Origin: Acidobacteriota bacterium
Lineage (GTDB): Bacteria; Acidobacteriota; Blastocatellia; UBA7656
Assembly (NCBI GenBank): GCA_038040445.1
Contig: JBBPIG010000035.1
Location: forward strand, 1 to 47,281
Direction: 5' to 3'
Length of the DNA stretch: 47,281 bases
Part shown: one piece after another, positions 1 to 47,281 of the stretch
Layout: the number at the start of each line of letters is the position of its first letter
How positions within the stretch are numbered: the first letter of the stretch is position 1
Program-made: the position numbers and the translations under genes
The notes under the pieces: model-generated
What the model saw: the letters and a program-made list of their open reading frames with translations, nothing else
Databases searched by the model: none
What the model was told of the DNA's origin: nothing

Positions 1-965
1 CCGAGTACACATCTGGCACTCCGTCAGGCGGCGGAACAAGTTATTTGACAAGCGATCACCTTGGCAGCACCAGAGTGGTGACCGATTCGAGCGGCGTCGT
101 CAAAGCTCGGTACGACTACTTGCCGTTTGGCGAGGAGATCGGTTCAGATCACGGTAGCCGGTCATTGGTGACTGGATATGGGTCGAGCGATAAGACTCGC
201 CAGAAGTTCACCCAAAAAGAAAGAGACAGTGAGTCGGGATTGGACTACTTCCTTGCGAGGTACTACTCGTCAGCACAGGGAAGGTTCACTAGCCCGGATG
301 AATTTACAGGCGGGCCTGACGAACTGTTCGACTTCGCGGACCAGGCATCAGTAAACCCGACTTTCTACGCTAACCCTCGCAATCCGCAGTCGCTCAACAA
401 GTACCAATACTGCTACAACAATCCACTTCGGTACGTGGACCCAGACGGGCATGACCCGCTTGATCCGGACCCACAGCAGCGAGAGCACGGTGGGTCGAGA
501 GTCGGTCCACCAGCCCCACCGCTTACCATCCCATCTGATCAGGCGGAAGCTCTAGCGAGGAAGGTCATAGAGGCCGAAGGAAGCTTTCGAGATTGGGGCC
601 AAGGCATACCGATAATTAGAGACATAAGAGAATGGGGATGGGTTAGAAGAGTACGCGAGTGGATAGGAACCGAGCCTGCGCCAAAGCCGGATGCTACGAT
701 TCCGCCCTTGGCTCCGCCTCAAGTAAGTACTCAGACCCAACCGCAGGCCCAGCCCCAAGCACAGCCTCAGGCTCAGCCGCAATCTCAACCAATGGCTCGT
801 CCTGCTCCGATTCCAATGGCAAGGCCAACTGATAAGCCACGAGACAAAGAACACAAAACAAACAAGAGACATCATGATAAACATACGAAACCACCGTCTG
901 GATCTAAAAAACCGCCTAACTTTAAGCCCCGTGTGCCAAAGCGCCCACAGGATCGTGAGAACTGA
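1..965 (+). CDS. RHS repeat protein, C-terminal part (5' end outside window)
   Basis: The frame is open from base 3, so this is the end of a longer RHS gene and not a gene starting at the internal TTG at 45. The visible part holds the RHS-associated core end (DHLGSTRVV, DYLPFGEE, KFTQKERD, SGLDYF.ARYY, AQGRFTSPD) and the boundary motif NPLRYVDPDG at about 424-452. After that comes a C-terminal domain of about 170 residues. It contains a Gln-Ala-Pro repeat (QPQAQPQAQ, about 735-790) and a very basic Lys/His/Pro tail. RHS shells enclose and deliver variable C-terminal toxins; I recognise no toxin family in this tail. The stop is 11 bp before a Sel1-repeat gene that could be its immunity gene. 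The core end is nearly identical in DNA to about 3283-3560 of the second RHS gene. Confidence 0.85.
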   Translation, partial: EYTSGTPSGGGTSYLTSDHLGSTRVVTDSSGVVKARYDYLPFGEEIGSDHGSRSLVTGYGSSDKTRQKFTQKERDSESGLDYFLARYYSSAQGRFTSPDEFTGGPDELFDFADQASVNPTFYANPRNPQSLNKYQYCYNNPLRYVDPDGHDPLDPDPQQREHGGSRVGPPAPPLTIPSDQAEALARKVIEAEGSFRDWGQGIPIIRDIREWGWVRRVREWIGTEPAPKPDATIPPLAPPQVSTQTQPQAQPQAQPQAQPQSQPMARPAPIPMARPTDKPRDKEHKTNKRHHDKHTKPPSGSKKPPNFKPRVPKRPQDREN

Positions 966-976
966 GAATCAGCTCG

Positions 977-1618
977 ATGCCAAAATCGGCGGACAAATTC
1001 AAGAACAGCAGGCAGGCTAAAATTATGGCTAATTCTAAAGAAGAAGCGGCTGAGATCGGACAGCAATATTTCTATGGGGAAGGAAAGAAGAAGAGCTATA
1101 GAAAAGCGTTTCCTTGCTTACTCGAAGCTGCAAAAGCTGGAGAAGCGCATTGTCAGAATCTTGTGGGTAATTCCTATCAACTTGGCTTGGGTGTGGAAAG
1201 GAATATTGAATCGTCTTTGTTTTGGTACAAGAGAGCTGCGAGTAATAACGACAAAGAAGGATTGCTCAATCTCGCACTCCTCTATGAAAAAGGACTGGGA
1301 GTGAAAGTTGATTTACGAAAAGCACTTTCTCTATATAAAAGAGGTGCTGAACTTGGTGATGTATGCGCACAAACCAACCTGGCGGTGGCGTACCTTGAGG
1401 GTCTAGGGACCAAGCAAGATTTAAGAGAAGGAGTCAGGTGGTTACAAAAAGCAGCTCGTCACGGCGATGCTAAGGCTCAGTATAATCTTGGCATAGCATA
1501 CATGGAGGGCGAAGGTCTGCGGCGGAGTAAGAAGTATGCCCGTCATTGGCTCGACAAAGCAGCGAAGCAAGGACATCGAATGGCATCAAGAACGTTACGA
1601 CGCTTGAGGCCAGACTAA
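977..1618 (+). CDS. Sel1-like repeat protein, candidate RHS immunity protein
   Basis: A 213-residue protein made almost entirely of Sel1-type helical repeats, about four or five copies with A..G...A...LG..Y..G.G spacing (for example AQTNLAVAYLEGLGTKQDL and AQYNLGIAYMEGEGL). Such solenoids bind partner proteins. There is no signal peptide or membrane segment, so it is probably cytoplasmic. It begins 11 bp after the RHS stop codon, which is the usual place for the cognate immunity gene; that role is inferred only from position. An alternative start is ATG 1025; neither start has a clear Shine-Dalgarno. The coding sequence is visibly richer in A/T than the RHS genes around it, which suggests separate acquisition. 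Confidence 0.8.
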   Translation: MPKSADKFKNSRQAKIMANSKEEAAEIGQQYFYGEGKKKSYRKAFPCLLEAAKAGEAHCQNLVGNSYQLGLGVERNIESSLFWYKRAASNNDKEGLLNLALLYEKGLGVKVDLRKALSLYKRGAELGDVCAQTNLAVAYLEGLGTKQDLREGVRWLQKAARHGDAKAQYNLGIAYMEGEGLRRSKKYARHWLDKAAKQGHRMASRTLRRLRPD

Positions 1619-1788
1619 GCAACCAACGAATGGTCCAGCCTAATCGGGAATTCTACTGCACGTGTTACGTCACACCTTCTATTTATCTGCGAGTGACAGA
1701 AGTGAGGCAATGCTCGCCGCATGTCTCGAGTTGCCCGGCGGAAGATGCCAGCCAAACAAAGCCGCGAAGCAACAATCCTTATCGGACT

Positions 1789-4317
1789 ATGAGTGACGGA
1801 ACTTATGGTTATGCTGACACGGCTTACGATGCACTCGGCCGAGTAACGACGGTGACGACTGCGGACACTGCAGTAGTGACGACAACCTATTTGGCCAACA
1901 CGACAACGGTGACCGATCAAGCGGGAAAGAAGCGCCGCAGTGTCACTGATGGACTCGGCAGATTGATCAGAGTTGATGAGCCGGACTCGAGCGGCAATCT
2001 CGATAACACGGCGAATCCTCCACAGCCTTTGCAATCAACCTCTTATGCTTACGACGTGCTCGATGATCTGGTGACGGTCACACAAGGCACTCAGTCCTCG
2101 CGCAGCTTCCTTTATGACTCACTCAAGCGCTTAGCAGATGCTACGAATCCTGAGAGCGGGCACGTGCAATATACCTACGACAACAATGGCAATTTGCAGA
2201 CGAAGACCGATGCGCGCTCGATCACGACGACTTATGCCTATGACGCTTTGAATCGCGTGACCAGCCGGACGTACTCAAATGACACTCCGGCAGTGTCTTA
2301 CAAATACGACAGTCAGTCGCTGCCCACCGGAGCGCCCTCTTACACTCGCGGGTCATCTACGGGCAGGTTGGTTGCCGTCACTTATGGCGGCACGAGCGCA
2401 GGCAGCTATCAGGGCTATGATCAGCTTGGCCGCGTCAATCTTAGCTATCAGCAGACGGACTCGCAGGACTATGGGTTCAGCTACGTCTACAATCTGGCGA
2501 GCGAGATGACCAGCGAGACTTACCCTTCGGGGAGAGTAGTGCAGACTGAATACGACACGGGAGGCAGAATCGCTGGCCTGAAGAATCAAGGCGGGACTTC
2601 GTACTATGCCGGAGCGACAGCGAGTGATGATACGAATCGGATTCAGTATGCGGCGCACGGGCCGATCAGCGCGATGAAGCTCGGGAATGGCAAGTGGGAG
2701 CACGCGACTTTCAATAACAGACTGCAGCCGACGCAGATAGGCTTAGGTACATCTGGAACGGATTCGAGCATTCTGAAGCTGGATCATGGATATGGAACCA
2801 CGAGCAATAACGGAAACCTTCTCTCGCAGACGATCGCTGCGCCCGGACTGACGCTGACCCAATGCTACAGCTATGACTCGTTGAACAGATTGTCTACGGC
2901 CGATGAGCACAGTGGGACGACCTGCGCGGGTAGTCAGCAGTGGAAGCAGGCGTTCACCTATGATCGCTTTGGAAATCGGAACTTCGATGTAGTGAACACG
3001 ACCAGTAACGTGCTTGGCCCGAATCCGACAATAAGCCAGTCGACGAATCGCATCGCAGGTGGACAGAACTACGGCTACGACAATGCTGGCAATCTGACTT
3101 CGGACCCAACGACTCCTGTGAACGGAATCGTCTATGACGCGGAGAACCGCCAGACACAGTACACCAAGACCGGGCAGGCGACGAATTACTATTACTACGA
3201 TGGTGATGGCCACAGAGTGAAGAAAATCGACAGCAGTGGGACCACTGTGTTCGTGTATAATGCTGGCGGTCAGTTGATAGCTGAATACACATCTGGCACT
3301 CCGTCCGGCGGCGGAACAAGTTATTTGACAAGCGATCACCTGGGTAGCACGCGCGTAGTGATGAAGTCAGACGGGACGACCCCGCGTCATGACTACCTGC
3401 CGTTTGGCGAAGAGATTCAAGCCGGCGTTGGAGGTCGAACTGCGGGGCAGGGCTACGTTGCGGACACCGTTCGGCAGAAGTTCACCCAAAAAGAAAGAGA
3501 CAATGAATCGGGGCTGGATTACTTCGGCATGAGGTACTACGGAAGTGCGCAGGGCCGGTTCACCTCAGTCGACCCGCTGCTAGAAAGCGGTGATCCTGAG
3601 GATCCCCAAAGCTGGCATCGATACTGCTATGCGTACAACAACCCGCTGAAGTACATAGATCCAACCGGAGGGGAGAATGAACCTGCTAACCAGTCTGAAG
3701 AGGAAAAGAAGAAGGCTCGCACAATAAAGTTTGAGGTCCTTGGGCAGGTCAAAATACTCGGCAACAATGTGACGGTCTATGTTGCAACGGGGCAATCGAA
3801 AGCGTATCGGGACACAGTCCTTAAGAATGCGCAGGCTTCTGCTAGTGAGATAAATGCGAACGCCAAGAGCCTCACCGCTACGGATAAGCAGATGATCGGC
3901 AACATCACTGCGGTAGCAGCCGTCGGGCAGGGTGTCCAACCAGGTGACCGGTTCTATGCAGAAGGCATTAAGGGTGTGGATTCTTCCCGGCTGAGTAATG
4001 AGGGGGTCGATTTAGGCACGGGAACGTTTCTCACGGCGCAGATAACGTCTGCGAGTGCAGATGTGTTTGCATCTCAGATTGGCCATGAGGGTAAGCACGT
4101 TGGGGACTACAAACAGAGTATCGGAGCCTACGCAGCGAGGTTTGGAACAGAGTGGACAGACGCACGGAGCGACCTCAACGAACGCAGAGCGATTAGATAT
4201 CAACTAGGCCTGTATCGAAAACTGAGTGGGGGCAACGCCAGGAGTCCGGATGGCTATGATAAGTATCTCCGGGACAGAATAAAGACCCCACATCGTCCGC
4301 CCGGGCTCAACAAGTAA
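1789..4317 (+). CDS. Orphan RHS core fragment with HEXXH metallopeptidase-like C-terminal toxin domain
   Basis: RHS/YD repeats (YAYDALNRVTSRTY, YDNNGNLQTKTD, YDSLNRLSTADE and others) lead to the RHS-associated core end and the boundary NPLKYIDPTGG at about 3641-3673. RHS similarity begins abruptly near 1768 (NPYRTMSDGTYG). There is no signal peptide and no N-terminal shell, so this looks like a displaced 'orphan' RHS-CT module. The frame stays open back to 1546, but that stretch is not RHS-like. I start at ATG 1789; the true start is uncertain. The unique C-terminal domain of about 215 residues has HEGKH at 4084-4098, an HEXXH zinc-peptidase motif, followed by LNERRA, whose Glu at 4180-4182 could be the third ligand. 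I infer a zincin-type toxin. An exported candidate immunity protein follows directly. Confidence 0.8.
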   Translation: MSDGTYGYADTAYDALGRVTTVTTADTAVVTTTYLANTTTVTDQAGKKRRSVTDGLGRLIRVDEPDSSGNLDNTANPPQPLQSTSYAYDVLDDLVTVTQGTQSSRSFLYDSLKRLADATNPESGHVQYTYDNNGNLQTKTDARSITTTYAYDALNRVTSRTYSNDTPAVSYKYDSQSLPTGAPSYTRGSSTGRLVAVTYGGTSAGSYQGYDQLGRVNLSYQQTDSQDYGFSYVYNLASEMTSETYPSGRVVQTEYDTGGRIAGLKNQGGTSYYAGATASDDTNRIQYAAHGPISAMKLGNGKWEHATFNNRLQPTQIGLGTSGTDSSILKLDHGYGTTSNNGNLLSQTIAAPGLTLTQCYSYDSLNRLSTADEHSGTTCAGSQQWKQAFTYDRFGNRNFDVVNTTSNVLGPNPTISQSTNRIAGGQNYGYDNAGNLTSDPTTPVNGIVYDAENRQTQYTKTGQATNYYYYDGDGHRVKKIDSSGTTVFVYNAGGQLIAEYTSGTPSGGGTSYLTSDHLGSTRVVMKSDGTTPRHDYLPFGEEIQAGVGGRTAGQGYVADTVRQKFTQKERDNESGLDYFGMRYYGSAQGRFTSVDPLLESGDPEDPQSWHRYCYAYNNPLKYIDPTGGENEPANQSEEEKKKARTIKFEVLGQVKILGNNVTVYVATGQSKAYRDTVLKNAQASASEINANAKSLTATDKQMIGNITAVAAVGQGVQPGDRFYAEGIKGVDSSRLSNEGVDLGTGTFLTAQITSASADVFASQIGHEGKHVGDYKQSIGAYAARFGTEWTDARSDLNERRAIRYQLGLYRKLSGGNARSPDGYDKYLRDRIKTPHRPPGLNK

Positions 4318-4334
4318 GGAGGTAGGTGATAACC

Positions 4335-4895
4335 ATGAGACAGATCATAAATAGCACTTCTCTGGCTGCTCTCTTAGTGACCCTAATGGTCAGCGTCATG
4401 GCGAAGAATCAACATCGTGATGTGCGAAAGACAGAACCGTCGGACACCAAAGATGGGTTGCAGCTTTCAGTCGAGCTTGATAAAGAAAGCTTCCGCTTGG
4501 ATGAAACACCTACGTTGAAGATCAAGTTGAGAAACGTGAGCCAATCGCCAATAGCGATCTATAAAAAGATGGGCTGGGGGCGTTCCTCTAGCTTCACGAT
4601 CTCTATCTCCGTAGTTCAAGGTGAACTAGGAGAGCGGAGGTTTCTGGAAGATGCTCTCGACCATCCTCCATTCCCAGCAGAAGACTTCATCACAATCCGT
4701 CCAGGTGAATCCGTTGAGAGAGAGCGATTGTTAGACTTACGGGGTGATGGGATTAAGTCGCCAGGTATTTATAAAGCGACAGTCCGGTATCACAGTCCCA
4801 TCCCGCGTGAGTTTGCGCCATCTGGTCTGAAAGTGTGGGCAATGGAAAACGGCGTGTTGCAATCTAAGCCTGCTAGCTTAAAGGTCACTCACTAG
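4335..4895 (+). CDS. Exported beta-sandwich (BsuPI-like) protein, candidate immunity protein
   Basis: About 186 residues. An N-terminal hydrophobic stretch (SLAALLVTLMVSVMA) reads as a signal peptide, so the product should be periplasmic or secreted. The rest has the pattern of a single Ig-like domain: LQLSVELDKESFRLDETPTL, IKLRNVSQSPIAIYK, FITIRPGESVERE and SPGIYKATVRY. This resembles the BsuPI-type intracellular proteinase inhibitor fold and related secreted domains. It is directly downstream of an RHS C-terminus with a zinc-protease motif. A strong AAGGAGGT overlaps the upstream stop codon at 4315-4323, suggesting translational coupling. I chose ATG 4335 over GTG 4326 because GTG lies too close to that site. 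The role as protease-toxin immunity is inferred. Confidence 0.7.
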   Translation: MRQIINSTSLAALLVTLMVSVMAKNQHRDVRKTEPSDTKDGLQLSVELDKESFRLDETPTLKIKLRNVSQSPIAIYKKMGWGRSSSFTISISVVQGELGERRFLEDALDHPPFPAEDFITIRPGESVERERLLDLRGDGIKSPGIYKATVRYHSPIPREFAPSGLKVWAMENGVLQSKPASLKVTH

Positions 4896-5475
4896 TCTGG
4901 CAGTAGCGGAAGCCTAGTGGCCTTAAGAAAAAGCCACGGGTCAACAACCTTCCAGCGCGAGCCCCCCTTCGAGGGGGGGCGACCGGAGTGGCGCGCCGGG
5001 GGTGGGGAACCGGAGCGCGCGGCGGCGGTGTAGTTTCCGCCGCAAGCGCGAGGAAGATATCGGGGCGTACGATAACCCATAAGATTCTATCGGAGGTGCG
5101 CGCCTTGCCGCCCGAAGATTGCGGTAACAAAGCTACTCCCGGAGTCGAGAACTGGCGCGCACCTCCGATAGAATCTGTTGAAGGAAACCGCGGACGGGCT
5201 ACCGAAACCTCAGACGGGCTATGGGGATTGGCCGGTTGTGAGCCGTTTGCCAACCTCGTATTTGGGCCGTGCTAGAGCCTCTCGAGTTTGTGAGCTGAGG
5301 ATACAAGGTTGGGACCGGCAGAGAAACTCCACGTTGAAGAAGTAAGAGGGCCTTCCCAGACAAGATTCAACTCCCAAGATAGGTGGATACAAGTGGACAC
5401 GCGCACACCTCTGCTGAGCCCGCGCGAGAACCCGAGCCGTTGCTAGTCGCAAGGTGTCGCCGGAAGTGCTGGCGG
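4896..5475. other. GC-rich structured intergenic region left of the IS91 unit
   Basis: No convincing gene lies in these 580 bases. The stretch is full of secondary structure: a C7/G7 hairpin with a TTCGA-type loop at 4961-4980, a GCGGCGG/CCGCCGC hairpin around 5018-5045, and a perfect 23-bp inverted repeat (own entry). Open frames on both strands are low-complexity GC-driven products. The left boundary of the IS91 unit should lie here, since the origin end of IS91 elements is downstream of the transposase, but I cannot fix it. Confidence 0.5.
5082..5176. repeat. Perfect 23-bp inverted repeat with structured 49-nt centre
   Basis: The arms at 5082-5104 and 5154-5176 are exact reverse complements; the left arm starts AGATTCTATCGGAGGTG. 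The 49-nt centre holds two smaller hairpins: TTGCCGC paired with GCGGTAA (one mismatch), and ACTCCCGGAGT. As RNA this would fold into a three-way junction, and as DNA it looks like a small non-autonomous element or recombination site. Which of these it is cannot be decided from the sequence. Confidence 0.75.
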
Positions 5476-6705
5476 TCATGATGAATCGACGACCTCGGGT
5501 TGAAATCGCCTGGCAAGCTGAGCGCCGGGCTCAAGTAGCTGGACGCGGAGCATTCGCCCGTTGTGGCAGAGGGGACACATCTCCAAAGACTCGCCGGTCA
5601 GCAGCTCATATCTCTTCTTCCAATCACCAGCCAGGCGTTCTGTAGGTACAGGCTCAGCGGAGAGATCTTCAACTGGTTGTGACTCCGCGATGAGTTGGCG
5701 GCACAAAGCGAGTTTCTCATTACGGTGACAGTTGCTCAGCAAGCCGTAGTGACGGATTCGGACAAAGCCGTCGGGCAACACGTGGAGCAGAAACCGGCGA
5801 ATGAACTCGCAAGCGGCCAGAGTCATGGTTCGGTTAGCGTTGCCAGTTCGATAGTCCTTCCACGAAAAGGCGACCTTGCCGTCTTGCAAACTCAGCAAGC
5901 GGTTGTTTGAGATAGCCACGCGGTGAGTGTACCGGCCAAGGTAGTTGAGCACTTGAGCCGGTCCCCCGAACGGGCGCTTGGCGTAGACGTGCCATTTATT
6001 GTTGCGGCACAGGCCCAGCAGCCGAGCGAACGCTGAGTTGTCAGACAGGTGAGCGAGTTGTCCGTGAAAGCTCAACTGATCTTTGTCAAAGGCGAGCTTG
6101 AGGTAGTGAAGGAACAAGCCGCGAAACAAGCGGGAAAGGACTTTGACAGGGAGAAAGAACTTCGGGCGGCAGCCGATCCAGCGCGAGCCGTCGAGCGAGA
6201 TGCCGCCGCCAGGAATCACGCAGTGAATGTGAGGATGGTGCAACAGAGTTTGACCCCAGGTGTGGAGCACGGCCAGGAATCCGATCTGGGCGCCCAGATG
6301 CTTGGGATCAGCGGCGATGCGGCGGAGCGTCTCAGCCGCCGCACGGAAGAGTATGTTGTAGACGACTCGCTTGTTCTGCAGGGCTATAGACGCTATGTGG
6401 TCCGGGACAGTGAACACGACGTGAAAGTAGTGGACAGGCAAGAGCTCGGTTTGACGCTCGGCAAGCCATCGGTCGCGTTCCAGTGACTGGCACTTGGGGC
6501 AATGCCGATTGCGGCAGGAGTTGTAAGAGGGGCGAATGTGACCGCAAGAGTCACACTGATCCAGGTGACCACCCAACGTGGCGGTGCGGCATTGCTGGAT
6601 CGCTCGCATCGTGCGCCGCTGCGTTCGGGAGGCCGGATATGCTTCGAGGAATGACGCGCCGTGCCGCCCAAAGACGTCGGCGACTTCCAGCCTTGGCCTG
6701 GGCAT
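5476..6705 (-). CDS. IS91-family HUH transposase
   Basis: A 409-residue protein of typical IS91/IS801 length and layout. A zinc-binding N-terminus has Cys at about 51, 54, 64, 69 and 72 (CDSC...CRNRHCPKC). The HUH motif is H159-I-H161 within HHPHIHCVIPGGG. The catalytic region has two tyrosines, Y255 and Y259, in YLGRYTHR. A C-terminal CPLC segment follows. Enzymes of this family nick and join single-stranded DNA for rolling-circle transposition. It starts 9 bp after the stop of the recombinase gene upstream on the same strand, so the two are probably co-transcribed. All key residues are present and the frame is intact, so it may be active. Confidence 0.93.
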   Translation of the reverse strand: MPRPRLEVADVFGRHGASFLEAYPASRTQRRTMRAIQQCRTATLGGHLDQCDSCGHIRPSYNSCRNRHCPKCQSLERDRWLAERQTELLPVHYFHVVFTVPDHIASIALQNKRVVYNILFRAAAETLRRIAADPKHLGAQIGFLAVLHTWGQTLLHHPHIHCVIPGGGISLDGSRWIGCRPKFFLPVKVLSRLFRGLFLHYLKLAFDKDQLSFHGQLAHLSDNSAFARLLGLCRNNKWHVYAKRPFGGPAQVLNYLGRYTHRVAISNNRLLSLQDGKVAFSWKDYRTGNANRTMTLAACEFIRRFLLHVLPDGFVRIRHYGLLSNCHRNEKLALCRQLIAESQPVEDLSAEPVPTERLAGDWKKRYELLTGESLEMCPLCHNGRMLRVQLLEPGAQLARRFQPEVVDSS

Positions 6706-6714
6706 CGCAGCCCC

Positions 6715-7599
6715 CTACGGCCGGGTTGAATCAGGCAGCAGATCGAGCGGGCTTGGCGTCGCCCGCAACGTATCAGCCGATACATGGGTGTACACGGCGG
6801 TGGTGCGCAGACTGCGATGACCGAGCAGAATCTGGATCGTCCGCACGTCGGCGCCGGCTTCAAGCAAGTGAGTGGCAAATGAGTGACGAAGCGTGTGCGG
6901 AGTGACGTGCTTGGTGAGGCCGGCACAACTGGCAGCCTTGCGGCAGGCGTCGCGGACCGAGTGAGTGCTTATGTGAGTGTCAGGCCCAGACCCCTGGAAC
7001 AACCAGAAGGCGGGGCGGGCCGCCTTCCAGTACTCGCGCAACACCAGCAGCAGCCGGGGCGAGAGCATCACGTAGCGATCCTTACGGCCCTTGGCTTGCT
7101 GAATGCGGATGACCATTCGCCCGGAGTCGATGTCGGAGACCCGCAAGGAGACAACCTCAGAGACGCGAAGCCCGGCCGAGTAAGCAGTCATCAAGATGGC
7201 GCGGTACTTGAGGCTTCCGATTGCGTCAAACAACCGGATGACTTCCTCGAGGCTCAAGACAACCGGGAGCTTTTTCTCCTGTTTGGGGTAAGGGATGTGC
7301 CGGATGACCCAGTCCTTTTCCAGAGTGATTCGGTAGAGGAATCGGAGAGCGCACACAGCCTGGTTGAAGGTGGACCAGGAGGCTTTCTTGGTTTGGGCGA
7401 GAAAGACCTGGTAGGCGTGGATGTGTTTGGGTCCGAGCAGTTCGGGAGAGCGCCGGAAGTAGCGAGCGAACTGGGCGACTCGATCGACGTAGGCGCGCTG
7501 GGTGTTTGGCGAGAAGTTGCGGACGATCATGTCTTCGAGCATACGTTGCCGCAAAGTTGTGGTTTGACCTGGCGGCGCAGTCTGACGTAGAGATTCCAT
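6715..7599 (-). CDS. Tyrosine recombinase associated with the IS91 element
   Basis: A 294-residue XerC/D-like site-specific recombinase. The N-terminal SAM-like core-binding domain covers about residues 15-105. The catalytic domain has the full set R145 (AGLRVSE), K170 (AKGRKDR), H235 and R238 (HTLRH), H261 (LGH) and nucleophile Y270 (AVYTHVS). A good AAAGGAG lies just before ATG 7599. It heads a two-gene unit with the IS91 transposase, an arrangement seen in some IS91 relatives. I do not see the additional patch that marks integron integrases. The nearest non-coding DNA upstream of it contains attC-like palindromes, so a link to cassette exchange is possible but unproven. Confidence 0.92.
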   Translation of the reverse strand: MESLRQTAPPGQTTTLRQRMLEDMIVRNFSPNTQRAYVDRVAQFARYFRRSPELLGPKHIHAYQVFLAQTKKASWSTFNQAVCALRFLYRITLEKDWVIRHIPYPKQEKKLPVVLSLEEVIRLFDAIGSLKYRAILMTAYSAGLRVSEVVSLRVSDIDSGRMVIRIQQAKGRKDRYVMLSPRLLLVLREYWKAARPAFWLFQGSGPDTHISTHSVRDACRKAASCAGLTKHVTPHTLRHSFATHLLEAGADVRTIQILLGHRSLRTTAVYTHVSADTLRATPSPLDLLPDSTRP

Positions 7600-7801
7600 A
7601 AAGAGGCTCCTTTCGTGAACGAGAGTTTTGCCAAGAAAGAGAATATCTTTCAGGAAGGGGTCTCTAAAAGAAATGGTCGAAGTCGTGCGAGGGGGCGAGG
7701 GCGAGGATTGAAAAGCGAAGCAGGAAGGTCAGCAACCAAGGCCTGCTCTGCGACGCATAAAGCGAGAACGAACACTGTAGCTGCTACCGCGTAGCGGTTT
7801 C

Positions 7802-7898
7802 GTTCAACGCGCATTATGTTGTCGGAGCAGCGCAAGTGCCACTGGCTTTTTTGAGTGGCACGCGCGCTGGCCTCGACGAACATAATGCCGCGTTATCG
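7802..7898. repeat. attC-like long imperfect palindrome
   Basis: Arms 7806-7842 and 7854-7894 pair over most of their length (AACGCG, CATTATGTT, GTCG/CAGCGC and GTGCCACT, with complements on the right). The extra unpaired bases are almost all in the right arm. The left end GTTCAAC fits the integron core RYYYAAC. The right end GTTATCG starts GTT but fits GTTRRRY only partly. The loop is a short T-rich stretch. Length and asymmetry match attC recombination sites. Alternatives are a terminator-like hairpin or an IS end. Confidence 0.4.
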
Positions 7899-7967
7899 GA
7901 TGACCCTTCCGCTTAGACTACTACTCTCGCGACCCACAAGCTTCGGGCTACGGCGCGGATTCTCTGA

Positions 7968-8044
7968 ACGGCAACATTGCTCCATCAGAGTTCCGCCGGC
8001 GATGGAATCAGGCCTCACGCCGGAGCTTCAATGAAATGTTAGCG
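7968..8044. repeat. Second, weaker attC-like palindrome
   Basis: AACATT at 7973-7978 pairs with AATGTT at 8035-8040. An inner CCGGCG (7996-8001) pairs with CGCCGG (8018-8023), with partly paired sequence between. The right end reads GTTAGCG, close to the integron GTTRRRY core. Only about 70 bp separate it from the first palindrome, too little for a coding cassette, which weakens the cassette-array reading. Confidence 0.25.
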
Positions 8045-8052
8045 GCTTAATC

Positions 8053-8089
8053 AGCATGATTGCATACCTATTAGCATGATTGTATACCT
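8053..8089. repeat. Two tandem 17-bp repeats with 20-bp period
   Basis: AGCATGATTGCATACCT (8053-8069) and AGCATGATTGTATACCT (8073-8089) differ at one base. Two near-identical sites two helical turns apart are typical of a dimeric or cooperative regulator-binding site. They lie 21 bp before a promoter-like sequence. Confidence 0.5.
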
Positions 8090-8109
8090 GCCCAAACCCG
8101 CTTTCCCGC

Positions 8110-8137
8110 TTGCGACTTTCGTGTTGTGTGATACACT
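8110..8137 (+). promoter_or_regulatory. Possible sigma70-type promoter
   Basis: TTGCGA (8110-8115) and TACACT (8132-8137) are separated by 16 bp, just downstream of the 20-bp tandem repeats. It points towards the TPR-AraC regulator gene but would first cross the oppositely oriented small gene, giving antisense RNA to it. Matches to consensus are moderate. Confidence 0.3.
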
Positions 8138-8208
8138 GCGACGCGACACACAGATACTTAATCGCCGCGAGAGCGAGAAATGCTTCAGTTGTGCCCGATC
8201 GCTTAGGC

Positions 8209-8466
8209 TTAGGGTTTGTATCTAAGCATCAGAAGCAGCACAGCTAAAACTAACAGCGTCTCTGAACCCAAATCGAAATCAATAGGTACATCTTGAGTAG
8301 ATTTCCTCAAGGCTCCGTCCGTGCTTGGCTTGATGGACTGTTCGCCTGGCTCACAAAGACAGCCTGGCGCGGAGCATTGACACCAATCGCCCGCTACTGT
8401 GTGCCCTCCCAATACAGGAAAGGACAAGCACAACATGAGCAAAGCGACAAAAAGTAGTCTTTTCAT
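8209..8466 (-). CDS. Small exported Cys-rich protein with C-terminal membrane segment
   Basis: An 85-residue protein. It has a signal peptide (MKRLLFVALLMLCLSFPVLGG) and a cysteine cluster DWCQCSAPGCLCEPGE. A hydrophilic linker is followed by a C-terminal hydrophobic segment (ETLLVLAVLLLML) ending in basic RYKP. The start is ATG 8464-8466 with a strong AAAGGAG about 6 bp upstream, better than the GTG two codons earlier. The layout suggests a secreted precursor anchored by its tail, or a small envelope protein; I know no function. It is divergent from, and overlaps the first codons of, a TPR-AraC regulator, so the two may form a regulated pair. Confidence 0.65.
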   Translation of the reverse strand: MKRLLFVALLMLCLSFPVLGGHTVAGDWCQCSAPGCLCEPGEQSIKPSTDGALRKSTQDVPIDFDLGSETLLVLAVLLLMLRYKP

Positions 8467-9604
8467 GTTCACTCCTTTAGCGAAATATGCTGGATTCTAT
8501 CAGGAAGTGTTGAGTGGCACGGGTAACTATGAGCAATTAGGCAATCGCCTTATCCGGGTGGGTGAGCAAGCACATTCATTGCGGCAGTTCGACAAAGTAA
8601 AGGAAATCGGTTTACTTCTTTCCAATGTTCCAATCAAACGCTATCAAGCAATTGGCGGCTTTTTCTTAGCTGTTGCAGTTAACAGTATGGGAAACGGAGA
8701 TCAAGACGAAGCCAGAAGACTATTCGAAATTGCTGTTGATCGGGCACCCGACCCTTACAAGGTGAAGTCCATCCTTTCACTAGGCGCATTAGCATTTCAC
8801 AAGAAGGACTTTGATTCTGCGTTTTACTTCTACCAACAAACGATCAGAATTGAGGGTCTAGGCCCCGCCAGCCTCCAAGCAATAAGAGGCATCACAACAT
8901 TGAAATCCATCGAGGGGTATCACAAATCCGCAATCGCTGACGTTGAAAGAATATTGCCTCTCATCAGGTTTGCGCCGCCGAATGTCTACCTTGACTGCTT
9001 GAACTCTTACGCAGTTGAGTTGTCAGAAGTGGGCCGGTTGCAGGAGGCGGAAAACGTTTCTTCATTAGTCATCGCATCGCCTCTTACCCGCTATTATCCT
9101 GAATGGCAAGACACGTTGTCGGAGGTCAGATCAAAACGAAAGCGGCGCTCTACCGTTGCGATCCCGCTGCCACCGGTTGAAGGAGAATACGAAGGTGTCG
9201 TTGAACCAGAAGCCCCGGAAAACACGATTGGCAATCTACGAATTCAGACCGTGATCGACTTCATGAATACAAACCTTGAGCGGAAGATGTCTTTAAGCGA
9301 ATTGGCAAAGGTAGTAAATCTGTCCCCGTCTCACCTTTCTCGCCTTTTCAAAAATGAAACCAAACTATCACCAGGGGAATATCTCATAAGACTCAGACTG
9401 GAAAAAGCTCGTCATCTTCTGGCAATGAGCTTCCTGAGCATTAAGCAAATTATGGCATTAGTAGGCTACGGCAATAGGAAAGGCTTTGTGGGCCACTTCA
9501 AGAGATACTTTGATCTCACCCCCTCCAAATACAGGAAGCGCGCCTACAGCGGTCAGCCTAGTTTGACAAGTGATATCGAGCTGGGTAGTATCCGCCCATT
9601 ATAG
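8435..9604 (+). CDS. TPR-containing AraC-family transcriptional regulator
   Basis: About 389 residues. The N-terminal ~240 residues are helical repeats of TPR type (FFLAVAVNSMGNGDQDEARRLFEIA, LGALAFHKKDFDSAFYFYQQ, LSEVGRLQEAENV). After a Pro/Glu-rich linker comes an AraC/XylS DNA-binding domain with two helix-turn-helices (MSLSELAKVVNLSPSHLSRLF and FLSIKQIMALVGYGNRKGFVG) and the closing FDLTPSKYRK motif. TPR regions in regulators often bind peptides or partner proteins. I start at ATG 8435 because AGGAAAGGA lies 10 bp upstream; ATG 8465 is possible and shares a CATG with the start of the divergent small gene. A clear terminator follows at 9622. The gene is AT-richer than its neighbours. Confidence 0.85.
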   Translation: MSKATKSSLFMFTPLAKYAGFYQEVLSGTGNYEQLGNRLIRVGEQAHSLRQFDKVKEIGLLLSNVPIKRYQAIGGFFLAVAVNSMGNGDQDEARRLFEIAVDRAPDPYKVKSILSLGALAFHKKDFDSAFYFYQQTIRIEGLGPASLQAIRGITTLKSIEGYHKSAIADVERILPLIRFAPPNVYLDCLNSYAVELSEVGRLQEAENVSSLVIASPLTRYYPEWQDTLSEVRSKRKRRSTVAIPLPPVEGEYEGVVEPEAPENTIGNLRIQTVIDFMNTNLERKMSLSELAKVVNLSPSHLSRLFKNETKLSPGEYLIRLRLEKARHLLAMSFLSIKQIMALVGYGNRKGFVGHFKRYFDLTPSKYRKRAYSGQPSLTSDIELGSIRPL

Positions 9605-9619
9605 TTTGATTTTGGCTTT

Positions 9620-9650
9620 AAGGCCATCCGCTCGGATGGCCACTTTTTAT
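9620..9650 (+). terminator. Rho-independent terminator
   Basis: GGCCATCC (9622-9629), loop GCTC, GGATGGCC (9634-9641), then ACTTTTTATT. A perfect 8-bp stem with a T-run, 17 bp after the regulator's stop codon. Confidence 0.85.
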
Positions 9651-9800
9651 TCTGGGAGAGGCGTTCGAAAGCCGGTGAGTCAACTGTATTGTTAGCCGTT
9701 TTACTTTCGTCGGTATTTAGCCGGCAGGCAAGTTGCGGTTGCTCCCTCCAGAGTTGTACCTTGTCAAAGACCCAGTCGAGAAGTTCCTAAAGGTGAATCG

Positions 9801-11546
9801 ATGATCCGGTCTGCGACGAAAGATGTTTCTGCTCAGCGCGCAGTGGTCGCTTTGCTCCTTTGCTTGCACTCAGTGGGCTTGACGAGCGTTGCGGCGACGC
9901 CATCAAAGAGCAAGACGCCCGACCCCGCTAGTCCGCGGCAGACCGGCGCGCAACAGCCTGAAACACTCGATTCGCTTCGCGCGCGCATCGCAGCTCACAT
10001 CGCGCAGCCGAGGTTCGCGCCCGCTGCGTGGGGCGTCAAAGTGCTTTCGCTTGATACTGCGAAGACGATCTTCGAACACAACCCGCAGAAGTATTTCAAT
10101 CCAGCCTCGAATGCGAAGCTATACACCTCGGCGCTCGCACTTGAACGGCTCGGCGTCGACTTTCGAATACGGACTTCGCTCTACTCAAGCACGAGGCCGG
10201 ACGCCTCAGGCACGCTCAAGGGGGACTTGATTGTATACGGCCGAGGTGATCCTACGATGGCTGCGCGATTGAATGGCGGCGACTACATGAAGGGACTCGA
10301 TCCGCTCATCGCGCAACTGGTTAATGCGGGAGTGCGGCGCATCGAAGGCGACCTCGTCGGCGATGAGAGCTACTTCGCAGGGCCGCCTTTCGGATCCGGA
10401 TGGGAGTGGGACGATCTTCAAGCTTACTACGGCGCCGAGGTGTCGGCGCTCACGATAGACGACAACTCACTGGACTTGTTCGTAAAGCCGGCTGACCGGG
10501 TGGGCATGCCGTGCCGGATCACTACCGGCCCGCCGACGTCGTTTGTCACATTGATCAATCGAACTCAGACCGCACTCAAAGGCACTGAGTCTCGCATCGT
10601 GGTTTATCGTCCGGTTGGTGAAAACTTCATATACGTTTCGGGGCGTCTTCCTATTGACAGCAACACCGGTTATTACAGCGCGATTGCGGTTCACAATCCC
10701 GCAGGCTTGTTCGTGAGCCTGTTCAAGGATGCCCTCGCCGCGCGCGGGATTGTTATCACGGGTCGAACGCGCGTGATCGATTGGAAGTATCGTGAGGTTA
10801 CGCCAGTCGATCTGGCAAAGTTGATCGAGCTGGGCTCAGTTGAGTCAATGCCGCTGGGCGATATCGTGCGCGAGACGCTGAAGCCCTCGCAGAACCTCTA
10901 TGCCCAGTTGCTGCTGCTTCAAGTGGGAGAGAAGACTCGGTTCGGCGAGTGGGTTGGAAGCAGCATGCCGGGAACCGTCGCCCCGGGTGGCTCGAGGAGA
11001 GCTTCACAGTTTCCGCTGCCGCCTCAAATCGCGAACGATCAGCGCGCCGGGCAGACCAGCGAAGAGCTGGGCATCGAAGCGTTAAATGATTTCATGGATC
11101 GAGTCGGCATCAGGAAGGGCGACGTTTTGCTCGAAGAAGGATCGGGCCTCTCGCGGCGAGATGTTATTACTCCCGAAGCGACCGTCGCGCTGCTTGCCTA
11201 CATGAGCCGTAGTCGATGGGCCGACGTCTATCGGAACTCGTTACCGGTGGCCGGCGTGGATGGGACGCTTCAGAACCGAATGAAGGGAACAGCGGCGACC
11301 GGCAACGTGCGCGCTAAGACGGGTTCGCTTCGTTATGTATACACGCTTTCTGGCTACGTGACGACAGCGGCCGGCGAGCGCCTGGCTTTCTCTATCATGC
11401 TCAACAACTACTACAACGCCGAACGATCAGCCGCGCTCCGGGAAGCTTCCGGGACCCAGGCTCAGCGCGCCGCGCCGACCTCGCCGCGAGAGGACTTGGA
11501 CGCGATCGCCATCATGCTTGCAAGCTTCACCGGGCGAAGCCCGTAG
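9801..11546 (+). CDS. dacB: D-alanyl-D-alanine carboxypeptidase/endopeptidase (PBP4, peptidase S13)
   Basis: A 581-residue periplasmic penicillin-binding protein that trims D-Ala from peptidoglycan stem peptides and cleaves cross-links. An N-terminal hydrophobic segment (AVVALLLCLHSVGLTSVAA) acts as signal peptide. The three active-site motifs are present: S103-N-A-K106 (SxxK), the SxN motif in KPSQNLYAQ, and KTG in RAKTGSLRYVYTLSGY. Between the first two lies the long insert typical of this class. Length is slightly above the usual 480-520, through a Pro/Ser-rich N-terminus and an insert around VGSSMPGTVAPGGSRR. It is convergent with the giant secreted protein gene, with 9 bp between stops. 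Confidence 0.93.
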   Translation: MIRSATKDVSAQRAVVALLLCLHSVGLTSVAATPSKSKTPDPASPRQTGAQQPETLDSLRARIAAHIAQPRFAPAAWGVKVLSLDTAKTIFEHNPQKYFNPASNAKLYTSALALERLGVDFRIRTSLYSSTRPDASGTLKGDLIVYGRGDPTMAARLNGGDYMKGLDPLIAQLVNAGVRRIEGDLVGDESYFAGPPFGSGWEWDDLQAYYGAEVSALTIDDNSLDLFVKPADRVGMPCRITTGPPTSFVTLINRTQTALKGTESRIVVYRPVGENFIYVSGRLPIDSNTGYYSAIAVHNPAGLFVSLFKDALAARGIVITGRTRVIDWKYREVTPVDLAKLIELGSVESMPLGDIVRETLKPSQNLYAQLLLLQVGEKTRFGEWVGSSMPGTVAPGGSRRASQFPLPPQIANDQRAGQTSEELGIEALNDFMDRVGIRKGDVLLEEGSGLSRRDVITPEATVALLAYMSRSRWADVYRNSLPVAGVDGTLQNRMKGTAATGNVRAKTGSLRYVYTLSGYVTTAAGERLAFSIMLNNYYNAERSAALREASGTQAQRAAPTSPREDLDAIAIMLASFTGRSP

Positions 11547-11555
11547 CATTCCCGC

Positions 11556-14500
11556 TCAAGGCAACACTGTTATCCTGAGTTGTGAAGACGTGACTGTGGT
11601 GGGCGTGGTATCAGTCGCCCTCACCGTGAATATGAAGAGCCCGGTTGCGGTAGGCTTGCCCGAAATCACTCCCGTAGCCGTGTTCAACGTCAGTCCGGTT
11701 GGGAGCGCCCCGCTCGCCAGGGCCCACGTGTAAGGAGGCCTCCCGCCAGTTGCCACTAGCAGGTTCGAGTAGTCGGTGTTCAACTTGCCTCCGGGCAGGT
11801 CTCCGATGCTGGAAATGATCAATGGCGGGGGGTCGATTATGATCCTGAGCGTGCCGGACGTTAAGTTTTCGGGCGGCGATTGTGAATCCGTCAACCGCAC
11901 GGTGAATGGGAACGTACCAATTTCAGTGGGAGTGCCGGAGATAACCCCGGAATTTGGGTTCAACGAGAGCCCCGTTGGCAACGCGCCGCTGACAAGCGCC
12001 CAGGTGTAAGGCGAAAGCCCGCCCGCTTTTTGAAGCGTGAAGGAATAGAACACATTGACTGTGCCCTTCGTCAGATCACCGCTCGTGGGTATCTGTAACG
12101 GCCCAGGAACGATCGTGATTCGGAGCGGCTGAGAAGTGACGGTCGTCTGGGTGGAGTCAGTCAAACGCACCGTAAAATTGAACGTCCCTACCTGGGTCGG
12201 AACACCTGTGATAAGACCGGTGGTGCCGAGCGTGAGCCCAGGCGGTAGCGAGCCGGTATTCATTATCCACGTGCGCGGTGGTACGCCTCCGGTGAATAGT
12301 AGCTGGACGGAATAGACGACTCCGGTGCTACCTTGTTCGATATCACCGTTGCTGACAACTCGTAGCGGCTCGATGTCAGGAACGATAGTGATCGTGAAGC
12401 TGGCGATGGCTATAGCGCCGATTGAATCGGTTGCCCGAACGACGAACGGGAAAGTCCCAAACACCGTGGGAGTGCCTGAGATCAATCCGGCCGCGTTTAG
12501 TGAGAGGCCGGAAGGCAACGAGCCGGATACCAGTGTCCAAGAGTAGGGCGGCTTTCCGTTAGTCGCGCCAAGCTGCAAGCTGTAGCGTTCACCCTTCTTT
12601 CCTTTCGCGATGTCATTGGTGCTGATCGTGAAGACCTGGTTCTGGAACACGATCGGGCGCGCGCCCACCACCGTAGTGTTACCGGCGGCATCCAGCAATC
12701 GTATGGCTATTGTGTGGTCGCCGTTGGAAAACTTCGTTGTGTCTATCTGGAAACCGAAGCCTGAACGCGAGGCGTTCGGGAAGGTGGCCCAACTGGTTCC
12801 AATATCAGGACGGCTCAAACCGTAGATTGCTTCGCCAACCTTCTGTCCGTCTACGAGCACGTCTATCTGAACAACACCTACGTTGTCGAGCGCCCATCCG
12901 CTGCCATTCGCGAGGTTATTCAACGTGGCGCGGAAGTCGGGTGTCTCGAGCGCGCCGAAGGGCGCTAGCTTATCGGCGGGCTTGACGGTGATTGCTAGCG
13001 TGCGCGTTACGGTTTGTTGAGCGGAGTCTGACACACGCACTACGAAGACGCTGGTTCCCGGCGATACAGGCGTACCCGAGATTGTCCCGCCCGCCGAGAG
13101 ATTCAATCCGGCTCCCAGACTTCCGCTCGCTATGCTCCAGGTATAAGGCAGTACGCCGCCAGTTGCCTGAAGCGTCTGGGAGTAGACCCGTTCTGCCGTG
13201 GTTTCGGGAAGCGAGACTGTCTGGATCACCAGCGGCGGGGGCGGCTGGGTCACGAGCAGGAAAAGAGACTTCGTGCTGGAAGTGCCCAGCGAGTCCTTCA
13301 ATCGGACCACGAAGGAAGTCGCGCCTGCCGTTGACGGCCGGCCGGAGATCTTACCGTCGCCGCTCAAGGTCAGGCCGTCCGGTAGTGCACCGGTGTCTAT
13401 GGTCCAGGTGTACGGCCCGAGGCCACCGGACGCTTCTAACGCGGCGTTGTACAAAATACCCTGCAATGCTTGCGGAAGGAACTCGGTCCTTATTAGGAGC
13501 GGGGGCGGCGGCGGACCGACTTCAAGCGTCAGCGGTTTGGACGCTTGCTTGTCGGCAGAGTCGCTTACTAACACGGTGAAATTGGAAACGCCCTGAGCGG
13601 TCGGCGTTCCAGATAGTATGCCGTCCGACGAGAGTGTTATCCCATCCGGGAACGCACCAAATTTCTTTTTCTTCTTCTTGACCCAGCTATAGGGTGCAGT
13701 GCCCGCAGTCGCCTTGAGGTCGTACCGGTAGGGCACCCCCAATGCTGCGACCGGAAGCGCGCCGGGGCTCAGAATGGTCAGCTCAGGTGGAGGGTCCACG
13801 TCAATCGACAACGTCGTTGTGGTTGATTGACTGCTCTGATCAGTTGCTCGCACCTCGAGTGTCAACTCGCCCGGCGTGGTCGGCGTGCCCGCTATGACGC
13901 CCGCGTCTGAAAGGTGCAGTCCGTCTGGAAGACTTCCCGACGTGAGGTCCCATTTATAAGGAGAGGTGCCCCCGGAAGCCGCGAGGGTTTGCGAGTAGGC
14001 TTCGCCGACAACGCCGTCTGCCAAAGACTTGGTGTCTATGGCCAGCACCAGAGTCGCCGGGTTGATAGTGATTGAAAGAGTTGCTGAGACGCTTGCGCTC
14101 ACGGCGTCGGTGAGTTGTAGTGCGAAGCTTGCAGCCATCGAACGCTCCGGCGTCCCTGAGATGATGCCGCTCTGGTTGAGCGTTAGACCATCCGGCAGAC
14201 TTCCCGACTGAATCGACCACGTGTAAGGGGTCTGACCTCCAGATGCTCCGATGCTTTGGCTGTAGGCCACGCCTACAGATCCCCTCGGCAACTGGTTGGC
14301 GGTGATCGTCAGAGGCGCCGCGGACTTGACTATGAGGGTCAGCGCTTTGGTGGCAGAGTTGCCGTTGCTGTCTGTCACCTTCGCGACGAAGTTGAAGGTC
14401 CCGGCGGTTGAGGGCGTTCCGGAGATTGAACCGGCCTGTCCTAATGCCAAACCTGGCGGTAGGTTCCCGCTCTCAATCGACCAGGAGAAGTCGGGCTTAC

Positions 14501-16202
14501 CTCCGACTGCCGCCATTGTCCGGCTATAGGCCACGCCAACGGTCGCCTCCGGCAAATCTCCTGTGCCGATCGTAAGCACCGGCGTGGTGGAGGGCGTGAT
14601 AACCGCGGCTTCGTTAGAGTACTGCGATGTGCCCGTTCCATTGAACGCCCGCACCCGATAGGCATAAGCCGTGTTGGCAAGTACGTTGCCGTCGATGAAG
14701 GTGGTCGTGTTGCCTGGAACGACCCCGATCTGGCTGAACTCCGCGCTCGATCCCCCGCGGCGTTCGATCTGAAATCCATCCTCGACCCCCGATGTATCTT
14801 GCCACACCGCGGCGACCTGCGTGGGCGAGGTCGCGCCGGCGACCAGACCACTCGGAGCTGTTGGCGCCGGCTTGGGGACGGCTGACGTCCAGCCGATCTG
14901 GGCTACCGTAAACGGACAAAGGGCCAACTCGTTGAGCCGCATCATGCAATCGGTGGAAGTTCGAGTGCAAGCGAGGTCCTGGCAGTTTCCGTTGAGCGCG
15001 TCGGGTCTGACTTCCGGGGCACAGGTGCAACTGCATACCTGATACCCTGGCTGAAAGTATTCGTCGCAGGCATAGAAGATGTGACCGGTTTCGTGCGCGG
15101 CTATTCGTGAGAGTTGCCAGCCAAAGCTGCGGAAAAGGCTAACCGTGTATGGACCTCCGATATAGGCCCAGGACGCGCGCCCGTCGGTGAATGAGCTTCG
15201 AGTCGGCGCCGGGTTGTAGGCAATGAACATCGAGTATGCCCAGTTGGCGCGGTTCTGATCCCTGAACGCCCAGTCGAACGCGGCGACGCGCTCGAAAACG
15301 TTGCCGGCCGAGGCGCCTACATTGCTCATTATCTGGTTGATCCAGATAGGAGCGTCGCTACCGGGCCGCAGCACCGGCTCATACGGCACGCGGCAAACCG
15401 GGTTGTTGGCGTCGAAGACTACAACCGTGAACTGCAGCGGGCGCGAAAGGTTGAACGCTCGCGATTGCTCGACCCACCAATTCAGCCCGTCGAGTACTTG
15501 CGCGGCGGCAAAATTCTGATCGGCCTGTGACCATGAGTAGAGGTCCGGATCGACGCCACCCGTACTCTCGACCAGAAAGACGGCTACCGCAACAGAGCCA
15601 TCCATCACATCGCTGTTACTGAAGTATTGAGGCGTGACGGTCGACTGAATGCCGAGCACGGATTGTTCGGCGCCGAGCATTCTGAGATTGCGGATGAATT
15701 CATCCTTATTGACGGGTGGATGAGGAAGCGCGCACTCGACCATTCCTGGCCGCCCAGCTTCCGGGCCAACCTGCTGCTCAGATTCACGCGATCGGCGTTT
15801 AGCGCTGCGCCCAGATGCAATGTCGTTGAACGCGTTGATCGCTATCTGCGTTTCGCGGTCGGTGAAGCCTGAGGGCGCGGGACCGACAGGTGATCGGTGA
15901 ATCGAGCGTATCCCGTGACGTCCCAGAATTCGCGAGTCCGCTTCCGGACTGAGCCATCCCATTATTGCGTGCGGCGGAAGGACTATGGCGACACTGCCGC
16001 CTTGAGAAGTGATGAAGTCGCGGGCTTCCGCAAGCCCGGCTTTTGAACTTGCGTCAACCAGGATCAGCGAATATCCGGCCCGCCCATTGGATGGGGCGGA
16101 TTGATTGTGTGAATGAGTGCGAGCTGAAGCGCTAAAGGCAGTCGAAACCAGGAGCGCAAGCACGGACCGGAACACCAAACGAACCATCAATACAGACCTC
16201 AA
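11556..16202 (-). CDS. Giant secreted protein: metalloprotease-like domain, FN3 and ten putative-Ig repeats
   Basis: 1548 residues with a signal peptide (VFRSVLALLVSTAFSASA). The N-terminal ~430 residues contain HETGH at residues 370-374 followed by IFYACDEY, an HEXXH zinc-peptidase signature, and a Cys-rich stretch (CSCTCAPEV..) downstream. An FN3 domain follows at about 447-537. Ten He_PIG-type Ig repeats (GVAYSQ...GG..PYTW...SG.LP.GL.L...G.ISGTP...G...F...) are split six plus four by a different beta domain (LAPFGALETPD to GARPIVFQNQ). The fourth Ig repeat carries six consecutive lysines (codons at 13662-13679) where the others have a short loop. Probably a cell-surface or secreted protease or adhesin; the substrate is unknown. 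Confidence 0.85.
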   Translation of the reverse strand: MRSVLMVRLVFRSVLALLVSTAFSASARTHSHNQSAPSNGRAGYSLILVDASSKAGLAEARDFITSQGGSVAIVLPPHAIMGWLSPEADSRILGRHGIRSIHRSPVGPAPSGFTDRETQIAINAFNDIASGRSAKRRSRESEQQVGPEAGRPGMVECALPHPPVNKDEFIRNLRMLGAEQSVLGIQSTVTPQYFSNSDVMDGSVAVAVFLVESTGGVDPDLYSWSQADQNFAAAQVLDGLNWWVEQSRAFNLSRPLQFTVVVFDANNPVCRVPYEPVLRPGSDAPIWINQIMSNVGASAGNVFERVAAFDWAFRDQNRANWAYSMFIAYNPAPTRSSFTDGRASWAYIGGPYTVSLFRSFGWQLSRIAAHETGHIFYACDEYFQPGYQVCSCTCAPEVRPDALNGNCQDLACTRTSTDCMMRLNELALCPFTVAQIGWTSAVPKPAPTAPSGLVAGATSPTQVAAVWQDTSGVEDGFQIERRGGSSAEFSQIGVVPGNTTTFIDGNVLANTAYAYRVRAFNGTGTSQYSNEAAVITPSTTPVLTIGTGDLPEATVGVAYSRTMAAVGGKPDFSWSIESGNLPPGLALGQAGSISGTPSTAGTFNFVAKVTDSNGNSATKALTLIVKSAAPLTITANQLPRGSVGVAYSQSIGASGGQTPYTWSIQSGSLPDGLTLNQSGIISGTPERSMAASFALQLTDAVSASVSATLSITINPATLVLAIDTKSLADGVVGEAYSQTLAASGGTSPYKWDLTSGSLPDGLHLSDAGVIAGTPTTPGELTLEVRATDQSSQSTTTTLSIDVDPPPELTILSPGALPVAALGVPYRYDLKATAGTAPYSWVKKKKKKFGAFPDGITLSSDGILSGTPTAQGVSNFTVLVSDSADKQASKPLTLEVGPPPPPLLIRTEFLPQALQGILYNAALEASGGLGPYTWTIDTGALPDGLTLSGDGKISGRPSTAGATSFVVRLKDSLGTSSTKSLFLLVTQPPPPLVIQTVSLPETTAERVYSQTLQATGGVLPYTWSIASGSLGAGLNLSAGGTISGTPVSPGTSVFVVRVSDSAQQTVTRTLAITVKPADKLAPFGALETPDFRATLNNLANGSGWALDNVGVVQIDVLVDGQKVGEAIYGLSRPDIGTSWATFPNASRSGFGFQIDTTKFSNGDHTIAIRLLDAAGNTTVVGARPIVFQNQVFTISTNDIAKGKKGERYSLQLGATNGKPPYSWTLVSGSLPSGLSLNAAGLISGTPTVFGTFPFVVRATDSIGAIAIASFTITIVPDIEPLRVVSNGDIEQGSTGVVYSVQLLFTGGVPPRTWIMNTGSLPPGLTLGTTGLITGVPTQVGTFNFTVRLTDSTQTTVTSQPLRITIVPGPLQIPTSGDLTKGTVNVFYSFTLQKAGGLSPYTWALVSGALPTGLSLNPNSGVISGTPTEIGTFPFTVRLTDSQSPPENLTSGTLRIIIDPPPLIISSIGDLPGGKLNTDYSNLLVATGGRPPYTWALASGALPTGLTLNTATGVISGKPTATGLFIFTVRATDTTPTTVTSSQLRITVLP

Positions 16203-17040
16203 TTTGTAAAGCCACGGTCGGTACTGCCTGCTTTGTGACCGTGGAGGGCTAGATCGAAAACAGAGGACTCTCCTTCAGGTTGACTGCTACTCAGGGTGCC
16301 GATGAGCTGCCATCCTGACTGACAAAGAGAGATCGCCCCGGGTAGCTTGGCGGGCCGCCTGTCGATATGAGTGCGTAGTCGTCATGAATTCTCAGGTAAC
16401 TATGAGTTCCACGGGCACTCGCGGCTTCCACTAAGGCCTCCGACGTGCTCTGAAACTCGCAACGAGTAGTAAGGTCGCGAAGTATACCTTAAGCCCATAT
16501 TCACCGCAAGTAGAAAGAATGTACCCATTTAGGTCCGGTGAGAGGGACCTTGGTCAGGAGGCTCATCGCGTCCAACACTCTTCGCTCAGCTTCGTGGCCG
16601 ACCGCAAACGGTAAGGTAGAATGGGCCCGCCGGAATTGTGACTAACGTCAGAAGCTGCCGTCCCCGTTGCTAAAGACAGGACGCTCCGAAGGAGTTAAGA
16701 CAAGCAATCCCCACTCTGATTGCAACCCGCGCTTGGTGCTTCGACGGTGCGGCGCTGCCGATTGTGCAATGCTTGACACACCTAAACCGAGAGTGTAGAG
16801 TTCAGCCTTGCCGCAAAGCATTATGAAGCGAGGAACACACAGGCGCGTGTACTCAGAGTCCTGCCCCGTTCTCTCGGAGCAAGAGAGTTCCGCAGCATCA
16901 GCTAGACCTTGAGCCGAAGTGATGGTGCTCACCTTGCATAATGGGTGAGCCGGGCGTCGGCATTCTTAAGGTAGCTTCGCAGCGCAACCGCGCAAAGACT
17001 CTCCTCACGACGGCGTTGACACTCGGACTTCATACCTGCC
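16203..17040. other. Long intergenic region without a convincing gene
   Basis: About 840 bases before the rpsA promoter. A perfect 8-bp stem (CCACGGTC 16212-16219 and GACCGTGG 16237-16244) sits in the leader of the giant secreted protein gene and could be a regulatory hairpin. A minus-strand frame at 16648-16932 (94 codons) has no recognisable domain, and I do not call it. I see no tRNA or other known RNA in it. Confidence 0.4.
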
Positions 17041-17047
17041 TGACGGC

Positions 17048-17076
17048 TTGAAGGTTAAACGCCGATCAAGCATACT
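17048..17076 (+). promoter_or_regulatory. Probable rpsA promoter
   Basis: TTGAAG (17048-17053) and CATACT (17071-17076) are separated by 17 bp, about 80 bp before the rpsA start codon. Both hexamers are close to the housekeeping consensus. Confidence 0.45.
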
Positions 17077-17093
17077 ATGAGGCAAAACAGTTC

Positions 17094-17120
17094 CATCGGT
17101 CCGGTGACACCATTCCGATG
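17094..17120 (+). promoter_or_regulatory. Possible rpsA leader hairpin
   Basis: CATCGG (17094-17099) pairs with CCGATG (17115-17120) in the predicted 5' leader. rpsA is commonly autoregulated through leader structure in other bacteria; here the role is only inferred from position. Confidence 0.25.
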
Positions 17121-17155
17121 AATTCAATACGGGAGTTTGGGAGGAGTAGCGATTA

Positions 17156-19096
17156 ATGGCGACAGAGAATGTAAACCAGTCCGGTGCTAGCGCGGCGGCA
17201 GACAGCGCCAAAGAAGAGACCGTCACGCTTGAGGAGAACACCGGCCCAGACACCGCAGCGGTTGAGCCAAGCGCTGCGGCCGATACAAACCAGACGGCTC
17301 CCAGCAGTGAGGCGGCAACTGCCGCGTCACCAAACAGCGCGTCAACAAACAGCGAAACGGCAACTGCCGCTTCACCGGAACACACTGGCGACGCTGAGAC
17401 GAGCGGCGCACAAGACTTCAGCGCGATGCTCGAGACCTACGAGAAAGAAAGCGCGGCGTCCCGCCAGGAAGGCGAGATTGTACGCGGCATCGTAGTGGGC
17501 ATCTCCGATCAAAACGTTCTGGTGGACATCGGCTACAAGTCAGAGGGCGTGGTTGCGCGCGAGGAGTTTATCGATCGCCAGGGCAACCTGACCGTTAAGC
17601 GCGGGGATGAAGTCGACGTGCTCATCAAGAGCCTAGAGAACCAGGACGGCTACGCCATTCTGTCGCGCGCAGCCGCGATGCAGGTTCAATCGTGGGAGCG
17701 GCTCCGTCAGGCTCATCAGACCCACGAAACCATAAAAGGCCGCGTGGTCGAGCGCATCAAAGGCGGACTCAACGTTGACCTCGACGGTGTCCCGGCGTTT
17801 CTTCCAGGCTCCCAGATAGACATTCGGCCGGTGCGCAATCTCGAAGGCTTCCTCAGGCAAGAGATCGAAGTCCGCGTCATAAAACTCAACCGCAAACGCG
17901 GTAACGTCGTTGTCTCACGCAAGGCGGTGCTGGAGGAAGTCTCCAACAAAAAGAAAACCGAGACGCTCGGCAACATCGAAGAAGGCGTGGTGCTTGAGGG
18001 CACGGTCAAAAACATCACCGACTACGGCGCGTTCATTGACCTCGGGGGCATCGACGGGCTGCTGCACATCATTGATATGAGTTGGGGCCGCATCCAGTCG
18101 CCTAATGACATAATCAAGGTCGGAGACTCAATCCAGGTTAAGGTGCTCAAGTTCGACCGCGAGAAGGAGCGCATCTCGCTCGGCTACAAACAGCTTCTGC
18201 CCGATCCGTGGCAGAGCGTGGCCGAGCGCTTTCCCAAAGGCTCGCACGTTCGCGGCAAGGTCGTCAGCCTGACCGACTACGGTGCTTTCATTGAGATCGA
18301 ACCCGGCGTAGAAGGGCTCGTCCACGTGACCGAGATGACCTGGTCGAAGAGACTGAAGCATCCGTCTAAGCTGCTATCGATCGGCCAGGAGGTGGAAGCG
18401 GTGGTTCTCGAAGCAGACCCTCACAGCCGCCGCATAAGTCTCGGCCTCAAGCAGGTCACCGCTGATCCCTGGGAGACGCTGCCGGTTCGTTATCATGTCG
18501 GCTCGCGGGTGACCGGCAAGGTCCGCTCGCTTACGGACTTCGGCGCCTTCGTCGAAATAGAAGACGGAATAGACGGTCTGGTGCACGTCTCGGACATTTC
18601 GTGGACCAAGCGAATCAAGCATCCGTCGGACGTGCTTAAGAAGGGCCAGCAAGTCGATGCGGTAATAACCAACATCGACGTTGACGGGCGAAGGCTCAGT
18701 CTTTCGATCAAAGACCTCGAGCCCAACGCGTGGGATCGTTTCTTCGATACGCACAAACTGGGCGACGTGATCAAGGGGCGCGTTGTGCGCTTCGCGAACT
18801 TCGGCGCGTTCGTCGAGATCGAGGAAGGCATCGAGGGCCTTTGTCATGTTTCAGAATTGAGCGACTCGCGGGTCGAGAAGCCAGAGGACGCGGTGAAGAT
18901 CGGGCAGGTGCTTCCGTTCAAAGTACTCAAACTTGATCCGGCACAGAAGAAGATCGGATTATCCGCGCGAGCCGTGGGCAAGGAAAATGATCCCGAAGAC
19001 GTGCGCTCTTATCACGAGACCGGCTCGGGCATGGCGACGCTGGGCGACATCGCTAATTTGCTGACTGCTTCTTCGGAGAAGAAGGACGAAGAGTAA
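17156..19096 (+). CDS. rpsA: 30S ribosomal protein S1
   Basis: A 646-residue protein with six S1 RNA-binding domains. Domains 3-6 contain the typical (D/N)(Y/F)GAF(I/V)(D/E)(I/L) strand (ITDYGAFIDL, LTDYGAFIEI, LTDFGAFVEI, FANFGAFVEI). S1 recruits mRNA to the small ribosomal subunit and unfolds leaders. The start has a strong GGAGGAG about 9 bp upstream. The first ~95 residues are an unusual low-complexity acidic Ala/Ser/Thr/Glu-rich extension before the conserved FSAMLETYEKE that normally begins the protein, making it about 90 residues longer than the common form. The usual neighbour cmk is absent; sppA follows. Confidence 0.96.
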   Translation: MATENVNQSGASAAADSAKEETVTLEENTGPDTAAVEPSAAADTNQTAPSSEAATAASPNSASTNSETATAASPEHTGDAETSGAQDFSAMLETYEKESAASRQEGEIVRGIVVGISDQNVLVDIGYKSEGVVAREEFIDRQGNLTVKRGDEVDVLIKSLENQDGYAILSRAAAMQVQSWERLRQAHQTHETIKGRVVERIKGGLNVDLDGVPAFLPGSQIDIRPVRNLEGFLRQEIEVRVIKLNRKRGNVVVSRKAVLEEVSNKKKTETLGNIEEGVVLEGTVKNITDYGAFIDLGGIDGLLHIIDMSWGRIQSPNDIIKVGDSIQVKVLKFDREKERISLGYKQLLPDPWQSVAERFPKGSHVRGKVVSLTDYGAFIEIEPGVEGLVHVTEMTWSKRLKHPSKLLSIGQEVEAVVLEADPHSRRISLGLKQVTADPWETLPVRYHVGSRVTGKVRSLTDFGAFVEIEDGIDGLVHVSDISWTKRIKHPSDVLKKGQQVDAVITNIDVDGRRLSLSIKDLEPNAWDRFFDTHKLGDVIKGRVVRFANFGAFVEIEEGIEGLCHVSELSDSRVEKPEDAVKIGQVLPFKVLKLDPAQKKIGLSARAVGKENDPEDVRSYHETGSGMATLGDIANLLTASSEKKDEE

Positions 19097-19156
19097 GCGG
19101 TCAATTTTCAATTCATCGAGAAGATGTGGCTTCGCGGCTATCACACTTCGGTAGTT

Positions 19157-19210
19157 ACGCGACCCAGAGTCCGGGTGACACAACACACCCGGACACGCTC
19201 TGGGTCGCGT
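19157..19210 (+). terminator. Long hairpin between rpsA and sppA
   Basis: ACGCGACCCAGAG (19157-19169) and TCCGGGTG pair with CACCCGGA and CTCTGGGTCGCGT (ending 19210). This gives 13 plus 8 perfect pairs with a small asymmetric bulge and a short loop. Only a weak T-rich tail follows (CGTTGTTT), so it may be a terminator, an attenuator or a processing site. It ends 22 bp before the sppA start. Confidence 0.55.
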
Positions 19211-19232
19211 CGTTGTTTATGGGAACACATGT

Positions 19233-20141
19233 ATGAAGAGATTTAGTCTGACAACCGTCCTGATCGTTGCCGGCTTCGGCTTTGTCGTTTTCGTCGCGAT
19301 TATCCTGCTCGCGGCGTTGCTGCTTTCGCGCGACGGCGGATTCGTCGGTCTGGGCGGTGATCGCATTGCCGTCGTGTACCTGGAGGGTGTGATCTTCAAC
19401 TCGAAGACCATCAATGAACAACTCAAGATGTACGGTGACGATTCGCGGGTAAGAGCGATACTTCTGCGTATGGACACGCCGGGCGGCGGAGTCGCGGCTT
19501 CGCAAGAGATAGCCGATCAAGTCAAGTGGCTTCGCAAAGAGAAGGGTAAGACGGTCGTGATATCGATGGGTTCGGTCGGCGCGTCGGGCGGCTACTATGT
19601 TGCCTGCGCGGCGGACAAGATCTACGCCAACCCGGGAACGATCACCGGCTCGATAGGGGTGATAGCCGAGTGGGTTAACTACGGCAATCTGCTCAAATGG
19701 GCTCAGATGCAACCGGAGGTGATCAAGAGCGGAGAGCTCAAGGATGTCGGCTCACCTACACGCGAGATCACGCCGAAAGAGCGCGCATATCTGCAAAACT
19801 TGATCAATCAGATGTTCGAGCAGTTTGTCAGCGCGGTGGCCGATGGCCGCAAAGAACTAACGCGCGAACGAATAAAACAGCTCGCGGATGGGCGCGTGTA
19901 CACAGGCGAAGAAGCGCTTCGCGAAAAGCTGATCGATGGGCTCGGCAACTACGACGCGGTGTTGAAGGCTACTGCGGAGCTCGTGGGCATCAAGGGTGAA
20001 CCGCAAATCGTCACGCCGCCAAGGCCGCGGCGGGGTTCGATTCTTGATCTGCTTACATCAACCGACGTCGGCGAAATGATTTCAAACAACACGCTTCAGC
20101 CGCCTGGCTCGACTCTTCAGTTCGAGTATCTTTGGAAATGA
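19233..20141 (+). CDS. sppA: Signal peptide peptidase SppA (peptidase S49)
   Basis: A 302-residue short-form (Bacillus-type) SppA that degrades cleaved signal peptides in the membrane. One N-terminal membrane anchor (VLIVAGFGFVVFVAIILLAALLL) precedes the S49 domain. The catalytic serine is S118 in VGASGGYYVA and the general-base lysine is K170 in KSGELKD. The 52-residue spacing matches the Bacillus enzyme. DTPGGG and PGTITGSIGV motifs are present. The stop is followed at once by facing 7-bp repeat arrays. Confidence 0.94.
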   Translation: MKRFSLTTVLIVAGFGFVVFVAIILLAALLLSRDGGFVGLGGDRIAVVYLEGVIFNSKTINEQLKMYGDDSRVRAILLRMDTPGGGVAASQEIADQVKWLRKEKGKTVVISMGSVGASGGYYVACAADKIYANPGTITGSIGVIAEWVNYGNLLKWAQMQPEVIKSGELKDVGSPTREITPKERAYLQNLINQMFEQFVSAVADGRKELTRERIKQLADGRVYTGEEALREKLIDGLGNYDAVLKATAELVGIKGEPQIVTPPRPRRGSILDLLTSTDVGEMISNNTLQPPGSTLQFEYLWK

Positions 20142-20143
20142 TT

Positions 20144-20196
20144 AGTCCGTAGTCCGTGGTCCGTAGTCCGTAGTCCGTGGTCCGTAGTCCGTAGTC
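20144..20196. repeat. 7-bp tandem repeat array, left arm
   Basis: Seven uninterrupted heptamers of AGTCCGT or GGTCCGT plus a partial unit. It begins right after the sppA stop and is mirrored by a reverse-complement array at 20253-20331. Confidence 0.9.
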
Positions 20197-20252
20197 GGCC
20201 ATCAATAGGCCAGCGTCGGCAATCGATCTGCTGGCAACAGCAAGTTCCAACA

Positions 20253-20331
20253 GTGAACTACGAACCACTGAACTCCGGACCACTGAACTACGGACCACGG
20301 ACCACGGACTACGGACCACGGACTACGGACC
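20253..20331. repeat. 7-bp tandem repeat array, right (inverted) arm
   Basis: Six clean heptamers of ACGGACC or ACGGACT at 20290-20331, preceded by decayed units (ACTGAAC, CCGGACC, ACGAACC). They are the reverse complement of the array at 20144-20196, so a transcript could fold into a stem of 40 bp or more. The array ends 4 bp before the HIT start codon. Confidence 0.9.
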
Positions 20332-20335
20332 AACA

Positions 20336-20830
20336 ATGGAACACCTCTGGAGCCCCTGGCGCTACAAGTACATAGCTTCGGTTGATCAAACGGAAGGCTG
20401 CGTGTTCTGTCGGCTCGAACAAGAAGGCCAGGACACCGCAAACTACGTTGTCCACCGGGCGCTGCTGAATTTTGTTATTCTCAATCTTTTCCCATATACC
20501 AGTGGCCATCTGATGATCGTGCCTTATGAACACCGCGCCTCGCTGAGCGAAGTCAGCGAAGCTACGACAACGGAAATGATCGAGCTTGCGAAGCAGGCTC
20601 AGGTTGCGTTAGAGACGGAATATCGTCCCGACGGCTTCAACATCGGGATGAACCTGGGTCGGAGCGCAGGCGCCGGCGTCGCGGATCATCTTCACTTGCA
20701 CGTAGTCCCGCGCTGGAGCGGCGATGCGAACTTTGTTTCGATCGTCGGCGAAACCCGCGTGCTGCCGGAAGATCTGGCGACGACTCATCAAAAGTTGAAA
20801 AAGCATTTCGAAGCACAGGACATAGCATGA
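20336..20830 (+). CDS. HIT-family nucleotide hydrolase/transferase
   Basis: A 164-residue histidine-triad protein. The active-site motif is H118-L-H120-L-H122 in DHLHLHVVPRW. A zinc-type Cys pair, C22 and C25 (CVFC), and the start MEHLWSPWRYKYI are typical of the bacterial Ap4A-phosphorylase-like branch. These enzymes split dinucleoside polyphosphates or nucleoside phosphoramidates. No Shine-Dalgarno is visible because the 7-bp repeat array runs to 4 bp before ATG. The stop overlaps the next start (ATGA), so it is coupled to the phosphodiesterase gene. Confidence 0.92.
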   Translation: MEHLWSPWRYKYIASVDQTEGCVFCRLEQEGQDTANYVVHRALLNFVILNLFPYTSGHLMIVPYEHRASLSEVSEATTTEMIELAKQAQVALETEYRPDGFNIGMNLGRSAGAGVADHLHLHVVPRWSGDANFVSIVGETRVLPEDLATTHQKLKKHFEAQDIA

Positions 20831-21714
20831 GAGCACACCACCGAGGTGAAGCTCGGTTTCGATCAACTTTTGCGCTTTCGATTCTGCTTGCTTTAGCGGC
20901 GCTCTGGCCGGCGACCAACAATCTGCCGACGGCCAACGCAAAGCCGGCATCCGGGACCAGCAGACCTTTGGTCATCGCCCATCGAGGTGGCGCGCTCGAG
21001 TCAACCGAGAACACCATCGCTGCGTTTCAACGGGCGGTTAAGATAGGGGCCGATGGAATCGAGACAGATATTCGACTCACTCGCGACGGCGTCGTAGTGG
21101 TGTATCACGATCAGTACTTCGGTCGAATGGAAGGGCTCGCGCCGCCCCAGTGCACGCGTCTGGTCTCGGACCTCACGTATTCTGAGCTGATCAAACAGAC
21201 GCTTGTGCCGGTAGGTGAAGACCTCGGCGGGAGGCGAGTGCCTACGCTCAGCGAGCTTCTGTCCAGCGTGCAATCCGGGCTGCTTAACATCGAACTTAAG
21301 CGATGCGACAGGTTCAACGATCTGGTCAACAAAACAATCGCCATCCTCAAGCCGTTTCCCGCGCTGGACCGAGTCGTGCTCGAAGCGCCGGGTCTCGACA
21401 CAGCAAAGAAACTGCGGAAGGGCCTGGGCTCGCATTTGAAGCTTCACATAAATCCCGAGTACGATGGCACGGTTTCACTGCCGGAGTCGCTCAAGCGAGC
21501 GCTCAAGTTCAAGCCGCACTCGATCTCTGTGTCGTACAAGAAAATCTCGCGCGAGATCGTCGAGCTTGCGCACAAGGCCGGGGTCGAGGTATGGACCTGG
21601 ACGGTGAACGCCCCAGAAACGGCTCAGGCGATGGCGCTGATGGGGGTGGACGCAATCAAGACTGACAGGCCTACGATGCTTCTCGATTTACTTCGCAAGC
21701 AAAACGGAAATTAG
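20827..21714 (+). CDS. Glycerophosphodiester phosphodiesterase, exported
   Basis: A 295-residue GDPD-family TIM barrel that hydrolyses glycerophosphodiesters to glycerol-3-phosphate and an alcohol. A hydrophobic N-terminus (STFALSILLALAALWPATNN) suggests export. Motifs are IAHRGG with the catalytic His, STENTIAAF, ADGIETDIRLTRDGVVVVYHD (metal-binding Glu/Asp and second His), LNIELK, and the C-terminal VWTWTVN and GVDAIKTDRP. It overlaps the HIT gene by 4 bp. It is convergent with the exporter gene; an 8-bp inverted repeat CATCCCAC/GTGGGATG (21718-21753) between them may terminate both. Confidence 0.92.
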   Translation: MRAHHRGEARFRSTFALSILLALAALWPATNNLPTANAKPASGTSRPLVIAHRGGALESTENTIAAFQRAVKIGADGIETDIRLTRDGVVVVYHDQYFGRMEGLAPPQCTRLVSDLTYSELIKQTLVPVGEDLGGRRVPTLSELLSSVQSGLLNIELKRCDRFNDLVNKTIAILKPFPALDRVVLEAPGLDTAKKLRKGLGSHLKLHINPEYDGTVSLPESLKRALKFKPHSISVSYKKISREIVELAHKAGVEVWTWTVNAPETAQAMALMGVDAIKTDRPTMLLDLLRKQNGN

Positions 21715-21795
21715 AATCATCCCACCAGGTACACTACGGCTCGACGTGGGATGTCGACGAAGGAACGAGACTCAGAAGCAGATTGATGTTCGTTC

Positions 21796-23463
21796 TTAAT
21801 CCTTCTCAGCCATGGCCGGTTCGTTATCCGAATCGATCGTGGTCATTTCAGCCATCAACAACCGCTCGCACTCGGCTGGGGTGCGCGGAATGGTTTCCGC
21901 TTCTCGAGCGGCTTCCGTCTCCACTTCTATCCGCCCCGCGGGAAGCCAGAAGCCCGAAGCCAGCGCCAGCACTGCGAACACCACACCAGTCAGAAACACG
22001 TTGTGCAAGGCGCCCGCTAGAGCGCCCGACATCGCTTTGATCAACTCAGGCTTCTGAGCCGCGCGAGCAATCGGGTCAATCAGCGCGCTTGGATTGTGAA
22101 CGACGCGAGCGACGTCTTCTTCCGGCAAGCCGCTCTCGTTCTGAATCTCGGCGATGTGTGAAGCGAGGCTGATGGTCATCACCGTTCCCATCACGGCTAC
22201 GCCCACCGTTTGACCAATCGAACGCGCAAACTGGTTGAGCGACGTCGCGATGCCAAGCTGGCCTCGGCTAACCGAATTCTGCACGGTGATCAGCAACGCA
22301 AACATCACCAACCCCATTCCGATGCCCATTGCCAGAATGTCACCGATAAGCCAGGCGCGCGCGGTGGTCCTGCCGAAGGTTGTAAGGACACCAAAGCTGG
22401 CGACCAGAACGAAAAGCCCCGCGAGAATCGTCGGCCGATAACCTATTCGGAACATCAATCGCCCGCCAATAACCGACATTGTGACCCAGCCGAGCAGAAA
22501 CGGGGTGAGCAGCGCGCCCGCTTCGGTCGCCGTGCCGCCGAGCGTGCCTTGAACAAAAAGAGGGATGAACGACAGCGCGCCGAACATCGCTGCGCCGACC
22601 ATGAAGGCTGTAATCGAGCCGACGGCAATGATGCGATTCCTGAAAAGCGACAACGGAACAATCGGTTCGCGAGCGCGGCGCTCGGTCCAGATGAACAGTG
22701 CGCTGAAGATCACGATGCCCGCAACCGCGACAAGCGTCAGCGGATTGCCCCAGACGGCCGGGTCTCCGCTCTCGACAAGCACCAGCAGCAACAGCGTGAT
22801 TGCGATCGTCAGCCACGTCGCGCCCGCGTAGTCGATCACCGGCCGCTGAGTCTGCTTCGGCTCGACCAGCGCGATTCCGACCACTACAGCCGCAGCCAAA
22901 CCGAAGGGGATGTTGATGTAGAACACCCAGCGCCATGAAATGTGATCCGTAATAAAGCCACCCGCCAACGGTCCCAGTATCGAAGCCAATCCCCACACGC
23001 CGCTGAAGAGCCCCTGCATTCGCGTTCGTTCGCGCAACGTGTAGATGTCGCCGTTGATCGTCATGCTGAGCGGGATCAATGCACCCGCGCCCAGTCCTTG
23101 AATCGCGCGAAAGACGATCAGTTGGGTGATTGATTGCGAAGCTCCCGAAAGCGCTGAGCCCACGAGAAAGAACGCGATGCCCACGAGATAAAAGAATCGC
23201 CTTCCGTAGAGATCAGAGAGTCTTCCCCACATCGGCACGGTCACGGTTGAAGTCAGCAGGTAAGCCGAGAACACCCAGCTATAGCGATCGAGTCCGCCGA
23301 GCGACGCGATCACTGTAGGCATCGCCGTGCCGACGACGGTTGCTTCAAGCGCGGCCAGGAACATGCCGAGCATCACGCCGGCCGTAACCACCCGCCGCCG
23401 GCGTTTGGAAAGTATCACGTGTGGTTGGTCTACAACGGTCGCTTCGATAAGTTCAGAAGCCAT
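21796..23463 (-). CDS. DHA2 (EmrB/QacA) family 14-TM MFS drug exporter
   Basis: A 555-residue membrane transporter, probably a proton-driven multidrug efflux pump. It contains many hydrophobic helices and the family motifs: motif A GRLSDLYGRRFFYLVG, motif C-like GLASILGPLAGGFI, LEATVVGTAMPTV in the first helix, and SWRWVFYINIPFGL. Fourteen segments are expected for this length. The tail is acidic and cytosolic. It follows a small zinc-ribbon gene on the same strand by 27 bp, probably in one transcript. The substrate cannot be predicted. Confidence 0.93.
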   Translation of the reverse strand: MASELIEATVVDQPHVILSKRRRRVVTAGVMLGMFLAALEATVVGTAMPTVIASLGGLDRYSWVFSAYLLTSTVTVPMWGRLSDLYGRRFFYLVGIAFFLVGSALSGASQSITQLIVFRAIQGLGAGALIPLSMTINGDIYTLRERTRMQGLFSGVWGLASILGPLAGGFITDHISWRWVFYINIPFGLAAAVVVGIALVEPKQTQRPVIDYAGATWLTIAITLLLLVLVESGDPAVWGNPLTLVAVAGIVIFSALFIWTERRAREPIVPLSLFRNRIIAVGSITAFMVGAAMFGALSFIPLFVQGTLGGTATEAGALLTPFLLGWVTMSVIGGRLMFRIGYRPTILAGLFVLVASFGVLTTFGRTTARAWLIGDILAMGIGMGLVMFALLITVQNSVSRGQLGIATSLNQFARSIGQTVGVAVMGTVMTISLASHIAEIQNESGLPEEDVARVVHNPSALIDPIARAAQKPELIKAMSGALAGALHNVFLTGVVFAVLALASGFWLPAGRIEVETEAAREAETIPRTPAECERLLMAEMTTIDSDNEPAMAEKD

Positions 23464-23490
23464 TTCTCTGGCCCCTCTTTCTATTTGGCC

Positions 23491-23706
23491 TCATTCGGCG
23501 CCCGCCCGACGCAGTTGAATGAGGGGCGTTTCTTCTTCTTTGATCGATACGGTGACGTGGCTTCGGCAGACAGGGCACTGAAGGCGCCGCCGGCTGCGGC
23601 CGCGTTGAAATCGGGCGTTAATCGTGGCGTCGCATTCAGGACACTGGGTATCGGCGTAGCCGTCGTGGTCTGCCTCGTCTTCGGCAATGTACTTACGCTT
23701 TGTCAT
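23491..23706 (-). CDS. Small zinc-ribbon protein
   Basis: 71 residues with two CxxC pairs (CPECDATINARFQ and LQCPVCRSHVTV) that should bind one zinc. The N-terminus is acidic and the segment between the pairs is Arg-rich (RGRSRRR). It lies directly upstream of the exporter gene. Such proteins may bind nucleic acid or act as regulators; the function is unknown. No strong ribosome binding site is seen before the ATG. Confidence 0.7.
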   Translation of the reverse strand: MTKRKYIAEDEADHDGYADTQCPECDATINARFQRGRSRRRLQCPVCRSHVTVSIKEEETPLIQLRRAGAE

Positions 23707-23762
23707 GAGTAGAGAGGTCGAGACCGGCGCGCTGTAGATGACGGTTCACTTCAAGAGAGTAA

Positions 23763-23797
23763 CCCTGAACTCCGAACCAGGGACCCGGAACTACATA
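23763..23797. repeat. Decayed 7-bp repeat array
   Basis: Five degenerate heptamers (CCCTGAA, CTCCGAA, CCAGGGA, CCCGGAA, CTACATA) between the rhodanese and zinc-ribbon genes. Same period as the clear arrays elsewhere in the window, but weak enough to be chance. Confidence 0.4.
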
Positions 23798-23800
23798 CCG

Positions 23801-24172
23801 CTAATCCGTTTCAATCGGATAGCCAAGCTCGCGCCATCGCTTCCACCCGCCGTCCATCGAGATCACATTCTTGTAGCCCATCTTCTGGAGCGCATCCGTT
23901 GCGAGCGCCGAGCGAAACCCGCCGCCACAATAGAGGATTATCTCGGCGTCGTGATCCGGGATGGCCTTCTCGATGTCACGTTCGATTATTCCTTTTCCCA
24001 GGTGTATGGCCCCGGCGGCGTGGCCGTTCTGCCACTCGTTATCCTCGCGCACATCGACGAAGTAGAAGCTCTCACCGGCGTCTTGCTTCTTCCGCACGCC
24101 TTCGGGAGTGTTCTCGCGCACGCGTTTCTTCGCGTCGTTGACAAGCTCCAGGAATCCTGCCGAGTGATCCAT
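23801..24172 (-). CDS. Single-domain rhodanese-like sulfurtransferase
   Basis: A 123-residue rhodanese domain. The active-site loop is C82-GGGFRS in ILYCGGGFRSA. The conserved VDVREDNEWQNGHAAGAIHLGKG and MDGGWKRWRELGYP are present. The protein should carry sulfur as a persulfide on C82. I chose ATG 24172 because AGGAG lies about 7 bp upstream; the frame is open to 24280, but that extension is not rhodanese-like. A palindrome AAGAACGGTTCTT (24290-24302) and a TAGAAT -10-like element lie in the divergent interval. Confidence 0.9.
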   Translation of the reverse strand: MDHSAGFLELVNDAKKRVRENTPEGVRKKQDAGESFYFVDVREDNEWQNGHAAGAIHLGKGIIERDIEKAIPDHDAEIILYCGGGFRSALATDALQKMGYKNVISMDGGWKRWRELGYPIETD

Positions 24173-24344
24173 TGCGGTCTCCTGTTCGGGAAAGTCACTG
24201 AGTCGTTCATCGCTTATGATAGCCACCCGTTGTCGCTGCGGCAAATTCATCGCAGTTAATGACGGCGGCTGAGGTTGCAAGGTTAACCCAAGAACGGTTC
24301 TTCTGTGCTAGAATGAGCCAATCGTATCGCGAGACTCATTGAAG

Positions 24345-24665
24345 ATGGACAACGCTAAGAACACACGATCCGCTTCTGAGGGACACGCTCCGCCACTGGC
24401 CTTGCCCGATGCCGAGTCCGCCCGGCGGGTCGTTGGCCGGTGGTTGCTTACGAATGTTGGCGACGCGCTTTATCCCGCCGAGGCCACGTTTGTAGAAGAG
24501 AGCTTCGCTTGGCTCGTTCCGGTATGGTTCAGCACGGCAGCCAAGCCAATGGTAGCGCTGGTTGCTGATGTTTATGTCAGTGCCGCTACGGGAGTCTTTC
24601 TTGGTAGACCCACTCGCGACGAGCTGATCAAAAGGTTGAACCAAATCAACGCTGAGGGCGAATAA
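24345..24665 (+). CDS. Hypothetical protein paired with C39-like peptidase
   Basis: 106 residues and no signal peptide. A helical first part (ESARRVVGRWLLTNVGDAL) is followed by strands (AWLVPVWFS, MVALVADVYVSAATGVFLG) and a closing helix (TRDELIKRLNQIN). The VxVSAxTG pattern resembles small alpha/beta proteins found among immunity or PepSY-like families, but I cannot assign it. The next gene starts 4 bp after its stop, so the two are surely co-expressed. The small partner may be an inhibitor, an immunity protein or a substrate for the peptidase; this is inference. Confidence 0.65.
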   Translation: MDNAKNTRSASEGHAPPLALPDAESARRVVGRWLLTNVGDALYPAEATFVEESFAWLVPVWFSTAAKPMVALVADVYVSAATGVFLGRPTRDELIKRLNQINAEGE

Positions 24666-24668
24666 GGC

Positions 24669-25115
24669 GTGCTGCCTCTCTTTCCCCAGGAGCTTCCAAC
24701 AAGTTGCGTTCCTGCGTGCGTGCGAATGGTGCTCGCTGGTCTCGGGCACTCACTGAGTGAGGCGGACATTAGGCATCGGTGTGGCCACACTGCTGTCGGA
24801 ACGACACTTAACCAGATCTCGAACGGTTTGAAAGACATTCCAGTGGTCGTCGAGTATCAAATCGACTGGGGTCTTGAGGATCTAACGGACGTTGTCCGGA
24901 GCGGCGGCTGGCCGATTGTGGCCATAGACCTGCGTCCCGTCGAAGGAATCTTCGCCTTTCACGCGGTGGTGGTTGTCGAAATAACAAGAGATCAGATGCT
25001 TGTTCACGACCCGCTACACGTAGCCGGTCCTCGCCCGATAGGCCAATCCACGTTCGAAATAGCTTGGAACTCTGCACAGCGGGAGGCAGTAATAATAAGA
25101 TCCACGAATCCCTAA
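24669..25115 (+). CDS. C39-like (papain-fold) cysteine peptidase domain protein
   Basis: A 148-residue stand-alone peptidase-like domain. The pattern fits C39: C13 in LPTSCVPACVRMVL, H98 in FAFHAVVVVEI and D114 in LVHDPL would form the triad. C39 domains process double-glycine leaders of exported peptides, usually as part of an ABC exporter; here no transporter is fused or adjacent. The start is GTG 24669, 4 bp after the upstream stop. It may process a small partner or be a remodelled inactive domain. Confidence 0.75.
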   Translation: MLPLFPQELPTSCVPACVRMVLAGLGHSLSEADIRHRCGHTAVGTTLNQISNGLKDIPVVVEYQIDWGLEDLTDVVRSGGWPIVAIDLRPVEGIFAFHAVVVVEITRDQMLVHDPLHVAGPRPIGQSTFEIAWNSAQREAVIIRSTNP

Positions 25116-25129
25116 TCCGAGAGAGGACT

Positions 25130-26494
25130 ATGAACACAACCAGACTTACTCTACGTCGGAGCGCCGTCTCGATTGCGCTGCTGTTGCTTCTCGTCGCGAG
25201 CGTTACAGCGCAGGATGTTGCTCCGAAGTTTGATGAATACATGAACGCGCTCGTCAACCAGCAGCGTTTCATCGGCTCGGTGCTCGTCGCCCGCGATGGC
25301 AAAGTGATTTTCAGCAAGGGCTACGGCCTGGCGAATGTCGAGCTCGACGTGCCCAACACGCCGCAGACTAAATTCCGGCTCGGGTCAATCACCAAACAAT
25401 TCACCGCCGCGGCGATTCTGCTTCTGCAAGAGCGCGGCAAGCTGAGCGTGCAAGATCCGATCTGCAAGTACTTCGAAAACTGCCCAGCCGCCTGGAGCGA
25501 AGTCACGGTCCATCACCTGCTGAGCCACACGGGCGGCATTCCGAACTTCACGAACTTTTTCGATTACGTCCCGAAGATGATGATGCCCGTCACCACGCAG
25601 CACATTATTGCGCGATTCAAAGACAAGCCGCTCGATTTCAAACCGGGTGAAAAGTGGAGCTACAGCAACTCGGGATATTTCCTGCTCGGCTACATCAGCG
25701 AGAAAGCCGCGGGCGAATCCTACGAGAGCTTCCTGCAAAAGAACATCTTCGAACCGCTCAAGATGACCAACAGCGGCTACGATCATCACGGCACGATCCT
25801 GAAGAAGCGCGCGACTGGCTATTCGCTCGCTAAAGGGAAGATGGTCAACTCCGTGTACATTGATATGACTCAACCTTACGCGGCGGGCTCGCTCTATTCG
25901 ACGGTCGAGGATCTGTTTTTGTGGAACGAAGCGCTCCATTCCGACAAGCTGCTATCGGCAAAGTCTCGCGAGCTGATGATGACGCCGGTCAAGAACGACT
26001 ACGGCTACGGCCTCGGGGTTCAAACAAGGTCCGGCCGCAAGATGGTCAGTCATGGCGGAGGGATCAACGGCTTCTCGACGTTCATTGCGCGCTTTCCTAA
26101 CGAGAACGTCACTGTGGTCGTTCTGCGCAACGCCGACTACGGCTCCCCCGGTCCCGGCCCGATAAGCCGGGATCTTGCCGCAATTCTATTCGGCGAGAAG
26201 TATGAAATCCCGGGTTCGACGAAGGAGGTCAACGTCGACCCGAAGATCTACGATGCTTATGTCGGACAGTACGAATTGACCCCGACCTTCATCATCACCG
26301 TAAGCAAAGACGGCGGGCGTTTGATGGCACAGGCTACCGGGCAACCGCAGCTCGAGTTGTTCCCCGAATCTGAAACTAAGTTCTTCCTGAAGGTCGTGGA
26401 CGCAAAGGTCACCTTTGTCAAAGACGACACCGGAAAGGTCACGCATCTGATCTTGCATCAGGGCGGAGACCAAACGGCGAAGAAGATCAATTAG
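25130..26494 (+). CDS. Class C beta-lactamase-like serine hydrolase
   Basis: 454 residues with a signal peptide (SAVSIALLLLLVASVTAQ). The penicillin-binding fold motifs are S86-I-T-K89 (SxxK), Y178-S-N180 (YSNSGYF) and HGGG (VSHGGGINGF) in place of KTG. A C-terminal beta domain (DAYVGQYELTPTFIITV) is typical of the serine hydrolase/esterase members of the family. The substrate may be a D-amino-acid peptide or an ester; beta-lactam hydrolysis should not be assumed. ATG 25130 follows GAGAGGA and begins the signal peptide. Confidence 0.92.
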   Translation: MNTTRLTLRRSAVSIALLLLLVASVTAQDVAPKFDEYMNALVNQQRFIGSVLVARDGKVIFSKGYGLANVELDVPNTPQTKFRLGSITKQFTAAAILLLQERGKLSVQDPICKYFENCPAAWSEVTVHHLLSHTGGIPNFTNFFDYVPKMMMPVTTQHIIARFKDKPLDFKPGEKWSYSNSGYFLLGYISEKAAGESYESFLQKNIFEPLKMTNSGYDHHGTILKKRATGYSLAKGKMVNSVYIDMTQPYAAGSLYSTVEDLFLWNEALHSDKLLSAKSRELMMTPVKNDYGYGLGVQTRSGRKMVSHGGGINGFSTFIARFPNENVTVVVLRNADYGSPGPGPISRDLAAILFGEKYEIPGSTKEVNVDPKIYDAYVGQYELTPTFIITVSKDGGRLMAQATGQPQLELFPESETKFFLKVVDAKVTFVKDDTGKVTHLILHQGGDQTAKKIN

Positions 26495-26683
26495 GCAGCT
26501 CCGATTCAGACCGATCTCGGCCGAGGCGAGGTTTTGGACAACGCTCTGACGGCTGACTGGAAGACGCCTCGGAGCCACCCGCGAAATGAGACTCCCGAGG
26601 CATTGACGGCCATTTGCAGATTGAGATAGTCTCGCGCCGCACAATAGGTGAATTCAAAGATCTTCCCAGGTAAGGAGGCGGAC

Positions 26684-27352
26684 ATGCGTAGGATTCTGTT
26701 TCTCACTTTCTTTTTGATTGCAGCTCCGATTGCTCTTGCACAAGATCCCGTCAAAGTAGACGGCAAGCATTACACGGTAATGCTCGACAATGACCAGGTT
26801 CGAGTGCTCAAGATACGATACGGTCCGAAAGAGAAGTCCGTAATGCACGAACATCCGGCTGGCGTCGTGGTTTTCCTGAACAACGCCCAGGTCAAGTTTA
26901 CCCTCCCCGATGGAAGCAAGGTGGATGGCGGCGGCAAGGCGGGTGACGTCCAGTTTGCCGACGCGGGGAAGCACCTGCCCCAGAACGTTGGCAGCGCGAC
27001 GCTTGAAGGGATATTGGTCGAGCTAAAAGGCGGGGCGGCGATGAGCTCAGCCAAAGTAGCTTTAGATCCCGTGAAGGTGGACCCCGCTCACCACAAAGTC
27101 GTGTTCGAGAACGATCGAGTGCGCGTGCTGAGGGTCAAATTCAAGGCGCACGACAAGACTAAGCAGCACGAACATCCAAACGGCGTGGCGATTTACCTGA
27201 CGGATGTAAAAGCCAAATTCACGCTTGCTGACGGAAAGACCAGAGAAGGCGGCGGCAAGCGGGGAGAAGTGACCTGGGCAGCGGCGGAAAATCACTCTGT
27301 TGAGAATACAACCGCCAAGCCTGCTCATATTATTCTGGTCGAGTTGAAATAG
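26684..27352 (+). CDS. Secreted protein with two tandem cupin-like domains
   Basis: 222 residues with a signal peptide (MRRILFLTFFLIAAPIALAQ). Two homologous halves of about 100 residues share (D/E)NDxVRVL, K.....HEHP.GV...L, KFTLxDG and GGGKxG (first half 26745-27033, second half 27063-27349). HEHP is the likely cupin metal site in both. The duplication is internal. AAGGAGG lies just before ATG 26684. Function unknown; probably a metal- or ligand-binding periplasmic protein. A terminator follows. Confidence 0.85.
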   Translation: MRRILFLTFFLIAAPIALAQDPVKVDGKHYTVMLDNDQVRVLKIRYGPKEKSVMHEHPAGVVVFLNNAQVKFTLPDGSKVDGGGKAGDVQFADAGKHLPQNVGSATLEGILVELKGGAAMSSAKVALDPVKVDPAHHKVVFENDRVRVLRVKFKAHDKTKQHEHPNGVAIYLTDVKAKFTLADGKTREGGGKRGEVTWAAAENHSVENTTAKPAHIILVELK

Positions 27353-27381
27353 GTTTTAGGAACCACTTGGTTCTTGAGCAA

Positions 27382-27418
27382 GGGAGGCTTCGTCGCCTCC
27401 CTCTTGTTTCTTCTCTTT
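27382..27418 (+). terminator. Rho-independent terminator
   Basis: GGGAGGC (27382-27388), loop TTCGTC, GCCTCCC (27395-27401), then a T-rich tail TCTTGTTTCTTCTCTTT. It ends the cupin transcript. Confidence 0.85.
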
Positions 27419-27533
27419 CAGGAAGCGCGCCAACCTGTGAAAGTATTGCCGCCCGATCATCATTTGATCCGAGTGGCGAATCGCCGATTGCTATGCTCGC
27501 GAGGACGATCAGCCCGCGAACCAGGTGTGTCAC

Positions 27534-28010
27534 TTACAACAAGGTTTGAAGGAAGTCGGCGTTTGCCTGCTCCAAAGGGCTGCAACTTTGCAGCAGCTCC
27601 TTAGCAGTCGGATCTGATGCGCCCGCGGCAAAGGCTTTCCACGCCGCCGCTCCCGCGCGCTCGCCGGCAACCTGCATCGCGAACTGGATCTTGAGGGGGC
27701 GGTCTTTGAACAAGGTGCGATTCAATTCCAACAATTCAGGATTACCGGACAGAAGCTTGTCCTGGATAGCAGAAGCGTATGGGTTAAGCGACTCAACCCG
27801 CCTGGCTATTTCCTCTTCGCGATCTGCGCAAGCTAGCAGGCCTTCTCTTACGGATTGATCGGGGTGATCGGTTGCCCAGGTTCGATACCGCTGAGCGGCG
27901 AGTCTCTCGAGCTTTGCGAGAAGTAGTGGTTGGAGCTGGGGATCTATGTTTCGAAGCACCCGGCCCAATATCTCTGCTATGTTCGGAACGTTGGCTTGAT
28001 CATCGGTCAT
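27534..28010 (-). CDS. Hypothetical helical protein
   Basis: 158 residues, predicted mostly helical, no signal peptide or membrane segment. Repeated acidic/basic helix patterns (CADREEEIARRVE, VAGERAGAAAWKAFAAG) faintly recall ferritin-like four-helix bundles, but no metal motif can be named. I chose ATG 28010 because GGAGA lies about 8 bp upstream; an earlier start at 28040 is possible. It lies 41 bp downstream of vapC and may be read through from it. Function unknown. Confidence 0.65.
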   Translation of the reverse strand: MTDDQANVPNIAEILGRVLRNIDPQLQPLLLAKLERLAAQRYRTWATDHPDQSVREGLLACADREEEIARRVESLNPYASAIQDKLLSGNPELLELNRTLFKDRPLKIQFAMQVAGERAGAAAWKAFAAGASDPTAKELLQSCSPLEQANADFLQTLL

Positions 28011-28051
28011 GTTTGAAATCTCCGCACAGGTCGAAGCCATCGGCCTTCGCT

Positions 28052-28516
28052 TTAAGGATGATTGTTAGGGTCTTCAACGTTGAAGCCTTCAGCTCGCGCC
28101 GCGTCGTTCAGTTCTCCATCTGCCGACACCACAATCAACCGCGAAAGTCCGTTCAAAACTCTTTCATTGTTCGCCGCTATCGCCGCCGCTAACTGAACAG
28201 CGTCGTATCCGCGCAACGCAAAAGTCTCAGCAAGACGACAAGCCTCGACTAGTACGCCTTCTCCTATCGCGACTTGAGTGAACCTTCGGGGCAGATCATG
28301 ACGCAATCGTCGCAAACCTTTGGCCGCCTGGACGGCGTTAATCATGTTTGCCTTTCTCCGTCTCGCCAAAGCCGCGCAAACCTCGACTTCGGTGATTCTT
28401 GCGGCATAGAGACGATTCTTTGCTGAAGGACGCAACAGCCTCAGCACAAACGCACTGCCCTGCTCTTGAGCAAAGCGTTTGACCAAAGCGCTACTGTCAA
28501 GGAAGTACGCTGGCAT
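28052..28516 (-). CDS. vapC: PIN-domain ribonuclease toxin (VapC family)
   Basis: 154 residues forming a complete PIN domain. The acidic metal site is D7 (FLDSSALVKRF), E43 or E45 (RITEVEV), D105 (RGYDAVQLA) and D133 (VSADGELNDAA). VapC toxins cut tRNA or rRNA to stop growth. Its start overlaps the stop of the upstream antitoxin gene by one base (TGATG), so translation is coupled. Confidence 0.92.
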   Translation of the reverse strand: MPAYFLDSSALVKRFAQEQGSAFVLRLLRPSAKNRLYAARITEVEVCAALARRRKANMINAVQAAKGLRRLRHDLPRRFTQVAIGEGVLVEACRLAETFALRGYDAVQLAAAIAANNERVLNGLSRLIVVSADGELNDAARAEGFNVEDPNNHP

Positions 28517-28800
28517 CAGCGGCGTTCGCGGATGATGGTTTCAGAAAGTGGTTCGCCTGCAACTTCAATCGGCTCGAACTTGTCGAATTCTTCGTCGGTC
28601 TCGTCGCGAGTGGGGATATGACTGATCACGCCTTTGGCTAATAGCTGGCCTTCAAACTCATCCTCTCGGGCCTCGGTTTCCTCTGCGGCGAGCGCTGCGC
28701 TCTCGTGTTCGCGCAAGTAGTTTGCTAGCCGCGCGGCAACTTCGCGGGCTTCGTCCAGAGTCAGTTTCCGAATCTCGGTTAACACGTCTGTCGCGGTCAT
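28516..28800 (-). CDS. VapB-type antitoxin of the VapBC pair
   Basis: 94 residues, acidic, placed directly upstream of vapC with a one-base overlap. The N-terminal half is helical (DVLTEIRKLTLDEAREVAARLANYL). The C-terminal half is extended and acidic, as expected for a segment that wraps the toxin. I do not recognise the DNA-binding fold. ATG 28800 is preferred over the upstream codons because AGGGAAAG lies before it. Direct repeats about 80-115 bp upstream may be its operator. Confidence 0.75.
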   Translation of the reverse strand: MTATDVLTEIRKLTLDEAREVAARLANYLREHESAALAAEETEAREDEFEGQLLAKGVISHIPTRDETDEEFDKFEPIEVAGEPLSETIIRERR

Positions 28801-28878
28801 CGTACTTTCCCTGCAGGCAGGGTTCATTCTACCACGATGGCGCGTCGCGGTAGCGCTTTGTGTTTACGAATTTCGTGG

Positions 28879-28916
28879 AGTTCACTTGCTGGGTCCAAAT
28901 TGAAGTTCACTTGCTG
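28879..28916. repeat. Direct repeat upstream of vapBC
   Basis: AGTTCACTTGCTG occurs at 28879-28891 and 28904-28916, a 25-bp period, in the promoter region of the minus-strand vapBC operon. Candidate autoregulatory operator, or a remnant of an insertion end. Confidence 0.45.
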
Positions 28917-28995
28917 ACTCCAAACTTTTCATGCACATCTTCGACGGTTCGGTCCGCTCCGCCGTGGGCAAGACCTCTTTCGATACGGCATAGTT

Positions 28996-29706
28996 TCAGC
29001 CTAACTTGATTGGCCGTCTGTAAGGGTAATTCGGATCCCTAATAACCGATGGTATTGCCCACCAGATACCTTCCCCGCCTCCCTTCCACATTCCGGAGTG
29101 GCTATCATCCTTACTCAAACCCGAGTACTCAAATTGGACGGCATTCTTGAAGTCCTCCAGAGGCCGAGGAGCGACCTGTTTTCCCACAAAGCAGAAATCG
29201 CCCGAGGCCTTCGTCTTGACGTCCACCCACAGCTCCAGCGTTCTGGAATACTTCTGTTTCAACTCAGAATAAGTTGGGCGCTCGTTCACAAGCTGCTCCG
29301 CGGAAACATTGGGGAAGGCGATTACCTTGATTAGAACCCTGACCTTCGAACTCGTCGTCTCAGTTTTGACAATTGATAGTTCCTGAATCTCGCTGAAGTC
29401 AACAACTCTGGATCGTCCGTTCATCACTCCTTTCAGTTGATAACCCGTTTCCCCACTAACCCCGGCTTTGGTCCACGTAAGACCAACCTCCCCTATGTTC
29501 TCTTTCGCGCCGTTTAGTTCATAGGTCGCAGTCATCGAGGTGCGCGCCAAATCTTTTTGCCTGTTTACTCTCTCCGCCGTGATTAGGTCCTTAGAGGAAT
29601 ATGGCGATATTTCACTTCGCCCTCCTCCATCGAATGAGTAGCCGGCTGTTACGGATAGAGAGAGCATCGTCACTCCAAGCAAAAGCCTAGAATCTAGCTT
29701 TAGCAT
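28996..29706 (-). CDS. Secreted protein of unknown function
   Basis: 236 residues with an N-terminal hydrophobic signal-like segment (LLLGVTMLSLSVTAGYS). The rest is soluble and looks beta-rich in the middle (ATYELNGAKENIGEVGLTW, VRVLIKVIAF). I recognise no family. It overlaps the upstream membrane-protein gene by 20 bp, so the two are one transcription and probably one functional unit. The pair sits between two vapBC loci, and its upstream end abuts a truncated vapC. Confidence 0.7.
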   Translation of the reverse strand: MLKLDSRLLLGVTMLSLSVTAGYSFDGGGRSEISPYSSKDLITAERVNRQKDLARTSMTATYELNGAKENIGEVGLTWTKAGVSGETGYQLKGVMNGRSRVVDFSEIQELSIVKTETTSSKVRVLIKVIAFPNVSAEQLVNERPTYSELKQKYSRTLELWVDVKTKASGDFCFVGKQVAPRPLEDFKNAVQFEYSGLSKDDSHSGMWKGGGEGIWWAIPSVIRDPNYPYRRPIKLG

Positions 29707-30412
29707 ATTCTTCCTCTTTTGTTCTGATATCCTGAAGCATATGGTTCACAACCAGACTGAACTTTTCGTTCAAGTCACTGATGTTGTCTATCTCACTCCT
29801 CAAATCCCGCAGTTCTTTTAGGTCTCCCGGGTTGCTGCGATTTGTCGTGGCCGGCAGCGAGTGCTTCAGGGACACAAACCTTTCAATATTGTTCTCCAGG
29901 TATATGGTCGTGGCCCTCGTATGCTCGTCGAATAACCTCGAAGCGGCGTCGAAGTCTGAAAAGTAGACGAGCATGGCCCTTATCTTGGCGTTCTGTTTGA
30001 ATCTGTTGCTCTGTATCCCAAAGATTTTCTCCTGCAATCGTTCAAACTCCCTGTCGGGTATTCGCTCGTCGTTCTTGTAGGGTTCAACCAATTCGATCAC
30101 TTCTGAAAGATAAGTCCCGACCAGCATGAACTCCTTCAAGCAATCCCGCCTCATATCCAAATTGTATTTTACGTTCTCATACCTGATTTGCCGTTCCCAC
30201 TCTAACGTCTTTTGGCGGTTCTGAAATATGGGCACGAGGATTCCGGTTACTACTGCGCCTATGAGCAATAGACCCAGGCCGCTGCCTGCCTTCTCCCAGA
30301 TCGTGCTTATCAAAGACCGGCGTGAAGGCTCTTTCTTTGACAGAGTCTTCCTGAGCTCTTCTTCAAGCTGGATTTTTTCTATTATTCGATTCTTTTCTTC
30401 GTCGGATAGCAT
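29687..30412 (-). CDS. Single-pass membrane coiled-coil protein of unknown function
   Basis: 241 residues. A charged cytosolic N-terminus (SDEEKNRIIEKIQLEEELRKTL) precedes one membrane helix (GSGLGLLLIGAVVTGILVPIF, about residues 43-63). A long helical, coiled-coil-like region follows on the other side (ECMs such as RQIRYENVKYNLDMRRDCL and LKELRDLRSEIDNISDLNEKF). No enzyme motif. It starts 15-20 bp after the point where a PIN toxin gene breaks off, and has no clear ribosome binding site. It overlaps the next secreted-protein gene, suggesting an envelope complex of two proteins. Confidence 0.7.
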   Translation of the reverse strand: MLSDEEKNRIIEKIQLEEELRKTLSKKEPSRRSLISTIWEKAGSGLGLLLIGAVVTGILVPIFQNRQKTLEWERQIRYENVKYNLDMRRDCLKEFMLVGTYLSEVIELVEPYKNDERIPDREFERLQEKIFGIQSNRFKQNAKIRAMLVYFSDFDAASRLFDEHTRATTIYLENNIERFVSLKHSLPATTNRSNPGDLKELRDLRSEIDNISDLNEKFSLVVNHMLQDIRTKEEEYAKARF

Positions 30413-30551
30413 GGTGATTGGGAATATGAACCTCTATCCTTTGTCGAATTATTGCTTTTGCGTTGGCTGATTTATCTGCGTCCTGGCTGGGAATAAAGGC
30501 GTATAGCCAGATATTGGTGTCGATAAAACAGGTCTGACTACCGCTACTCAT
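30363..30551 (-). pseudogene. Truncated PIN-domain toxin (vapC remnant)
   Basis: Only the first ~41 residues of a PIN domain are present (TCFIDTNIWLYAFIPSQ with the first catalytic Asp, then KSANAKAIIRQ). After about 30428 the reading becomes unrelated (PNHHAIRRRKESNNRKNPA) and stops, against about 130 residues for an intact toxin. The remaining three acidic residues are missing, so it cannot be active. It overlaps the vapB-like gene by 8 bp as in an intact operon. Its 3' end runs into the next gene. Confidence 0.8.
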
Positions 30552-30750
30552 AAATCTCTTCTCGTGTTAGAGGCTTGAAGCCTTCCAGGTTCAAGGGGTT
30601 TGCCAAAAGATGTTCGATCATATCGAACTTTTCTGTGCTCTCCTCGGCCAAAAGGATGACGCGCACGCTGCCCTTAAGTTGATCCCTGTACTCTTCAGGG
30701 ATAGTAATGCTTCCGTCCTTTACTTTGGTTTGAAATTCGATCGCGTACAT
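30544..30750 (-). CDS. VapB-type antitoxin of the broken pair
   Basis: 68 residues. The N-terminus MYAIEFQTKVKDGSITIPEEYR reads as an AbrB/SpoVT-like swapped-hairpin DNA-binding domain. The C-terminal tail (FDMIEHLLANPLNLEGFKPL) is the toxin-binding segment of this antitoxin group. GGAGAC precedes the ATG. Its toxin partner directly downstream is truncated, so it is now an orphan antitoxin and DNA binder. Confidence 0.8.
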   Translation of the reverse strand: MYAIEFQTKVKDGSITIPEEYRDQLKGSVRVILLAEESTEKFDMIEHLLANPLNLEGFKPLTREEIYE

Positions 30751-30859
30751 ATTCTGTCTCCTTCAGTCATTCTGTCCTTACACGTTAAGGCTTAGGGCAA
30801 AACGGGTCAAGCGTTGCTCGGTCGCTCAAGCAGACACAAAACGAACGGCCGGGAGGTCG

Positions 30860-31099
30860 TCACGCTGCATCCAACAGCTTCTTTGCTGCGTCTTTACCGG
30901 CTGTTGGTGGCGGTAACGGTTTTCCTTCTTTTTTCAGGATTTCAATCCACTCATCGATAATCTGACAAAGCTCTGCATAGACTTGTGCTTCATCAGTCCC
31001 ATGGCAACAAGGGCCAATGATGCCTGGGCACTGACCCACAAAACATTGATCTTCATCGGACCACTCGACAATCTTTATGTAGCGAGCGCTTTCATTCAT
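30860..31099 (-). CDS. HicB-like protein without visible HicA
   Basis: 79 residues with the degraded RNase-H-like HicB fold: YIKIVEWSDEDQCFVGQCPG, then CCHGTDEAQVYAELCQIIDEW and the closing KEGKPLPPP. HicB proteins neutralise the HicA mRNA interferase. I find no 60-80-codon HicA gene on either side: the upstream gap to the kinase gene is 67 bp and the downstream neighbour is the vapB-like gene. GGAGACC precedes ATG 31099. Confidence 0.8.
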   Translation of the reverse strand: MNESARYIKIVEWSDEDQCFVGQCPGIIGPCCHGTDEAQVYAELCQIIDEWIEILKKEGKPLPPPTAGKDAAKKLLDAA

Positions 31100-31166
31100 T
31101 CAGGTCTCCGATCAATTCTCGGATCTTACGAGGCATAATCGAATCTCTGTTTCGTCCGTTCCGCTC

Positions 31167-33632
31167 CTATTGGGGATCTTGTTCACTTGGAGCCGGCTCT
31201 CCAATAAGCTCACGGAAACGCGAATCCTCGCGGAGGTTTTCGAAGTCTGGGTCGGTCTTCGCTCGAAGGGTGTTGATCGCTTTGAGTGGGCCAAGCGACT
31301 CGCCCAGGCACTTCAGCGCGCGGTCGGCGTCGCCTTTAAGCGCGTACAAACAAGCCATGTAATACTTCGTAAACGGATCGCCGCTCCCTTTTCCTAACCG
31401 ATCCTCGAATCGCTTGATCGCGCTCTTGAAGTGCTGCCCGGCTTCTTCAGTCATGCCTTTCCTGAGGTATGCCGCGCCCATCTTCTGTTCGAGCTCGGTC
31501 AGCGAGCGGTCACGCAGCGCATGGTCGCTTGACTTGAGAAACTCGAGCTCGCGTTCATATTCCTGAATCGCTTCATCGTAGCGGCCCTGCCGATAGTAAC
31601 AATACCCAAGCCGCGTGTGCGCACCGACAACCTGAAGCCCCTCTTTGCCCGAGATGAATTTCTCTTGCAGTTCGATCGCGTGTTTGGCGGCCGCTTCGGC
31701 GCGCGAGTAGTTGCCGACGAGCGTGTGCAAAAACACAAGCTGAAGATATGAGTAACCCGCTTGAGGGTTGATCGCCACCGCGTGCTCGAGCTCGACGATC
31801 GCTTCCTCGACCATCCCCTTGCCGATCCAGTATGCGCGAGCAAGCGAACCGTGAGCGCCGGCGTTGTTTGGCTCGAGCCTCACCGCTTCGCTGATCTCTG
31901 CGATAGCTTCATCGTAGCGGCCAAGCGTGTTATAGGCGCCTCCGAGAAACTGATGCGCCTGCGAGAGGCGCGGGTTCAGCTTGACCGCCTTCTCCGCATA
32001 CTCGACCGCCTTTTGCGACAGCTCGGGGATGCTAAGGAATCCGCCCTTCAGATCATACGCCACGCTCAACGCCGCCCACGCTCCGGCGTAGTTCGGGTCA
32101 AGCTCGGCTGCCTTCTCGAAGTAGTGAATCGCACGGTCGAGCGAATCGCGGCTGCCGGTGCGCAGATTGATCATGCCGCGCGAGAAGCTTTCGTAGGCCT
32201 CGACCGACTGCGTCTCGTCGGCTTCGATATCAGTGATCTCGGACGTGCCAAGCTCGAGGTTCAGGCCCTTGCTAAGCTCGTAGACTATCTTGTCTTGCAA
32301 ATCGAAAATCTCTTTAATATTCCCGTCGATCTTTACTGTCCTGATTACCTCGCCGGTGTTGACGTCGATGACCCGAGCGGTGATTCGGATCATCTCGCCG
32401 ATGCGCTGGTATCCGCCGCCGAGTATCCACGACGCCGCGAGCCTCCGCCCGATGTCGATCGCGATCGTCTCGTCGAACTCTTTGAGCGCGCCCGTACTCA
32501 GATCCTTGAGCGCCTCGTATGTGCGCTCGCGGCCGATGACCGATAGGCCGCGGACTTTCTTAAGGTCGGAGGTCACCGTCTCGGCGATCCCCGATCCGAT
32601 CCATTCATCGGCGGGCTCTCCGGTGATATTGGAAAAGGTCATCACCGCAACGGCATTTTCGAGTTTGGCCGCCATCGCCGTGACGTCCGCGATTGGCCTT
32701 GGTTCCGAGAGTAGCGCCGTGGCCTGATGTTCAGTTGGCTGCGAATTGACGGCGCCAGTGCGATTGTTTAGGTCGAGGTCGCGCTGAAGATTGCGCAGGT
32801 CTATGTACATCTCGCGAGCGGACTGGTAGCGAAACGCCGGGTCCTTCTCCATCGTCTTGCGAACGATTCGCTCGAATTCAGGCGGCACGTTGTAATTGAG
32901 CCTCGCAAGCGCCGGCGGCTCGCGGTGGATTATTCGATCAATCACCGCAGTCGTGCTCTCGCCGGTGAAAGGCAACTGCCCCGTCAACATTTCATAAGCC
33001 ACAACTCCGAGAGAAAAGATGTCCGACCGGTGGTCAATCTGTTTGCCGAGCGCCTGCTCAGGTGACATGTACGAGACCGTGCCGAGCACGAGACCGGTGA
33101 CCGTCTCCTGTCCGAGTTTTTCCGTCTGGTCGCTGTCACTACCCGGCGGACCGAGGAGGCTGCCCGTCACTTTCGCGAGCCCGAAGTCAAGCACCTTGAC
33201 CAACCCGCGTTCAGTAATCATCAGGTTCGAGCTCTTGATATCACGGTGCACGATGCCGACCGAATGAGCTTCATCAAGCGCATCCGCGACCTGCATGGCG
33301 ATGTCAATCGCCTGGAAGACGGCGATGGGGCCGCGGCCGATCTTACTCGATAGAGTTTCACCTTCTACAAGCTCCATCACGATGAAGCTCGAGCCCTCGT
33401 ATTCGCCGAGATCATAGATCGAGGCGGTATAGGGTGAGCGCAGCGCCGACGCGGCGCGCGCTTCGGTGAGGAAACGCTCGTGGCGGTCGGGGTCATATTG
33501 ATAGGAGGCAGGCAGAAACTTGAGCGCGACGTGGCGGCCTAGCTTGGTGTCTTCCGCACGATAGACCTCGCCCATGCCTCCTGCGCCGAGACGTTCGCCG
33601 ATCCTGTAGTGAAGCACGTTGGTGCCTGTCAT
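31167..33632 (-). CDS. Ser/Thr protein kinase with TolB/FlgO-like domain and TPR repeats
   Basis: 821 residues. An N-terminal Hanks-type kinase (about residues 9-280) has the glycine loop GERLGAGGMGEVY, K38 in VALKFLP, the catalytic HRDIKSSN and DFGLAK. A linker leads to a FlgO/TolB-N-like domain (AVMTFSNITGEPADEWIGSGIAETV .. ILGGGYQRIGEMIRITARVIDVNTGEVI). A C-terminal TPR region follows (LDPNYAGAWAALSVAYDLKG, YNTLGRYDEAIAEISEAVRLEP, YYRQGRYDEAIQEYERELEF). I see no membrane segment, so it is probably soluble. This domain order is common in Acidobacteriota. Substrates are unknown. Confidence 0.93.
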   Translation of the reverse strand: MTGTNVLHYRIGERLGAGGMGEVYRAEDTKLGRHVALKFLPASYQYDPDRHERFLTEARAASALRSPYTASIYDLGEYEGSSFIVMELVEGETLSSKIGRGPIAVFQAIDIAMQVADALDEAHSVGIVHRDIKSSNLMITERGLVKVLDFGLAKVTGSLLGPPGSDSDQTEKLGQETVTGLVLGTVSYMSPEQALGKQIDHRSDIFSLGVVAYEMLTGQLPFTGESTTAVIDRIIHREPPALARLNYNVPPEFERIVRKTMEKDPAFRYQSAREMYIDLRNLQRDLDLNNRTGAVNSQPTEHQATALLSEPRPIADVTAMAAKLENAVAVMTFSNITGEPADEWIGSGIAETVTSDLKKVRGLSVIGRERTYEALKDLSTGALKEFDETIAIDIGRRLAASWILGGGYQRIGEMIRITARVIDVNTGEVIRTVKIDGNIKEIFDLQDKIVYELSKGLNLELGTSEITDIEADETQSVEAYESFSRGMINLRTGSRDSLDRAIHYFEKAAELDPNYAGAWAALSVAYDLKGGFLSIPELSQKAVEYAEKAVKLNPRLSQAHQFLGGAYNTLGRYDEAIAEISEAVRLEPNNAGAHGSLARAYWIGKGMVEEAIVELEHAVAINPQAGYSYLQLVFLHTLVGNYSRAEAAAKHAIELQEKFISGKEGLQVVGAHTRLGYCYYRQGRYDEAIQEYERELEFLKSSDHALRDRSLTELEQKMGAAYLRKGMTEEAGQHFKSAIKRFEDRLGKGSGDPFTKYYMACLYALKGDADRALKCLGESLGPLKAINTLRAKTDPDFENLREDSRFRELIGEPAPSEQDPQ

Positions 33633-33718
33633 GTTAAACCCCGGTGATCCAGCCTGTGATTAACAGTATGATGCAAATCAGCGAACGCGCAAGGCAGGGA
33701 GCAACTTGGAAAGGAAGC

Positions 33719-33807
33719 ATTGAAAATTGAAAAATGAAAACTGAAAAATGAAAATTTGGGCCGCCCGCCAATTTGCAATTTTCAATTCTCATTTTTCAAT
33801 TTTCAAT
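33719..33807. repeat. Facing 7-bp tandem repeat arrays
   Basis: The left arm at 33719-33756 reads ATTGAAA, ATTGAAA, AATGAAA, ACTGAAA, AATGAAA plus a partial unit. The right arm at 33770-33807 is its reverse complement at 34 of 38 positions, with a 13-nt GC-rich centre. Same period and inverted layout as at 20144-20331 but a different heptamer. Confidence 0.85.
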
Positions 33808-33824
33808 GTTTTCCCCAGTCTTTC

Positions 33825-34550
33825 TCACACGTGCACTTCGCCGTACGCCAGCTCGCCGCTCGTCTCTCGATGCTTGAGCATGATGTAAAACATCCAGCCA
33901 TAGAGGAAAAGAACGAGGATCACCACGAGCCAACCCGGCAGGTAGCCGATCGCCGCGTTCTTGAACAACTCTCCGGTGGAATGAACCATCTCGGCGGCCC
34001 CGGTAGCTTGCAGCACGCTAGTCGTCGTCTTGAGCAGCCACGCGAGCAGAAGGATCAAGAAAAGCCAGATGTAGTTGCGGCGCAGGCGTCTGGCCATCGC
34101 CTGATTGCTCGTCATCGAGAAGCGCGGCAGCCGCAAGTCTTCGCCGAGTTGACTCATCCAATGGGCCGGGTCCATCAGGTCGCGCGGGGCGAGAATGCGC
34201 GCGTAGTAGTTGCGTTCGATCAAGCGAACGCGCGTGCGATAGACGTGGAAGAAACGATAGCGGCGCGACTCGATGAACAGCAGCAAGAAGATGAGCACCA
34301 TCGCAAACAGCAGAACTCCATGGTGCGACTGCGATGACGACAGCGAGATCGACAGCATCGCGCCGACTCCGGTTATGGCCCAGTTGGTTGTTCGATCGAG
34401 CCGGTCGCGCCAGCTCATCATCCGCGACAGCTCGCCTCGATAGTAATGGGAAATCGCGTTGACGAATTCGACGGAGTTCGTTGGGAAGATAGGCGGCCCA
34501 GGTTTCGAGGATGAGTCAGGCCTGATGGTTATGTCTTTCTCGGTTATCAT
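33825..34550 (-). CDS. DUF2270 membrane protein
   Basis: 241 residues. The N-terminal segment HYYRGELSRMMSWRDRLDRTTNWAITGVGAML is the family hallmark. Membrane helices lie around GVLLFAMVLIFLLLFI, NYIWLFLILLLAWLLKT and GWLVVILVLFLYGWMFYIM. Between them is a cytosolic stretch with MDPAHWMSQLGEDLRLPRF. The function of the family is not established. Divergence and spacing give no operon partner; the S41 peptidase gene is upstream on the same strand. Confidence 0.85.
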   Translation of the reverse strand: MITEKDITIRPDSSSKPGPPIFPTNSVEFVNAISHYYRGELSRMMSWRDRLDRTTNWAITGVGAMLSISLSSSQSHHGVLLFAMVLIFLLLFIESRRYRFFHVYRTRVRLIERNYYARILAPRDLMDPAHWMSQLGEDLRLPRFSMTSNQAMARRLRRNYIWLFLILLLAWLLKTTTSVLQATGAAEMVHSTGELFKNAAIGYLPGWLVVILVLFLYGWMFYIMLKHRETSGELAYGEVHV

Positions 34551-34656
34551 AACGGGCCTCGCATGTGAGACGGATTAAAGTTGAGAGGGTCGCTGTGTGA
34601 TTAATGAGACTGCTACTTCGGATCTTGACGAACTGAGCGCGCCGCGTGCGCCATGG

Positions 34657-36303
34657 TCACTGCCTCTCGCCGCGAGCTCGAGTTGCATTCTCGGCGAGCA
34701 CGCGCGCGCGGTCGAGCGATTCGAACGCCTTGCGGAACTGCGCGTCGTCTGACAAGTAGACTTCGTCGCCGGCCTCCGGTCCGTAAGCAGCGGTGATGAT
34801 CTCGCGCCGCATCTGCGCGCGAATATAGTTCAGGTTGGCGCTGAGGCGTTCTTCTGAAACGTTGAACTGCGGTTTGTTCGATATGTACTGGCGGAACGCG
34901 GCTAACAGCACGTCGGTTACCGGATAGCGATTGATGTCTTCGGGCGAAACCTTAATCTTGTACTGGCACTCGGCGATTCGATACTCTCGCAAGCCCCCCA
35001 TCTGGCCGGCCACCAACTGCCTCACGAAGTCGAATATCCCGTAGAACAAGCGGGTGGATACCGGCGGAGCTTTGACTTCCACGTCGGGCGTGATGCCGCC
35101 TCCACCGTAAACCGTGCGGCCCAGGTCGGTGCGCAACCCATCTCCGTGCTGCGGGTTTTCCGGCGCGCTCCGATCGCCGCTGCGATTCAAGTAATAGTCA
35201 TAGAAGGAAACGTTCGAATAGTTGCGCTGAATCGATCTGCCGGTAGGCGTGTAGTACTTCGCGGTCGTAAGCACCAGCCCGGTTCCTCCCCACAAGTGAA
35301 AGACCCCTTGCACAAGCCCCTTACCGAACGTGTTCTCTCCCACTATCAACGCGCGGTCGTGGTCTTGCACCGCGCCGGCTACGATTTCGGAAGCGGAAGC
35401 CGTCGAGCGATCCACCAGCACGACCATCGGCATCGTCTCGGGCACGTTGTTGTCGGGGACCTCGTAGGTGTGAGCCGAACTCTGCTCGTCACGTCCTCGC
35501 ACCTCGACGATCTTTTCGGCGGGCGCAAGGAACTTCTTCGAGACTTTGATCGCCTCATCCAGAAGTCCGCCCGGATTGTTGCGTAGATCCAGAATTAGCT
35601 GGCGCATGCCCTCTTTCTTGAGTTGCGCCAGCGCTTCGGTCAGCTCCTCGTCGGTCTTGCTTGAAAAGCCGCCGGTCAACGCGATGTAGCCTGTGCCTCC
35701 TTGCCCTGCCATGAAAGCATTGCGCACGGAAGGCAGCTTCACTTCATCGCGTCGCACGTTGACGGTTATTGGGTTCGGTATGCCTGCGCGCTCGACGGTG
35801 ATTTCGACCGGCTCGCCCTTTTCGCCGCGCACGCGATGCATGATTTGCTGGGTGGTCCACTCGTCAACGTTTTGTTTGTCGAGAGCGACGATCGCATCGC
35901 CATAGCGAAGCCCGGCGCGATGGCCGGGCGCACCCGGAGTTGCGGAGAGAATGTAGACATGGTCATAGCGTTTGGCGATCGTAACACCGATGCCGTAGAT
36001 GCGGCTGCTCTGTTCGGTTTGCACATCGTCAAACTCAGCTTTGGTGAAGAACGCGGAGTGAGGATCGAGTTGATGAAGCATCCCCTGTATCGAGTTCTTG
36101 CCTAGACTCTCGAGGTCAACCTTGCCGGCATAGCTCTCTTGTATCTCGGAGAGCGCCTCCTTGAAGTCGTCCGCCAGTTGATCGGTCAAGTCCGTCTCGG
36201 CATCGGTTACGTGCGGGGGGCGCGCCGATACATAATATCCGCCGGCCAGCGTTGACAATGCGATCACCGCGATCGCCAGCAGCGGCAGCGCCCTATTCTT
36301 CAT
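34657..36303 (-). CDS. C-terminal processing peptidase (S41) with PDZ domain
   Basis: 548 residues, exported or anchored by an N-terminal helix (ALPLLAIAVIALSTLAGGYYV). After a helical lead (LDPHSAFFTKAEFD) comes a PDZ domain (IYGIGVTIAKRYDHVYILSATPGAPGHRAGLRYGDAIVALD). The S41 core follows with LILDLRNNPGGLLDEA, the catalytic Ser in VDRSTASASEIVAGA and the Lys in GENTFGKGLVQ. These enzymes cut the C-termini of envelope proteins. The long C-terminal region after ITPDVEV is beyond the catalytic core. Confidence 0.93.
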   Translation of the reverse strand: MKNRALPLLAIAVIALSTLAGGYYVSARPPHVTDAETDLTDQLADDFKEALSEIQESYAGKVDLESLGKNSIQGMLHQLDPHSAFFTKAEFDDVQTEQSSRIYGIGVTIAKRYDHVYILSATPGAPGHRAGLRYGDAIVALDKQNVDEWTTQQIMHRVRGEKGEPVEITVERAGIPNPITVNVRRDEVKLPSVRNAFMAGQGGTGYIALTGGFSSKTDEELTEALAQLKKEGMRQLILDLRNNPGGLLDEAIKVSKKFLAPAEKIVEVRGRDEQSSAHTYEVPDNNVPETMPMVVLVDRSTASASEIVAGAVQDHDRALIVGENTFGKGLVQGVFHLWGGTGLVLTTAKYYTPTGRSIQRNYSNVSFYDYYLNRSGDRSAPENPQHGDGLRTDLGRTVYGGGGITPDVEVKAPPVSTRLFYGIFDFVRQLVAGQMGGLREYRIAECQYKIKVSPEDINRYPVTDVLLAAFRQYISNKPQFNVSEERLSANLNYIRAQMRREIITAAYGPEAGDEVYLSDDAQFRKAFESLDRARVLAENATRARGERQ

Positions 36304-36526
36304 ACTTCAAGAGCTCCTTGGTTTCAGAATAGTACAAAAGACAGAAAGCGTCAAAAGTGCGGTCCGGCGGCGTGGGGTTCGATGCGGCGTTTGTTCGCTC
36401 TTTCATTAACCCTCTTCTGGTCGTCAAACCGTAGCCATCCCTATTCGACAGTGGTAAGCTATGCCCGATTGTTACTCACCTATGAGTTACCCCCAATATG
36501 GAAGCTTACGCCAAAAGGAGGCCTTG

Positions 36527-39016
36527 ATGCTGGCAAAGAGACTCTCATCCGCGCGAAGGAAGCCCGCTGCTTTGCCGAATTTCTCTTTGGTATCAACAAA
36601 CAGGTTCGCTCGGAGCGCGCGCTTGCAGATTGTTTTCACGCTCATTCTCATTGTGTTGGGCGGCCTTTGGACGACCGAAGCGCGAGCCGCGGAAACTACG
36701 ATTGTTGCCGCCGGGTCTACGTGGAAATACCTGGACAACGGTTCCAATCAGGGGACGGCCTGGCGCGCGCCTTCTTTTGACAGTAATAGCTGGGCTTCCG
36801 GCCCCGCGCAGTTGGGGTATGGCGACGGCGGTGAAGCGACCCTGGTGAGTTATGGACCCGACATCAACAACAAGTTCATCACGACATACTTCAGACATTC
36901 GTTCAATGTCGCCGATGCCTCTATCTTCACGAGCCTCACCCTGCGGGTCTTGAGAGACGATGGGGCAGTTGTCTATCTCAACGGCACGGAAGTGTGGCGG
37001 ACCAACATGCCTTCGGGGACCGTCAGTCATACAACGCCGGCAACTTTGGCGATTGGCGGCGCGGATGAGTCTACATTCTTTCAAACAACAATAAGTCCAA
37101 GCCTTCTGGCAAGCGGCACCAACGTACTAGCAGTTGAGATTCATCAAGCCAATGTCACCAGTTCGGACATCAGTTTTGATCTTCAGCTCACCGGCTCCGA
37201 CGTCCCGGCAACTCCAGTTGTAACGCGAGGACCTTACCTGCAAACAGGCACGCCGGCGAGCGTGATTGTGAAATGGAGGACTGATCTTGCAACGGACAGC
37301 CGCGTTCGATACGGCACTTCTCAGGGCAATCTGAACTTAAATGCAGACAACCCGGCGCTGACTACAGAGCACGAGGTCACAGTAACGGGACTTTCCGCGG
37401 ATACGACTTACTACTATTCTGTCGGCACGGCCACAGGGACGCTTGCTGGAGGCGACGTTAATCATTTCTTCGCGAGCTCGCCAGCCACGGGAGCGCAGAA
37501 ACCCACGCACATATGGGTGCTCGGTGATTCAGGCACGGCAAACGCCAACGCTCAGGCGGTGCGAGATGCTTACTTGAATTTCACCGGCGCGACTCGCACA
37601 AACCTTTGGCTGATGCTGGGCGATAATGCTTATGACAACGGCACCGATAGCGAGTATCAGGCTGCCGTCTTCAATATGTATCCGACGGTGCTCAGGAATT
37701 CCGTGCTCTGGCCGACAATCGGCAATCATGACACGGCGCAGTCAACCAACCCGCCTACCGGTCTGCCTTACCACCAGATTTTCACTCTGCCAACTAACGC
37801 AGAAGCGGGAGGGTTGGCATCCGGAACCGAAGACTATTACTCTTTTGACTATGGCAACATTCATTTCATTTGCCTGGACTCGATGACGTCTGATCGCGCT
37901 CCCGCCGGACCGATGATGACCTGGCTTCAAAGCGATCTGGCCTCTACATTGCAACCTTGGATCATAGCCTTTTGGCATCATCCCCCTTACACCAAAGGCT
38001 CGCACAATTCGGACACCGAGAACCAGCTCATCGAGATGCGTCAGAATGCCTTGCCCGTTCTTGAAGCAGGCGGCGTCGATCTCGTGCTCACAGGGCACAG
38101 CCATTCTTATGAGCGCTCTTTTCTGATCGACGGCCACTATGGGTTGTCGAGCACATTCAACAACTCGATGAAGAAGAACGGCGGGGATGGCCGCGCGGAC
38201 GGGAATGGCGCTTATACGAAGGCGTCGGCGCTCCCTGCCCCGCATGACGGAGCTGTGTACGCAGTCGCGGGAAGCTCGGGCCAGGCCAGTGGCGGATTGC
38301 TGAACCATCCCGCAATGTTCATATCGCTCAACTCGCTTGGCTCGATGGTTCTCGACGTGGACGGCAACCGGCTCGACGCAAAGTTCCTCAATAGCACAGG
38401 TGTGGTGGCCGATCACTTCACCGTCATAAAAGGAACCACGCCAGTCACTCCTCCCGCGGCGCCGACAGGTCTGACAGCAGCGGCAGTATCAAGCAGCCAG
38501 ATTAATCTGGCCTGGACAGACGGTTCAACAAACGAAGACGGATTCAAGATCGAACAGTCAACCGACAACATCACCTTTGCGCAGATTGCCACAGCGGGTC
38601 CGAATGCTACTGCTCACTCGGTGACGGGACTCGTTCCTGCTACCATCTATTATTTCCGTGTTCGAGCGTTCAATACGGCAGGCGACTCGGCATACTCAAA
38701 CACGGCGAGCGCAACGACTCTACAGGCCCCGCCCGCCGCGCCAACGGCTCTTGCAGCGACCGCAGTCTCAGTGAGCCAGATAAATCTAGTCTGGTCGGAC
38801 GGTTCAAACAACGAGGATGGATTCAAGATCGAGCGATGCTCTGGGGTGAACTGCACCAACTTCACTCAGATTGCTCAGGTCGGCTCCAACGTGACCTCTT
38901 TCCCGAACACGGGGCTGTCGAGGAACACGACTTATCGCTATCGCGTTCGTGCATTCAACGCCGCAGGCAATTCCGCTTATTCAAACACTGCAAGCGCAAA
39001 GACGCCGAAGCGTTAG
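36527..39016 (+). CDS. Secreted purple-acid-phosphatase-like metallophosphoesterase with FN3 domains
   Basis: 829 residues with a signal segment (LQIVFTLILIVLGGLWTTEARA). Domain order: a jelly-roll beta domain (YLDNGSNQGTAWRAPSFDS .. VLAVEIHQ), an N-terminal PAP-type FN3 (GPYLQTGTPASVIVKWRTD), then the calcineurin-like core with GDSGTANANAQ, LGDNAYDNG, GNHDTA, HHPPYTKGSHN and TGHSHSYERS (metal ligands). Two C-terminal FN3 domains close the protein (PTGLTAAAVSSSQINLAWTD, PTALAATAVSVSQINLVWSD). It should hydrolyse phosphate esters outside the cell. ATG 36527 has AAAGGAGG about 6 bp upstream. The TPR gene starts at the next base after the stop. Confidence 0.93.
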   Translation: MLAKRLSSARRKPAALPNFSLVSTNRFARSARLQIVFTLILIVLGGLWTTEARAAETTIVAAGSTWKYLDNGSNQGTAWRAPSFDSNSWASGPAQLGYGDGGEATLVSYGPDINNKFITTYFRHSFNVADASIFTSLTLRVLRDDGAVVYLNGTEVWRTNMPSGTVSHTTPATLAIGGADESTFFQTTISPSLLASGTNVLAVEIHQANVTSSDISFDLQLTGSDVPATPVVTRGPYLQTGTPASVIVKWRTDLATDSRVRYGTSQGNLNLNADNPALTTEHEVTVTGLSADTTYYYSVGTATGTLAGGDVNHFFASSPATGAQKPTHIWVLGDSGTANANAQAVRDAYLNFTGATRTNLWLMLGDNAYDNGTDSEYQAAVFNMYPTVLRNSVLWPTIGNHDTAQSTNPPTGLPYHQIFTLPTNAEAGGLASGTEDYYSFDYGNIHFICLDSMTSDRAPAGPMMTWLQSDLASTLQPWIIAFWHHPPYTKGSHNSDTENQLIEMRQNALPVLEAGGVDLVLTGHSHSYERSFLIDGHYGLSSTFNNSMKKNGGDGRADGNGAYTKASALPAPHDGAVYAVAGSSGQASGGLLNHPAMFISLNSLGSMVLDVDGNRLDAKFLNSTGVVADHFTVIKGTTPVTPPAAPTGLTAAAVSSSQINLAWTDGSTNEDGFKIEQSTDNITFAQIATAGPNATAHSVTGLVPATIYYFRVRAFNTAGDSAYSNTASATTLQAPPAAPTALAATAVSVSQINLVWSDGSNNEDGFKIERCSGVNCTNFTQIAQVGSNVTSFPNTGLSRNTTYRYRVRAFNAAGNSAYSNTASAKTPKR

Positions 39017-39868
39017 GTGACCCAGAAAGTGAATAGGCTGAATTCCTTCATCCGGCCCGCCGCCGTTGTGGCGTGGCTTGTGGCCTCGGTGGTCTTGCCC
39101 ATCGCTGCCCACGAAGGCGTGCACGAGCAAATCGCCGTAGCGACCAGTCAGATCAAGCGCGAGCCTAAGAATGCGTCGTTGTATCTGAAGCGGGGCGAGC
39201 TTTACCGTCTTCACCGTGAGTGGAATGCAGCGCTTGCCGATTATCGCCTCGCACAGCAATTGAACCCTCACCTTGAAGAGGTGAACTTTGCGCGGGCGCG
39301 AATGTATTACGATGCAGGTAAGCCTGAGAAAGCTATTGGTCAGTTGGATCGCTTTTTGGCTGTGCGCCCAGTTCACGTCGATGCGCTTGTCACGCGAGCG
39401 CGCGTGCTGGTAAAGCTCGGCCAGCGCGTTGCGGCCGCCAAAGATTACTCGGTCGCAATCGCGCAACTGGCTAAGCCTAAACCCGAATATTACATCGAGC
39501 GTGCTCAGGCGTTGCGTGACGAAGGCAGCAAGCATCACGACGAAGCGTTAAGCGGGATTGACGAAGGAATAAAGAAGCTGGGTCCCATTGTCACTCTGCA
39601 GCTTTTTGCGATAGAACTGGAACTTGCCGGCAAGCGCCACGACGCGGCTCTGTCGCGTCTCGAGCAAATTGCCGCACAATCGCCGCGCAAGGAGCTGTGG
39701 CTCGCGCGACGCGGCGAGATAATGCTTGCGGCCGGGCGCCTAAACGACGCTCGCCAGGCTTTTGCGAAAGCGCTCACTGCAATCGAATCGCTTCCGCCGC
39801 GTCATCGCATGACGAAAGCAACACTCGAATTGGAAACCCGAGTGCGCGCTGCAATAGGCGCGCAATAG
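39017..39868 (+). CDS. Exported TPR protein
   Basis: 283 residues with a signal-like N-terminus ([18 protein letters not shown]). Tetratricopeptide repeats fill the rest ([106 protein letters not shown]). The GTG start at 39017 abuts the phosphatase stop codon, so translation is coupled and the two products probably work together. Likely a periplasmic scaffold; no enzymatic function is seen. Confidence 0.88.
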
Positions 39869-39894
39869 AGTTCTCCTGGAATCAGCAAGACGCT

Positions 39895-41055
39895 ATGACA
39901 GAGACAGCAGATGTAGTAATCATCGGTGGAGGTATTGTTGGGTCCAGCGTGGCTTATCACCTGGCCGAGGCGGGCTGCACGGATGTCTTGATCATCGAGC
40001 GTGAAGACCGACAGGGAATGGGTTCCACCGCAAAGAGCATGGGCGGCGTGCGTGCTCAATTTGCCACACCGATCAATATCAGGATGTCGGTCTACTCGAT
40101 AGACCTCTTTTCGAAGTTTGAAGAAGTGACAGGTCACACGGCGGGCTATAAGCCTCACGGCTATATGTTCGTTGCAACCAGCGAGCGACACCTCGATTAC
40201 TTAAGAGCCAACCTACTCCAGCAGAGGGCTTGCGGGCTCAGCAATGTCGAAATGGTTTCGCAGGAAGATATCGTGCGAACCGTCCCCCAACTGATCGCGG
40301 ACGACGTGGTTGGAGGGAGCTTCTGCCCGACTGATGGCTTCGTTGACCCTTACAGCGTGATGACCGGATTCGCGAAGCGCGCTCGCGAGCGCGGCGTTAA
40401 GATCCGGCTGGAAACCGAAGTGACCGGCATTGACGTGCGGCAAGCACGCGTTGCGGGAGTTCAGACTTCTCGCGGATATGTTTCAACGCGCTCGGTGGTC
40501 AACGCCACTGGGCCGTGGGCGGCCGGCGTCGCGCGGCTTGCCGGCGTGGACATACCTGTGGAGCCGCTGCGGCGTCAGATCGTCAAGACAGAATCTTTCC
40601 CTCAGCTCTCTTCGCGGCTTCCAATGGTGATCGATATGTCGAGCGGCTTTCACTTTCGGCCTGAAGGATCGAGCTTCCTTCTGGCCTGGCCCGACCCTGA
40701 ACAAACCTACGGGTTTAGAACAGATTTCGACTATGGATTCATCGAAAAGATTCTGACCCACGCGGTGAACCGCGTGCCGGTGTTTGCCGATGTCGAGGTG
40801 AATCCTCGCCGCTGCTGGGCCGGAATGTATGAGGTGACGCCGGATCATCACGCGATCATCGGGCGCGCTCCGGGAGTAGAAGGAATGTTCTTGGCGAACG
40901 GCTTCAGCGGTCACGGCGTAATGCACTCTCCGGCAACCGGCAAGATAGTTTCTGAGTTGATGCTGAACGGAACGTCGAGTTTTGCCGATGCGTCGAGGCT
41001 GGGGGCCGAGAGGTTCGCCGAAGGGAATCTGTTTGAAGAGACGGCTGTGCTGTGA
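39895..41055 (+). CDS. FAD-dependent oxidoreductase (DAO family, sarcosine-oxidase beta-like)
   Basis: 386 residues. The FAD-binding Rossmann motif is at the N-terminus ([22 protein letters not shown] .. LIIERE). Family features include [15 protein letters not shown], the substrate-domain [25 protein letters not shown] and the C-terminal [35 protein letters not shown] that closes the flavin site. It should oxidise an amino acid or N-methyl amine such as sarcosine, glycine or proline; the substrate is uncertain. ATG 39895 gives the normal start; the open extension upstream overlaps the TPR gene and is not conserved-looking. Confidence 0.92.
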
Positions 41056-41056
41056 A

Positions 41057-41119
41057 GAGTTCAGTTTTCAGTTTTCAGGGTTCAGGGTTCAGAGTTCAGG
41101 GTTCAGAGTTCAGCCTTCA
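41057..41119. repeat. 7-bp tandem repeat array
   Basis: Nine consecutive heptamers of form GnnTTCA: GAGTTCA, GTTTTCA (twice), GGGTTCA (twice), GAGTTCA, GGGTTCA, GAGTTCA, GCCTTCA. It begins at the stop of the oxidoreductase gene and runs into a decayed copy of the GAGTTCAGGCTTTAGC inverted repeat (41106-41147). Confidence 0.9.
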
Positions 41120-41147
41120 GGCTGCCAAGCTAAAGCTTGAACTCTAA
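41106..41147. repeat. Degenerate copy of the GAGTTCAGGCTTTAGC inverted repeat
   Basis: GAGTTCAGCCTTCAGGCT is followed a few bases later by AGCTAAAGCTTGAACTC, which is its approximate reverse complement. The sequence matches the perfect element at 41481-41556 with several changes. Confidence 0.5.
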
Positions 41148-41168
41148 ACAACGCAAAGGAGGTTCCAT

Positions 41169-41414
41169 ATGAAAATGCTAGTCTTATCAGTCTTGATGAT
41201 AGTGGCTCTGGGAGCCGGTTCTGTGTTTGCGGTTCAAAACGACAACTCACCGAAGAAGACCAGGTCTGCCGCGAAGGCGAAACCAACGAGCGGCGGCAGC
41301 AGCGCTACTGCGGGCGGCGCGGCCTCAGGGGGCGCGGCCAGCGGAGCGACGAAGAAGTCTTCGGGGAAGAAGCATCATCGCCGCAAACACCGCCGACATA
41401 GCAAAAAGTCGTAA
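41169..41414 (+). CDS. Small secreted Lys/His-rich low-complexity protein
   Basis: 81 residues. A clear signal peptide (MKMLVLSVLMIVALGAGSVFA) is followed by a strongly basic tail: KKTRSAAKAK, a Gly/Ala/Ser linker (GGAASGGAASGA) and KKHHRRKHRRHSKKS. An AAAGGAGG lies about 6 bp before ATG 41169, so it is well translated. The cationic His-rich end could bind metals, polyanions or DNA, or act on membranes. I know no family for it. Two copies of the same inverted repeat flank the gene. Confidence 0.8.
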   Translation: MKMLVLSVLMIVALGAGSVFAVQNDNSPKKTRSAAKAKPTSGGSSATAGGAASGGAASGATKKSSGKKHHRRKHRRHSKKS

Positions 41415-41480
41415 CGTTGGCGAAGCAAGAGTCTCCATTTCATTTCGGGCCGGTGAACGTGGAACCGGCCCTCATAACAG

Positions 41481-41556
41481 CATGGAGTTCAGGCTTTAGC
41501 CTGGTTCGTACGTTGATCAAGCAGGGGTACTACCAGGCTAAAGCCTGAACTCCATG
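41481..41556. repeat. Perfect 24-bp inverted repeat
   Basis: The arms at 41481-41504 and 41533-41556 are exact reverse complements (left arm contains GAGTTCAGGCTTTAGCCTGG) around a 28-nt spacer. Each arm also contains a smaller palindrome AGGCTTTAGCCT-like core. It resembles REP/BIME-type or MITE-type intergenic elements and could act as a bidirectional terminator. Confidence 0.9.
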
Positions 41557-41675
41557 CCTTTTGATGTGACACCGACCCTTACGAAGAGTCTCGTCGGGCT
41601 TTCCGGTATAATCGCGTTGCCGCGGCAGCGGCGAGACGTCGCTCCAAAGCGCAAGCTGGCGGCGGGAACATCGAT

Positions 41676-42899
41676 ATGACAGCTCGATTCTGCAACTCGC
41701 TTCGCAATATTCCGCGCGCCATCGAACTATTCGACTCGGTGACGCCGGTAAGTTATCAGTCACGGCCGTGCAAGACCGGCGTGTCCCAGTTCTTGTCGAG
41801 CGCGGCAAGGCGCCTGCTTCTCATTGCGGTCTTCGCCGCGTCAATAGTTACCTCGCGGATTGCGCTCGCTCAACAGACCGGGCCCCCGACCAGTCCGGCC
41901 AGGCCGCCCGCGAAGATCCCGGCTGAAAGCTCAGCGCCCAGATCCGGCACGATACCAGAGGCGTGGCCTGCAGGCGTTCCAATCGAGCGCGTGTCTGACG
42001 TCGGCCGCCACAAAGCAGTGATCTTCAGCCCCGACTTTGCGGAGCCCGGCAATCGCGAGGTCTATGAGAGGCTCGGGTTTCTTTACATCGAGGACGCGAG
42101 CTGGCGAAAAGCACTAAATGAGATCATCGCCCGGAACTATTGGCATCCTGAAGATCGCATCGAGACAATCATCCTCGAGACTCACGGCACAAACGGACAT
42201 GGCTTAAAGCTGCAGGCCGGACCTTCGCCCAGAGCGGGACGCTCGTACATTTCGATCGCAGCTTTGCAAGAAAAACTTGAAGGCCTTGGGGTGCGCCTTT
42301 GCGTAATCGGGGCTTGCAACGCCGGGAGGCTTTTTCGCCCCGAGATATACAAGACGCTTAACCCGCGGCCGCAGGATCGGCTGTTCTTGCCTGCGACGCT
42401 CGGGATAATAAATGCCTCGAAAGACTATAGTCCGGCAAAAAGCAAGATGATAGTCGTCCGCCGCGCGGAGAGTGAGATTGAAACGACCAGCGGCGGTGAC
42501 ACGTCGGAGCTTTCATCGCTGACGCGTGTGATGCTGGGGCTCGAGCGCCCTGGGGCGCCGGTCCGAGTGGCGCGCCCTCTGCATTTTGCGGTTTCGAATC
42601 TGCTCATCCAGATGCTGATTCACGATCCGAGACTCAAGCTAACGGCGAGCGGTTACACCAATGAGAAATCAAGGAACGACCTGAGCGAGGATGAGAGCGA
42701 CGTTTTGTTTCAGCGCCTCCTCTCCTATATCGACAGCGTCGCCACCCGCGAATATCAGATTTCTCATGGCGGACGGCTACCTGCGGCGTCCGGCGCGGCG
42801 TCACCAATCGCGATGGAGTCCTCCGGCCGCGATCCGCGCCGGCCTCAGACCACATCGACCCGAGCAAAGAGGCGGTCAGTGCGCAGGGTGATAGATTGA
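41676..42899 (+). CDS. Secreted clan-CD (caspase-like) cysteine peptidase candidate
   Basis: 407 residues. The N-terminal region holds a signal/anchor segment (RRLLLIAVFAASIVTSRIALAQ, about 45-66) and a Pro-rich linker. The core has the clan CD pattern: a strand IETIILE ending in H170-G171 (ETHGTNGHG), then about 40 residues later a strand GVRLCVIG ending in GAC214NAG. These would be the catalytic His and Cys. The C-terminus is basic and low in complexity. I do not recognise an exact family, and activity is inferred from the motif pair. It lies upstream of the TonB receptor gene in the same direction. Confidence 0.7.
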   Translation: MTARFCNSLRNIPRAIELFDSVTPVSYQSRPCKTGVSQFLSSAARRLLLIAVFAASIVTSRIALAQQTGPPTSPARPPAKIPAESSAPRSGTIPEAWPAGVPIERVSDVGRHKAVIFSPDFAEPGNREVYERLGFLYIEDASWRKALNEIIARNYWHPEDRIETIILETHGTNGHGLKLQAGPSPRAGRSYISIAALQEKLEGLGVRLCVIGACNAGRLFRPEIYKTLNPRPQDRLFLPATLGIINASKDYSPAKSKMIVVRRAESEIETTSGGDTSELSSLTRVMLGLERPGAPVRVARPLHFAVSNLLIQMLIHDPRLKLTASGYTNEKSRNDLSEDESDVLFQRLLSYIDSVATREYQISHGGRLPAASGAASPIAMESSGRDPRRPQTTSTRAKRRSVRRVID

Positions 42900-43026
42900 A
42901 ACGGTGTGATTTGTCTGCTAGCACACCCTCGGGAAATCGCTCTCTTGACTTCAAACCTTAGAAGCCATAACCTCTTCTGACGTGCCCATCCAGTTCCGTG
43001 GATGCTAATTCGGGAGGTTACTTCTA

Positions 43027-46000
43027 ATGCGAAACATGAAAAAGCTCACTTTTCTAGTTGTCCTAGTTCTGACGATCAGGGTCGAATTGGTATTCCCTCA
43101 AGCTTCCATCTCGACATCGGAGTTGCGGGGACAAGTCACCGACCAGAACGGCGCCGCAGTTGCCGGCGCCACCATAACCGTCACCGACCAGACCAGAGGC
43201 ACCACTCGGACAGCAACGACTGACGAGAATGGGCTTTATGTCTTTCTGTCGTTGCCACCGGGCGCATACAACATGAAAGTCGAGGCGGCCGGCTTTGCTG
43301 CCAAGACAATCAGCGACGTTCAACTTGCGGTGGGGCAGACCGGCAATGTGCCTGTCGCGCTGGGCGTGGGCGGTGTTCAAGCTGAAGTCAACATTGCAGC
43401 CGGCGCTCAGGTGGTTGAAGTAGAGCGCACCCAGCAGTCAACCGTCATCAATCAAGTTCAGATAGATAACCTGCCGATCAACAGGCGCAACTATTTGGAT
43501 TTTGCTTTGCTGACACCGGGCGTCACCGATTCGGACAACATCAACGACTCGAGCGATTTTCGCGTGGCTCAGACGCCGCAATCCGGACTATCGTTCGGGG
43601 GCAACAACGGGCGCGGCAATTCCATCATGGTGGATGGCGCGTCAACAGACACCGGCTCGGGCGCGGCCCGCGAGGTGATAGGCCAGGAAGGCGTGCAGGA
43701 GTTTCAAGTCAATCGCAACTCCTACAGCGCCGAATATGGGGGCGCATTCGGCGGCGTCGTCAACATTCTTTCAAAGACCGGCCAGAACAACTGGCACGGC
43801 AGTGTGTTCGGATACTTCCGCGACGACACCTTCGATGCCCGCAATTTCTTTGACCAGAATCCGGCAGGCATATCGCCGTTCAACCGGCAACAAATTGGCG
43901 GTAGCCTGGGGGGACCAATAACCAGGGACAAGACGTTCTTCTTCATGGCATTCGAAGGATTGCGCCAGAAGCAGACCGCTTTTGTGAATCTGCTTAACGA
44001 CCCCAGCATTTTCAATCTGACCGCGGGGCAGACGGCGCTGTTCAATTTCCTCGATGCGGGTCCTGCTGCCTTGAGGCCGTTGTCAGCGGGGATCCGCGCT
44101 GCCATTTCGACCCAGCCGCGCACCAGTGATCTATTCCAGAAAGCGAGCGGGCAATTTCCGTTCGACGCATTCGATGTGGTCGGCACGTTTCGTCTGGACC
44201 ATAGTTTCAGCGCTAACGACAGCGGATACGCGCGGTTCAGCGTGGCCGATTCTCATTTTGAGAACCAGGCCGCGGGAGCGCTGACTGCGGTCTCGCGCGG
44301 TCGCACGATAGACACTTTCACCGGTGGCATACTGCTATCGGAAACCCACTTCTTCAACCCGACTACGATCAATGAAGTGAAGGCGCAGTACAGCTACCTG
44401 AACAATGATGTCATTCCGAACGACGGGATCGGCCCGGAATTCAACATCGATGGATTTGGTAACTTCGGGCGTGACATCTTCCTGCCGTCTATTGCGATTG
44501 AGCGCCGCTACGAGATTAGCGACAACGTCTCGCTGGCTCGCGGCGCTCACACGTTCAAGTTCGGCGGGCAGTACATTGCCGCGGATTACTCAACGAACTC
44601 TCAGACATTCTTCGGCGGGCGGTTCAACTTTACCCCGCAGTTGCCGCTCATCGCGCTCGTTCCGACAGCGGTCAGGGCATCGTTGATCGGGTTCTTGACT
44701 GGGGCAGGCCGCGCCGATCTGATAGCCGTCACCAATACGCCGATCACTTCCGTGCAAGCCTTCAACGCTAACGCTCCAACCGTGTACCAGCAGGGATTCG
44801 GCGAATCGGGCTTTGACTCGGGGAGTCATCGCTCTTCCTTCTATGGACAAGACACGTGGAAGGTACGCCCGAATTTTACGTTCAGCTTTGGCCTTCGCTA
44901 CTACCTTGAAAAGAACGTTAAGCCGCTCCCCTTGGACAAGAACAACATCCAGCCGCGCCTGGGCTTTTCGTGGGACCCGTGGAATGACGGCAAGACTGCC
45001 ATACGAGGCGGCTATGGGATTTACGTTGGACAGATTGATAATCAGATTGTGAACGTGGTGAACGAGCTGAGCGGTTCAGGCGATCCGAGCAATATCAACA
45101 TCGTTCTCGCGACTGCCACATCGAATGCGTTGGGTCTGCCGACTTCGATTGCGATTTACCAGACGTTGCTGGCGCAAGGCGTCATCGGGGCGCGCACAAT
45201 CACTGCCGCTGATCTTGTGCAGTTCGGCGTTGTGCCGGGACCGGGCAAGCCGCTTGAAGTGCGATTCCGGATCGGCCCGAATTACGAGAACCCAACCACC
45301 CAGCAAGCGAGTCTCGCCATTCAGCGCGATCTGGGTGCGGGCTACGGCGTTGAAGTCAGCTATCTGTTCAGTCGCGGCGCGCACCTCACTCGTAACCACG
45401 ACATAAACGGGTTCAAGCAGAGTGGGCCGGTAAGCCCCCTCTCGGGCACGGCGACTTTCGTTCGCTTCCCAGGAGCGGGTCAAACAACCGATTTCTTCAA
45501 TCCACTCAGACTCCAGGACAACAACTACGAGTCAACTGCGAACTCGTTCTATCACGCGGGGACGGTCCAATTGGCGAAGCGGTTCTCGCACAACTATGCG
45601 ATCAACACAAACTACACCTTCTCGAAGACGATTGATGAAGTCACAGACTTTAACAGCGACTTCTCGGCGCAGAGCATGATCGATCTGCGCGCGGACCGCG
45701 CCCTGTCGGCATTCGACCAACGACACCGCTTCGTTTTCAGTGGGGTTTTCAGCAGCCCGCTCAAAGGAAGCTCAGCAATCCAACGAGTCTTCGGTGATTG
45801 GGTCCTATCGCCCATCTTCATAGCCGGCAGCGGGCGGCCGTTCAACGTCCTGCTCGGTGTAGATGCCAACGGCGACGGAGTTTCGACCCGAGATCGTCCC
45901 TGCGTGCGCGAGTCGGCTACCGCAGCTTGTAATCCTGGCTCAAACGTTGGCCGCAACACCGGGCGAGGCGAATCCTTCTATCAGGTTGATATGCGATTGG

Positions 46001-46269
46001 CTCGGCGTTTCAGTTTTGCCGAAGGCAAATACCTCGAGTTGACCTTTGAAGCGTTCAATCTGTTCAACCATACCAACTTCATCGGGATCAACAACTTCCT
46101 CAGCGCCCGTGACCCCAGCAAGGACGCAATCCCGGTGCCCACACCCACCGCGCAGCTCACCGTAGGCAGGCCGAGGGGCATTGAGGGCCGCGCTCCGACC
46201 CAGGTGTTCGGCTTTACGGCAGCGGCCCCTGCGCGCCAACTTCAGTTCGGTGCGCGGTTCAACTTCTAA
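43027..46269 (+). CDS. Oar-like TonB-dependent receptor with carboxypeptidase-regulatory domain
   Basis: 1080 residues. A signal peptide (LTFLVVLVLTIRVELVFPQ) is followed by a CarboxypepD_reg-like beta domain (ELRGQVTDQNGAAVAGATITVTD .. YVFLSLPPGAYNMKVEAAGF). A plug domain follows (QVQIDNLPINRRNYLDFALLTPGV, GNSIMVDGASTDTG, EFQVNRNSYSAEYGGAFGGVVNILSKTG). Then comes a long 22-strand-type barrel ending in LQFGARFNF with the terminal Phe needed for outer-membrane assembly. It imports a large substrate with energy from TonB. The ligand is unknown. GGAGG lies 9 bp before the ATG. A terminator follows at 46296. Confidence 0.93.
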   Translation: MRNMKKLTFLVVLVLTIRVELVFPQASISTSELRGQVTDQNGAAVAGATITVTDQTRGTTRTATTDENGLYVFLSLPPGAYNMKVEAAGFAAKTISDVQLAVGQTGNVPVALGVGGVQAEVNIAAGAQVVEVERTQQSTVINQVQIDNLPINRRNYLDFALLTPGVTDSDNINDSSDFRVAQTPQSGLSFGGNNGRGNSIMVDGASTDTGSGAAREVIGQEGVQEFQVNRNSYSAEYGGAFGGVVNILSKTGQNNWHGSVFGYFRDDTFDARNFFDQNPAGISPFNRQQIGGSLGGPITRDKTFFFMAFEGLRQKQTAFVNLLNDPSIFNLTAGQTALFNFLDAGPAALRPLSAGIRAAISTQPRTSDLFQKASGQFPFDAFDVVGTFRLDHSFSANDSGYARFSVADSHFENQAAGALTAVSRGRTIDTFTGGILLSETHFFNPTTINEVKAQYSYLNNDVIPNDGIGPEFNIDGFGNFGRDIFLPSIAIERRYEISDNVSLARGAHTFKFGGQYIAADYSTNSQTFFGGRFNFTPQLPLIALVPTAVRASLIGFLTGAGRADLIAVTNTPITSVQAFNANAPTVYQQGFGESGFDSGSHRSSFYGQDTWKVRPNFTFSFGLRYYLEKNVKPLPLDKNNIQPRLGFSWDPWNDGKTAIRGGYGIYVGQIDNQIVNVVNELSGSGDPSNINIVLATATSNALGLPTSIAIYQTLLAQGVIGARTITAADLVQFGVVPGPGKPLEVRFRIGPNYENPTTQQASLAIQRDLGAGYGVEVSYLFSRGAHLTRNHDINGFKQSGPVSPLSGTATFVRFPGAGQTTDFFNPLRLQDNNYESTANSFYHAGTVQLAKRFSHNYAINTNYTFSKTIDEVTDFNSDFSAQSMIDLRADRALSAFDQRHRFVFSGVFSSPLKGSSAIQRVFGDWVLSPIFIAGSGRPFNVLLGVDANGDGVSTRDRPCVRESATAACNPGSNVGRNTGRGESFYQVDMRLARRFSFAEGKYLELTFEAFNLFNHTNFIGINNFLSARDPSKDAIPVPTPTAQLTVGRPRGIEGRAPTQVFGFTAAAPARQLQFGARFNF

Positions 46270-46295
46270 CCAGGTAGCTACAGGCTGGTTCATTT

Positions 46296-46330
46296 GAGGC
46301 CGACCTCGGAAGGGGCCGGCCTCAGCTTTT
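46296..46330 (+). terminator. Rho-independent terminator
   Basis: GAGGCCGACC (46296-46305) pairs with GGCCGGCCTC (46314-46323), with one G-T pair, followed by AGCTTTT. It ends the TonB receptor transcript. Confidence 0.8.
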
Positions 46331-46534
46331 GCCGACTCGATTGCGTGATCTCTCAAGCGTGTCACACTTTCACGCATACCCACCTCGACACAGTTGCGGG
46401 ATCGCCCTCCTAACGAAGGGCGAACGCCCAACAGAAGTTGAGGGGATTTCCGGAGTTTCACACAATCTTTGACGAGGTGAGTATGCGCGAAAAAAATCTG
46501 ACGCGCCCCATCTCTCGACTTGCGTTGGAGTTCA

Positions 46535-46605
46535 GTGTCCGACAAACTTCCGATTGTCGTTCGCTGCATCGGAACAGACACAACAAACTGAAGTTTTTCG
46601 GACAC
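46535..46605. repeat. 16-bp inverted repeat before the DUF4242 gene
   Basis: GTGTCCGACAAACTTC (46535-46550) pairs with GAAGTTTTTCGGACAC (46590-46605) at 15 of 16 positions around 39 nt. It may be a small insertion-element remnant, since the arm looks like an IS terminal repeat, or a regulatory hairpin 22 bp before the start codon. No target duplication is visible. Confidence 0.6.
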
Positions 46606-46627
46606 CGCCAAAGAGAGGAGAACCGTT

Positions 46628-46903
46628 ATGCCAAAGTTTGTAATCGAGCGCGAAATCACAGGCGCCGGCGCCTTGTCGCCACAGGAACTGCAAGCGATCT
46701 CGCAAACCTCCTGCGGGGTGCTGCAGAAGATGGGCGCAGATATTCAGTGGCTCCATAGCTATGTGACAGGCGACAAGATCTACTGCGTTTACATCGCCCC
46801 CAACGAAGAAATGATACGGGCGCACGCGCAGCAGGGCGGGTTTCCCGCGAACCGCATCTCGGAGATAAAGTCGATTATCGATCCAACCACCGCCGAAGCG
46901 TGA
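46628..46903 (+). CDS. DUF4242 (SCO4226-type nickel-binding) protein
   Basis: 91 residues forming one ferredoxin-like alpha/beta domain. MPKFVIEREITGAGALSPQELQAIS, then IQWLHSYVTGDKIYCVYIAPNEEMIRAHAQQGGFPANRISEI, are family signatures. A characterised member in Streptomyces binds nickel; the biological role is unclear. AGAGGAG lies about 6 bp before the ATG. No operon partner is evident; lysA begins 206 bp downstream. Confidence 0.9.
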   Translation: MPKFVIEREITGAGALSPQELQAISQTSCGVLQKMGADIQWLHSYVTGDKIYCVYIAPNEEMIRAHAQQGGFPANRISEIKSIIDPTTAEA

Positions 46904-47109
46904 CGAAATCAGCAACATTTCAAGAGACAGGTCGGACGCTGAGACCGCAGATACCGTGAGTGCCTTGAACCGTTTTTCTTTTCGGCGTCACCGCGTTGCT
47001 CCGGTGACCCGGATAGCCGGCGGCCTCTTTTAGAGCACGCTCCGTGTTTGCTCGCGCCTGCTTTTGTCACTTAGACTCTCCTCTCTGATCAATTCATTCG
47101 AGGACATTC

Positions 47110-47281
47110 ATGGCAGAACAACGAAGGCAATCGTGGCAGGCGCCGGGATATCTCGAGACGAGAGCGGGCCACCTGACGGTTGACGGCGCCGATGCCGTGC
47201 TCCTGGCCCAGCAGCACGGCACTCCGCTATACGTGTTCTCGGAAAAGCGTATCGCCGGGAACGTTCGTAACCTCCGAGCCG
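47110..47281 (+). CDS. lysA: Diaminopimelate decarboxylase, N-terminal part (runs off window)
   Basis: The first 57 codons read MAEQRRQSWQAPGYLETRAG, then a stretch ending in HGTPLYVFSEKRI and NVRNLRA. The segment GTPLYVFSE at the start of the barrel domain is typical of the PLP-dependent LysA fold, which makes lysine from meso-diaminopimelate in the cytosol. The PLP lysine and later motifs are outside the window, so a related PLP decarboxylase is possible. In the 206-bp leader I see GTCACC/GGTGAC pairing at about 46988-47010 but no lysine riboswitch consensus. Confidence 0.8.
   Translation, partial: MAEQRRQSWQAPGYLETRAGHLTVDGADAVLLAQQHGTPLYVFSEKRIAGNVRNLRA

Follow-up and report, generated by a model that had tools for sequence, protein, structure and literature searches.

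The closest described counterparts of the locus presented here are the RRNPP systems, e.g., Rap-Phr, PlcR-PapR, NprR-NprX and Rgg-SHP. Their TPR partners occur with or without a DNA-binding domain, and several pairs may share one genome. To our knowledge, RRNPP pro-peptides carry neither a cysteine motif nor a C-terminal membrane segment. The criteria given with RRNPP_detector, a tool made for Gram-positive genomes, comprise a Sec-exported pro-peptide of 10-100 aa and a receptor of 250-500 aa that matches TPR models of several libraries (E < 1e-5, coverage > 65%). Receptor and pro-peptide genes are adjacent at a spacing of -60 to 400 bp, DNA-binding receptors have an N-terminal HTH, and after re-import the mature peptide binds to the TPR domain of the receptor (PMC10075063).

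Here, we describe two head-to-head genes from one family of soil bacteria in the class Blastocatellia, whose layout resembles that of an RRNPP system, so that by analogy the pair looks like a signalling unit. Blastocatellia are Gram-negative. The window, i.e., the whole stretch of 47,281 nucleotides that was analysed, is locus C35 of genome G000, its own genome. The features of the pair are as follows.

8209..8466, minus strand: gene of a small, putatively exported protein, 85 aa (sequence, Shine-Dalgarno pattern, codon positions and dN/dS)
8472..8478, minus strand: Shine-Dalgarno sequence of the small gene, AAAGGAG, located 5 nt upstream of its ATG
8435..8466, no strand: head-to-head coding overlap of 32 bp (start comparison across pairs)
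8435..9604, plus strand: gene of the TPR-AraC regulator, 389 aa from the ATG at 8435 (Pfam, model)
8528..9148, plus strand: TPR superhelix of the regulator, approximately residues 32-238, the part common to the TPR family (profile, model)
9302..9541, plus strand: AraC-type DNA-binding domain, HTH_18 (Pfam)
9622..9651, plus strand: terminator-like hairpin with T run 3' of the regulator gene, weak evidence for its terminator (scan: 2 sites versus 2.1 expected)

The minus-strand frame at 8209-8466 translates to MKRLLFVALLMLCLSFPVLGGHTVAGDWCQCSAPGCLCEPGE...LLVLAVLLLMLRYKP, 85 residues in total. A preliminary description had taken this frame, starting inside the 5' end of a divergent regulator gene, for a real gene, and its strong ribosome site and the selection acting on it bear this out. 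For the signal peptide, cysteine cluster and C-terminal membrane segment named in that description, Kyte-Doolittle analysis (best 15-residue means of 2.7 at the N-terminus and 2.2 at the C-terminus) and alignment show a signal-like hydrophobic N-terminus, a cysteine motif GH..WCQCSAPGCLCEPGE and a C-terminal hydrophobic segment with a basic end. An N-terminal hydrophobic segment was present in all seven small proteins measured in this way. In an alignment of 21 small proteins (A2), the invariant columns are, in window numbering, M1, P17, G21, C29, C31 and C36, and the A and H that flank G21 are nearly constant. In the common layout, a CxC pair is followed by a short loop, more cysteines, a variable stretch and the C-terminal hydrophobic segment, to which most members add a basic end. 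The intact relatives listed measure 75-116 aa, most of them more than 100 aa. No family matched the small proteins in Pfam (three scanned) or NCBIfam (four scanned).

Purifying selection on the small frame, the absence of which had been named beforehand as a refutation, was confirmed. The dN/dS comparison was confined to pairs of small-gene homologues with 55% identity or more, among which several dS values are undefined or near saturation; omega in these pairs ranges from 0.17 to 0.59. Beyond codon 30 it is 0.12-0.73, with the exception of the small gene of the window and its paralogue in C30, for which dS in this part is undefined; this pair shows pS = 0.66 and pN = 0.27, with dS near saturation. 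The differences beyond codon 30 are distributed over codon positions 1/2/3 as 125/96/262 in nine chosen pairs (723 codons), and as 16/12/30 between the window gene and that of C30.

The preliminary description had further pointed out that the two possible start codons share one CATG. Such a CATG exists at 8464-8467 and holds the ATG at 8465 on the plus strand and the ATG at 8466 on the minus strand. The regulator most likely starts upstream of it, at the ATG at 8435, which results in the 32-bp overlap: from there its N-terminus reads MSKATKSSLF, its counterpart in the C30 regulator is MSKQTESSLF, and the start position is conserved in other pairs. Across the family, the coding overlap was measured in 33 pairs from the presumed conserved TPR start, which 4 of 37 loci lack; it amounts to 29-83 bp and is 2 mod 3 in every one of them. 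The phase holds whichever in-frame TPR start is correct, and its constancy would be expected if all pairs descend from a single ancestral overlap. All 37 small genes examined, two of which are remnants, have a loose Shine-Dalgarno pattern upstream of the start, versus 7 of 33 TPR starts. Since the coding starts overlap, the promoters should lie within the partner genes and face each other; transcription of one gene should thus interfere with that of the other and render the pair switch-like. A promoter scan gave a chance-level result.

The proposed architecture of the regulator, an N-terminal TPR domain and a C-terminal AraC HTH, is in good agreement with our results. The AraC part matches HTH_18 of Pfam with E = 8.7e-24, and HTH_3 also matches inside this stretch (residues 272-303, 24.6 bits at a cut-off of 23). 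All TPR matches in Pfam are below the cut-offs, TPR_2 being the best (E = 2.9e-5), and the TPR fold is found in an AlphaFold2 model with a mean pLDDT of 86.7 and a pTM of 0.59. In this model the TPR superhelix and the AraC domain are confident, the linker between them is of low confidence. Comparison with known structures by VIA-align places PlcR with PapR7 on top (Z = 19.3, rmsd 2.6, 200 residues, 5% identity), followed by PlcR again (18.2), APC/C (18.1) and TSK (18.0); OGT reaches 17.2, NprR 16.6 and Rap 16.4, and the AraC part matches AraC-type domains at Z = 15-16. PlcR lies only 1.2 Z above the best TPR proteins outside RRNPP, so that the fold is not diagnostic of a peptide receptor; as modelled, it fits a peptide-binding groove without being proof of one. 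The part shared within the family covers approximately 215 residues, whereas the C-termini vary, C35 and C30 carrying AraC and other members a PRAPP-type or acidic tail. The asparagine N190 (389-aa numbering) near the TPR end is invariant in 28 rows of alignment A3 and at least 90% conserved in A4; by the known geometry of TPR domains it may line the groove. A search of PDB sequences with the TPR profile returned 149 matches, the 60 listed being other TPR proteins.

The TPR gene and the small gene form a conserved, co-duplicated pair that is under purifying selection and overlaps at its 5' ends in one phase. Searches of the window's own genome with either protein revealed paralogues of both, co-located at four more loci (C30, C19, C55 and C2). 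Profiles of the TPR protein (A3) and the small protein (A2) were then run against 162 genomes of the class Blastocatellia, scoring at most 18 (TPR) or 29 (small) candidates per genome. At E <= 1e-10 the TPR profile matched 6 of the 162 genomes, all in the window's family f1, which contributes seven genomes to the set; in the f1 genome G004, neither gene passed the thresholds applied. The small-protein profile at E <= 0.01 matched six genomes as well, five of f1 and G159. The match in G159 (E = 0.009) was rejected as a relative outside f1, being a 49-residue frame with a stop within the match and no TPR neighbour. The small gene of G002 was found by the first small-protein profile (E = 0.002), and a divergent small gene lies beside both TPR genes of this genome. 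In a sample of 396 genomes of the phylum, 22 genomes matched the TPR profile at 1e-6. Outside f1 the best match there was 2.4e-11 and the matches fell mostly in far longer frames, and a spread of the TPR family past f1 was therefore rejected.

After removal of two fragments (G006:C559:33-221 and G000:C19:68386), the 42 TPR matches represent 40 loci: 6 in G000, 3 in G001, 2 in G002, 10 in G003, 5 in G005 and 14 in G006. Whether a small gene is always divergent to TPR homologues had been proposed as a check, and it came out in favour of the pair: 37 of the 40 loci carry an intact divergent small gene (35 of 37 listed loci, G006:C71 with a broken TPR frame, and G002:C46), and the other three, G000:C10, G001:C2 and G003:C86, carry a remnant. 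At C10 and G001:C2 the TPR gene is still open. Wherever the flanks of an intact small gene can be read, a TPR gene is present; small genes without a visible one lie at contig ends (L074, L094, L103), where the fragmentation of G001 and G006 hides the partners, or are fragments (L078 = G006:C461, L108 = G000:C42). The distance matrices of small and TPR proteins correlate with r = 0.76 (35 pairs), a value reached by none of 2000 permutations. Restricted to 11 close type-A loci, it falls to a modest r = 0.36, a value reached by 26 of 2000 permutations. The loci L075 (G006:C47) and L076 (G006:C511) each carry two small-protein matches in tandem, the second of them weak in L076, beside a single TPR gene.

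The fusion to AraC is a minority feature, occurring in 2 of 40 loci, and hence the conserved unit is the pair of TPR gene and small gene rather than a TPR-AraC regulator with its peptide. DNA-binding genes recur next to the TPR genes in other forms. An AraC gene follows on the same strand, 121-1076 bp past the end of the TPR frame, at 8 of the 38 TPR loci with downstream sequence. Seven of the 14 HTH_18 genes of G003 lie just downstream of a TPR gene of the family, and 4 of the 11 in G000 are linked to the pair (two fused, one adjacent, one beside a small-gene remnant). The same position is taken by 6 of 12 HTH_Crp_2 genes in G003 and 6 of 13 in G006; the chance expectation for AraC or CRP adjacency is about 0.01-0.02, whereby paralogous or duplicated blocks are not independent. 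One CRP-like partner shows a weak, below-cut-off cNMP-binding match. At five loci of G001 and G005 an XRE-like gene is convergent at the TPR 3' end, with Pfam HTH_3 in all three scanned and with the neighbours in L179 and L190 named by sequence resemblance. Altogether, a DNA-binding partner is fused or adjoining at 23 of 39 TPR loci (the 38 with downstream sequence and G006:C559): 10 AraC, 8 CRP without AraC, and 5 XRE-like.

At the remaining 16 no DNA-binding gene was recognised among the neighbours listed. Five of these adjoin an unnamed gene of 150-180 aa, one has a MerR-like gene (L213, by resemblance), in one the first two genes are a kinase/LytTR-type pair, and another has almost no downstream sequence; less than 1.5 kb is available at five TPR loci (L199, L201, L202, L211 and L213). 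On the TPR tree, the AraC-linked proteins are scattered (fused C35 and C30, C19 beside C55 and C2, and loci of G003). Label changes number 8 versus a shuffled mean of 7.6 for AraC and 8 versus 7.0 for CRP only, i.e., neither is clustered, so that such neighbours were often gained or lost or the tree is too weak. The XRE label is clustered (3 changes versus 4.7, 13 of 500 shuffles as low). The sensing pair built on a TPR-AraC protein, as put forward in the preliminary description, holds in part: repeated fusion or adjacency to DNA-binding genes supports a regulatory role of the TPR partner, while AraC itself is fused in those two loci only.

Further genes were observed around these loci. The protein of 150-180 aa (..FINRLTIQEAREVG.. 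or similar) lies downstream of TPR genes at L189, L196, L204, L206 and L207, all in G006, and the one copy scanned has no match in Pfam. A gene of 118-119 aa that resembles a receiver follows the AraC gene at L182 (G000:C19) and L108 (G000:C42). Contig C42 holds the AraC gene and a scrap of the small gene but lacks the TPR gene, which gives the impression of a decayed module.

Set against the RRNPP systems, the likeness concerns layout and size. In both, the gene of a small protein, exported in RRNPP and putatively so here, adjoins a TPR gene of 250-500 aa, the regulator of the window having 389 aa. The small protein of the window, with 85 aa, is within 10-100 aa, while most of its listed relatives exceed this range, and the spacing of -32 bp is within -60 to 400 bp, while type A relatives reach -83. 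The modelled TPR part matches PlcR, NprR and Rap at the Z scores given above. The differences concern the domain order, since RRNPP receptors have an N-terminal HTH and DNA binding in the Blastocatellia lies in a C-terminal AraC domain or in separate AraC, CRP or XRE genes; the partner, which with 75-116 aa has a CxC motif and a C-terminal hydrophobic segment; the head-to-head start overlap in one phase; and the sequence of the TPR part, whose relation to RRNPP receptors is not evident from the 60 listed PDB matches. Because of the C-terminal AraC DNA-binding domain and the longer partner with its CxC and hydrophobic segment, we do not file the pair as RRNPP. Oligopeptide-binding proteins (SBP_bac_5) are represented by 3-6 matches in each of four genomes searched, which only permits peptide import.

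Two other groups invite comparison. With AraC/XylS regulators the window shares the double helix-turn-helix (the HTH_18 match above) and differs in the presumed sensor, a TPR superhelix from a family found here in one bacterial family only. As in PEP-CTERM/exosortase substrates, many of the small proteins end with a short motif, a hydrophobic segment and a basic end; unlike these, the four scanned have no NCBIfam match. Exosortase sorting was rejected, as PF09721 gave no match in G006 and G002, which have small genes and in whose 690 and 160 contigs, respectively, a PF09721 gene may have been missed, and two matches in G004, which has no small gene. The exosortase match of G000 sits beside a protein of its own with a PTLSEWG-type end. 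At L151 (G000:C6) and L150 (G001:C91) a short exosortase-like protein adjoins a repeat protein ending PTLSEWGAILMALLIIAA..., and the two are likely a dedicated sorting pair.

A sensing module best accounts for the pairing, for its expansion and for the various transcription factors linked to it. Tentatively, and at somewhat less than an even chance, we favour a module in which a small cysteine-bearing protein is exported and a TPR protein in the cytoplasm acts as its receptor or adaptor, with an output DNA-binding domain that is fused or neighbouring. The small protein would be exported by Sec and anchored through its C-terminal segment, and the TPR groove would sense it, or a peptide cut from it, as its ligand. 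In the window, binding would alter the activity of the AraC domain on the shared divergent region and elsewhere; more generally, the output would be carried by an exchangeable DNA-binding domain, be it the fused AraC or a gene next door. A direct sensing of the small protein is rivalled by a reading that is nearly as likely, in which the small gene is a divergent target and the input is another one. Divergent pairs of a regulator and its target are common. In such an arrangement the TPR protein, with AraC, CRP or XRE, would control a small envelope protein and sense a metabolite or another protein, and the small protein would be an inner-membrane or periplasmic effector, e.g., a disulfide or metal-binding protein. 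The conserved CxC, the extra cysteines and the C-terminal hydrophobic segment are more those of an envelope protein than of a short pheromone, and the CRP-like partners, one with its weak cNMP-binding match, point the same way. A near-obligate 1:1 pairing, 2-14 TPR loci per genome and an overlap in one phase exceed the needs of one target. We regard this reading as possible, though less likely than not. The open TPR genes beside decayed small genes at C10 and G001:C2 are neutral between signal and local target. The sensing module may be taken a step further, to a Gram-negative peptide signalling that does not descend from RRNPP, in which TPR receptors and CxC pro-proteins would form many paralogous channels, with AraC, CRP and XRE outputs swapped and a switch of face-to-face promoters; this extended version is less likely than not.

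A pair of toxin and antidote, or of rivals, in which the small protein is membrane-active and harmful and the TPR protein keeps it in check by neutralisation or repression, would account for the hydrophobicity at both ends, the multiple copies and the tight linkage. It would also suit the fact that intact small genes whose flanks can be read always have a TPR gene whereas TPR genes are found beside decayed small genes, as expected of an antidote. Against it stand the conservation of the cysteine region that separates the hydrophobic parts, on which purifying selection acts, and the lack of a PADLOC family for the small protein and the three TPR proteins scanned; this reading is improbable. Still less credit is due to a secretion monitor, where the TPR protein would bind the nascent signal peptide and report the status of Sec or the membrane, which arrest peptides also do, by a different mechanism. 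Among the most constant parts are indeed the hydrophobic N-terminus and the AxAGH region, but the constancy of the N-terminus may stem from the overlap with the TPR gene, and no connection of the TPR protein with SecA or ribosomes was seen here. A spurious antisense origin of the small frame, which its start within another coding region and the lack of Pfam or NCBIfam matches might suggest, is refuted by the Shine-Dalgarno pattern at 37 of 37 genes, the third-position excess, dN/dS, the conserved cysteines and the linkage at 40 loci.

Several other readings were rejected, among them a mobile or phage origin. The small protein of the window has no match in 50,697 phage records, and a five-sequence alignment found no relative in IMG/VR, where none of 23 pattern-matching stretches was confirmed. 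The regulator is matched by 1912 plasmid records, none covering more than 80%; among the 10 listed, the longest covers 53% and the others the AraC part. Of six proteins compared with PADLOC as candidates for a defence system, the sole match was that of an XRE neighbour, a weak one (capH, E = 0.005). The cysteine motif matched one PDB entry, which we take to be CDGSH-like, at E = 0.25; this was taken as chance, and a relation to CDGSH iron-sulphur proteins was dismissed. In open-licence PMC, no paper reports the pair by title or start of abstract, searches for RRNPP with AraC, for Blastocatellia TPR with AraC and for AraC-TPR with peptide pheromone found no paper, and nothing on peptide-based quorum sensing in Acidobacteriota appeared by title or start of abstract.

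If the small protein is a signal, Blastocatellia would have peptide signalling via intracellular receptors, with many channels per cell, beyond the Gram-positive bacteria that RRNPP_detector was designed for (PMC10075063). Regardless of this role, the two genes form a family with strong linkage, and no name was found for it, the small proteins scanned having no match in Pfam or NCBIfam. It is also a clear case of head-to-head overlapping genes that kept one phase through dozens of duplications, and in which coupled transcription is directly testable.

Two further regions of the window were observed. Approximately 0.6 kb past the 3' end of the small gene, an IS91-type Y2 transposase (PF04986, PF14319) adjoins a tyrosine recombinase (PF00589) at 5476-7599 on the minus strand. 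Between these genes and the small gene, an imperfect inverted repeat was found by eye at about 7810-7890 (attatgttgtcg ... cgacgaacataat), which is perhaps an end or target of the IS91-type element. On the other side, at 11556-16202 (minus strand), lies the gene of a 1548-aa protein, probably exported, in which ten stretches match He_PIG (putative Ig).
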